Shown here in pieces: positions 1 to 42,225 of a stretch of DNA of 42,225 nucleotides. The stretch covers positions 1-42,225 of the forward strand of contig CATLHC010000020.1 in the NCBI GenBank assembly GCA_949948775.1, read 5' to 3'. This DNA comes from an uncultured Oscillospiraceae bacterium. Lineage in GTDB: Bacteria; Bacillota; Clostridia; Oscillospirales; Oscillospiraceae. Both the position numbers and the translations under genes were made by a program. Below the pieces are notes generated by a model. The model did no database searches. It was not told where the DNA came from and saw only the letters and a program-made list of their open reading frames with translations. The first letter of the stretch is position 1. Every line of letters begins with the position of its first letter.

Positions 1-1504
1 GCAGCGCCGCCTGGTGGTTGGTCTTGCATACCAGCACCCCGGCCTCCGCCAGCTTCTGCCGCTGGACGCTGACGTTTTGCAGATCGGCATCGGTGCCCAG
101 CACGGAGGCCACAAAGACCAGCTCCCGGCCCAACCCCCTGGCCTGCTCCTGGGCCCTGCGGATATCGGGCAGCACATAGCCCACCGGATCCATGTGCCCC
201 GGAGGGGTGAGGATAAAGTCCAGCAGGATCACGGCCGTTTCCGGGTCGGCAGCCTCCCGGGAGATGGCGGGACGGCGGACGCCGGGGTCGATAGCGGGAT
301 GGGGACGGCCCAGGGTGAACTCCTCCTCGCCATAGTCAATGCAGGTGTTTTTCACGCTGACCTGGGAATCGGGAAGCTGCCACTCCGGGCGCAGGGCGAT
401 ATTGGAATACACCTCCCCCACCTTGGGGATCAGAGTGTGCATTGCCTCGTCCATGAAGGTGCCGCCGCTGAATGCGCCCCGGACATATTTCTGCTCCTTC
501 GCCAGCAGTGCCACCGCCTGAGCGGCACGGGCGGCGATCTCCTCGTCCGTGTCCAGCCGGTAAGTTTGACCCGTGAGAGCAAGACACTTCTGGGCGCAGT
601 CGTCCAGGTCACGCGCCCAGATGGCCCCGGCCCCCTCTACGGTGGTCTGGTCGCAGCTCATAAACAGGGTCACCACCGGCTTTTTACACCGGGTAATGCG
701 CTCCAGCAGCCCCGGCAGCACCTGATCCCCGATGCGCCGGGCGATGAGGGCGATGTACTTGGTCTCGGGGTCGGCCTCCAGCGCGTCGATGCCCATGTGC
801 ATCATAATGCCGCCCACCTCGTTCTTCAGGTCGTTGCCCCCGGTGCCGATGGTCTGGGACACCCCGGTGCCTGCTTCGTGGAGGATGGCCGCCACGTGCT
901 GGATGCCCACGCCGGAGGCCCCGCAGATGCCAAAAGGCCCCCGGTTGTTGATACTGGCCAGCACCAGCGCAGCGCCGTTGATGTTGGCAACGCCGCAGTC
1001 CGGCCCCATGCACAGCAGGCCCTTTTTCCGGGCCAGCTCCTTCATCTCCCGCTCCTCGGACAACGGCACGTTGTTGCTGAACACCACGCAGTGCAGCCCC
1101 GCATTCAGAGCCCGCTTCACTTCACCCAGGGCGTACTCCCCCGGCACGGCGATGGAACACAGGTTGGCCCTGGGGCAGCCCTCCGCCGCGGCCTTGATGG
1201 TGGGGTAGCTGGTCTCTGTCTCCTCCTCGTCCACCGGGGCAAGGCTGGCCTCCACCTCCGCCACGGCCCGGTCAAAAGCCTCCTGGGACTCCGCCCGGGC
1301 GGCAATGATGTAGCAGCTCCCGTCGCAGGCGTTCAGTTCCTCGGTCAGCAGGCCGACGCTCTCCAGCACATCCTTGCCGGGGGCGGTGGCCATTCCGGCA
1401 CAGCCGATCTCGACGCCCGGCTGCTCATTGAGTACGCTGGAGGCCAGCAAGGTTTCCAGGGAGTCCACATACCGGCCCCGCTCGATCTTCACAAACACTT
1501 CCAT
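1..1504 (-). CDS. fdrA: FdrA family protein (AllF-like), partial
   Basis: This FdrA-type protein resembles the CoA-binding/ligase superfamily (succinyl-CoA synthetase alpha-like fold). In E. coli, FdrA acts with YlbE and YlbF in oxamate carbamoyl transfer at the end of allantoin breakdown. About 501 codons are present and the C-terminus lies beyond the left edge. The start ATG at 1504 follows AGGAGG by 8 nt. Visible landmarks are the N-terminal MEVFVKIERG, a glycine-rich NNVPLSEE/MGPDCGVANING stretch near residues 140-170, and a GICGASGVG nucleotide-binding-like loop after it. It lies 3 nt downstream of the DUF1116 gene, the same adjacency as fdrA-ylbE in E. coli. The family call is firm. The reaction here is inference, because no allantoin genes are in the window. 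Confidence 0.85.
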   Translation of the reverse strand, partial: MEVFVKIERGRYVDSLETLLASSVLNEQPGVEIGCAGMATAPGKDVLESVGLLTEELNACDGSCYIIAARAESQEAFDRAVAEVEASLAPVDEEETETSYPTIKAAAEGCPRANLCSIAVPGEYALGEVKRALNAGLHCVVFSNNVPLSEEREMKELARKKGLLCMGPDCGVANINGAALVLASINNRGPFGICGASGVGIQHVAAILHEAGTGVSQTIGTGGNDLKNEVGGIMMHMGIDALEADPETKYIALIARRIGDQVLPGLLERITRCKKPVVTLFMSCDQTTVEGAGAIWARDLDDCAQKCLALTGQTYRLDTDEEIAARAAQAVALLAKEQKYVRGAFSGGTFMDEAMHTLIPKVGEVYSNIALRPEWQLPDSQVSVKNTCIDYGEEEFTLGRPHPAIDPGVRRPAISREAADPETAVILLDFILTPPGHMDPVGYVLPDIRRAQEQARGLGRELVFVASVLGTDADLQNVSVQRQKLAEAGVLVCKTNHQAAL

Positions 1505-1507
1505 GCC

Positions 1508-2773
1508 TTATCCCTCCTGTTCCGCCTGGGCCAGCGCCTCTTTATGGATGGCCCGCAGGGCGTCTTTGAAGCATTCCAAGGGCAGCTCCGCCGCCCCCGC
1601 GCCGCCCTGTCCGCCTTTTTTCAGTGCCGAGCCGCCGTGGCTGATGGGCAGGATGTTCAGGCCCACGATCTTCCGGGCGTCCAGCCCCACGGGGAAGCCC
1701 TTGAAGTCGTCCCAGGGGATGGGGGCGAAGGTATGTTCCCCCAGGGACACCGCCCGGGCCTTCTCCGTTCGGCTCCTGGCCTCGGCGATGGTGGAGCCGG
1801 TCATGCGCAGATAGGCGGGGCCGGCGATGGCGGACATACCGCCCAGGCCGTACACCTCGGTGACACAGCTGTCCCCCAGATAGCCCAGCAGATCCGCCTC
1901 GGTGTAGGAGGGGTTGAGGAAAGTGCCCTGGATGACGGGAGCCTGGGTGGTGTACCAGCGGTTGCCTGTCCCGGCCAGCTGGATGCCAAACTCCACGCCG
2001 TTGCCCGCCATACCCGCCACCACGGTGGACAGGGGGATCTTCTTGATGGACTCGGTGATGCTCTCTACCCCGGCCATCATGGGATGGAGGAAGAAACGGT
2101 CGTTGGCGGCGAAGTGCCGGATCATCTCGTCCCGCTGGGGGTCCGGGTCGTCCAGCATCCAGGGGATCACCTGGAGGGCCAGGCACATGGAGGCGGCGGG
2201 CTGGCGGTTGTGGTTCTCGTCCCCCATGCCCGCCGTCTTGGCCAGCACGGTGATCAGGTCGATGCCGCCGCTCTTGCGCACCGCCCGGCCCAGGGCGGTG
2301 CCAAAGTGGTCCCGGAACCAGCTCAGGTCTCGCTCCACATCCTCGTCGTAGAAGCCCCAGCGCAGGCATTTGGGGTTGGGGCCGGGGTGGATGGGGGCAT
2401 ACCCCTTGCCGCCGTACACCCGATCCTCCGCCACCATTACCGGCATACTGGCGGACACCACCATGCAGGCGGCGCAGCCGCACTGGTGGTTCTGGGCGGG
2501 CTCCACGGTGATCTCGCCCCGGAGCACCATCTCCCAGGCGTCCTCCTTTGTTTTTGCCAGCCCCTCGTGGACCACAGCGCCGCAGATGGACGTGCGGATG
2601 GGCGGGGTGATCCGCTCCACCGGCAGGGGCGGGCCGGGAACTAAAACCGTGTTTTTGGACATGCCCGGGATCACGTCGATGGCCGGCTGCACATCCGTCC
2701 ACACCGGACGGGCCTTTGTTAAAATCTCCACCGCCTTGGCGTTGGCGGCGTTGACCTTCTGTTCAATGGTCAT
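1508..2773 (-). CDS. DUF1116 protein (YlbE/AllG-like)
   Basis: A 421-residue cytosolic protein of the DUF1116 family. The E. coli member YlbE (AllG) works with FdrA in oxamate carbamoyltransferase activity. Visible features are a Cys-rich HQCGCAACM segment about 100 residues in, a GMGDENHNR motif mid-protein (a good catalytic candidate) and GNGVEFGIQLAG further on. A GTG at 2782 overlaps the upstream stop codon, but AGGAG sits 8 nt from the ATG at 2773 and overlaps that GTG, so 2773 is preferred. It is tightly packed between the hydrolase gene and fdrA, so the three are surely cotranscribed. The specific substrate is unknown. Confidence 0.85.
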   Translation of the reverse strand: MTIEQKVNAANAKAVEILTKARPVWTDVQPAIDVIPGMSKNTVLVPGPPLPVERITPPIRTSICGAVVHEGLAKTKEDAWEMVLRGEITVEPAQNHQCGCAACMVVSASMPVMVAEDRVYGGKGYAPIHPGPNPKCLRWGFYDEDVERDLSWFRDHFGTALGRAVRKSGGIDLITVLAKTAGMGDENHNRQPAASMCLALQVIPWMLDDPDPQRDEMIRHFAANDRFFLHPMMAGVESITESIKKIPLSTVVAGMAGNGVEFGIQLAGTGNRWYTTQAPVIQGTFLNPSYTEADLLGYLGDSCVTEVYGLGGMSAIAGPAYLRMTGSTIAEARSRTEKARAVSLGEHTFAPIPWDDFKGFPVGLDARKIVGLNILPISHGGSALKKGGQGGAGAAELPLECFKDALRAIHKEALAQAEQEG

Positions 2774-2778
2774 AGCAC

Positions 2779-3729
2779 TCACTCCTCGTTCTTATGGTCA
2801 GCCAGCATATCCGCCATCGCGCGGATACGCTGCTCCAAAACAGTTTGGACGAAGGGATTTACCACGTCGGCGTCAAAGCCGTGGTACGATCCCTCGATGA
2901 TATTCACTTTCACCGGGACGCCCGCTTCACGCAGCCTTTCCCCGTAGGCTGTCCCCTCGTCCCGCAGCAAGTCGATGCCCTGGGGTTCGACGTAGGCCGG
3001 AGGCAAGCGGGAAAAATCTCCGGCCCGCAGGGGGACGGCGTGGCCCTCCGGTCCTTGGATGCCGTTTTTGAGATATCCGCTCCACATCTGGGCGTTGGCC
3101 CGCTTCGTCCACACCGTGCCGCTGTATCGCTCTGTGGAGGGGTACTTTTCGCTGCGGTCGTCCAACGCCGGGTAGACCAGCACTTGGCCGCAGGGGATCG
3201 GTTTCCCCTTGTCCCGGAGCTGCTGAGCCAGCCCCGCCGCCAGCGCGCCCCCGGCGCTCTCGCCGTACAGCAGGGCGCAGCCGTCCAGATGAAACTCGGT
3301 CCCCCGTTCTCCCATGGCCGTCCACACGGTTCGGCAGTCCTGGAGGGGGATGGGATAGGGGTGCTCCGGCAAGAGGCGGTACTCTGGCAAGAACACCCGG
3401 ACACGCAGCTTTTGGGCGTATACCGCTGCCAGCTCCAGCGCCGGGGTCTCCAATGGGAGATAGAAGCCGCCGCCGTGGCAGTACAGCATCCCCGGCAATG
3501 GGCTGTTGTCCTCCGGTTCCACCACGAAGCACTCGACGGATTCCCCATCTTTGAAGAAAACGGAAACCGCACGGAAGGAGATGCTCTCGGGCGGAGTCCA
3601 GGCCCGGGTTGCCCGGCGCAGATTTTGCGCCACCATGCGCACCATGGGGGCCAAGGCGGGGTTGCCAAAGTCGATGCCGCCTAGGCTCGCCGGCTTTTTC
3701 AACTCCGGACGGTAGGGGTATTGGGGCAT
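2779..3729 (-). CDS. alpha/beta hydrolase (acetyl-esterase/HSL type)
   Basis: A 316-residue alpha/beta-hydrolase fold esterase of the hormone-sensitive-lipase/Aes group. It shows the oxyanion-hole motif HGGG (in YCHGGGFY), the nucleophile elbow GESAGG, and a late YHGFDADV segment carrying the catalytic His. The acidic residue is probably in the stretch before it. No signal peptide is seen, so it acts in the cytosol on a small ester or a lactone-like intermediate. The ATG at 3729 has GGAGG 8 nt upstream and is preferred over a TTG at 3744. It lies between the GlxR-like reductase and DUF1116. It may remove an acyl group from the imported substrate, but that is inference. Confidence 0.85.
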   Translation of the reverse strand: MPQYPYRPELKKPASLGGIDFGNPALAPMVRMVAQNLRRATRAWTPPESISFRAVSVFFKDGESVECFVVEPEDNSPLPGMLYCHGGGFYLPLETPALELAAVYAQKLRVRVFLPEYRLLPEHPYPIPLQDCRTVWTAMGERGTEFHLDGCALLYGESAGGALAAGLAQQLRDKGKPIPCGQVLVYPALDDRSEKYPSTERYSGTVWTKRANAQMWSGYLKNGIQGPEGHAVPLRAGDFSRLPPAYVEPQGIDLLRDEGTAYGERLREAGVPVKVNIIEGSYHGFDADVVNPFVQTVLEQRIRAMADMLADHKNEE

Positions 3730-3792
3730 ATTCGCCACCTCCAAAAAGAGGCCGTTGCCGCCCGTGGGGAGCGGCAGCGGCCTCCCGCTGTG

Positions 3793-4677
3793 TTATCGGC
3801 CGATCTGGATACCGGTGAGGTGCTCATAATACTGGACGATGGCGCTGTGATCCTTCTGGCCACCACCATTATTATGGAGCCACTGGAAAATTTCCTGCAC
3901 CGCAGCAGTAAACGGTACAGGACAGCCCACGGAGTGGGCGCAGTCCAACGCGTTGTTCAGGTCCTTGATGTGCAAATCAATCTTGAAGCCGGGCTTGTCG
4001 TTGCCCTCGATCATCATGGGGGCCTTGGCGTTCATGACGGTGGAGCCGGCCAGACCGCCCCGGATGGCCTCAAACACCAGCTGGGGGTCCACGCCCGCCT
4101 TCTGGGCCAGGGTCAGGGCCTCCGCCAGGGCCTGGATGTTGCAGGCCACGATGATCTGGTTGGCTAGCTTCGTGGTGTTGCCCGCGCCCACGTCGCCGCA
4201 GCGGACCACGGAGCCGCCCATGGTGTCCAGCAGGGGCTTGAACTTGTCAAAGACCTCCTGCCTGCCGCCCACCATGAAGGACAGGGTGCCGTCGATGGCC
4301 TTGGGCTCGCCGCCGGACACGGGGGCGTCCAGCATCTCGATGTCCTTCTTGCTGAGCTCCGCGGCGATCTCCTTGGAGGCCACAGGATTGATGGAGCTCA
4401 TGTCGATGAAGGTGGCGCCGGGCTTCATGAAGGAGGCCACGCCGCCCTCGCCCAGCATGACGCTCTTGACATGGGGGGAGTTGGGGAGCATAGTCATGAC
4501 CACGTCGCAGGTCTCGCCGATCTCCTGGTTGGAAGCGGCCTTGGCGCCCGCAGCCACCACCTCGTCCACGGCGGCCTTGTTCAGATCGCTGACCAGCAGG
4601 TCGGTGTAGCCGCCCTTGAGGATGTTCTTCGCCATGGGCTTGCCCATGATGCCCAGGCCAATCAAACCGATTTTCAT
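3793..4677 (-). CDS. garR: 2-hydroxy-3-oxopropionate reductase (tartronate semialdehyde reductase)
   Basis: A 294-residue member of the beta-hydroxyacid dehydrogenase family, close to GarR/GlxR, which reduces tartronate semialdehyde to D-glycerate with NAD(P)H. It shows the N-terminal Rossmann motif GLGIMGKPMAKN, the substrate-binding DAPVSGG (about residues 117-123) and the catalytic lysine in GNTTKLANQ near residue 170. Length is typical of the family. The start at 4677 follows AGGAG at 11 nt. In E. coli the paralogue glxR belongs to the allantoin regulon along with fdrA and ylbE, so this neighbourhood repeats part of that set. Related 3-hydroxyisobutyrate dehydrogenase activity cannot be excluded. 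Confidence 0.9.
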   Translation of the reverse strand: MKIGLIGLGIMGKPMAKNILKGGYTDLLVSDLNKAAVDEVVAAGAKAASNQEIGETCDVVMTMLPNSPHVKSVMLGEGGVASFMKPGATFIDMSSINPVASKEIAAELSKKDIEMLDAPVSGGEPKAIDGTLSFMVGGRQEVFDKFKPLLDTMGGSVVRCGDVGAGNTTKLANQIIVACNIQALAEALTLAQKAGVDPQLVFEAIRGGLAGSTVMNAKAPMMIEGNDKPGFKIDLHIKDLNNALDCAHSVGCPVPFTAAVQEIFQWLHNNGGGQKDHSAIVQYYEHLTGIQIGR

Positions 4678-4694
4678 AATAAACGCACTCCTTT

Positions 4695-6638
4695 TTATTC
4701 GATGATGATGGCTTCGTACTCGTTCAGCTCGTTGAGCCGGACGGTCAAACTGTCCTTATTGGTTTCGCATAACACCTTGCCGCCGTTGAGAGCTCGGGCG
4801 ATCTTTCCCGCCAACCCCGGCAGCTCCAGCCGGATATCCCGCACTGGCACGGGCGGGAACCAACGGTTGGCAAAGCAACCCGTGCCATTGACCATCTGTG
4901 CCAGCACCGCGTCCTCTTTTTTTGCCAGGGTCAGTTCAACCATGGGAGAGAGACCGGGAGCCAGCTCCGGCAGGTCGCAGAGAGAGAGCAGCACGTCCTG
5001 CATCAGGTTTAAGGTGTTTTGCCAGCCCTGATTGAAGTAAAACGCACCCACTCCCCAGGGGATGTAGACGCTCCGACCCGTGCCGTATGGATGGACAGTG
5101 ACGCCGGGATGGTCGGTGACCTCGGTGTAATAGCACCGCTCCGGCGGGCCGTAGGGATGCTCGGGGATGAGGCGGAGATACCGTTGTGTGCCCTCCTCGA
5201 ACTCCGCCATTTGCAGCTCCGGGCCGATGGGGAGGATGGGAGCCTCCACACAGCGGGGGAACGCCGCTTTGTCCTCTTCCCGCACCTCGAAGGTGGAGGA
5301 CATCAGCCCCGTTTTTCGCTCTCCTAGGGCTTTGATCCCCAGGCAGCTCGGCCCCGTTGTGTCTCCGGAGGCGATCACCGTGCCGCCCTCCCGGGTGAAG
5401 CCGTCCAGCAGCGCCCCCAGGTCCTCCGACAGCTTGCCCACGCCACCCAGGATGGCCACCTTTTTGTTTTGCAGCTTCTCCGCCGACAGGTCAGGCAGCT
5501 TCACCTCGTCGAAGGGGATGTGGCACTCCGTCAGGGCCTGAACCCAGCCGTCCGCCTCCGGAGCGTTCAAGGCCATACCACCCTTGCGGATCACTACTAC
5601 TTCCGACGCGGAGGTAAGGCCGCAGAACAGGTCCTCGTGCTCTTTGTGGAACTGAAACACCCGCCTGGTGGGAGCCAGGGCAGACACGTCCCGGTGGTTG
5701 TCCAGCCGCCCCATGAGGTACAGGCTCAGCTTTCCGCCATTGGCCAGGTTCTGCCACTGGCGCAAGGCCATCAATGCCGGGGATACAGAGCTGTCCCGGT
5801 ATCGGAAGCTCATGAAGTCCACACTGGCGCTATCCACTGTCCGGCTCCAACCGCCGTTGGAGCGGACGTTGGAGGACGCCCCATACAGCCAGGGGCCCCG
5901 TCCGATGTCCGTATTGCATTCGGTGCGGGTGTAGTCGAAGCCGTTCACTGCCAGCTCCGGGTTCAGCTCCTTCATAAAGCGGTACTGCTTCATCTTATTA
6001 GCCTGGATCTGCTTGGTCTGGAAGCCCAGGTACTTCATAAAGCCGGGGTCCCGCATCCCGCCCGTGGGGACCTCCTGCCCGGTGGCTTCCTTGTAGGCGC
6101 TCCGGCACCGTTCGCACAGGCAGGGGCCGTACCGCTCCCCGCTGTAGCCGGTGACAAAGGCCCCGCTCATGTTGAAGAAGATGCCATCGAAGGGGAACTG
6201 GGTGATCAACTCCCGCAGGATGTCGTAGACGCCCTCCTGGGCGTAACCGCTGCCAGGACAGGTTTGCACATCTCCGTTGCAGTTGACGATCTCCCCCTGA
6301 GCCGTACGGAAAGCCCAATCCGGGTGGGCCTCATACAGAGGATAGCGCACCTTGGAAAAGTCCGTCCGGGCAACGACCCGTAGCCCCGCCTTGTGGCACT
6401 CGTCCAGTAAGGCGCGGAGGCTGTCCCCGTGGAGGTACTCGCTTTTGGTGTGGCAGGGGACCTGGGTGTCATAGCTGGCGATGATGCCGGCGGCGTTCAC
6501 CATCACCACTGTGGCCCCGAAGTCCTTCACATCCCGAACGTACCGCTTGGCATCAAGGTCCGCCATGTCGGTCTCCCGGAAGTTGGTCTGGATCATCCGC
6601 CAGGGATAGCCCTCCCACCAATGCTTGCTTTCGCTCAT
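4695..6638 (-). CDS. GHL6-like putative glycoside hydrolase
   Basis: A 647-residue cytosolic protein that resembles the hypothetical glycosyl hydrolase 6 (GHL6) group: a TIM-barrel domain over roughly residues 1-340, then a beta-galactosidase-trimerisation-like or glutamine-amidotransferase-like domain. Barrel landmarks are the opening WWEGYPWRMIQTNFRE, VARTDFSK, DGIFFNMSG (strand-end acidic position) and VNGFDYTRTE. A CLCERCRSAY Cys motif near residue 180 is typical of these proteins. The C-terminal part has GGVGKLSED and GTGRSVYIPWG, as in barrel-associated trimerisation domains. No signal peptide is seen. The gene lies 9 bp from the dehydrogenase stop codon. Substrate and even hydrolase activity are unproven. 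Confidence 0.7.
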   Translation of the reverse strand: MSESKHWWEGYPWRMIQTNFRETDMADLDAKRYVRDVKDFGATVVMVNAAGIIASYDTQVPCHTKSEYLHGDSLRALLDECHKAGLRVVARTDFSKVRYPLYEAHPDWAFRTAQGEIVNCNGDVQTCPGSGYAQEGVYDILRELITQFPFDGIFFNMSGAFVTGYSGERYGPCLCERCRSAYKEATGQEVPTGGMRDPGFMKYLGFQTKQIQANKMKQYRFMKELNPELAVNGFDYTRTECNTDIGRGPWLYGASSNVRSNGGWSRTVDSASVDFMSFRYRDSSVSPALMALRQWQNLANGGKLSLYLMGRLDNHRDVSALAPTRRVFQFHKEHEDLFCGLTSASEVVVIRKGGMALNAPEADGWVQALTECHIPFDEVKLPDLSAEKLQNKKVAILGGVGKLSEDLGALLDGFTREGGTVIASGDTTGPSCLGIKALGERKTGLMSSTFEVREEDKAAFPRCVEAPILPIGPELQMAEFEEGTQRYLRLIPEHPYGPPERCYYTEVTDHPGVTVHPYGTGRSVYIPWGVGAFYFNQGWQNTLNLMQDVLLSLCDLPELAPGLSPMVELTLAKKEDAVLAQMVNGTGCFANRWFPPVPVRDIRLELPGLAGKIARALNGGKVLCETNKDSLTVRLNELNEYEAIIIE

Positions 6639-6647
6639 GGCTCCACC

Positions 6648-7661
6648 TCAGTATTTGGCCGTATACCGCTCCCCGGTGTACAGGCTCTTTTCCGTAATGC
6701 GGTTGACGAAAGGAGTGCCCTCCCGGTAGGCCGCCACGTTTTGGATGGCGTAGTCCAGCATCCGAACCTCCCGGTCCGGCAGGGAAGGGGTACAGTGGGG
6801 AGTGATGATGACGTTCTCCATGTCCCACAGGGGGCTGTCCTCCGGCAAGGGCTCCACCTCGAAGGTGTCCAGCCCGGCGCCGCCGATCTCCCCGCTCTGG
6901 AGGGCGGCGATGAGGGCTTTCTCGTCCACCACCTTGCCCCGGGCCATGTTCACCAGGAAGGCGGTGGGCTTCATGGCCCGGAACTGCTCCGCCCCCATCA
7001 TGTGGAAGGTCTGGTCGTTCAGCTCGATGCACAGCACCACATAGTCGCACCGGGCCAGCAGTTCGGTGAGCTTGTCCCCGTCCTCGGCGCCGTAGACCTC
7101 ATCCACGTTTTCCTTCTGACCCCGGCGGCGGTCCCAACCCAGGACAGTCATGTTATACACTTTGGCCAACCGGGCCATCTCCATGCCGTTCTTGCCCAAA
7201 CCGATGATGCCCATGGTCCTCCCAAAGATGCCCACTTTCTGGGCATAGTCCCGGTTGGCTGCCCATCTGTGGTTTTGCTGGGCCTTGAACAGCATGGGCA
7301 GCTCATAGGTCAGCGCCTCCAGGAACAGCATGGCGTGCTGCGCCAGGGCAGGAGCGGACCGGCCTGACGAGCTAGTGAGGATGATTCCACGTTGAAAGAC
7401 CTCTGGGCGGGCGGAACGGTCCAGTCCGGCGTGGCAGCAGTGGATCCATCTCAGGTCCTCCCCGGCCAGGATGGAGTCATCCAGATCGCCGTTCAGGATA
7501 GCCACGTCGGCAGTTTTGGCGTACTGGGCGATCTGCTCTTTGGCGCCGGGGGCGTAGGGCATGACATAGTTCACCTTGGCTGGGGCCAGGGCGGCGAAGA
7601 GCCTTTCCAGACCCGGCTTGGTGGCAGCCACGGTGACAAGGGCTTCTTTGATTTCCGGCAT
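6648..7661 (-). CDS. D-2-hydroxyacid dehydrogenase (NAD-binding)
   Basis: A 337-residue D-isomer-specific 2-hydroxyacid dehydrogenase, likely a glyoxylate/hydroxypyruvate-type reductase. The NAD-binding domain has GIIGLGKNGMEMA and a following acidic/basic DRRR. The catalytic set is visible: Arg in NMARGKVVDE, Glu in FEVEPLP and His in ITPHC. An upstream ATG at 7769 would add 36 unlikely residues. The ATG at 7661 has AAGGAG about 8 nt before it and starts the conserved fold. It is the first gene of the minus-strand catabolic operon, divergent from the AraC regulator. Placed with GlxR, it suggests handling of C2-C3 hydroxyacids. Confidence 0.87.
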   Translation of the reverse strand: MPEIKEALVTVAATKPGLERLFAALAPAKVNYVMPYAPGAKEQIAQYAKTADVAILNGDLDDSILAGEDLRWIHCCHAGLDRSARPEVFQRGIILTSSSGRSAPALAQHAMLFLEALTYELPMLFKAQQNHRWAANRDYAQKVGIFGRTMGIIGLGKNGMEMARLAKVYNMTVLGWDRRRGQKENVDEVYGAEDGDKLTELLARCDYVVLCIELNDQTFHMMGAEQFRAMKPTAFLVNMARGKVVDEKALIAALQSGEIGGAGLDTFEVEPLPEDSPLWDMENVIITPHCTPSLPDREVRMLDYAIQNVAAYREGTPFVNRITEKSLYTGERYTAKY

Positions 7662-7858
7662 AAAAAACACTCCTTCGACATCGTTTTCCGTGTCATATAC
7701 TGTCTCTATTATAGAAGATTTTATCATCTCACGATATTCACATTTTTGCTTTTTTATCTCCAAATCCACTTTAATTTTAGAAAAATCAATTTTACATACA
7801 AAAACGCGAAATAGTGTATTATAATGATGGTATCAATCTTTGACTGGGGGGGAGCGGA
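7662..7858. promoter_or_regulatory. AT-rich divergent promoter region between operon and AraC gene
   Basis: This 197-bp AT-rich stretch separates the divergent dehydrogenase operon and AraC gene. A perfect -10 hexamer TATAAT faces left (plus coordinates 7708-7713) and another faces right (7820-7825). Neither has a good -35 box, which is usual for activator-dependent promoters. The regulator gene has a strong GGGGGGAG ribosome site. AraC-type operators are expected in 7714-7819, but no clear repeat was found by eye. Confidence 0.55.
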
Positions 7859-9091
7859 ATGTCCCTGGACGCAACAGCTATTGACAGCCGCCTTGCCTTT
7901 TTTGGTGAACTCCTATCCTGCCATACCCGGTTTTATCTATGGAGCTATGATTCGGAAGGAAGCCTTTTGGGCACAAATTGCCCTGATTTAGTTTTGAACA
8001 AAATATTTCAAAAGAGCGCCTGCTACAACAAAATGATGGAGAACGCCAGTTTGAGTGAGCTACCCATCATTATGAGCATTCCCTTCGGGCTTATGTGGGC
8101 TGCGGCTTTTGAGCGGGATGGGGGTGAGTTGGTACGCATCCATCTTCTGGGTCCCGTCTTTACCACGGAGCCTACTATGTCCGATTTTTACCACAACCTT
8201 AGCGATAGCGGTATTTCTTCCCACTGGCGGCCAAAACTGATCCGCATTTTACAGCGTGTGCCGGTAATCACTTATACAGCCTTTTCCCAGCAAGCGGTGA
8301 TGCTTCACTACTGCGTCACTGGAGAGAAAATCATCACTACCGATATCACGTTTCAACATCTTGGAGCATCCTCTGCCTCGTCCCTTCCATCCGCCGACAA
8401 TGAGCGCCGCTCAGACCGCACCAGACTTTATATGGCTGAACAGGCTATGCTCCACATGATCCGGGAAGGCAACCTCGATTACGAAGATGCGCTCCACACC
8501 ACCTCAAACACTTCCAGCCAGAGCAGCCAAAATTTGTCCGGCAGCGCACTTCAAAAAGCGAAGGTGTCCCGAATCATCTTTACCACCTTGTGTTCCCGGG
8601 CTGCCATGGAGGGTGGCGTATCCCCGGAGGTAGCCTACACCCGGGCGGACAATTATGTGCAGGACATTGTCAACGCGAAAACTGTTACAGAGGTATCAAG
8701 CATTGGTAAAAGCTTGTATGAAGATTTTGTCCAACTGGTCCACAAGCAGAGAACCAATCTGAAATACAGCAAGCCCGTCCAGAATTGCTGCGACTACATC
8801 GAAAACCATCTGGGCGATCCTATCAGCATCTCTCTGCTGGCCCAACGGATCGGTTATTCCGACTACTACCTCTCCCGTAAGTTCAAGGCAGAGACAGGGG
8901 ACAGCATCGGTGACTATATCAAATTCGTGAAAATCGAGCGGGCCAAGCTGCTTCTGGCTACCACCCAGATGAGCATCCAATCCATCTCGGATTCCCTGGG
9001 TTTTGGCACCCGGAATTTCTTTTCCGAAACCTTCCGAAAAATAGCCGGGATGCCCCCGGCCGCCTACCGGAAGCAGCATCAATACCTGTGA
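7859..9091 (+). CDS. AraC family transcriptional regulator
   Basis: A 410-residue regulator with the two-helix-turn-helix AraC/XylS DNA-binding domain at the C-terminus (last ~100 residues). ISLLAQRIGYSDYYLSRKFK forms the first HTH, SIQSISDSLGFG the second, and PPAAYRKQ closes the domain. The N-terminal ~300 residues are a sensor-like region of a type frequent in gut Clostridia that I do not recognise; it has no transmembrane segment. It sits between, and is divergent from, the left catabolic operon and convergent with the SDR/VOC group. It probably activates one or both in response to the glycoside or a breakdown product. The start is set by GGGGGGAG 4-5 nt upstream. Confidence 0.9.
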   Translation: MSLDATAIDSRLAFFGELLSCHTRFYLWSYDSEGSLLGTNCPDLVLNKIFQKSACYNKMMENASLSELPIIMSIPFGLMWAAAFERDGGELVRIHLLGPVFTTEPTMSDFYHNLSDSGISSHWRPKLIRILQRVPVITYTAFSQQAVMLHYCVTGEKIITTDITFQHLGASSASSLPSADNERRSDRTRLYMAEQAMLHMIREGNLDYEDALHTTSNTSSQSSQNLSGSALQKAKVSRIIFTTLCSRAAMEGGVSPEVAYTRADNYVQDIVNAKTVTEVSSIGKSLYEDFVQLVHKQRTNLKYSKPVQNCCDYIENHLGDPISISLLAQRIGYSDYYLSRKFKAETGDSIGDYIKFVKIERAKLLLATTQMSIQSISDSLGFGTRNFFSETFRKIAGMPPAAYRKQHQYL

Positions 9092-9100
9092 AAGCCGCAT

Positions 9101-9130
9101 AACGCCCCCGTCTGCGTGGACGGGGGCGTT
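9101..9130. terminator. GC-rich hairpin between convergent genes
   Basis: A perfect 12-bp stem (AACGCCCCCGTC, six-base loop, complementary arm) lies between the AraC stop at 9091 and the SDR stop at 9135. There is no U-tract on either strand, so it would act as a weak or factor-assisted bidirectional terminator, or as a 3'-end stabiliser. Confidence 0.6.
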
Positions 9131-9134
9131 GATG

Positions 9135-9902
9135 TCAGCAGGTCGCCCCGCCGTCAATGACAAAGTCCTGTCCCGTGACGAACCGGGCGGCGTCCGAGGC
9201 CAGATAGAGGGTGCAATATCCGATATCCTCTACAGTACCTAGCAGATCTAAAGGCGACTCCCCTCGGAAGCGGGCCTCCAGCTCGGGGTGCTCCTGGACG
9301 CCGGCGGTCATCTCGGTGAGGATAAAGCCCGGATAGATCGTGTTGACCCGGACCCCTTCATTTCCCAGCCGCTTGGCCAGCGTTCGGGACATACTTTTGA
9401 CCGCTCCTTTCGCGGCGGAGTAGACGATGGGGCCGGAAGCCCGCAGCGCCGCCAGGGAGGCGATATTGATGATGGAGCCCACGTCGTTTTTCGCGCATTC
9501 CGGCCAGGCGTATTTGATCGCCATGAACGTGCTGTCCAAATCCACCGCCATGGTTTCCCGATAGTTCTCGGTGGAGAACTCCTCCTCCAATGCCCCGTGA
9601 ACACCCCGGCCACCGGCACTGTTCACCAGAATGTCCAGCCGCCCGTACTGCTCTACGCAGGCGTTCACCATGGCCTGGCAATTGGATTCGTCCGTCAAGT
9701 CAGCAGAGAAACAGGTACACACGCCGCCCGCGGCCTCGATCTCCGCCTTTACCTCCTCCAGCTTGCCCATCCGGCGGCCCACGACCATGACATGGGCCCC
9801 GGCCTCCGCCAGGATCTTGGCACAGCCCCTTCCAATGCCGGAACCTCCTCCGGTGATCAACGCCGCGCGGCCTGTCAGAGCGAACGCATTTTGAATGCCC
9901 AT
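9135..9902 (-). CDS. SDR family oxidoreductase
   Basis: A 255-residue classical short-chain dehydrogenase/reductase. The cofactor motif TGGGSGIGRG is near residue 17, NSAGG follows, and the catalytic SLAALRAS...YSAAK supplies Ser, Tyr and Lys. The C-terminal FVIDGGATC is standard. VVGRR after strand 2 suggests NADP(H), since an Arg occurs where NAD-specific enzymes carry Asp. Its ATG overlaps the stop codon of the VOC gene (TGATG), so the pair is translationally coupled. Probable role: oxidising or reducing a sugar hydroxyl or keto group in the glycoside pathway. Substrate not identifiable. Confidence 0.9.
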   Translation of the reverse strand: MGIQNAFALTGRAALITGGGSGIGRGCAKILAEAGAHVMVVGRRMGKLEEVKAEIEAAGGVCTCFSADLTDESNCQAMVNACVEQYGRLDILVNSAGGRGVHGALEEEFSTENYRETMAVDLDSTFMAIKYAWPECAKNDVGSIINIASLAALRASGPIVYSAAKGAVKSMSRTLAKRLGNEGVRVNTIYPGFILTEMTAGVQEHPELEARFRGESPLDLLGTVEDIGYCTLYLASDAARFVTGQDFVIDGGATC

Positions 9903-10372
9903 CAGCCCTTCACCTTCACTCTCGGCACCTCGCCCTGGTGCAGCTCGATCATCACATCATCCGGCCCCCGGAAATAGGTGAATTTGAAGCCGGGGATACG
10001 GCTGCTCTCCACCACGGGGTTCATCAGCTTGTAGCCCAGAGCCTGAATCTTTTCCACTGTCTCGTCTATGTCGCGCACCTTCAGCATGAAGTGCATGGAA
10101 CCCAGATCGTTGTGGTTCATGGGCGGGCAGGGTTTGGCGGACGGGTCCACATACTGGTGGATCTCCAGGTCCACTCCGCCCTCCCCGTGGAGCATCAGTA
10201 CGTTCATGAGCTGGTTCTCCACGCCCGAAAGCCCCCGCGCGGGCTGGAGCTGGTTGCGAGCCTCAAAGACCACCTCCATCCCCAAGGTGTCTACGAAAAG
10301 CCGAAGGCACTCGTCGATATCGCTCACAAGAATACCCACCTGGAACACACCGCTTGTCAAACTGTTCTTCAT
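9902..10372 (-). CDS. VOC family (glyoxalase/dioxygenase fold) protein
   Basis: A 156-residue vicinal-oxygen-chelate protein with the two beta-alpha-beta-beta-beta modules: VGILVSDIDECLRLF at the start and MHFMLKVRDIDE in the second half. Candidate metal ligands are the His of SMHFML and the Glu of IELHQG. The usual first His is replaced by Gln (FQVGILV), so metal binding may be altered. GAGGGAG lies 7 nt before the ATG at 10372; an upstream start at 10420 is rejected because it would overlap the GH2 gene. VOC proteins with SDR partners occur in gut clusters acting on modified sugars. Function here is inference. Confidence 0.85.
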   Translation of the reverse strand: MKNSLTSGVFQVGILVSDIDECLRLFVDTLGMEVVFEARNQLQPARGLSGVENQLMNVLMLHGEGGVDLEIHQYVDPSAKPCPPMNHNDLGSMHFMLKVRDIDETVEKIQALGYKLMNPVVESSRIPGFKFTYFRGPDDVMIELHQGEVPRVKVKG

Positions 10373-10391
10373 AATCTGCTCCCTCGCGGTC

Positions 10392-12593
10392 TTATGCTTT
10401 TGGGATGGCCTGGAGCGCACGATTTAGCTCCACGATCTCCTCGCCGCTGATCGCTTTGCCCGCCTGCTTCAACATCCCTTCAAATTTCATACCCCGGAGC
10501 ATTTTTTGCAGGTTGGCGTTGTTTGCGGTGCTTTTTGCCACATCCCCGCGGCTGGAACGGACACGGGTCATGATGCCCTGCACCAGTTTTCCGGCTTCCG
10601 GGTGGTCTAATAGTTCGCCCATGGTATCCTGGATGGAATAGCAGTCGGCCTTGAAGCTCTCCTTGTCGAACCAGTTGACCACATCGCCCTTCTGGATAAA
10701 GCTGTACGCCGGGTCAGGCTGATCCGCCTTTCGGATGGAGATGACGTCCCTGCACGTTCCCGCCACGGCCTCGATCTGATGCCCTCCGGAGATCGGCACC
10801 CGGAACGTAAAGACCCGGGAGCCGGTCTTTGTCTCAAATGGCTTGCCGTCCACCAGCAAAGTGACCTGGCTCTGGTTGGAGTAGGCCTTCACCTCCGTCT
10901 CCGCCTCCGGGCGGTTCACATACCGCCGTCCGCACAGGTGGACGAAGGGCTCGGTCTTGTTCCAGGCGGCTTTATAGAGGTAGAAGGCGTCCTTTTTCAG
11001 CTTCCGGTCCATGGTGACCAGCCCCTTTTGATTGATGCCGTGCTTCCCCCCCTCGTCCCGGCCGTCGGCGGCAAAATCGAACAGGTTCCAGACCTGGGTG
11101 GACCACAGCCAGGGCCGCCGGTCGATGCAGTTCAGGATGTGCTCATGGTACAGGCACTGGTAGCCCTCGGTATAATCGCCTTTCTCCGGGTGGGCATCCT
11201 GGAATTGCGGATTGGCATCCGCGCCGTACTCGGAAAAGCCGATGGGCCGGTCCGGGAACTTCTCATGGTACTCGTCGAAAAAGCTGTCGTTCTGCTCCAG
11301 ATCGCCCAGATACCAGCCGAAGTACAGGTTATAGCTGCCCAGATCGGCGATGGGGATGACGGGGCTTTCCATCTCCAGCATGAAGGCGTGGGCCATGGTG
11401 GTGGGCCGGGTGGGGTCCATGGCGTGGCACAGCTCGTTGAGCTGGCGGTGGTTGTCCATCAGGTCCTCCGTCACCTGGCCGCTAGCGGTGATCTCGTTGC
11501 TCAATCCCCAGCAGACGATGGAGGGGTGGTTATAGCACTGGGCCACCAGCTCTCGCATCTGATCCAGGGTGTTCTGCCGCCCATTGGGCATATGCAGGGT
11601 GATGTAGGGGATCTCCGCCCAGACGATGAGGCCGTACTCGTCGCACAGATTGTAAAACTCCTGGGCATGCTGGTAGTGGGCCAGCCGGAGGGTGGTGGCC
11701 CCCAGCTCCCGGACGATGTCCATGTCCTCCCGGTGCTCTTTAATCGTGAGGGCATTGCCCAGCCCCTCCCGATCCTGGTGGCGGGAGACGCCCCGGAGGG
11801 GATATTCCCGGCCATTGAGCTGGAAGCCTTTTTCCGGGTCAATGACAAAACTGCGGCAGCCGAAGCGGGCGGAGAGCTCATCCCCGCTGCTGAGCCTCGC
11901 CTGGGCAGTGTAGAGGTAGGGATCATCTACGCCATCCCACAGGTGGACATCCTCAATGGTGAACTCCACCTGAGCGCGGCCGTCCGCCGATGGGGCCATT
12001 TTCGTCTCGCCGTTCACGGTGATGGCCACTGTTCCTCCGTTCTGCCAGGTCTCCACGGTGACGCGGGCGGTGTTCTTCTCCATATCCACCACAGGCGTGA
12101 TTTTGATCCCCGGCGTGCCATCCTTGCACAGCTCAAAATGGACGGACGGGACAAGGATCAGGTTTACCTCTCGGTAGAGCCCGCCGTAGAAGGTGAAATC
12201 CGCTTTCTGGGGATAGACCCGGTCGTTCTCGCTGTTGTCCACCGTGACAAACAACAGGTTCTCCTCCTGGAGCGCCTCGGTGATATCCACCCGGAAGGTG
12301 GAATATCCGCCCTCGTGATGGGCCAGATGCCTGCCGTTGACATACACATCGGCGGTCATGGCGGCGCCCAAAAGCTCCAAAACTGCCCGGCCATCCTGCT
12401 CCAGTTCCGGACGGGCAAAGCTCTTGCAGTACATAGCCGTCCCCCGCCAATAGTCGTTACCACCATCCTGACCATCTACAGCGTTCCAGGTATGGGGCAG
12501 GGTGACAGTCTCCCACCCTTGAGGCATCTCTACAGGGAAAACGGAGGTTTTGGCAAACCGCCACCCGTCATTCCAGGAAATTATTTTGCGCAT
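10392..12593 (-). CDS. glycoside hydrolase family 2 (beta-galactosidase/beta-glucuronidase type)
   Basis: A 733-residue cytosolic GH2 enzyme: a sugar-binding jelly-roll (residues ~1-170), an immunoglobulin-like domain, and a TIM barrel. The acid/base Glu is in WGLSNEIT and the nucleophile Glu in GFSEYGAD, the usual GH2 pair. The barrel starts with REYPLRGVSRHQD. A GH2 C-terminal Ig domain is followed by an unusual ~100-residue helical tail (GELLDHPEAGKLVQGIM onward) that I do not recognise as part of the core fold. No signal peptide is seen, which fits hydrolysis after uptake by the neighbouring symporter. ATG at 12593 is preceded by AGGAGC. Specificity (galactoside, glucuronide or other) cannot be assigned. 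Confidence 0.92.
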   Translation of the reverse strand: MRKIISWNDGWRFAKTSVFPVEMPQGWETVTLPHTWNAVDGQDGGNDYWRGTAMYCKSFARPELEQDGRAVLELLGAAMTADVYVNGRHLAHHEGGYSTFRVDITEALQEENLLFVTVDNSENDRVYPQKADFTFYGGLYREVNLILVPSVHFELCKDGTPGIKITPVVDMEKNTARVTVETWQNGGTVAITVNGETKMAPSADGRAQVEFTIEDVHLWDGVDDPYLYTAQARLSSGDELSARFGCRSFVIDPEKGFQLNGREYPLRGVSRHQDREGLGNALTIKEHREDMDIVRELGATTLRLAHYQHAQEFYNLCDEYGLIVWAEIPYITLHMPNGRQNTLDQMRELVAQCYNHPSIVCWGLSNEITASGQVTEDLMDNHRQLNELCHAMDPTRPTTMAHAFMLEMESPVIPIADLGSYNLYFGWYLGDLEQNDSFFDEYHEKFPDRPIGFSEYGADANPQFQDAHPEKGDYTEGYQCLYHEHILNCIDRRPWLWSTQVWNLFDFAADGRDEGGKHGINQKGLVTMDRKLKKDAFYLYKAAWNKTEPFVHLCGRRYVNRPEAETEVKAYSNQSQVTLLVDGKPFETKTGSRVFTFRVPISGGHQIEAVAGTCRDVISIRKADQPDPAYSFIQKGDVVNWFDKESFKADCYSIQDTMGELLDHPEAGKLVQGIMTRVRSSRGDVAKSTANNANLQKMLRGMKFEGMLKQAGKAISGEEIVELNRALQAIPKA

Positions 12594-12627
12594 TGTATCT
12601 TGCTCCTTTCTGATGGGTATATGGGAG

Positions 12628-12661
12628 CAGGCTCCTGGACCAGCGCAGGTCCAGGAGCCTG
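12628..12661 (-). terminator. intercistronic hairpin between symporter and GH2 genes
   Basis: A perfect 13-bp stem (CAGGCTCCTGGAC and its complement) with an 8-base loop lies in the 85-bp gap between the symporter stop codon and the GH2 ribosome site. It lacks a U-tract on the minus strand. It could attenuate transcription or stabilise the upstream mRNA so that transporter and enzyme are made at different levels. Confidence 0.5.
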
Positions 12662-12678
12662 TTCCAACTGCGGAGGGG

Positions 12679-14151
12679 TTACTTTCCAGCCTGGAGGGCG
12701 GCATTCTCCGCCCGGCGCTGTTTGTTGGCCGCCTGGACCTCAGCCATCTTTTCAGGAGTCAGCGGATACCATTTCATGGCAATGATGGAGGCCACCCATC
12801 CAATCAACATCATGCCCAGCCACATGAGCATGGTGACCCAGAACACGGTGGGAGTGGCCGGGTCGCCGGGCTGAGGAGCGGTAGCAGTGTAGCCCATGAT
12901 TGCCAGAAACGCCGCCATGAGAAGGTCGCCCACAGCTTTTACGATCTTGCCGGACATGGTGATGGTGGCCACCACCAGGCCGGGCATATATTTGCCGGTC
13001 AGGTAGAACTCATAGTCGGCCACGTCCTGGTACATGGTGACCACACAGGCGCTGGTAGTGGATTTGGCCGCGGAGAGCAGGGCATACAAAATCACAAAGA
13101 TGGCGGTGGGCAGGATACTCACGCTGACGGACTTGTAAGCGCCGGTGAGCATGAAGATGAAGAGCAGTCCCACGACCACGCAGGCCAGCTTGGTGAACTG
13201 TAAATACGCCTTGCCCGCGCCCATCCGCCTGGCCAGGCCGGTGATGAAAAAGATGAGAACGATAGAGGTAATGGTGGTATAAATGCTGATGCTGCCGGAA
13301 AACTCGTAGTTGCCGATGAGGATGCCGAACAGCAGGGTGGTCACAACGGATGCGGAAGCCACCTCGTTGGCCATCTTGTCGGTGGCGTCGGAAATCACAC
13401 AGGTCAAAAATGCCGAATTGTGTTTGAACATTTTGACCATATCCACTAGGTTGATCTTCACACCGGGGCGGTAGTTGGCGGCGATGTTGTCGTGAGTGTC
13501 CGCCTCAGAGATGGCGATGCAGGCCAGAACGATGAACACTGTGGCAACAATGGTGGCGGTAAGGCCGAACTCCTGGAGAAGTTCGAAGCTGATTTTTCCA
13601 TATTTGGGGAAAAGGATTTTAGAGCGGTAGATGGACAGGAGCATTGCGATGACCATGGTGTAAATCTGGGTGCAACGGCCGATCAAGGGACGCTGTTTGG
13701 GATTGTTCGTGATTATGTTGGAGGCGATGTTCTTGCCCTGGTTCATGATGGTCCGGCCGAGGTAATAGCCAAAGTAGCAGATGATCCAACCAACAACACC
13801 AGTTCCCGGCAGGATGAACAACGCGCCAAGGGTGGAGATGGCGGTGACCAGCAAGCCGGTCACCATAATAGGACGGGCTGCGCCAAAGGGGGTATTGATC
13901 TTTGGTACGATAACGGCAATGATGGGGTCGGTCACAGCGTCCCAGATCTGGGCTGCCGAGGCGACAGAAGCCGCCACAGCCATGGCCAGCCCAAAGCCGC
14001 CGTTGGCGATATAGGAATGCATAACGAACACCATCATGAACAGGTTGCCGGTAGCGGGCAGCAGGCTGTACAGCATGATCCGCCACAACTTGGTGTCCAT
14101 ATAGACCTTTTCGCTCTGCGCGGGCTGGGTGGCGTTTTTCTCTTCGCTCAT
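12679..14151 (-). CDS. GPH-family glycoside:cation symporter (MFS)
   Basis: A 490-residue integral membrane transporter of the glycoside-pentoside-hexuronide:cation symporter family (MelB/GusB/YicJ type), with about 12 hydrophobic helices. The first, LLPATGNLFMMVFVM, follows a short polar N-terminus. The loop between helices 2 and 3 has the family feature WDAVTDPIIAV. It imports a glycoside with Na+ or H+. It is the first gene of the right-hand catabolic group and feeds the cytosolic GH2. ATG at 14151 follows AAGGAG by ~10 nt; a TTG at 14172 is less likely. Confidence 0.9.
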   Translation of the reverse strand: MSEEKNATQPAQSEKVYMDTKLWRIMLYSLLPATGNLFMMVFVMHSYIANGGFGLAMAVAASVASAAQIWDAVTDPIIAVIVPKINTPFGAARPIMVTGLLVTAISTLGALFILPGTGVVGWIICYFGYYLGRTIMNQGKNIASNIITNNPKQRPLIGRCTQIYTMVIAMLLSIYRSKILFPKYGKISFELLQEFGLTATIVATVFIVLACIAISEADTHDNIAANYRPGVKINLVDMVKMFKHNSAFLTCVISDATDKMANEVASASVVTTLLFGILIGNYEFSGSISIYTTITSIVLIFFITGLARRMGAGKAYLQFTKLACVVVGLLFIFMLTGAYKSVSVSILPTAIFVILYALLSAAKSTTSACVVTMYQDVADYEFYLTGKYMPGLVVATITMSGKIVKAVGDLLMAAFLAIMGYTATAPQPGDPATPTVFWVTMLMWLGMMLIGWVASIIAMKWYPLTPEKMAEVQAANKQRRAENAALQAGK

Positions 14152-14360
14152 AGTCTCTTTTCTCCTTTTCAATATTACAGCGGTAAAGATTCATCCTGAT
14201 TCGAGCGACAGGCGCCGTCACGCTTCTGAATACAGAACCCGATGTGCCGCTGCACCACGATCGAAGGTGATATATGAATTATGACAAAGGAGAAAGGATT
14301 TGGATATTTTCAATTTCGTTTTTTTATCTTTTCTTTTGCTTTGTTATTCTTTGTCAGCTA

Positions 14361-14389
14361 ATTATACGTTAAAAAAGCCAATTTGTATA
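14361..14389 (-). promoter_or_regulatory. promoter for symporter/GH2 group; rest of 14152-14484 without gene
   Basis: On the minus strand, TATACA (14384-14389) and TATAAT (14361-14366) are separated by 17 bp. That leaves a leader of about 200 nt before the symporter. The remaining 333-bp gap between genes is AT-rich on its right half and shows no credible coding region or strong hairpin. Confidence 0.55.
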
Positions 14390-14484
14390 TATTGTTTTTT
14401 TGGCAACTGTGGTTTTCTTCAAGCAGAGTGCTCCGTTACCGTTACTGCCTAATAAGCAATTCATTTCATATACACATGGCATCA

Positions 14485-15006
14485 TCAGGTGATCAATCCG
14501 GTATCTGGATGAATCAGCGTGATATGCCTTCCTTTTTCCTCCGCATACCGCACCGTCTGTCCCGTTCCGCTTCTCAGTTTTTTGTCATTGTCATACACTG
14601 CTATCAGGCAGTCCGCATGGTCTACCAGGTAGTGGTTTCTTTTATAATAGCTCTCTGGGCCGGTATCAGTGCCGATGGTGATGCATTCGGCGCAATGCTC
14701 CCGCAGAAAGGCCATCCGCTTTTTGCTTCGCTCATCCCACCGTGCGTCATGGCCCAAATGAGGCAGCACGATAACCAATTCAATATCGCTGTACTCAGGC
14801 CGCTCTTTCAACTTCAGAAGGATCTCCCCGCTCCACATATCCACACCCAGGGCTCCACCCACCAGAAACCGGCGGACGCCTTGCTCATAGAGTAGGATAA
14901 ACTGATCGTGCAGGCGCTTTTTCAGCCGTTTGCACCCAGCATAGTTTTCGTTGTACTTAAATTTGAACCGTGTCGGCCGGTGGCCGGTAATAGCACAGGT
15001 TTTCAT
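14485..15006 (-). CDS. SLOG-family protein (DUF1273/YpsA-like)
   Basis: A 173-residue Rossmann-like SLOG-fold protein. It opens with the typical CAITGHRPTRFKFKYNE, followed by FLVGGALGVDMWSGE and a C-terminal LIAVYDNDKKLRSGTGQT segment. SLOG proteins bind nucleotides or nucleotide-derived ligands; YpsA affects cell division in Bacillus, and many homologues ride on mobile elements. The start at 15006 has GGAGGTG 9 nt upstream. It is divergent from an XRE repressor across a shared promoter with direct repeats, so it is probably held off by that repressor. Biochemical role unknown. Confidence 0.85.
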   Translation of the reverse strand: MKTCAITGHRPTRFKFKYNENYAGCKRLKKRLHDQFILLYEQGVRRFLVGGALGVDMWSGEILLKLKERPEYSDIELVIVLPHLGHDARWDERSKKRMAFLREHCAECITIGTDTGPESYYKRNHYLVDHADCLIAVYDNDKKLRSGTGQTVRYAEEKGRHITLIHPDTGLIT

Positions 15007-15039
15007 GATAGTGGACACCTCCAAGAAGTTATTACTCAC

Positions 15040-15118
15040 ATTATAATGCTAAAGATTATATAATTCAACTTACATCCCTTAATAATCCATGCTAAAGCAG
15101 ATAGACTAGAGCTATAAC
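15040..15118. promoter_or_regulatory. divergent promoters with 43-bp-spaced direct repeats
   Basis: The minus-strand promoter of the SLOG gene is TTGAAT (15063-15068), 17 bp, TATAAT (15040-15045). A rightward -10, TATAAC, lies at 15113-15118. The 9-bp direct repeat ATGCTAAAG occurs at 15046-15054, in the spacer of the left promoter, and again at 15089-15097, at the -35 position of the right promoter. The spacing of 43 bp is about four helical turns, as expected for cooperative repressor binding. Confidence 0.55.
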
Positions 15119-15136
15119 ATGGAAAGAGGGCTGGGC

Positions 15137-15475
15137 ATGGACATTACGCTACAGGAAGTTGGGAAACGGCTTTACGAGCGGCGCAAGCAGCTGCGTATGA
15201 CCCAGGAGGAATTGGCGGAACGGGTCGGCATCACCGCCCAAACCATTTCCACTGCTGAGCTGGGTAAGAAGGCCATGCGGGCGGACACCATCATCCGGGT
15301 GTGCGGCGCACTGGATATCAGCGCGGACTATCTGCTCTTTGGGTATGTCTCCACCCAGGACCTCTCCATCCTCTCCCAGAAGGTTTCCCAGCTGACCCCG
15401 GAGCAATACCGGCACCTGGAGGACGCGATAGACAGCTTTGTAGCCATTGCGTTGGAACGCGAAAAAAAGACATAG
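15137..15475 (+). CDS. XRE-family helix-turn-helix regulator
   Basis: A 112-residue Cro/C1-type repressor. The HTH spans about residues 10-60: RLYERRKQLRMTQEELAE, VGITAQTIST as the recognition helix, then the ISADYLLFG signature. The C-terminal 40 residues (SQKVSQLTPEQYRHLEDAI) look like a helical dimerisation arm. The ATG at 15137 has AGAGGG upstream. The ATG at 15119 would fall at or before the predicted transcript start. It probably controls itself and the divergent SLOG gene. Confidence 0.88.
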   Translation: MDITLQEVGKRLYERRKQLRMTQEELAERVGITAQTISTAELGKKAMRADTIIRVCGALDISADYLLFGYVSTQDLSILSQKVSQLTPEQYRHLEDAIDSFVAIALEREKKT

Positions 15476-15498
15476 CGGCAGTCCGCTATGTCTTTTTT
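15463..15498. terminator. bidirectional intrinsic terminator
   Basis: A 16-bp perfect stem, AAAAAAGACATAGCGG with its complement, has loop CAGT and runs into T-rich sequence on both strands. It overlaps the last codons of the XRE gene and ends transcription from it and from the convergent GPR gene. Confidence 0.85.
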
Positions 15499-15523
15499 AT
15501 GCCTTTCACGCTCCGGCCCATTT

Positions 15524-16294
15524 CTATATGACGCCGCTCAAAAGGAGCCCTATGTACCTCCGACAACTCTTGTAATCCAATTCCGGGTAGGCGATTTGAG
15601 TGATAGCACAAGCAATAATGAACGAAGCGATGCTGATCGCGTCCGCCACTTGGACTGGGGCCAGAAGAAGCCCTTTCTTTCCAGCTCCATCATCGGACGG
15701 GGCTGCCACGCTGATCGCCGTGGGCACGGCCACGGCGATCACCGGGACGCCGATTGTGGCTTGACACAGGCGCGCGGTTTTGCCATGGCTTTCTATCCCG
15801 CTGTCCGTCAGATGAATGGCAGCGCACAGCCTTTGCTCATCCTTGGTGGTGCTGGAATCCACGGCTACCACACAAGCGGCGCCCATCGCGGAAACCACGC
15901 CGGAAACAATGGTTTCCGTGGCCAGGTTGGTCAGGGCGCTGGTCCCGGGGCAGACCACGGCGATTTTCTCAAAATTGGACCGCTCAGCAAAGATGTCATA
16001 CATATGGGGCTGGAACCTTTTGGCCGTCTCGGGGCCCAAACTATCGGACGGCATGTCTGGGTTGCCCATCCCGCAAACGCATATGGGTTTTCCAAAATAG
16101 GACTCCAGCAGCGGCCTTAGCTGGTCCACGAGGCAGGCGCACATGTCCTCAAAATCCACCAGATGGGTCAGCGACCCCGTTTCCAGGGTGATGTACCGCC
16201 CCCGCGTCCGGTTCAGGTTCTTCATGTCCTGCTCTGTCTCCACCTGGACTTGGGTGACGGGTATCCCATGGGACACAAATTCTTTTGCCTGCAC
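15524..16294 (-). CDS. gpr: GPR-like spore protease (germination endopeptidase family)
   Basis: A 256-residue member of the GPR aspartic endopeptidase family, which degrades small acid-soluble spore proteins on germination. The two conserved acidic sites are present: GMGNPDMPSDSLGP and VVAVDSSTTKDE, matching the regions of the catalytic Asp residues in Bacillus GPR. So is PGTSALTNLATE. It is shorter than usual GPR (roughly 300-370 residues) and lacks the common N-terminal RTDLA propeptide-type start, so zymogen control may be absent. It starts with GTG preceded by GGAGGTGAGGGG and lies 4 bp after the 280-residue unknown gene. Its place on a mobile-looking segment with repressor control suggests an accessory paralogue rather than the housekeeping gpr. 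Confidence 0.8.
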   Translation of the reverse strand: MQAKEFVSHGIPVTQVQVETEQDMKNLNRTRGRYITLETGSLTHLVDFEDMCACLVDQLRPLLESYFGKPICVCGMGNPDMPSDSLGPETAKRFQPHMYDIFAERSNFEKIAVVCPGTSALTNLATETIVSGVVSAMGAACVVAVDSSTTKDEQRLCAAIHLTDSGIESHGKTARLCQATIGVPVIAVAVPTAISVAAPSDDGAGKKGLLLAPVQVADAISIASFIIACAITQIAYPELDYKSCRRYIGLLLSGVI

Positions 16295-16298
16295 CCCC

Positions 16299-17141
16299 TC
16301 ACCTCCAGAAACCGATGTAGTCCGTCCCGGCCTCCGGGTCCATGGCGATCATGTATTCCGGCGAGCCCTCCAGCTCCCGGTCCTCCGACCCCAGCGCATA
16401 TAGGAGCAGGCCATGGGCGTCGTGAAGCCCGGCCTGCTCCTGTGCGTTGTAGCCCAGGGCATATCCAGGCTGATACCTCCAGATAGCGTTCATGAGTTCC
16501 GGCTTGCGGATCAGGCCGGCGTCGATCAGCTCTGAGCGGGTGCGCAGCAGTTCCCAGACGGCGACACAGGCGGTTTCTTTCGAGAAATATAGATACCCCA
16601 TCTCGCCCTCTATCGCCAGCCTTTGCCCCAGCTCCGACAGCCCTTCCGACAGCTCTCCATCCCAAATCGGATTGCACACAGCCATAACCTCCAGGCACTG
16701 CTCTGTCTCGATCCAGTACACGCCGTTGTCCAACGGACGGTGCCGGAGGGTACGGCCCCAAGGGGTGAGAAAGGGTACAGGGTAGGCCCCGAAATAGTCC
16801 GGGCGGCGCTCCATGCCAAACAGGGCGGCATCAAGCAGGGTGGTACCTTTCGGCGGGGGTAAGCCGTGGAGCGTCAAATATTTCAGCAATTCGTACCTTA
16901 CCGCCGTGTGAGCCCCATCCTCTGAGTCCAGCAGATATGTCAGGACAGGTGCACTCTGGAGCGGCCTGCCCATGGCCCGCGCCTCTTGTGAAATGGGGGC
17001 GTCCTCCAGCACGATGTAATATTCCTCGGCGTTTGCGGTATCCAGCAGGACGGCGAGGTAATAGACGCCGGGGCATTCCTCCTCCCAGCGGTATATCTCG
17101 CCCAGTTCGCAGGCCAGCAGGTCCAGCAGATCACTATCCAT
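16299..17141 (-). CDS. unknown protein, 280 aa, paired with GPR-like protease
   Basis: I do not recognise this 280-residue, acidic, soluble protein. It has no signal peptide or membrane segment. Visible features are many aromatic and acidic residues, an EYYIVLEDAPISQEARAMGR stretch near residue 40, KGTTLLDAALFGMERRPDYF near residue 100 and a C-terminus ending TDYIGFWR. It is the first gene of a two-gene operon with the GPR-like protease (4-bp gap) and is transcribed from a promoter covered by two palindromic operators. It may be a regulator, substrate or partner of the protease. No closer claim is possible. Confidence 0.75.
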   Translation of the reverse strand: MDSDLLDLLACELGEIYRWEEECPGVYYLAVLLDTANAEEYYIVLEDAPISQEARAMGRPLQSAPVLTYLLDSEDGAHTAVRYELLKYLTLHGLPPPKGTTLLDAALFGMERRPDYFGAYPVPFLTPWGRTLRHRPLDNGVYWIETEQCLEVMAVCNPIWDGELSEGLSELGQRLAIEGEMGYLYFSKETACVAVWELLRTRSELIDAGLIRKPELMNAIWRYQPGYALGYNAQEQAGLHDAHGLLLYALGSEDRELEGSPEYMIAMDPEAGTDYIGFWR

Positions 17142-17160
17142 TTTGATCTTCCTTCCATAA

Positions 17161-17219
17161 ATTACCTATTTATAGGTAATTTAGCACAACTAAATTTCGA
17201 AGTCAACCTATATATAGGT
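17161..17219. promoter_or_regulatory. two palindromic operators over divergent promoters
   Basis: Two palindromes share the core ACCTATNNATAGGT. One at 17161-17180 has 9-bp arms (ATTACCTAT/ATAGGTAAT). The other at 17206-17219 is a perfect 14-mer. Their centres are 42 bp apart, about four helical turns. The minus-strand promoter TTGACT (17201-17206), 17 bp, TAAATT (17178-17183) lies between and over them. A rightward extended -10, TGTTATGAT, is at 17238-17245. This is the likely target of the adjacent XRE repressor. Confidence 0.75.
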
Positions 17220-17277
17220 AACTTCTGAAAATTCTCTGTTATGATGGGTAAAAATGACAAGAGCGGAGAAGTTTCAG

Positions 17278-17538
17278 ATGGAATACTATCAAATCATTGC
17301 GAACAGGATTCTCGCGCTGTGCAAGGAACGTGGGTTCTCCATCAATAAGCTGGCGAGGATGAGCAACGTCAAGCAATCCACAATCGACAATATCATGCAC
17401 GGTGCGTCCAGGAATCCCGGTATTCAAACGCTGCACAAAATTTCGCTGACCTTCAATATGACGCTCTCAGAGTTTCTTGACTATCCCGAGTTGAATGAGT
17501 TTTCTTTTGACGATAATTCGCCTGATGATGAAGAATAA
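17278..17538 (+). CDS. XRE-family repressor of the GPR module
   Basis: An 86-residue helix-turn-helix protein: the HTH covers most of it (RILALCKERGFSINKLAR, SNVKQSTIDNIMHG, then IQTLHKISLTFNMTLSEFL), and a short acidic tail follows. The ATG at 17278 has CGGAGA about 8 nt upstream. The ATG at 17254 lacks a ribosome site and lies almost at the predicted transcription start. It is divergent from the unknown/GPR operon, with two identical-core palindromes between, so autorepression and repression of that operon are likely. Confidence 0.85.
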   Translation: MEYYQIIANRILALCKERGFSINKLARMSNVKQSTIDNIMHGASRNPGIQTLHKISLTFNMTLSEFLDYPELNEFSFDDNSPDDEE

Positions 17539-17573
17539 AAACGGCTCCACCAGAATTGGTGAAGCCGTTTTTT
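17537..17573 (+). terminator. intrinsic terminator after XRE gene
   Basis: The stem AAAACGGCT/AGCCGTTTT extends through one mismatch into CACCA/TGGTG and is followed by TTTTTT. It directly follows the repressor stop codon. Confidence 0.85.
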
Positions 17574-17617
17574 ACTATCTATATCCGCTGTGCATCCCGC
17601 CCGGAAATCATTACCAC

Positions 17618-17646
17618 TTGTATTTTATAAACATTCGTTCTATAAT
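17618..17646 (+). promoter_or_regulatory. dinB-like promoter with LexA-type box
   Basis: TTGTAT (17618-17623), a 17-bp spacer and a perfect TATAAT (17641-17646) form the promoter. The spacer ends in AAACATTCGTTC (17629-17640), one mismatch from the Gram-positive LexA pattern GAACNNNNGTTC. A LexA-type repressor bound there would block the polymerase gene until DNA damage. Confidence 0.6.
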
Positions 17647-17682
17647 ACGGGTGTTCGCAAACGACAGACCGGGGGTGATGAC

Positions 17683-18931
17683 ATGGCACGCAATATCCTC
17701 CACATTGATTTTAACTGCTTTCTACGCTTCGGTTGAAATGCAGCGCCGCCCGGAGCTGCGCGATAAGCCCGTGGCTGTGTGCGGTAGCCAGGAGGACCGC
17801 CACGGCATCGTCCTTACTGCAAACTATGTCGCAAAGCCATTCGGTGTTAAAACAGGGATGACAATTTGGCAGGCAAAGCAGTGCTGCCCGAACCTGGTGA
17901 TACTTCCCCCGGATATGCGGCAATACATCCGCATCAGCAAGCTGGCCCGGGAAATCTACGAGGACTACACCGATCAGATTGAGCCCTTCGGCCTGGATGA
18001 GAGCTGGCTGGATGTGACCGGCAGTGTGGGGCTGTTTGGTTCCCCCATGGCTATGGCAAAGGAGATCAGCAACCGTATCAAGTTCGAGCTGGGCATCACT
18101 GCCAGCATCGGTGTCGCCGACAATAAGATCACCGCCAAGCTGGGCAGCGACTACAGGAAGCCGGACGCCATCACCCGCATTGAAGCAGACAATTATCGGG
18201 AAATCGCCTATCCGCTGCCCGTTCAAGACTTGCTCTATGTGGGGCCGGCCACCGAGCGGAAATTGAATGGTCTAGGCATCTATACCATCGGACAGCTGGC
18301 CCAATGCCCGGTGAACTACCTGACCTATAAGCTGGGTAAGATGGGGGCCGTCCTCCACACCTTTGCCACCGGGAAGGACCCTTCTCCTGTAAAGCGCACT
18401 GACTACGCCGCGACCGTCAAATCCGTGGGCAACAGCGCCACCACGCCCCGCGACTTGGTGTGTGACGAGGACGTTCATCTCATGCTGTACCTGCTGGCCG
18501 AGAGCGTGGCCTCCCGGATGCGGGACCTGGCCGCGCGGTGCATGGTGGTGGAGCTGTACGTCCGGGACACCCACCTGGTCTCGTTCACCCGCCGGCGGAA
18601 ACTGGCCGTCCCCACCTGCTCCAGCGCGGAGATCGCCCATACTGCCTTTGAGCTGTTCCGGGCAAACTACCGCTGGAGCCGGCCGATCCGGAGCATCGGC
18701 GTGCGGGGCGCGGAACTGGTGGAGGCGGACGCCGGGGTGCAGACCTCCCTGCTGGGCGACGACGCCAAACGGGAGAAGTGGGAGCGTATCGACGCCGCCA
18801 TGGACCACCTGCGCCAGCGGTACGGCTATATGAGCATACGCCGGGCCGTGACCTGTGCCGACCCGGAGCTGGGCAGGATCGATCCCAGGGATGACCACAC
18901 GGTCCATCCCGTAGGATACTTCGGAGGATGA
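17683..18931 (+). pseudogene. DinB/UmuC-family Y-polymerase with frameshift near its start
   Basis: This is a Y-family translesion DNA polymerase of about 415 residues. From the natural ATG (17683, GGGGGTG upstream) the frame reads MARNILHIDFNCF and then hits a stop at 17734. One base fewer in the TTT at 17719-17721 would continue as FYASVEM in the frame that stays open to 18931. The second catalytic motif GLDESWLDVT, the HhH region (VQDLLYVGPATERKLNGLG) and the little-finger domain are intact. Starting instead at ATG 17678 gives an out-of-frame N-terminus without the first metal-binding Asp of HIDF. So the gene is either inactivated, rescued by slippage, or affected by a sequencing error. 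Confidence 0.8.
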
Positions 18932-18932
18932 C

Positions 18933-19184
18933 ATGAACGAGGCAAAACGGGAAAAACGGTATGTGCCGGTGGTGGTGCGCTTCGACGCGGAGGGACAGCT
19001 CCGGCCGCTGACCATTGAGTTTGATGAGGAGCACAAATACGCCGTAGATAGAGTGCTGGACATATGCCACGCCGCCTGCCAGACGGTAGGCGGCGTGGGG
19101 GTACGCTATACGGTCCGGGTGCAGGGGCAGGAGCGGTATTTGTGGCTGGAAAAGAGCCGGTGGTTTGTGGAAGCGATAACGTAG
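18933..19184 (+). CDS. small protein coupled to DinB-like polymerase, 83 aa
   Basis: An 83-residue protein beginning 1 nt after the polymerase stop codon, with GGAGG inside the polymerase end as its ribosome site. It opens with a basic run (KREKRYVPVVVRF), has LTIEFDEEHKYAVDRVL in the middle and ends YLWLEKSRWFVE, a beta-rich pattern. Small companions downstream of Y-polymerases are common in Firmicutes mobile elements (YolD-like genes are the known analogue), but I cannot place this one in that family. It probably shares the SOS-type promoter. Confidence 0.75.
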   Translation: MNEAKREKRYVPVVVRFDAEGQLRPLTIEFDEEHKYAVDRVLDICHAACQTVGGVGVRYTVRVQGQERYLWLEKSRWFVEAIT

Positions 19185-19188
19185 CCTT

Positions 19189-19542
19189 TTATTGCTGTTG
19201 GAACGCATCCAGCGTTCTGAAGATCGCGTCCCGGTCCGTGACGTGCAGGGCCTGGTCATTTGCGTCTGCATTGGAAGTCATGTCCGCATCTTCGGACTGC
19301 GCCTCCCGCTGTGCCAAGATATCCTCTATAAAATGTCTGAGCTGTTTGTTATCCATGACAGTCGCTCCCTGCGGGGCCAGCGTCTGACCACCAGCATAAT
19401 GAAGCATGGCATTTGTGATAAACTGGGCCTTAGACCGTCCCTGACGGTTGAGCAGTTCCGCCGCCTGCCTTTGCTGTGGATCGCAGAGGTTGAAGCGGAC
19501 GGTGAACTTTCCGGGATCTTTCTTGCCATCCATCCCCGTCAC
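19189..19542 (-). CDS. ParR-like partition adaptor
   Basis: A 117-residue protein directly after and overlapping (GTGA) the ParM-like gene. The N-terminal KFTVRFNLCDPQQRQAAELL is a ribbon-helix-helix-like strand and helix, as in ParR/StbB centromere-binding proteins. The middle AQFITNAMLHYAG completes the fold, and the acidic C-terminus would contact the filament. The start is GTG 19542 (AGGAGG 4 nt upstream) or ATG 19533. Role: bind the element's centromere and cap the actin-like filament. Assignment rests on fold pattern plus gene order. Confidence 0.75.
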   Translation of the reverse strand: MTGMDGKKDPGKFTVRFNLCDPQQRQAAELLNRQGRSKAQFITNAMLHYAGGQTLAPQGATVMDNKQLRHFIEDILAQREAQSEDADMTSNADANDQALHVTDRDAIFRTLDAFQQQ

Positions 19543-20453
19543 CTGCCCTCCTGGGCCAGCCGGTACAGCAGCTCAAAGCCCTTGGCGTTGGCCCGGATAT
19601 CGTCCACAAACAGGGGATGTGCCACCTTTCCCGACGCCTCGATTTGCCGGCGCAGCAGGATGGACCCGCCGCCCATAAACACTACCATGCCGGATTTCAG
19701 TTCCAGCCCCCGCTCCCGCAAAGTGCTGAACAAATCGTTAACAAATGCCTGGGCCTGCCGCTCCACCATATCGGCAACCTGGGGAGGGACGTGTTCTTTA
19801 CGGCCCAGGAGGATGGCGTCGATCTCCGACTCCTCCAGCAGCACGTCTAGCTCTGCATTCACCCTGGACTTCACCTGGTTATACAGGGTGATGACCCCGT
19901 GCTCCAGGGATTCGCACACGGATAAGTCGCCCGCGCCGTCCTTCATCAGCAGCAGGTCGGTGGTCATACCGCCTTGGTCGATGATGAGGGCCTTGGGCTT
20001 GTCCCGCAGGGCCTGGAGCATGCTGACGGCGGCGGCGTAAGCCTGGGGGAAGCACATCACCTTCTCAATGAAGATAGAGTAGACTTTGCCCTGGAAGTCG
20101 AACTGTACCGCGCCCCGCCCGGTGAAATAGTTGATAAATGCCTTATGCTGGGCCCCGTAATGGGCCGGGGGCAGCCCCACCGCCAGCTGCACCCGCATGA
20201 GATTGGGGGAGTACGCTCCAGCCGCCTGGACCTCGTAGGCGATGGCGAACAGCGTCAGCACCCAGAACCGCTCATCCTCCGTCTTGTCCCGGTGGTAGGG
20301 GATGCGCTTCTCGGACAGGGTGTAGTATTTCTCCCGATACTTCAAGGTCTCGCCGCCGAAGGGCGGGCTGTCGCTCTCCAGAAGTCCCGAGGTGAAGGGC
20401 GCGTGATTTACGACTTTCACGAGCTTGTTCCCGTGATCAACTGAAATTAACAT
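19539..20453 (-). CDS. parM: ParM/StbA-type actin-like partition ATPase
   Basis: A 304-residue actin-like plasmid segregation protein. It opens with LISVDHGNKLVKVVN (phosphate-1 loop with the key Asp), has ALIIDQGGMTTDLLLM (phosphate-2 loop) mid-protein and VVFMGGGSILLRRQIE (adenosine loop) near the end. It forms ATP-driven filaments that push plasmid copies apart. ATG at 20453 has AGGAGG 8 nt before. With the following ParR-like gene it forms a type II partition operon from the promoter at 20478-20506. Its presence implies the element replicates extrachromosomally at some stage. Confidence 0.88.
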   Translation of the reverse strand: MLISVDHGNKLVKVVNHAPFTSGLLESDSPPFGGETLKYREKYYTLSEKRIPYHRDKTEDERFWVLTLFAIAYEVQAAGAYSPNLMRVQLAVGLPPAHYGAQHKAFINYFTGRGAVQFDFQGKVYSIFIEKVMCFPQAYAAAVSMLQALRDKPKALIIDQGGMTTDLLLMKDGAGDLSVCESLEHGVITLYNQVKSRVNAELDVLLEESEIDAILLGRKEHVPPQVADMVERQAQAFVNDLFSTLRERGLELKSGMVVFMGGGSILLRRQIEASGKVAHPLFVDDIRANAKGFELLYRLAQEGR

Positions 20454-20477
20454 GGTAATCCGCCTCCTTATACCGTT

Positions 20478-20506
20478 CTTATACAGTTGGAATACGCACA
20501 GTTCAA
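20478..20506 (-). promoter_or_regulatory. parM promoter
   Basis: On the minus strand, TTGAAC (20501-20506), 17 bp, TATAAG (20478-20483). A short ACAGTT direct repeat lies within (20483-20488 and 20499-20504). The centromere may be in this 167-bp gap, but I see no clear iteron array. Confidence 0.6.
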
Positions 20507-20556
20507 CAATTTTTATAGAATTTCAAACAAAAAATGGTTATGCGCAGAGCATCATC

Positions 20557-20585
20557 TTGCGTTTCAGTCCAAACAGGTGTACAAT
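20557..20585 (+). promoter_or_regulatory. HU gene promoter
   Basis: TTGCGT (20557-20562), 17 bp, TACAAT (20580-20585), placing the transcript start about 30 nt before the HU ATG and its AGAGAGG site. Confidence 0.6.
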
Positions 20586-20620
20586 GGCCCGGTAATTTTC
20601 ATAGAGAGGATGTTTTCTGC

Positions 20621-20893
20621 ATGAATAAGATGGAATTGGTGTCGGCCATGGCCGACAAGTCCGGCCTGTCTAAAAAGGACTGTGAGGCCGCGCTGGGTGC
20701 TCTGACTGAAACGGTAACCGATGCGCTGAAAGCGGAGGACAAGGTGCAGCTGATGGGCTTCGGCTCTTTCGAGGTAAAAAAGCGTGATGCCCGGACCGGC
20801 CGCAACCCCCGGACCAGCGAGCCAGTGGAAATACCCGCCGCCAAGCTGCCGGTGTTCAAGGCCGGCAAGGCGCTGAAGGACGCAATTCAGTAA
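20621..20893 (+). CDS. HU-family DNA-binding protein
   Basis: A 90-residue histone-like protein. MNKMELVSAMADKSGLSKKD forms the helical dimer body, VQLMGFGSFEVKKR precedes the flexible arm, and RTGRNPRTSEPVEIPA is the DNA-clasping beta arm with its conserved Pro-containing tip (RNPRT). FKAGKALKDAIQ is the usual end. It bends and compacts DNA and is often carried by plasmids and phages to support replication or integration. It is divergent from parM with its own promoter and a strong terminator. An element-borne paralogue of chromosomal HU is likely. Confidence 0.95.
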   Translation: MNKMELVSAMADKSGLSKKDCEAALGALTETVTDALKAEDKVQLMGFGSFEVKKRDARTGRNPRTSEPVEIPAAKLPVFKAGKALKDAIQ

Positions 20894-20901
20894 ACGAGAA
20901 C

Positions 20902-20933
20902 AGCCCGTGTGCTCCCTTCGGAGCACACGGGCT
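20902..20933. terminator. terminator after HU, shared by convergent operon
   Basis: A perfect 14-bp GC-rich stem (AGCCCGTGTGCTCC and complement) with a CTTC tetraloop, followed by a weak T-rich run on the plus strand. It sits between HU and the end of the long minus-strand operon. Confidence 0.75.
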
Positions 20934-20943
20934 TCATATATCT

Positions 20944-21570
20944 TTATGTGTGGACTGAGTAGTTCGCTTTTTTCAAATTATCGTGGTAGTTGTGAAAAAT
21001 CAGCCCACCGCATATGCCATCGCGGCCATTGCAGACCTCCCGGAAGAAAAATGAATACGGCACAATATCATGGTAGAAGTCGATCTGCTCCACACAGGGG
21101 AAGCAGAAATTGTCTCGTAGCGCACGGGCCAGCTTTTTTCGGACGGTTTTATTTGCCATACATTCCCGCAGCCTTTTCTGGTCGTGAAAAACAAGCCTGG
21201 GCCGGGATGTGGAGCAGACAGAGAGATGTTTCCACGTTTTCGGCCCACCGTCCTGGGTGCTTTCCCCCATGAACGCCAGCAGCGGGGCGTAGGGGATCGT
21301 CACGGATTCCTCCCAGCCGCGCACCTCGCCGCCGCAAACACCATTCAGCCAGGTGAAATTGATGGTCAGAAGCCCGGTGGCCTCGTTGCGGCGGAGCACC
21401 GCGAAAGAGTGGATATCGGATACGATTTCCGTCTGCCCATCCTCCAGGGTTTCCAGCCACTCACGAACGATAAGGAACCGCTGGGGAGACTTCCTGTTCC
21501 AGCTGAGCGTCCTAAAACTGATGCAGCATTCCCCGGCGGTGGCGATCACCATGGTTCGTTTACTCGGCAT
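20944..21570 (-). CDS. unknown protein, 208 aa, last gene of replication operon
   Basis: I do not recognise this 208-residue soluble protein. It begins MPSKRTMVIATAGECCISF, contains RNEATGLLTINFTWLNGV with clustered hydrophobic strands in the middle, and ends with Cys- and aromatic-rich FCFPCVEQIDFYHDIVPYSF. The ATG at 21570 has GGAGGG 8 nt upstream and overlaps the preceding gene by 11 bp, so it is translationally coupled to the DUF7768-like gene. No membrane segment is seen. It lies at the promoter-distal end of the replication/recombination operon. Confidence 0.75.
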   Translation of the reverse strand: MPSKRTMVIATAGECCISFRTLSWNRKSPQRFLIVREWLETLEDGQTEIVSDIHSFAVLRRNEATGLLTINFTWLNGVCGGEVRGWEESVTIPYAPLLAFMGESTQDGGPKTWKHLSVCSTSRPRLVFHDQKRLRECMANKTVRKKLARALRDNFCFPCVEQIDFYHDIVPYSFFFREVCNGRDGICGGLIFHNYHDNLKKANYSVHT

Positions 21571-22297
21571 TGTCCTTGCCCTCCTCTTCAAAATACTTGA
21601 CCGGGATTCCAAGCCTTTCGGCCAGTTTGATCTCCTCCCGCATCCCCGCCGTACACGCGCCATAGGCGTTGACATGCTGGCAGAGCGTCACCAGCCTAAG
21701 TCCCATCTCCCGCGCCGCCTGATCCTCATCGGGATCGCCAGGATTGGCGATGGGCGGGAACATCAAATGGGGGCAGACGGGGATCTCTCCGGCCTGGAAC
21801 ACCTCCCGGGCCCGCCGGCGGGCAAACTCGATGTTGTGTTCCACATTTCCCCGGAGCGGGGCACAGATGTAGACCAATTGGAGATCATCACGTTCCGGTT
21901 CCGATACTTGCTCAAGGAACGGCTGCAAGTATTGCCTGACCGCGTTTCTCAATTTCTCGCGGTCATCTTCGGTGAATGGATATTCTTCCTCTTTAGCCGG
22001 GCAAGTCCTGATGTCCGGGCAAATCCTCCAGCCCAAATCAGGCGTCACAAAAATATGTTTATTACGCCAGATATCCTCGAATTTCAAAGGGGTCGTAATG
22101 GCTGATTGAGCCAGCCGATCCAGCACCACGATTTCCAGCGCGTCATACCGCACAGTGGCAAAGGTGGAAATAAAGCGCATCCTGATCCAGAAATCCCTTC
22201 CCAGCGTTCCCACGCACGTATTGGCCTCAAAACATACGGACTCCATTAGTCTTCCGCTGGAAAATAATTTGCGCAGTTCCCTTTCAAAAAAGTTCAT
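21560..22297 (-). CDS. DUF7768/nucleoside 2-deoxyribosyltransferase-like protein
   Basis: A 245-residue protein. The C-terminal ~110 residues match the DUF4406/DUF7768 deoxyribosyltransferase-like fold: QLVYICAPLRGNVEHNIEFA, PVCPHLMFPP and GMREEIKLAERLGIPVKYF. The N-terminal ~125 residues (RYDALEIVVLDRL) are unassigned. Family members on Firmicutes elements are thought to act on nucleotides or related ligands, but activity is unproven. GGAGGTG precedes the ATG. It sits between LPD11 and the terminal unknown gene. Confidence 0.75.
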   Translation of the reverse strand: MNFFERELRKLFSSGRLMESVCFEANTCVGTLGRDFWIRMRFISTFATVRYDALEIVVLDRLAQSAITTPLKFEDIWRNKHIFVTPDLGWRICPDIRTCPAKEEEYPFTEDDREKLRNAVRQYLQPFLEQVSEPERDDLQLVYICAPLRGNVEHNIEFARRRAREVFQAGEIPVCPHLMFPPIANPGDPDEDQAAREMGLRLVTLCQHVNAYGACTAGMREEIKLAERLGIPVKYFEEEGKDNAE

Positions 22298-22314
22298 GAT
22301 ACACCTCCAAATGT

Positions 22315-22590
22315 TCAGTCAGTTTCCGGCATCTGCGACTGCATCTGCTTTTCAAAGCCGATGATCTGCTCCATCGTCAGCCACTCCGGCTTCATATCCG
22401 CCGGAAAGCTCTCCCACAGAGCCTTCATGTAGCCGATTTGATCTACGACGTTCCCGGCCCACAGATGGTTTGCATAAAAGCGCCCATACCCTAAAAAATA
22501 GATGCAGTCTAAGCGCATTCGATCCAGCAGCATATATCGGAATGTACTGTCCCAGTTTTTCGCTTTCAGATATTCCTCGTATTTGTTCAT
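22315..22590 (-). CDS. LPD11-domain small protein
   Basis: A 91-residue protein that is essentially one LPD11 (large polyvalent protein-associated) domain: YFLGYGRFYANHLWAGNVVD is the signature, and PEWLTMEQIIGFEKQM follows. This domain is found alone or in giant polyvalent proteins of phages and conjugative elements; function unknown. AGGAGC lies 9 nt before the start. Its presence supports the mobile nature of this operon. Confidence 0.85.
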   Translation of the reverse strand: MNKYEEYLKAKNWDSTFRYMLLDRMRLDCIYFLGYGRFYANHLWAGNVVDQIGYMKALWESFPADMKPEWLTMEQIIGFEKQMQSQMPETD

Positions 22591-22632
22591 GTCATTAGCT
22601 CCTTACGTAAAACCAAACTCACGTATTTGCGC

Positions 22633-22658
22633 GGGGGAGAGCCATGCGGCTCTCCCCC
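22633..22658 (-). other. intercistronic GC hairpin after ligA fusion
   Basis: A perfect 11-bp stem (GGGGGAGAGCC, loop ATGC, complementary arm) lies 7 bp after the ligase stop codon and before LPD11. There is no U-tract, so it is more likely a 3'-end stabiliser or processing site than a terminator. Confidence 0.5.
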
Positions 22659-22665
22659 TGTGTTG

Positions 22666-25371
<2,706 letters not shown>

Positions 25372-26286
25372 TTACCCAATAAAATCTTTTCGGGCGCGAT
25401 ACGCATCTACCTCATCGCGGGTTGGGCAAAAAAACGGCGGTGCCTCAGCACTGCCCATCTGGATGGGGATCAACACTTTTTTCACCCGCTCCAGCAGGGC
25501 CTGATCCGGGCATCTGTCGATAAATCTGCCTGCGGTGTTCAAAATCAGTCTGTCCATGGTATCTGTTACCGTGATTTCGGATGCGTCCATGTGAGCGCCG
25601 ATAAAATGAGCGATATTCTCCGGGGTATACTGAAACACATACTGCGTATACCGGCCACCCTTGCGGCGAGCATAGCCGTAGACGCAGTTCCCCATTTTCA
25701 GCAGGCCTTCAATATCCGTTGCCTCCCGCGCTTTGCAGATGGCGGGAAACAGCTCGGGGAGCATCCACTCCCTCCAATCGGGGCCGGTGTCCTGACGCTG
25801 CGGAAGCTCTGCTTGAATGCTCTCAAGGACCTGCGAGTCTAAAGTACGGCCCTCCAATGCGTCAAACAGGGTTTTCTGGCTGCCTGGGTCGATGCGGAGC
25901 AGCTTTGCGTCATACGCCTCATACGCGGCATAGCCAAATCGCTCAAAATTGAGGGCCTCACCCTTTGACATGGGGACTTTGGCCAGAGAGTCCGGGTCCC
26001 TCATGGCGTTCATATAGACCGCTTTCCCGCGAGAGATCAGCCAGGAGCGGAAGTAGGTGAAGCCATCGTCCGTATAATGGGCCCCCAGCGCGGCGCTGGC
26101 CGCCCACAAATCGTTCCGATAGGCCGCGTCTTCATATTCCGTCAGGATCAGGTGCCAGTCCAGAATGTCTTCCAGGGAAAGCTTTACCAGCTTTTCCACT
26201 ACCAGGCACCGACGCGATTCCTGGTCCTTATCAGAAAAGGTCTGATTGACGGTATCAATGATATTCCAGAATAAGTCTTTGTTCAT
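25372..26286 (-). CDS. DUF4240-domain protein
   Basis: A 304-residue protein whose N-terminal ~130 residues match DUF4240: DLFWNIIDTVNQTFSD at the start, then LTEYEDAAYRNDLWAAS, DDGFTYFRSWLISRGKAVY and RDPDSLAKV. The C-terminal ~170 residues are unassigned and include KMGNCVYGYARRKGGRY. Function unknown; DUF4240 proteins are cytosolic. The start at 26286 follows AAGGAAA by 8 nt. It lies directly upstream of the DUF2786-LigA gene (18-bp gap). Such genes are not usual in replication operons, so it may be cargo. Confidence 0.75.
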   Translation of the reverse strand: MNKDLFWNIIDTVNQTFSDKDQESRRCLVVEKLVKLSLEDILDWHLILTEYEDAAYRNDLWAASAALGAHYTDDGFTYFRSWLISRGKAVYMNAMRDPDSLAKVPMSKGEALNFERFGYAAYEAYDAKLLRIDPGSQKTLFDALEGRTLDSQVLESIQAELPQRQDTGPDWREWMLPELFPAICKAREATDIEGLLKMGNCVYGYARRKGGRYTQYVFQYTPENIAHFIGAHMDASEITVTDTMDRLILNTAGRFIDRCPDQALLERVKKVLIPIQMGSAEAPPFFCPTRDEVDAYRARKDFIG

Positions 26287-26326
26287 ATTGATTTCCTTCC
26301 ATGTACGGCGTACTTTTCCAGTGCGC

Positions 26327-26530
26327 TCAGTTATCAGATTTTTGGGCGTATTTTCCGAAATTCAGCTCATGGACAATGCGGCGGATTTCCGCGTCATTAT
26401 CCCAGGCGCTGTGTAAGGTCTCCCGCTCGTGGCCCGCTCCCATATGGACGCTCACGGTTCCATCATAGATTTGCATCAGCACGTCAGGGCGCCTGGCACA
26501 CACGACAGCCAAATTACCAAGTTCTTTCAT
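26327..26530 (-). CDS. small unknown protein, 67 aa
   Basis: A 67-residue protein beginning MKELGNLAVVCARRPDVLMQ, with SVHMGAGHERETLHSAWDND in the middle. Not recognised. GAAGGAGG lies 9 nt before the ATG at 26530; a longer start at 26569 is rejected for lack of a ribosome site and overlap with the previous gene. Position after the sigma-like gene suggests cotranscription. Confidence 0.7.
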   Translation of the reverse strand: MKELGNLAVVCARRPDVLMQIYDGTVSVHMGAGHERETLHSAWDNDAEIRRIVHELNFGKYAQKSDN

Positions 26531-26544
26531 TTGAAATGCCTCCT

Positions 26545-26907
26545 TCAAGCCGCAATTCTCATTTCCCAATAAGGGTCGGATTCCTCCAGTATACTGATAG
26601 GGGTCACAGCGTGGGGCAGATAGTGCGGCGCATCCCGGAAACCGTATTGGATTCGGGCGCTGCTGCAGCTGCGCATCTCGTAGCGCAGGCTCATAAAGAT
26701 GTAGCCCTTCAAGCTGCCTCCGCTCCTTTTATCGGGGTCGTACAGCTCCACCGCCCGAATCAGCCGCGCGGCCAGGGACTGGTACACGTCCTCCCGGTCC
26801 AGATGAGCGGCGCGGATCAAAGACCCGTTCTGCCACATCACGCTGTCGATGCACCAAAGGTACTGCTCCACCAGCGCATTGCGCTGGTCGATAGACAAAT
26901 TTCCCAT
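26545..26907 (-). CDS. sigma-70 region-2-like small protein
   Basis: A 120-residue protein resembling sigma-70 region 2. LDREDVYQSLAARLIRAVEL and DPDKRSGGSLKGYIFMSLRY correspond to region 2.1-2.2 and the start of 2.3, and the initial VEQYLWCIDSVMWQN to region 1.2-2.1. Region 4, which reads the -35 box, is missing. It could bind RNA polymerase core as an element-specific sigma fragment or an anti-sigma-like decoy. AAGGAGA precedes the ATG. Similar short sigma-like proteins occur on conjugative elements. Confidence 0.7.
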   Translation of the reverse strand: MGNLSIDQRNALVEQYLWCIDSVMWQNGSLIRAAHLDREDVYQSLAARLIRAVELYDPDKRSGGSLKGYIFMSLRYEMRSCSSARIQYGFRDAPHYLPHAVTPISILEESDPYWEMRIAA

Positions 26908-26927
26908 GTTCAGTTTTCTCCTTTTTT

Positions 26928-26960
26928 AGCGGGGGCGTGCCCATTGAGCACGCCCCCGCT
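26928..26960 (-). other. intercistronic GC hairpin after pcfJ-like gene
   Basis: A perfect 13-bp stem (AGCGGGGGCGTGC and complement, 7-base loop) lies between the PcfJ-like stop codon and the sigma-like gene. On the transcribed strand it is followed by A-rich sequence, not U's, so simple termination is unlikely. Confidence 0.5.
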
Positions 26961-26967
26961 GATTTCA

Positions 26968-29139
26968 TCAAGCAGCATTCTCCATCAGATCCGCAGTCAG
27001 CACATCCACCAGCCGCCGTCCGGCTAAATGCCCGGCGTGGATGATGACGTTATCCTTCCGCATCTGTTCAAATTCTTTCTCCCGCAAAACCCGGCTGACC
27101 GCGGCCTTCTTTCGGTCGTTTGCTGTCAACCGCTCCGCGACTATATGCTGCCACTGCGTCAAAAAAGCTTCGGCATCCTTGATGTCAGCTCCCTGCCGGT
27201 CAAATTTGGTCCGCTTCTGGCGCACCGTTCCATCCGGCTCGACCTCCAAAGTGTAATAGGGCATATCCGGCGCGGAGGCTTTGCGTAAAAACAGAATGTA
27301 CGCCTCATGGCGCTGGATACGATCCCAGTATCGGACCTGGCCGCCAACACAATGGTTCAGCAGCTTGCCCTCCACGATGATGTCCAGTACGCCGTTGGGA
27401 ACAACTACAGCGTACTTCCCGTCCGCGTACTGATACTTTCCCTTAATGGATTGGCAGATGTGATCCACCTCCGGGAAATCCTTTAATACGTCGGCGGCAA
27501 GGCTCTTGCTGTCCTCCTGGTTGCGGCGCAGCACCAGCTCGTCATGCCGCCGGCGCAGCAGCCTCACCCGGTAGACGATGGAATCGCTGGTGTCCATCCC
27601 CAGCTCCTCCGCCATGGCGAGGTAGTCCTTCCAGGTGATAAGCACCTGCTGGACTTTCTCTTTGCTCTCCCTGGCCTGTCGGCGCAGGTAGTTGTGTACC
27701 TGGAGCGGGCTCATCCGATCCAGGATGAAGGTAAGGTCAGCCGGCTTGATCCCCCATTTGCAGAATCTGCCGATCACCGCATCGTCCAGCACCGTGTCCC
27801 GCTCCTTTTCCCAGCGGAGCCACGTCAAAAAGGCAATGCCGCCGTCGCTGCGGCGCAGACGGCCCAGCCGCTGTGTGTCAAGGCACAGCGCCCTGGTCAA
27901 ACTGTCCTTGATGCTGCCTTTGAACGCTTTGAACAGCGCGGTGTCATTGGTCAGGCACTCGGATGTGAGCTTGGGCAGGCCGGCCTTGGAAATCAGCTCC
28001 TGAAAGAATTCTTTTTTCTTCTCGTACAGATAATCGTTTGGGTTCATAAAGGAGTGGTCTCCGTGGAGGAATCTGGCGATGCCGGTGCCGCCCAGCTTGG
28101 ACTGAAACAGCTGGGACAATCCTTTGCCATAGACCTGCCCAGGCCTGTCGCCATGGCAGTAGTAGCTGGATTGAGGGTTAAGCCATGATGGATTGGGCAG
28201 TCCCTTGATCCAGCGGAGCCCGCGATGCTTGTAATCCCACCAGAAATAGGTGCGGGGATTCAACCGGCTGTCGTAGATCGTGCGCAGCTGCTCCATGCAA
28301 ATGACCTTGGGCGTTTCCCAGGAGACTTTCGTGTAGAAACGGGCGGCCCAGAACTCCCGGACAACGAAGCCGTCCGGCCTGGGCTGGAGCAGGTAGACAC
28401 AGTTCCAGCCGGTAAAGAGCCGGTCCAGTTTCCCAAAGGACTTAAACACGGCCTCGTGGCGGCAGTATGGACAGCGGACAGTCTTGTTGTAGCGGGGGTT
28501 GCTAATAGGCACGTTTTTGCCACAATAGGTGCAGTAGCCCTGTTTGGCCCCCCGCTTTTTGTAGTGATAAAAGATGTAATTCTGCTGGACGCCCACCTTG
28601 TCCACCCAGCGGTTCCAATCTTTGGGCAAACCCCGTGTGGGGCTGAGGTCTGCGTCCCAGGCGTCCGTCACCTTCCTGTGGCGGCGAACCAGCGCCTCCT
28701 CCCGGATTTTTTCCTGGTAGTCCAGCACGCCGTCATAGCCGCCCCGGTCGCCGCCCAGATACGTTTGAACGGTTTTTGTGTCGGAGGGGGACATCCATGT
28801 GCCGTCGGTTGCACGAATATAGCGGGGCCAGTCCAGATTGTCCAGCTTCGCGGTACGCCATTTGTCTGTCATCCGGTCATAGGTAATGAATTTCCCCGCC
28901 GCACGGTCAATAAACACCTCGTAGGAGGGCAGATATCCGCCCGTGCGCAGGTTATCCGGGAAAAACAGCGCCACCTTGAGGATGCCGCTCTCCACCTGGC
29001 ACCGGGCGAACCGGGCGTATTTGCGGTAAGGCCCCCCATATAGGTCTGAAACCTTCTGAGGGGTATCGGCCCACTCCGTTTCCATCATGTCCGTTGTGGC
29101 CCTCAGCGGCTGCATGGCCAGCAGGCTCTTTTTATTCAC
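26968..29139 (-). CDS. PcfJ-like protein
   Basis: A 723-residue PcfJ-domain protein. Landmarks are a zinc-ribbon-like CTYCGKNVP...RCPYCRHEAV at about residues 212-234 and the PcfJ signature GKLLNHCVGGQVRYWDR near residue 610. PcfJ is encoded on pCF10-type conjugative plasmids and many Clostridial elements; its function is unknown, though the Cys ribbon suggests nucleic acid contact. It starts with GTG overlapping the stop codon of the DUF7666-like gene (GTGA). It is cotranscribed with a PcfK-like gene, the usual partner. Confidence 0.88.
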   Translation of the reverse strand: MNKKSLLAMQPLRATTDMMETEWADTPQKVSDLYGGPYRKYARFARCQVESGILKVALFFPDNLRTGGYLPSYEVFIDRAAGKFITYDRMTDKWRTAKLDNLDWPRYIRATDGTWMSPSDTKTVQTYLGGDRGGYDGVLDYQEKIREEALVRRHRKVTDAWDADLSPTRGLPKDWNRWVDKVGVQQNYIFYHYKKRGAKQGYCTYCGKNVPISNPRYNKTVRCPYCRHEAVFKSFGKLDRLFTGWNCVYLLQPRPDGFVVREFWAARFYTKVSWETPKVICMEQLRTIYDSRLNPRTYFWWDYKHRGLRWIKGLPNPSWLNPQSSYYCHGDRPGQVYGKGLSQLFQSKLGGTGIARFLHGDHSFMNPNDYLYEKKKEFFQELISKAGLPKLTSECLTNDTALFKAFKGSIKDSLTRALCLDTQRLGRLRRSDGGIAFLTWLRWEKERDTVLDDAVIGRFCKWGIKPADLTFILDRMSPLQVHNYLRRQARESKEKVQQVLITWKDYLAMAEELGMDTSDSIVYRVRLLRRRHDELVLRRNQEDSKSLAADVLKDFPEVDHICQSIKGKYQYADGKYAVVVPNGVLDIIVEGKLLNHCVGGQVRYWDRIQRHEAYILFLRKASAPDMPYYTLEVEPDGTVRQKRTKFDRQGADIKDAEAFLTQWQHIVAERLTANDRKKAAVSRVLREKEFEQMRKDNVIIHAGHLAGRRLVDVLTADLMENAA

Positions 29140-29687
29140 GGCAGTTCCACCGTCCTTTCTTTCAAATTGGCGTCATACCACACGTTGGGTCTGGCGCGTT
29201 TTCCGTCCACGCAGGTCAGCGTGACCTGTGTGATCGTCTTGCCATCCAGCCCCTCTTTCGCAAAAGCCAGGATGCTGTTTTGCTTGCCCCTGGCAACGGG
29301 GTTGGCGCCGCGCACCACCGCAAAGCCGTTTTTTTCCGCTTCCCCACGATTCCGCGCCACAAGATTGTTGTATTTCCGCTCCGGATGGTCCATCATGTAC
29401 GCCAGGGCGTGGAGGAAAAATTCCTCCCGGTCCAGCCTTTTGAGGATGGTCAGCTTCGTGCAGGAAATTTTGCTGTCGCCCCCGTCCTCGTCCACGTCAC
29501 CGCCGGCGTCCACCAGGTAATATTCGGATCGCTCCATGTTGGAGTAATAGGTCAGGCAATCCAGCGGATTCTCGGCGCAATGGAAGCCGTTGTGCCCACA
29601 GTTGGCCTCGTCCGTCACATTGAGTCCCATCTGGAACTGATAGCCCAGGCATCGAAGCCCAGGGTCAAAACCCTTGTACGCAATCAT
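29136..29687 (-). CDS. DUF7666-like protein
   Basis: A 183-residue protein with the pattern KGFDPGLRCLGYQFQMG followed by GFHCAENPLDCLTYYS, typical of phage and element proteins now grouped near DUF7666. The middle carries an acidic DAGGDVDEDGGDSKISCTKL and the end is beta-rich. Function unknown. It overlaps both neighbours by 4 bp (ATGA with PcfK-like, GTGA with PcfJ-like), so the three are translationally coupled. Confidence 0.7.
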   Translation of the reverse strand: MIAYKGFDPGLRCLGYQFQMGLNVTDEANCGHNGFHCAENPLDCLTYYSNMERSEYYLVDAGGDVDEDGGDSKISCTKLTILKRLDREEFFLHALAYMMDHPERKYNNLVARNRGEAEKNGFAVVRGANPVARGKQNSILAFAKEGLDGKTITQVTLTCVDGKRARPNVWYDANLKERTVELP

Positions 29688-30580
29688 CCCGCTTTCTCCT
29701 CCGGCATCAGAAAATCACCGAGAGAGATCTGCCCGGAGCTCTCCGCAGGCTTTGGGTTTGGCTTTTTCTCCGCCTCCTTCTGGGACTTTGGCTTGGCGTC
29801 CTTTTTGTCCTTTTTCTCCTTTTTGGTGCTTCTGGATTTGGATGTGCCACCATAGTACGGCCTGGGCACGAACTTCTCCTCGTCCTCGTGATCCTCCTTG
29901 GCGTCCGGGTCGTTGAAATAGTCCTCCGCCCATTGATAGCAGATGCCCTCCGGGATCGCGCTTGCGTAGGGGGTCTCGCGGCTGGGGGTGATGTTTTTGG
30001 CCTTCAGCTCGTCCTGCACGTACTCCCAGGCCTTCCGGCCGATATACTGACAGCAGCGGATCATGTTTTTCCTCGGCTGCATCACCTTCCAGGCAAAAGT
30101 GGGGTCGCCCAGGCACAGGGTCTGGATGTGCTCCATCACACACTCCATCATGTGGCGGCGGGTCAGCTTCTCGGTGTCCTCACCCACCCGCTTCAAGGAC
30201 GCGGCCAGCAGTTCCTCCGGGCTCATGGCCTCCAGCTGAGCCAGCTGCTCCTGCTCGGCGGTCTTTTTCGCCGCCTGACGGGCATCAAACTCGGCCTTGC
30301 GCTTGGCCTCGGCCTCCTCGTGGGCCTTACGCTTGGCGTCCTCGCCGGCTTGCTCCTGTGTGCCATTGCCCAACTTGTCATCTGTGGGCTGCGCCGGGGC
30401 GGCGGTCTGCGGCTCCACGGGCTGGGTGGGGGAGGCGGAGACCGGTTCCACCCGCAGTACATTGCCAGTGCCGGCAGGGGGCGGGGTGCACGGCCCATCG
30501 TCTTCCAAAAACGCATCATCGTCCACAAAATCGTCGCCGTCCTCACGCATGGCGGCATCCAGTTCAGAATAAGCTCCCAT
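29684..30580 (-). CDS. PcfK-like protein
   Basis: A 298-residue protein with three parts: an acidic, low-complexity N-terminus (DGDDFVDDDAFLEDDG, then Ala/Pro/Gln-rich); a charged predicted coiled-coil (about residues 80-125); and a PcfK-type domain with KNMIRCCQYIGRKAWEYV and a GICYQWAEDYFNDPDA segment. The C-terminal KEKKDKKDAKPKSQKEAEKK tail is very basic and ends ISLGDFLMPEE, a short peptide reminiscent of a clamp-binding motif (inference). AGGAGG precedes the ATG at 30580. A terminator-like hairpin lies just upstream. Confidence 0.8.
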   Translation of the reverse strand: MGAYSELDAAMREDGDDFVDDDAFLEDDGPCTPPPAGTGNVLRVEPVSASPTQPVEPQTAAPAQPTDDKLGNGTQEQAGEDAKRKAHEEAEAKRKAEFDARQAAKKTAEQEQLAQLEAMSPEELLAASLKRVGEDTEKLTRRHMMECVMEHIQTLCLGDPTFAWKVMQPRKNMIRCCQYIGRKAWEYVQDELKAKNITPSRETPYASAIPEGICYQWAEDYFNDPDAKEDHEDEEKFVPRPYYGGTSKSRSTKKEKKDKKDAKPKSQKEAEKKPNPKPAESSGQISLGDFLMPEEKAG

Positions 30581-30608
30581 TTTAAAAATCCTCCTACATA
30601 ATGTAATC

Positions 30609-30649
30609 AAAAAAGGGGCGCAGTCCGGCCATAGCCGAATCTGCGTCCC
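30609..30649 (-). terminator. intrinsic terminator inside the long operon
   Basis: On the minus strand a stem of GGG-CGCAG / CTGCG-CCC (one mismatch) encloses CGGC-TATG-GCCG and is followed directly by TTTTTT. It sits between the 80-residue gene and the PcfK-like gene, which has no obvious promoter of its own. Genes beyond it need read-through or antitermination. Confidence 0.75.
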
Positions 30650-30662
30650 GTCCTTGTTTTGC

Positions 30663-30905
30663 TCAAACCGCGTACACCAGTGTGCTGAACGGGTCAACGC
30701 AGCAGCACACCAGCCCCGGGTATTGGGCTGTCCTCTGTTTGATCTCCTGCTGAACGGCCAGAGCGCGGCCCTCGTCATAGGGCCACTCCCAGCCATCCCA
30801 TACCATAGCGGTCAGATACCGCTCTCCCGGCGGCCGGCGCACCTCCGCGCCCAACGCCCGGCAGATGCCGTCCACCGCGTCCAGTTGTGCCATCTGCTCA
30901 TTCAT
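30663..30905 (-). CDS. small unknown protein, 80 aa
   Basis: An 80-residue protein beginning MNEQMAQLDAVDGICRALGA. It overlaps the end of the primase gene by 8 bp, a sign of coupled translation. It contains MVWDGWEWPYDEGRALAVQQ and ends CCCVDPFSTLVYAV. Not recognised. A terminator follows 14 bp later, making it the last gene of the promoter-proximal half of the operon. Confidence 0.7.
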   Translation of the reverse strand: MNEQMAQLDAVDGICRALGAEVRRPPGERYLTAMVWDGWEWPYDEGRALAVQQEIKQRTAQYPGLVCCCVDPFSTLVYAV

Positions 30906-32604
30906 CCCCGTCCGCTTCCCCCATGGGGGCGGCCTGTTCCGCGTCGAACCGCACCGGGGTGAAGCCGTCCTCGTCACAGTAGAAGAAATCCCGGTTGTCC
31001 CCGTCATACAGCTCCACGATGTCGGACATGGACAGGCTGTGCCCCTGGTAGCCCGTAGGCAGATCGTCGTTGCACAGGCTGAAAATGCGCTCCAGCACAT
31101 TGTTCTCGGTCCACTCCCTGGGGTGGACCAGCTCCCCGTCATAGACAAGCTGGTAGCTGTCCGCCGGGGGCTGTTCATAGCCCGCCTTGTGCAGAAAGTC
31201 GGTGCCTCGGAAGGCAAAGTCGTGGACTCGGATGCCCTCTCGGGTCAGCTGGAACACCCGAAACTTCTGGGTGCGCCGCTGGCTGTCCAACCGCTCCTTG
31301 AGGGAGGCGGGCTCATGCAGGAACATCTTATGCTCCTCGTGGTCCAGGCCCAGGTATACTGCCGCGCTCATTTTGAGATCCGGCCTGTTCCGCCACTGGT
31401 CCATGCACCCGTCGATGTAGCCGAAGGGGCACATCCCGTTGAGGTACATCTCCTTGAAATTCATCTGTTCTCGCTCCTTTTTCTTCATTTCTTTTCGGCG
31501 CAGCGCCAGAAGCCAGTCGTCGATCCCCTTGTAGTTGGGGTTCCACACCAGCCGCCGGCACTTCAAGCCATTTTTCAGCGCCAGCTCGTGGACCTTGGAG
31601 GCCCCCCGGCTGACGTTGGGATTGCAAAACTTGTCCATATCCTCGGCCTCGACGATCTCCTCCGTGCCGTTCCGACGCAGAAAGGCAAAAAGCTCGTCCA
31701 GGCCCTTGGTGTTGTTCACTCCCACCGTGGCGGCGAAAGTGCGTCCGGTAAGGGCGTGGGCGATGTCGGCCTTCAAAGCACCCTCGGTGACATAGACCAC
31801 CCGTGAACTGGGATCGCCCACAAAGTGAATGGGATTGCCCGACGTCACCCCCATAGGCTTGCCTGTAGAGGTAAACGGGAGATATTTGATCCCCGATTTC
31901 TCCGGCGGGTCGCCCACCTTTTTGATGGGATGGTCCAGCCGGATCTGCAAGCCCTGGAGCAGACCGTCCACGCCCCGGAGGAGAATCACAATGCCGGAGG
32001 TGCGCTGGTAGAATTTTGCCCGCCACCTGCCGCCGCCGTCCAGATAGAAGCCGGGTATACCCTCCACGGTGCAGCCCTGCTTCAAAAGCTGGGCCGCGAC
32101 GGCGCGGCATTGATAGGCCGGGGGAGTGCTTTTGAACCCAAACCCTTGGATTTGCTCATCCGTCAGCCCCCGCTTGGCGCGCAGATGCTCCCGATGGGCG
32201 GGGGAGAGGGTCAGCATGGTCAACAGCACCGTCAGTGTTCGGTGGATCTCCTGGGGACTGGCCCGTTGGGTCTGGGGCGCGTCCGGAACTGTCTCGACCT
32301 TGGCCTTGGGCGTGTACTCCCGACCGGGTGCACCCACCTCCAGTGCATTACAGATCTCTTGATACGCCTCCGAGTTACCGATGCCATGGGCCTTTCCATA
32401 GAGCGCCAGCATCCCGCCACATTCGCCGCAGTGATAGCAGCGCCAGGTGTCGATCTCCGGGTACAGGCCCAACTTGCCCCGGCGGTCGCCGCAAATAGGG
32501 CAGTCGGCGTAGACCACACGCGAGCCGCCCCTCCGCCTGATGTTCAGGCGGAGGAGGTCGGCTATGTCCAGGATGGTAAATGGGAAATCCCTCCCACTGG
32601 CCAC
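30898..32604 (-). CDS. CHC2-zinc-finger DNA primase fused to YodL-like domain
   Basis: A 568-residue protein. The CHC2 zinc-binding domain is at residues ~30-65 (DCPICGDRRGKLGLYP, then RCYHCGECGGM). A TOPRIM-like/DUF3854 region spans ~260-370 (VVYVTEGALKADIAHALTGR, then EAEDMDKFCNP with the acidic metal site). It primes DNA synthesis on the element. From residue 381 (MNFKEMYLNGMCPFGYIDG) it changes into a small accessory module common on Firmicutes elements, ending in a YodL/LPD28-like SLSMSDIVELYDGDNRDFFY. An internal ribosome site marks that junction. The start is GTG 32604 after AGGAGC. Confidence 0.85.
   Translation of the reverse strand: MASGRDFPFTILDIADLLRLNIRRRGGSRVVYADCPICGDRRGKLGLYPEIDTWRCYHCGECGGMLALYGKAHGIGNSEAYQEICNALEVGAPGREYTPKAKVETVPDAPQTQRASPQEIHRTLTVLLTMLTLSPAHREHLRAKRGLTDEQIQGFGFKSTPPAYQCRAVAAQLLKQGCTVEGIPGFYLDGGGRWRAKFYQRTSGIVILLRGVDGLLQGLQIRLDHPIKKVGDPPEKSGIKYLPFTSTGKPMGVTSGNPIHFVGDPSSRVVYVTEGALKADIAHALTGRTFAATVGVNNTKGLDELFAFLRRNGTEEIVEAEDMDKFCNPNVSRGASKVHELALKNGLKCRRLVWNPNYKGIDDWLLALRRKEMKKKEREQMNFKEMYLNGMCPFGYIDGCMDQWRNRPDLKMSAAVYLGLDHEEHKMFLHEPASLKERLDSQRRTQKFRVFQLTREGIRVHDFAFRGTDFLHKAGYEQPPADSYQLVYDGELVHPREWTENNVLERIFSLCNDDLPTGYQGHSLSMSDIVELYDGDNRDFFYCDEDGFTPVRFDAEQAAPMGEADGDE
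31462..31480 (-). promoter_or_regulatory. internal ribosome site at primase/YodL-like junction
   Basis: AAAGGAG (31474-31480) is followed 9 nt later by ATG (31464-31462) in the primase frame, exactly where the accessory module begins. Initiation here would give a separate 188-residue YodL-like protein. Confidence 0.55.
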
Positions 32605-32639
32605 AGGGGGTCAGCTCCTTTCGTGGCTGGCCGGGGCAC

Positions 32640-33689
32640 TCATCCGGCCTTTCTCAGTTCCAGGTCATTGAGCACGATGGTGGCCGCCGCCTTGAGTTCG
32701 TTGTCCGCGAAGGGGCAGACGCTCTGGAGCCACCGCAGGCTGGTGGGCCGATCCTTGGCCACCTGCGCCAGCGTCCAGCCCTTGCAGGTGCCGTCCAACA
32801 CCTTGAGGTTTTGGGCCTGCTCCAGTGTCATGCGCTGGGTGATCTCCTCCACCGTCATGTCCGGCGTATAGGTCACCGGCGCAGGTGCGGGAGGAGTCTC
32901 CGGGGCAGGGGTAGCTTCAGGCCCAGGCTGGGTGCCTGTCTCCGCCTGACTGTCAGGCTTGTTCTCTGCTGTCACAGTCTGGCGGGCATCGCCGATGTTC
33001 ACCACAGTCGGAGCAGGCTTTTCTTTCTCCGGAGTCGGGGCGGCATGGGGCTGGGGACCCACCGGCGCAGGGCGCGGGGCGGCATGGGGCGGCGGACCCA
33101 CAGGGGCCGGGCGCGGGGCGGCGTCAGCGGCAGACTTGGGTGCCGGGGCGTTTCCCTTGGTTTCCTGCCTGGGTGCATCGGCCTGCGCCGGGGCGGTGGG
33201 CCGTCCGGTTTCCTGCACCGGCGGCGTTCTCTCCGGGCCATCCTCTGCCGCTTTAGCGTCCGGCGCCATAGGCTCCTGCTTGACGCCCCTGGGGGCCATG
33301 GACCACAGCCGCAGGCTGAACCCGGCGTTTTTCAGCGCCTCATTCAGCGCGGTCTCCTGGGCGGCGCGGATGTACGCCTCCCCCTTGGTCTTGTCCGCCT
33401 TTTGGGTGGCGGTGAAGCTGGCAAGGGGATTGCGGTCATCGGCGTCCGCGAACACCCGGGCCTCGAAGATGGCCATGGCGTCCGTCACCCGCAGGGCATT
33501 CAGCGCCAATCCGCCGCCGGGGCAAACCAGCCGGAACCAGATCTTCCGGCCCTCCAGAGACAGCTCCAGGTCCTTTTTCCCGCCCCGGTCCACCTCTTTG
33601 GCGTACTCCATCAAGTTGAGGCCAGGGATGTGCCCCAGATCCCAGGGGTCGTAGGCATTGCGTTCCATCGTGGTTTTCTCGTCGGTCAT
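32640..33689 (-). CDS. putative ssDNA-annealing/recombination protein with ExoX-like C-terminal motif
   Basis: A 349-residue protein. The N-terminal ~125 residues (KIWFRLVCPGGGLALNAL, then ARVFADADDRNPLASFTATQ and YIRAAQETALNEALKNAGF) resemble the single-strand annealing core of Rad52/Sak-type phage proteins in pattern. The middle (~135-270) is a Pro/Ala-rich linker with a tandem APRPAPVGP repeat. The last ~60 residues (GTCKGWTLAQVAKDRPTSL) look like the small domain at the end of ExoX-like exonucleases. It lies between RecD2 and primase and downstream of YqaJ, as expected for the annealing partner of a lambda-Exo/Beta-like pair. The assignment is inference from context plus weak motifs. Confidence 0.6.
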   Translation of the reverse strand: MTDEKTTMERNAYDPWDLGHIPGLNLMEYAKEVDRGGKKDLELSLEGRKIWFRLVCPGGGLALNALRVTDAMAIFEARVFADADDRNPLASFTATQKADKTKGEAYIRAAQETALNEALKNAGFSLRLWSMAPRGVKQEPMAPDAKAAEDGPERTPPVQETGRPTAPAQADAPRQETKGNAPAPKSAADAAPRPAPVGPPPHAAPRPAPVGPQPHAAPTPEKEKPAPTVVNIGDARQTVTAENKPDSQAETGTQPGPEATPAPETPPAPAPVTYTPDMTVEEITQRMTLEQAQNLKVLDGTCKGWTLAQVAKDRPTSLRWLQSVCPFADNELKAAATIVLNDLELRKAG

Positions 33690-33754
33690 TTGAACATTCT
33701 CCTTCCATAAATAAATAGGAGATGACTCCGCATTTTTTTGCGTGTCACCTCAAA

Positions 33755-36037
33755 TCAACTGGCATTTTTCAATTCTTCCTCGCCGGCCGGTGTATTCCTC
33801 CGGCTCAGCGCCTGGTAATACAGCTGGACGCGCTCCCCCAGCAGGGTGTTGCGCTTGCCCGTGCTGTCCTTGCGCACCGCTATATACAGAGCCTTTTTCA
33901 TCCCCACCAATGCCACACGGCGTTTGGCGCGGGTGACGGCTGTATAAAACAGGTTGCGGGACAGCAAGATCCTGTGGGCGGTCAGCATGGGGATGAGCAC
34001 AGTGTCGTACTCACTGCCTTGAGACTTGTGGATGGTGGTGGCATAGGCCAGATCCAGTTCACCCAGGCTCTCCAGAGGATAGTCCGCGTACCGTCCGTCA
34101 AAACAGACAGTGAGCATATTGGACTGGACCCCGGACACGATGCCTACCTCGCCATTGAACACCCCGGCAGCCACTTGCAGGCCGTTCTCGTCATACAGGG
34201 CCACATCATAGTCGTTTTTCGTCTGCATCACCCTGTCGCCCAGACGGAACAGACGTCCGCCGTTGGACAGCTCGGGTTTTCTGATATCCGGCGGGTTGAT
34301 CTCCGCCTGGATGGCCGCGTTCAGGCTGTTGGCCGAGGCGTCCCCTGTGGTTCGGAACGGGGTGAGGATCTGTACCTGCTCGATGCTGGCGGTTTTCAAC
34401 GCTTTCCGATAGATGCGCCGGATCAGATCGGCGGTCTGCGCCTGATCCTCCGCCGTGACAAAGGCAAAGTCCTGTCCGTAGTACAGCTCGGGCGTGCCCT
34501 CTTTGATGAATTTGGCGTTATAGGCGATCCGGCTGTCCTCCGCCTGACGGAAAATCTGGTCCAGCACCGTCACCGGCACCAGCCCGCACTGGATGAGCTC
34601 CCGGAACATGCTGCCCGCGCCCACGCTCTCCAGCTGGTCGGCGTCGCCCACGATCAGCAGCTTTGCCCCCTTTTTCAGACGCATGAACATCTGATGGGCC
34701 AGCCACATATCCACCATGGAGGCCTCGTCCACAATGAGGAAATCCGCCTCCAGCAGTTTTTTCTCCTGCCAGCCTGTGTCCTCCTCGTGGAGGCCCAGCA
34801 AGCTGTGGAGGGTGGCGGCGCTGCCCATTCCGGTGGTCTCCGCCATACGGCGGCTGGCCTTGCCGGTGGGCGCCCCCAAGGCGATGGCGCTATTCGGATA
34901 CAGCTCCCGGTACGCCTCGATCACCGCCTTCAATATGGTGCTCTTGCCGGTGCCGGGCCCGCCTGTGATGATGGACAGGTCGTGCTGGAACACCATCTCC
35001 ACCGCCCGGTACTGCATGGGGGACAGGGTGATGCCCAGCTTGCCCCTGATGCGCTCCATGATGGGGGCCAAATTGACCGACTCCGGCTGATCCAGCAGCA
35101 TTTCCGCCACCTTGCGGGCGGTCTCGCTCTCCTGGACAAATACATGGGGCAGGTAGATATTGCTCTTCGTGGACACCACTACGTTGGCCTTGATCATAGT
35201 GATCAGCTCCTGCGCCAGCTGGGGCCCTTTCAGCCGCCGGTCCAATTGGGGGATCTTTTCATTCAGCAGCGCCAGGGCCTCGCCCAGCAGCTTCTCCGCT
35301 TCCAGATAGAGGTGGCCGCCCTCGGTGCGGGACTTTTCCAGGGCATAGAACAGCGCCCCGCGTATCCGCATGGGATCGTGGAGGTCGCCGCCGGACTCCT
35401 GCACGATGGCGTCCACCTTTTTGAACCCATACCCCGGGACCTGACAGAGCTGGTAGAAGCTCTTGTGCAGCAGGGCCGCCCCGTCCGGGCCGAAATACTC
35501 ATAGATCTTCATGGCCGCTTTCGGGGTCAGCTTAAAAGGGGCCAACACCGTCATGATAGCGCGGACAGCCTTGCTCTCGGCATAGCCCGCCTTGATCTCC
35601 TCCAGCCGTTCTTCGGTGATGCCCCGGATCTCCAGCAGCTTTTCCGGCTGGGTCTCAATGACATTGAGCGAGTCTGTGCCAAACCGCTGGACGATCTCCC
35701 CGGCGGTCTTGGGGCCGATGCCCTTCAACAGCCCGGAGGACAGGTAGCCCAGGATGCCCTCAATGGTGGGCGGCACCAGCTCATGCCAGGTGTCCACCTG
35801 GAACCGGGGGCCGTGCTTGCTGTCTATCCACTCCCCATCCAGCTCCATCTTGATGGCGTCCGTCCGGGGCAGGTCATAGCCCACGGCCACGAAGCGGATC
35901 AGGTGGTCCGCGAATTTGTGTTTGTCCCGGGCGTCCTCCGGCACCATGGGATCGGCGGTTTTCAGACGCAGGATACAATACTTTTCAGCTGCATTGTAGT
36001 AGAGCGTTTTGTCATACGCCGCCACGATACTACTCAT
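33755..36037 (-). CDS. recD2: RecD2-like ATP-dependent helicase
   Basis: A 760-residue superfamily 1B 5'-to-3' helicase. The N-terminal OB/HhH region carries SSGLLKGIGPKTAGEIVQRF (about residue 100-120) and later HhH repeats. Walker A is GGPGTGKST at 359-367 and Walker B is FLIVDEASMVD. Motif III is VGDADQLESVGAG, and the C-terminal motifs are TTIHKSQGSEYD and YTAVTRAKRRVAL. It unwinds DNA, here probably for recombination or replication with YqaJ. ATG at 36037 has AGGAGG 8 nt upstream. Length and motifs are complete, so it should be active. Confidence 0.93.
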   Translation of the reverse strand: MSSIVAAYDKTLYYNAAEKYCILRLKTADPMVPEDARDKHKFADHLIRFVAVGYDLPRTDAIKMELDGEWIDSKHGPRFQVDTWHELVPPTIEGILGYLSSGLLKGIGPKTAGEIVQRFGTDSLNVIETQPEKLLEIRGITEERLEEIKAGYAESKAVRAIMTVLAPFKLTPKAAMKIYEYFGPDGAALLHKSFYQLCQVPGYGFKKVDAIVQESGGDLHDPMRIRGALFYALEKSRTEGGHLYLEAEKLLGEALALLNEKIPQLDRRLKGPQLAQELITMIKANVVVSTKSNIYLPHVFVQESETARKVAEMLLDQPESVNLAPIMERIRGKLGITLSPMQYRAVEMVFQHDLSIITGGPGTGKSTILKAVIEAYRELYPNSAIALGAPTGKASRRMAETTGMGSAATLHSLLGLHEEDTGWQEKKLLEADFLIVDEASMVDMWLAHQMFMRLKKGAKLLIVGDADQLESVGAGSMFRELIQCGLVPVTVLDQIFRQAEDSRIAYNAKFIKEGTPELYYGQDFAFVTAEDQAQTADLIRRIYRKALKTASIEQVQILTPFRTTGDASANSLNAAIQAEINPPDIRKPELSNGGRLFRLGDRVMQTKNDYDVALYDENGLQVAAGVFNGEVGIVSGVQSNMLTVCFDGRYADYPLESLGELDLAYATTIHKSQGSEYDTVLIPMLTAHRILLSRNLFYTAVTRAKRRVALVGMKKALYIAVRKDSTGKRNTLLGERVQLYYQALSRRNTPAGEEELKNAS

Positions 36038-36048
36038 ATGCGTACCTC

Positions 36049-37104
36049 CTACGCCGCCGCTTCTGCGGCGGTAAATTTCACGTTGAACGTCCGGCTCTCA
36101 GACAGCGATACATACTGGTCAAAGATGTCCGGGTGGGCGTCCTTCAGCCGCAGCAGATCGTCCTTCAGAATATTGAGCCTCTGGCTGGGCTTCATGGTGA
36201 CGGTATAGCTGCCGCTTCCGTCCTCATAGGCTGCTGACCAGCTTCCAGCCATATCGGTCACAATTTGGGCCTTCAGCCGTTCCATCTCCTTATCCAGCTT
36301 CTTCACATCGGCATTCAGGGCGCCCTTCTGATCCCGAAGCTCCACATACCGCCGTACGTTCTCGGATTGGGCCTCGGTGAAAGCAGCCGGGGGCATATCC
36401 TTATAGGACGGGCCCAGACAGCGCCGCAGGCTCTCCAGGATCAGAGCGCCGTCGTCCTCGATGTAGGGCGGCGGGGTCTTGGCCTTGACGTGGTTCACCC
36501 AGAAGTACTCCTCCAGGGCGATCAGCTCCGCCTCGTACTTCAAATCACGGTCGATGTTGCGGATGATGATCTCGTCCTCGCTGTTGCCGTAGAGACAGCA
36601 GAAGTACACCCGGCTCAGATTCATCACGGCCATGTAGTGCCGTCCCTGTGCCTCGTAATACTGGGGCACGATGGGCTTGCCGTCGTACTCCCACTTGTCC
36701 CGGGCGTTGTAGTTGGTGGTCTTGCACTCCAGGATGGCGGTACTACCGTCCGGCAGGTTCACCAGGCGGTCCACGTCGGCCAGCATCCAGGGATGCTCCG
36801 CGTGCTGGAACATGACCGGCATGGGGCAGACCTCCAGGCCGGTCTTTTTCGCAAAGATGCGGGCTACCAGATCCTCCAGGAGAGTGCCCACCTCTTTGGC
36901 AACCCAGTTCTGTTCATCGTCCTCCACTGGCTGGCCCAGCTTGTCATAGTAGAGGTCCACCCCGGTGCGGAAGGGCGAGATGCCCAGTACGGCGGCCGCG
37001 TCGCTGCCGCCGATGCCCTGGCGGCGGTATGCCAGCCATTCCTCCCGGGGCAGGTCTGCGGTGGGGGTGAGCACATTAGGCAGCTTTCCCTGCGGTTCCG
37101 CCAA
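36049..37104 (-). CDS. YqaJ viral recombinase/lambda-exonuclease family nuclease
   Basis: A 351-residue PD-(D/E)XK nuclease of the YqaJ family. IGGSDAAAVLG opens the fold, then EVGTLLEDLVARIFAKKTG (Glu), WMLADVDRLV (Asp) and AILECKTTNYNAR (ExK catalytic pair) follow. The C-terminal third is a coiled coil (RDQKGALNADVKKLDKEMER). It digests one strand from a double-strand end and feeds an annealing protein. The start is TTG at 37104 after AAAGGGGG; no in-frame ATG lies between it and the catalytic domain. It overlaps a 52-residue gene by 29 bp, so translation is probably coupled. Confidence 0.9.
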   Translation of the reverse strand: MAEPQGKLPNVLTPTADLPREEWLAYRRQGIGGSDAAAVLGISPFRTGVDLYYDKLGQPVEDDEQNWVAKEVGTLLEDLVARIFAKKTGLEVCPMPVMFQHAEHPWMLADVDRLVNLPDGSTAILECKTTNYNARDKWEYDGKPIVPQYYEAQGRHYMAVMNLSRVYFCCLYGNSEDEIIIRNIDRDLKYEAELIALEEYFWVNHVKAKTPPPYIEDDGALILESLRRCLGPSYKDMPPAAFTEAQSENVRRYVELRDQKGALNADVKKLDKEMERLKAQIVTDMAGSWSAAYEDGSGSYTVTMKPSQRLNILKDDLLRLKDAHPDIFDQYVSLSESRTFNVKFTAAEAAA

Positions 37105-37234
37105 GATTCGCCGCCCCCTTTCCTGGGATAGTCCCCCTGGGCTTGAGGGCCTGGAGCTGCCTCCGGCCCGGCTTCATGGACCCCATCCCGCGGCGCGGGC
37201 GGCCGCCCGGCTTCCATACTGCGTGATACTTCAT
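37076..37234 (-). CDS. small basic leader-gene product, 52 aa
   Basis: A 52-residue, strongly basic protein beginning MKYHAVWKPGGRPRRGMGSM, preceded by AAAGGAG at 8 nt and overlapping the YqaJ start by 29 bp. It has no known domain. It may bind nucleic acid or simply serve as a coupling leader that lets ribosomes reach the TTG start of YqaJ. It is the first open frame after the structured RNA. Confidence 0.5.
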   Translation of the reverse strand: MKYHAVWKPGGRPRRGMGSMKPGRRQLQALKPRGTIPGKGAANLGGTAGKAA

Positions 37235-37289
37235 GTCCGATCTCCTTTCATTTTTTGATATATCCTCAAAGCCTCTCGGCGTTTGGGCA

Positions 37290-37612
37290 AACAAAAAAAG
37301 CGGGAACAACTGGATTCCGGCATTGCCGGCTTGGCTCATCCGCAGATGAACCCCAGTCATTCCCGCTTTATGCGTCGGGGAGTATCTTCCCCGTATAGAA
37401 AACAAAATCGCCAGCCGATGCCGCCGCAAATGGGCAGACTTCTCCCGCTGACGATACAAACAAACCCGGAAAGCGCCTCATAGATCATCCCTGCTGTTTT
37501 TCCAACAGAGCCAGCGCTTCCCGCAACGTGTGCAATGCGAACCCTTCGCTCCCAGGTCGGTGAGACCGGCCTGCCCTCCCGCAACGGGAGAAAACGCACA
37601 TAGAATCAATTA
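37290..37612 (-). ncRNA. highly structured RNA, ~320 nt, leader of replication operon
   Basis: From the predicted start near 37612 the minus-strand RNA folds by eye into helices (plus coordinates): a 6-bp closing helix 37595-37600/37529-37534 enclosing hairpins 37576-37590, 37553-37573 and 37537-37549; a 9-bp helix 37514-37522/37468-37476 with inner hairpin 37494-37508; a 9-bp helix 37447-37455/37407-37415; hairpin 37376-37393; and a 17-bp helix 37353-37369/37297-37313 enclosing hairpins 37333-37352 and 37317-37329 and running into seven U's. Several pairs are G-U on this strand and would be A-C mismatches on the other, so the minus strand is the folding one. I match it to no RNA family I know. 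Confidence 0.7.
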
Positions 37613-37619
37613 CAAATGG

Positions 37620-37648
37620 ATGATACCACAATATTTAGACGCTGTCAA
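37620..37648 (-). promoter_or_regulatory. strong promoter of structured RNA and replication operon
   Basis: On the minus strand, a perfect -35 TTGACA (37643-37648), 17-bp spacer, and -10 TATCAT (37620-37625). This is the best promoter in the window, and it lies just 5' of the structured RNA. Confidence 0.8.
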
Positions 37649-37997
37649 CCACATTATCCTATATCTTGTATTCGGAAAATATTTCAAAATATTTTTGGTC
37701 GGATGCAAAAAAATGGAAGCTGTTCCCTATTTATTATATGGAAACCCAAATGACTCCTGCACCTTGACAAACGGCGCAAGCCCATACTCTGTCCCGGCAG
37801 TCATACAGGAGCGGCGGATAGTGCGCATCGGCGCGCCCACCGCACAATCAGCGCACAGCGCGGCCTGAAAATACGCGGTCTGAAGCGAGAGCGCAGGAAG
37901 TGGGCCGGAGACAAATGTGAAAATAAATTTTTTACAGATGTAGAGTTGCCATCCTTCTGGCAACGCCCTGTTTTTTTGCATAGGAGGAAGAACATCA
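37649..37997 (+). other. intergenic region before xis, with terminator-like hairpin
   Basis: This ~350-bp gap between divergent transcription units holds no credible gene. The left part is AT-rich; a GC-rich patch follows at 37806-37866. At 37945-37964 a 7-bp stem (GTTGCCA/TGGCAAC) is followed six bases later by TTTTTTT (37971-37977), just before the xis ribosome site. It may attenuate xis-int expression. Integrase arm sites are likely here, but none is clear by eye. Confidence 0.45.
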
Positions 37998-38231
37998 ATG
38001 CTGGAACAGTTCCCAGACATTTTAACCGTTAAAGACCTGCAAAAAATTTTGTCCATAGGCCGCAGCAAAGCGTATTCGATCCTACACAGCGGTGAGCTGC
38101 AATATATAACCATAGGGAGGCAGATCCGCATTCCTAAAAAGTATCTGCTGGACTATCTGCAAAAAATGAGCTATAATACTAAGTTGAAGAGTGGCATGGA
38201 CTCCACGGAGGGACGTGCCCATGTCAGTTAG
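37998..38231 (+). CDS. xis: excisionase-type helix-turn-helix protein
   Basis: A 77-residue winged-helix/MerR-like DNA-binding protein of the excisionase (helix-turn-helix 17) type: LTVKDLQKILSIGRSKAYSI, then ITIGRQIRIPKKYLLDYL. It directs the integrase towards excision and may regulate int. AGGAGG lies 10 nt before the ATG. It overlaps the integrase start by 11 bp, the normal coupling for xis-int pairs of Firmicutes integrative elements. Confidence 0.88.
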   Translation: MLEQFPDILTVKDLQKILSIGRSKAYSILHSGELQYITIGRQIRIPKKYLLDYLQKMSYNTKLKSGMDSTEGRAHVS

Positions 38232-39393
38232 CCTGCAAGAAAAGAAAGGCGTTTATTACGCCGTGTTCCGTGTCGTCGATGTGAACGGCGAAACGAAACA
38301 GAAATGGGTATCGACTAAAGTTCCTGTCAAACGGGGCAATAAAAGGGAGGCGCAGAGAGCGGCACAAGAGATCGCGGGCAAATTTGAAGAAGGTAAGATC
38401 GTCGCCTATCCCAGAACTCCGTTCTGGCAATGGCTCGAAACCTGGCTGGAGCAGAAGGAGAACGAGGTTGACCGTATTACGTTTCAAGGCTATGCCAGCT
38501 ACTACAGAAATCATATTGGCCCGTATTTCAAGCAGCATAACGTAACCCTGAATGATATTTCTCCTCAGGATATACAACTGTATTACAATCGCAAAGCACA
38601 GAAGCCAGGAGAGCATATCAAAGGAAAGCTATCTGGAAAAAGCCTGCACGACCACCATATCGTGATCCGGGGCGCTCTGCAGGACGCCGTAAAGAAGAAT
38701 ATCATCCCGTACAATCCCGCTGACCGGGTGACGCTGCCAAAGAAACAAAAGTATGTTGGCAGCTTCTACACTCAGGAACAGTCCAAGGCATTGCTTGGAG
38801 CCATCAAGGGGACTATCATTGAACACATCGTTACGTTCACGATCATCTATGGTTTGCGTAGGAGTGAAGCGGTAGGTTTGAAGTGGAGCGCGATCAATTT
38901 TGAGAACAATACCTTCACGATTGAGGCGACCGTCGTTCGCTTCTCTGAGATCCTTGAAAAGCAGACCACCAAAAACCAGGCAAGCCACAGGACCTATCCC
39001 ATGATGCCGGACATCAGGCAGATGCTCTTATCCATCAAGGAGCGGCAGGAAGAGATGAAAGAACTCTTGGGCAGCTCCTACGTTGACAGCGGATATGTGT
39101 TCACATGGGATGATGGCAGGATCTTGAACCCGGATTTTGTGAGCCGAAAGTTTACGCAAATTCTCAAAGCAAATGGACTGCCCCATATCAGATATCACGA
39201 CCTGAGACACACGACGGCAAGCCTGCTGATCGCCAAAGGCTATGATATCAAGCGGGTGTCCGAATGGCTCGGCCACAGCGATATAGCAACTACGGCCAAC
39301 ATTTATGGGCACCTGAGTTTTGAGAACAAAAAAGGCACTTTGGCCGCTATGTCAGACCTGCTTTCCGATGGCAAAAATCAGGGTACGTGTTAG
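38221..39393 (+). CDS. int: tyrosine recombinase/integrase
   Basis: A 390-residue phage-type site-specific recombinase. The N-terminal AP2-like arm-binding domain (residues 1-60, KGVYYAVFRVVDVNGE) is followed by a SAM-like core-binding domain (65-170). The catalytic domain carries Arg213 (GLRRSEAVGLKW), Lys near 251, His326-x-x-Arg329 (HDLRHT), His352 (GHSDIATT) and nucleophile Tyr362. All catalytic residues are present, so it should be active. ATG at 38221 follows GGAGGG by 7 nt. It integrates and excises the element at the right border. The stop is followed by two GTTAGAAC direct repeats (39390-39397, 39402-39409) that may be binding sites. Confidence 0.95.
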   Translation: MSVSLQEKKGVYYAVFRVVDVNGETKQKWVSTKVPVKRGNKREAQRAAQEIAGKFEEGKIVAYPRTPFWQWLETWLEQKENEVDRITFQGYASYYRNHIGPYFKQHNVTLNDISPQDIQLYYNRKAQKPGEHIKGKLSGKSLHDHHIVIRGALQDAVKKNIIPYNPADRVTLPKKQKYVGSFYTQEQSKALLGAIKGTIIEHIVTFTIIYGLRRSEAVGLKWSAINFENNTFTIEATVVRFSEILEKQTTKNQASHRTYPMMPDIRQMLLSIKERQEEMKELLGSSYVDSGYVFTWDDGRILNPDFVSRKFTQILKANGLPHIRYHDLRHTTASLLIAKGYDIKRVSEWLGHSDIATTANIYGHLSFENKKGTLAAMSDLLSDGKNQGTC

Positions 39394-39446
39394 AACTTTT
39401 GTTAGAACAGCGAAATTTCAAAAAATCATTTCTCTCAAAAAGTTAT

Positions 39447-39482
39447 GAAAACCGCCAATTTCTCAAGAAATCAGCGGTTTTC
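39447..39482 (+). terminator. terminator-like hairpin after integrase
   Basis: The 9-bp stem GAAAACCGC/GCGGTTTTC encloses a second helix ATTTCT/AGAAAT. It lies 54 bp after the integrase stop codon and ends int transcription. Confidence 0.7.
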
Positions 39483-39484
39483 CA

Positions 39485-39496
39485 TGGTCGGAGTGA
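39485..39496. other. possible attachment-site core (tRNA 3'-end-like)
   Basis: TGGTCGGAGTGA is the reverse complement of a typical tRNA 3' end (TCACTCCGACCA) and lies right after the integrase terminator, where att cores of such elements are found. The rest of a tRNA is not present to its right. No second copy was located by eye. Low confidence. Confidence 0.35.
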
Positions 39497-39590
39497 AATT
39501 ATAGGACTTCAAGAAATCCAGTCATACCAACGGTTTGCTGGCCGTCAACAAGAGGTTTTCCATCAGGCAGAAAATAATATGGTGACATGA

Positions 39591-40265
39591 CTAATCACTC
39601 TCTCCATCTGGAGTATTATCTTCTAAATTATGTTTATCTTCATCTTTTTCGTCAGACTCAATAGAAAAATCAATAAACTTATACGCAATACTTGCCCGGA
39701 ATAAAACGATAGTATTATAAATTACACTTTTTACCTCATAAAAAACACGAAAACTAAACGTAAAATATACCAGTAAAAAAATACTCGCTAAAAGATTATC
39801 AAGAAGCAAGTTAGATGTCAATCGCGCATACGGGTCAACACAACACGTTATAAGATATATGGCACCTGATATACCTGTGCTGATAAAATATAAAAATAGG
39901 ACAGATTCATAATAGATGATGCTTTGCTTTAACATACTTGTCTTGCCAGGTATGTCAATTCTTGCAAGCCGCTTCATGTATCCATCACTTAAAAATGCTA
40001 ATAGGATCGAGTATACTGTAAATATGCAACCAAATATTGCAAGCTCTGCACTAATCAACTTATCGCATATCTGGGATAATAGTTCTACAGTTTCATTTGC
40101 AAAGCCTACTGACAGGGAAACGAAAATACCCAATAAGAGTGAGATTATAAACGCAAAGCGATTTCCCTTTGTAGGGATGATTTCTTTCAAGGCAGATAGC
40201 ATAAGTTTTTTGGCGGGTTCAGTTGTCCTAAACTCTTGAATAGCATGAAAAAAATCATTTTTCAT
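39591..40265 (-). CDS. four-helix membrane protein of two-gene cassette
   Basis: A 224-residue inner-membrane protein with four hydrophobic helices at about 37-56 (FAFIISLLLGIFVSLSVGFA), 70-92, 114-140 and 152-178. It has a cytosolic amphipathic N-terminus and an acidic tail from 201 (ESDEKDEDKHN). The ATG at 40265 has GGTGGGG upstream and follows the soluble partner by 25 bp. The AT-rich codon use differs sharply from neighbouring genes. A small four-helix membrane protein beside a ~310-residue soluble partner recalls membrane-linked anti-phage systems such as Kiwa, but I cannot show homology. Confidence 0.8.
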   Translation of the reverse strand: MKNDFFHAIQEFRTTEPAKKLMLSALKEIIPTKGNRFAFIISLLLGIFVSLSVGFANETVELLSQICDKLISAELAIFGCIFTVYSILLAFLSDGYMKRLARIDIPGKTSMLKQSIIYYESVLFLYFISTGISGAIYLITCCVDPYARLTSNLLLDNLLASIFLLVYFTFSFRVFYEVKSVIYNTIVLFRASIAYKFIDFSIESDEKDEDKHNLEDNTPDGESD

Positions 40266-40290
40266 AAAATGCCCCACCTCTGACAAGAAA

Positions 40291-41229
40291 TTATCCCTTC
40301 AGCCGCTCGATAACACCTTTAAGCCGATTATATAATTTTTTGTTTTCGTCGCTAACAACTGAAACGGCACCATCTCTTTTTGCCTGTTCAACAAGGTACA
40401 TATCATCGTCTGGGTGTATATCCCCGCGAAAAGGCACCTTGGTAGATGAAGTGAATTTTTCTTCTTTGATACGTGATTTATTTCCGTTGTCATCTTCAAC
40501 TTCTAATGTTGACACAGCTAAACCAGCAGAACGATCCATAAGACTTTTGACTTCTTCCTTTGAATCTGGCGAAGTAAACTGCAAATGAGCATGTTTACTT
40601 CCAAGCTTTTTCATTTGCTTATCAATATCGTCTGCAATAGGGATGGGACTAATGTCATTGTTCAGCGGGAAGAAGCGGATTCTAAGCCAATTGATTTTAT
40701 GAACATCTTTTAAAATAGCATCAATATCTTTGGGCAAAGGGATTTCAACAATATTTACGATTGCATTGGGGAGCCTGCCTTCCTTGTCTTTTATGCCACG
40801 ATTCTCTTTGCGTATGTAGCTATTAAGCATTGCACGAACTGTAGCCTCAAAGCTCCTAATATCAGGACTTTTGGGTTCGTTTCTAACTAAAACCATACGG
40901 TGGTTTTGAAGAAAGATAATAAATCTTGAATATGGTGCTGTAGGCACACGAGCGGGACTTGATACTAATTCGCCATTCTGAACTGTCGTATATACATCAT
41001 ATTCCATATCTTTAATATAATTTCCAACCAAAAGATATTCGCCGTCAATTTGCTTAATTTCAACATCGTCCATATAGAAAAGTGGACGCTCATCAATTTT
41101 CCCGCGCTTAAAACCAGAGATAAACGCAGGGAAAATAACGTCTTCAAAGTGGGTTAACATGGGGTCTACTCGGGAGCCAAAAGTAACATTAAAATTGGCG
41201 AAATGCATTATTTTTTCGTTTTCTGCCAT
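40291..41229 (-). CDS. unknown soluble partner protein, 312 aa, candidate defence component
   Basis: A 312-residue soluble protein, unrecognised at the sequence level. The N-terminal MHFANFNVTFGSRVDPM and following strands, a central SRFIIFLQNHRMVLVRNEP, and VHKINWLRIRFFPLNNDISP give a beta-rich pattern loosely like DUF4747-type proteins. The last 100 residues are charged and helical with SDENKKLYNRLKGVIERLKG at the end. The ATG at 41229 has GAGAGG 9 nt upstream; the ATG at 41310 has no ribosome site. It is the first gene of a two-gene AT-rich operon with the membrane protein, from promoter 41326-41354. A sensor role in a defence cassette is inference. Confidence 0.75.
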   Translation of the reverse strand: MAENEKIMHFANFNVTFGSRVDPMLTHFEDVIFPAFISGFKRGKIDERPLFYMDDVEIKQIDGEYLLVGNYIKDMEYDVYTTVQNGELVSSPARVPTAPYSRFIIFLQNHRMVLVRNEPKSPDIRSFEATVRAMLNSYIRKENRGIKDKEGRLPNAIVNIVEIPLPKDIDAILKDVHKINWLRIRFFPLNNDISPIPIADDIDKQMKKLGSKHAHLQFTSPDSKEEVKSLMDRSAGLAVSTLEVEDDNGNKSRIKEEKFTSSTKVPFRGDIHPDDDMYLVEQAKRDGAVSVVSDENKKLYNRLKGVIERLKG

Positions 41230-41325
41230 TTTAACCATCCTCTCACATTTTGATAACATGATTGGTATCCGAAAAGCAGGACTTTCGCTGTGATTTTCCA
41301 AGTTTCCCATAGTTTCTACATAGTT

Positions 41326-41354
41326 ATTGTATATGTTTTAGCTTGTGTCGTCAA
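41326..41354 (-). promoter_or_regulatory. promoter of AT-rich two-gene cassette
   Basis: On the minus strand, TTGACG (41349-41354), 17 bp, TACAAT (41326-41331). It predicts a leader of about 90 nt before the ATG at 41229 and makes the upstream ATG at 41310 nearly leaderless. Confidence 0.65.
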
Positions 41355-41460
41355 GAGTAAGGTGTATATCTTTCGGCCTAAATAACAGATAAAGCAAAAC
41401 TAATTAGGAACAGCCACGATTTACTAATTATAGCTGTTTCATATTTTAGGGAGAAATTCT

Positions 41461-42213
41461 ATGCAAAGTAATTCCGATCTTAGTTACTTCAACAATGGAG
41501 AGCTCGTCAATTTCAGTTTCTTCTGTATCCCTCGTACTCTGATGAAGGACGAGCAGTTCCGCAGTCTCTCCACCGATGCCAAGTTGCTATACGGTATGCT
41601 GTTGGATCGCATGGGCCTGTCCGCCAGAAACGGCTGGCATGATGATGCTGGGCGGATCTACATCTACTACACCGTAAAGGAAGTATGCGAGACCATGGGC
41701 TGTGGCCGGAACAAAGCCATGAGCCTGCTGGCGGCGCTGGACACCAACAAAGGGATCGGCCTAATTGAGCGGATCAGGCAAGGCCAAGGAAAGCCTGACA
41801 AAATCTACGTCAAGCGAATCAATGTTCAAGAAGATACCGGGACATCTGCCACAACAACCTCAAGCTCCACCGCGCCCATTTCAGAGGTCGATTTTTCCGA
41901 TGTGCAGAGGTCGGAAAAACCGACTTCAAGAAGTCGAGAAAATCGACCTCTTGAGGTTTCAAAAGCCGACCCTAATAAGACTGATATAAACCAAACTTAC
42001 TTTATCCAAACCAATCTATCCATCTATCCGCAAAGCCCCCTGCGGACAAGATGGATGGATCGATACGAAAAAAAGGAGAACACACACCTTCTTATCTTAC
42101 CAAGGACAAGCCCTACTCAAAACCGCCCACCCGGCGACAGAACCCAGGACAGCGCCGCTTGCGGCGCTGTCCAAGCAAGTATGTCAGCTGGTAGCACAGC
42201 TGACCCTTGTTAG
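41461..42213 (+). CDS. repA: RepA_N-type replication initiator, apparently C-terminally truncated
   Basis: A 250-residue protein. Residues 1-120 are a RepA N-terminal (winged-helix) domain: FFCIPRTLMKDEQFRSLSTD, LLYGMLLDRMGLSARNGW, YYTVKEVCETMGCGRNKAMS and a wing ending KPDKIYVKRIN. Residues 120-185 are the usual variable Ser/Thr linker (EVDFSDVQRSEKP, encoded by inverted repeats) ending PNKTDINQTYF. The C-terminal domain normally found after this is absent: the frame runs through low-complexity sequence and hairpins to a stop inside an oriT-like region. Initiation of element replication is the known role, but this copy may be non-functional or shortened. Confidence 0.8.
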   Translation: MQSNSDLSYFNNGELVNFSFFCIPRTLMKDEQFRSLSTDAKLLYGMLLDRMGLSARNGWHDDAGRIYIYYTVKEVCETMGCGRNKAMSLLAALDTNKGIGLIERIRQGQGKPDKIYVKRINVQEDTGTSATTTSSSTAPISEVDFSDVQRSEKPTSRSRENRPLEVSKADPNKTDINQTYFIQTNLSIYPQSPLRTRWMDRYEKKENTHLLILPRTSPTQNRPPGDRTQDSAACGAVQASMSAGSTADPC

Positions 42214-42225
42214 GGGGCACAGCCC
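42147..42225. other. hairpin cluster resembling an oriT region (cut by window end)
   Basis: A 12-bp perfect stem (GGACAGCGCCGC, 2-base loop, complement) at 42147-42172 is followed by an 8-bp stem (GTCAGCTG/CAGCTGAC) at 42183-42204. A third arm, TAGGGGGCACAGCCC, is cut at the edge. Stacked hairpins after repA and before mobilisation genes are typical of oriT regions of Clostridial elements. The relaxase would be to the right, outside the window. Confidence 0.45.

Follow-up and report, generated by a model that had tools for sequence, protein, structure and literature searches.

The window, by which we mean the whole 42,225-nt stretch analysed here, carries on its minus strand, in 5′ to 3′ order, a promoter, about 320 nt of self-pairing RNA, a 52-aa basic ORF and the genes for YqaJ and RecD2, followed in the same operon by genes for YodL, PcfK and PcfJ proteins, a DNA ligase and an actin-like protein (Table 1). 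An excisionase-like HTH gene and an integrase gene (37998-39393) lie upstream in the opposite direction. A RepA_N replication protein is encoded near the contig end (41461-42213), and the actin-like protein is at 19539-20453. With such plasmid-like features beside an integrase and metabolic genes, the window is a mosaic. A search of the window for the coupling-protein gene (PF02534) gave no match. The ligase (22666-25353) has an N-terminal DUF2786/DUF7168 fusion, which is missing from the ligase in one related locus (L079) and is a separate protein in another (L052). Most likely, the RNA forms the leading end of the transcript of a long operon for DNA processing in a conjugative-type mobile element.

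Table 1. Features of the minus-strand operon and its leader, listed from the promoter onward
Feature	Position	Strand	Evidence or remark
Sigma-70-type promoter, TTGACA-17 nt-TATCAT, TG before the second hexamer	37620..37648	-	11/12 matches
Conserved 5′ RNA domain, three-hairpin multiloop	37523..37615	-	covariance models R1 and R2, pair counts
Pieces of the 5′ domain	single-stranded UGUAAUUGAUU; P1 37600-37595 with 37534-37529; hp1 37590-37576; hp2 37573-37553; hp3 37549-37537	-	
Inserted hairpin arm, variable	37468..37521	-	missing from most relatives' printed leaders (alignment)
Conserved linker, GUUAAGUUUGUACGU in relatives, GGGUUUGUUUGUAUCG in the window	37452..37467	-	alignment, printed leaders
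T1 terminator-like hairpin, stem AUCGUCAGC/GCUGGCGAU (9), then UUUUGUUUU	37398..37455	-	
Small GGGGA/UCCCC hairpin	37377..37392	-	
T2, 17-bp stem closing two hairpins, U7 at end	37293..37369	-	
Post-terminator hairpin CCAAA-n-GCC(GnnA)GGC-TTTG ahead of the ribosome-binding site	37267..37286	-	near invariant in 18 aligned YqaJ-type leaders
52-aa basic protein, net charge +12, first gene	37076..37234	-	candidate RNA-binding partner
YqaJ-like recombinase/exonuclease	36049..37104	-	PF09588 1.2e-26
RecD2-like helicase	33755..36037	-	
Weaker internal terminator-like hairpin, recD2/next gene	33708..33751	-	-16 kcal/mol; end approximate
Internal terminator, YodL/PcfK junction	30608..30649	-	next ribosome-binding site and ATG 30597-30578, after the U-run

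The near-consensus promoter reported in the initial annotation is present, and its spacer carries TAAATATTGTG, a degenerate copy of the CACAATATATTGTG palindrome of the relatives described below. Folding of the 331-nt strand gives -150.6 kcal/mol (z -5.58), an energy equalled by none of 100 shuffles. The 5′ domain by energy alone is unremarkable in the window copy (z -0.56), and ten copies folded singly gave z values of -0.15 to -1.89, none of them significant; folding energy was therefore dropped as evidence for this domain, and we relied on sequence comparison. The helices proposed in the initial annotation were all found, with comparative support for P1, hp1 to hp3 and the T2 stem, except that hp2 (CAGGCCGGU/ACCGACCUG), claimed to be a helix of nine base pairs, has nine positions with one C-A mismatch. 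P1 is UGUGCG/UGCACA (6 pairs, the last one G-U), hp1 is CUCCCG/CGGGAG (6) and hp3 is GCGAA/UUCGC (5). The unconstrained minimum-energy fold draws the middle region of the leader differently.

Relatives of the RNA and their covariation

We built a covariance model of the 5′ domain (R1) from a seed of 13 well-aligned copies, with two shifted ones left out; a MAFFT alignment of 28 copies was rejected as a seed because its hairpins were misaligned. R1 gave 51 matches in 50 of 56 sources, and the six sources without a match were L013, L024, L029, L055 and two controls. A second model, R2, scores two non-seed copies in pMM35_02 at 39.2 and 35.9 bits, and these copies adjoin, on the upstream side, a YqaJ-type operon and an annotated gene for a single-stranded DNA-binding protein (SSB). 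By BLAST, the 401-nt region matched 29 of 400 genomes sampled from the window's family, its own genome among them, and almost all matches lay at the two ends of the element. Under stricter filters, with which weak matches are lost, R1 matched 12 of 295 genomes sampled from the order, one of 391 from the class (the window's own) and two of 398 from the phylum (the window's own plus a genome that belongs to another class and holds two copies), and R2 matched two of 381 genomes from the class, both of the window's family. Relatives detected by these searches are concentrated in the window's bacterial order. In the window's own genome, an 89%-complete assembly, R1 and R2 matched the window copy only, and no SSB-type partner was seen.

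A few degenerate copies excepted, the relatives whose leaders were printed share a layout of TTGACA, a 17-nt spacer with a CAATATATTGTG-like palindrome, TGTAATTGATT-TTTGTGCG, two or three hairpins, ATTGCACACG, GTTAAGTTTGTACGT and T1, to which the YqaJ-type copies add T2 and, ahead of the ribosome-binding site, a fixed hairpin. With a permissive pattern, a TTGA-type and a TA-type hexamer separated by 17 nt are found in 45 of 47 distinct leaders; of 49 leaders, 8 contain the exact 14-bp palindrome. The 5′ end and the linker are highly conserved, and a pseudoknot between the two was considered by eye. In many leaders of the YqaJ and SSB types alike, a GCC-loop-GGC hairpin directly precedes the ribosome-binding site; the exact form GCCGnRAGGC is present in 18 of 52 copies, other loops occur too, and in some SSB-type leaders the 3′ arm extends into the ribosome-binding site.

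Promoter-like sequences were also seen in viruses. In two Streptococcus phages (L092:2470-2670 and L093:2470-2670), a small gene is preceded by the paired operator-like sites ACACAATATATAG and ACACAATATATTGTG; R1 finds no RNA there, and the likeness of these phages to the leaders is confined to the promoter region. The pattern TTGACnnnnnCAATATATTGTGnTA occurs in 20 viral contigs, in three of which R1 finds the RNA, and a search of the viral collection with YqaJ gave no matches.

In the alignment of 51 distinct 5′-domain copies, the proportion of cells that pair is 92.8%, and 17 of 22 pairs have changed on both sides. The covariation score is 0.495, whereas shuffles give 0.201 (sd 0.010) and none of 500 reaches 0.495. 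Similarly, 30 distinct sequences show 94.3% pairing cells with 15 of 22 pairs compensated, and in 15 sequences both sides have changed in 10 of 21 predicted pairs. The alignments of 30 and 51 copies were fitted to the covariance model, so we put the weight on a control in which the partners are slid, where the signal of the 51 distinct copies collapses to 0.025-0.127. In the T2 stem, 8 of 19 predicted pairs are compensated in an ordinary MAFFT alignment of 18 copies; for this alignment 25 of the 26 YqaJ-type loci were tried, 21 were extracted (four were missed by the pattern), and L045, L054 and L007 were omitted as near-duplicate or short. Covariation thus bears out the pairing in the 5′ domain and in the T2 stem. 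The last P1 pair is G-U in 42 of the 51 distinct copies, and in T2 one pair is U-G and its neighbor G-U, each in 5 of 18 copies. Because of these G-U pairs, the strand of the RNA is fixed, and the earlier argument that pairing is kept on the RNA strand is correct.

The covariance models of Rfam 15 gave no match at the gathering cut-off in the window or in 14 copy-carrying loci, in agreement with the initial annotation, which had recognized no known RNA family. At E up to 10, the window yielded only RF02841, which scored 17.4 bits where the cut-off is 115 and lies on the other strand, upstream of the promoter. It is near certain, from the comparative evidence, that the RNA family is real and absent from Rfam 15. 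We found no description of this RNA in the literature covered, from which subscription papers are mostly missing; PMC8040213 presents a large list of candidate RNAs from human microbiomes, which could contain this RNA unlabelled.

Genes and terminators downstream of the domain

The genes following 52 copies, which are partly non-independent, are YqaJ in 26, SSB in 11, a DUF932 operon without an SSB match in three (SSB and DUF932 operons together, 14 of 52) and a tyrosine recombinase in five; two copies were unresolved and five had too little DNA. The tyrosine recombinase of the third context (L047, L048, L134, L149 and L042) has about 300 residues, and in four of these five loci another long terminator-like hairpin was seen by eye between leader and gene.

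In 43 of 46 leaders (one of the 47 was dropped as too short), the domain is followed within about 195 nt by a hairpin of -15 kcal/mol or lower with a U-run, versus 19 of 138 dinucleotide shuffles. T1 has a U-run in 40 of 47 distinct leaders, a clear one being missing in the other seven. A local anti-terminator hairpin inside T1 (CAGUA/UACUG) was rejected by inspection, as it occurs in some leaders and is missing in others.

Terminators are also found inside the operons. Between a stop codon and the next ribosome-binding site, with the start codon 18-60 nt after the hairpin (search window 12-60), we counted 41 terminators in sense and one in antisense orientation in 22 tracts (368.8 kb); the control stretches, 400 kb taken from two genomes that carry leaders, hold 22 with both strands counted. 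The density of 0.111 per kb is thus about twice the 0.055 per kb of the controls, in tracts that are partly near-identical elements and hence non-independent. At least one such terminator is present in 19 of the 22 tracts and none in the other three. This count of 41 versus 22, made without gene calls, misses the window's YodL/PcfK terminator, and a laxer filter gives 42 versus 22; it replaced a crude junction count with gene calling (22/161 versus 7/189), which had lost the window's own operon. A count of strong terminators gave 20 sense and 6 antisense in 205 kb (17 operons, related elements included), and with the threshold tightened, the scanned stretches of 7 of 17 operons lack any internal terminator. 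One promoter pattern, searched from -60 to +170 at ten selected junctions, gave no match. Some junctions recur with differing hairpin sequences, such as YodL/PcfK in the window and in two other genomes (G145 and G202), and SSB-type operons have recurring terminator junctions near 0.6, 3.6 and 4.5 kb. In pMM35_02, four leader-less runs, including the T4SS operon, hold no internal terminator, and each of two leader-headed operons holds one. Together, these terminator findings are suggestive, not decisive.

The survey of first genes covered the 26 YqaJ-type loci and found a small ORF in 25 of them; 24 of the 25 code for 39-63 residues with a net charge of +6 to +18, and the remaining one has a net charge of -4. 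In pMM35_02, the first annotated gene after the SSB-type leader is SSB itself. Among four close relatives, changes in the small ORF favor third codon positions in six of six pairs, and synonymous codon changes exceed the others in five of six pairs, in an ORF that partly overlaps the start of YqaJ. For the window's 52-aa protein, neither Pfam nor PHROG gave a match at E up to 1, and of five such small proteins none could be placed convincingly in a family of either collection (best E 0.011 and 0.016). This protein of 39-63 aa, usually rich in arginine and lysine, is a candidate antitermination partner.

Possible modes of action

The initial annotation left it open whether the RNA is a free small RNA or a 5′ leader controlling the replication operon. 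The leader is favored, because the domain recurs before YqaJ, SSB or DUF932 genes (40 of 52 contexts) and T2 is followed by a conserved hairpin and ribosome-binding site. We judge the chances to be about even that this leader is a cis-acting processive antiterminator RNA with a role like that of nut, put, canT and conAn2. Starting from the fold, conservation, promoter, leader and internal terminators and gene contexts established by sequence, we infer termination, antitermination, polymerase contact and a role of the protein as follows. While still nascent, the 5′ domain with its three-hairpin multiloop and conserved single-stranded flanks would engage the elongating RNA polymerase; the engaged polymerase would become resistant to intrinsic terminators, and only transcripts from the element's own promoter would pass T1, T2 and the downstream intergenic terminators. 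The small basic protein encoded by the first gene of the YqaJ operon may be an RNA-binding helper, and it would serve in trans other leaders with the same domain. Antitermination is favored because one conserved domain heads different operons and terminators follow both in the leaders and inside the operons; the domain lies, by its sequence position, downstream of a promoter and upstream of terminators, as is the case for processive antiterminator RNAs. The terminator density of only about twice the control, the three tracts without any, the 7 of 17 operons without one at the stricter threshold, the seven leaders without a clear T1 U-run and the lack of detectable similarity to canT or conAn2 count against antitermination, and so does the long stem of T2, since an extraordinarily long stem reportedly, going by the title of one paper, makes terminators resist processive antitermination. 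A tentative and rather unlikely extension is a bipartite system unlike those described, in which one multiloop RNA, the common leader of two or three operons, would be licensed by the tiny arginine/lysine-rich protein of the YqaJ/RecD2 operon, and terminators at conserved junctions would restrict expression of DNA processing, SSB and recombination genes to polymerases from the element's own operator-controlled promoters.

The same terminators, coming directly after the domain, could instead belong to a local attenuator, in which the 5′ domain would sense a ligand, a host signal or a protein, perhaps the basic one or a different regulator of the element, and decide at T1/T2 only, with no processive effect. 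The elaborate and covarying T2 fits this possibility, as do the common promoter palindrome and RNA, which suggest a regulon. We nevertheless rank it second, as less likely than antitermination, since inspection of the printed leaders revealed no conserved anti-terminator pairing with T1, and the distant internal terminators would still require read-through or overlapping promoters. A near-consensus promoter of its own and strong terminators would also be expected of a free regulatory small RNA that stops at T1 or T2, giving a length of about 160-320 nt, with the operon expressed by read-through or from other promoters; this is improbable given the place kept before YqaJ or SSB/DUF932 genes and the conserved signals after T2 that favor a leader. 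A DNA-level element resembling RNA, such as an origin of transfer, a single-strand origin or a palindromic protein site, might be expected in a mobile element with replication and recombination genes, but the G-U pairs kept on one strand, the compensatory changes throughout and the constant position just downstream of the promoter in the printed leaders leave it hardly any likelihood.

In the lambda N/nut system, two operons share an RNA site and a small basic protein is encoded at the start of one of them, and put and EAR are folded cis-acting RNAs. The leaders described here resemble N/nut in having an RNA site common to operons and a small basic protein, the putative partner, encoded early, but the basic ORF comes after the terminators. 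With put and EAR they share a structured cis-acting RNA proposed to act on polymerase; that no Rfam 15 family was matched is informative here only if the library includes put and EAR. The put RNA of HK022 and EAR of Bacillus are both named in PMC11658703 and PMC8955417. According to the former, canT of Tn916 is most likely a cis-acting processive antitermination RNA. Like canT (a 452-nt fragment), the leader is an RNA of a few hundred nucleotides with an element promoter, ahead of DNA-processing genes, and Tn916, an integrative element, likewise has internal terminators; unlike canT, the RNA here serves as the leader of two or three operons, and leader terminators of its own come after it. In pLS20-type conjugation operons, conAn1/conAn2 act at the operon head (PMC8955417), and the resemblance lies in an RNA that opens a long operon in which terminators are numerous and in a protein helper, here putative, encoded near the start; the difference is that our candidate helper has 39-63 aa and is usually arginine/lysine-rich. 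R1 and R2 gave no match at E up to 1 in pCF10 1-50000, which includes the Tn916-like part, or in pLS20 1-50000. With filters off, the best R1 hit in the canT region (L057 41000-43400) has 10.3 bits (E 0.1, 39 nt) and lies outside the canT interval, as placed in pCF10 from the distances given in PMC11658703; that at the pLS20 operon head (L058 1400-5000), where the position of conAn2 is likewise deduced, has 9.0 bits (E 0.35). The leader RNA is thus not detectably akin to canT or conAn2 by these models, and membership in either family is unsupported.

These results describe a strongly covarying RNA family, not in Rfam 15, in mobile elements of gut bacteria and offer an idea of how such elements could stay silent and then turn on whole gene blocks from their own promoters. 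If antitermination proves true, this would be another processive antitermination RNA beside canT and conAn2, coordinating several operons at once. Some of these elements have a conjugation coupling-protein gene on the same contig: PF02534 was found on the leader-carrying contig in five of eight genomes searched (G202:C1, G145:C1, G270:C8, G491:C24 and G118:C1, in the last 450 kb from the leader), a fragment lies in G182:C59, and none was found on the leader contigs of G000 and G275. pMM35_02 carries annotated conjugation genes. Two copies face each other on one contig in G202 (60654+/132465-), G145 (49527+/105489-) and G275 (5408+/54555-) and in a 247-kb Subdoligranulum plasmid record (20581+ and 98391-), and both copies are on one strand in G270. 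In G182 (L037:10289-12593), an SSB-type and a YqaJ-type leader point toward each other across about 2 kb, which looks like a rearrangement or truncation of the element. The record NZ_AP023417.1 (L101-L103) is labelled a plasmid, yet prfB, purB, selD and ychF are present, and it may be a chromid or a chromosomal piece.
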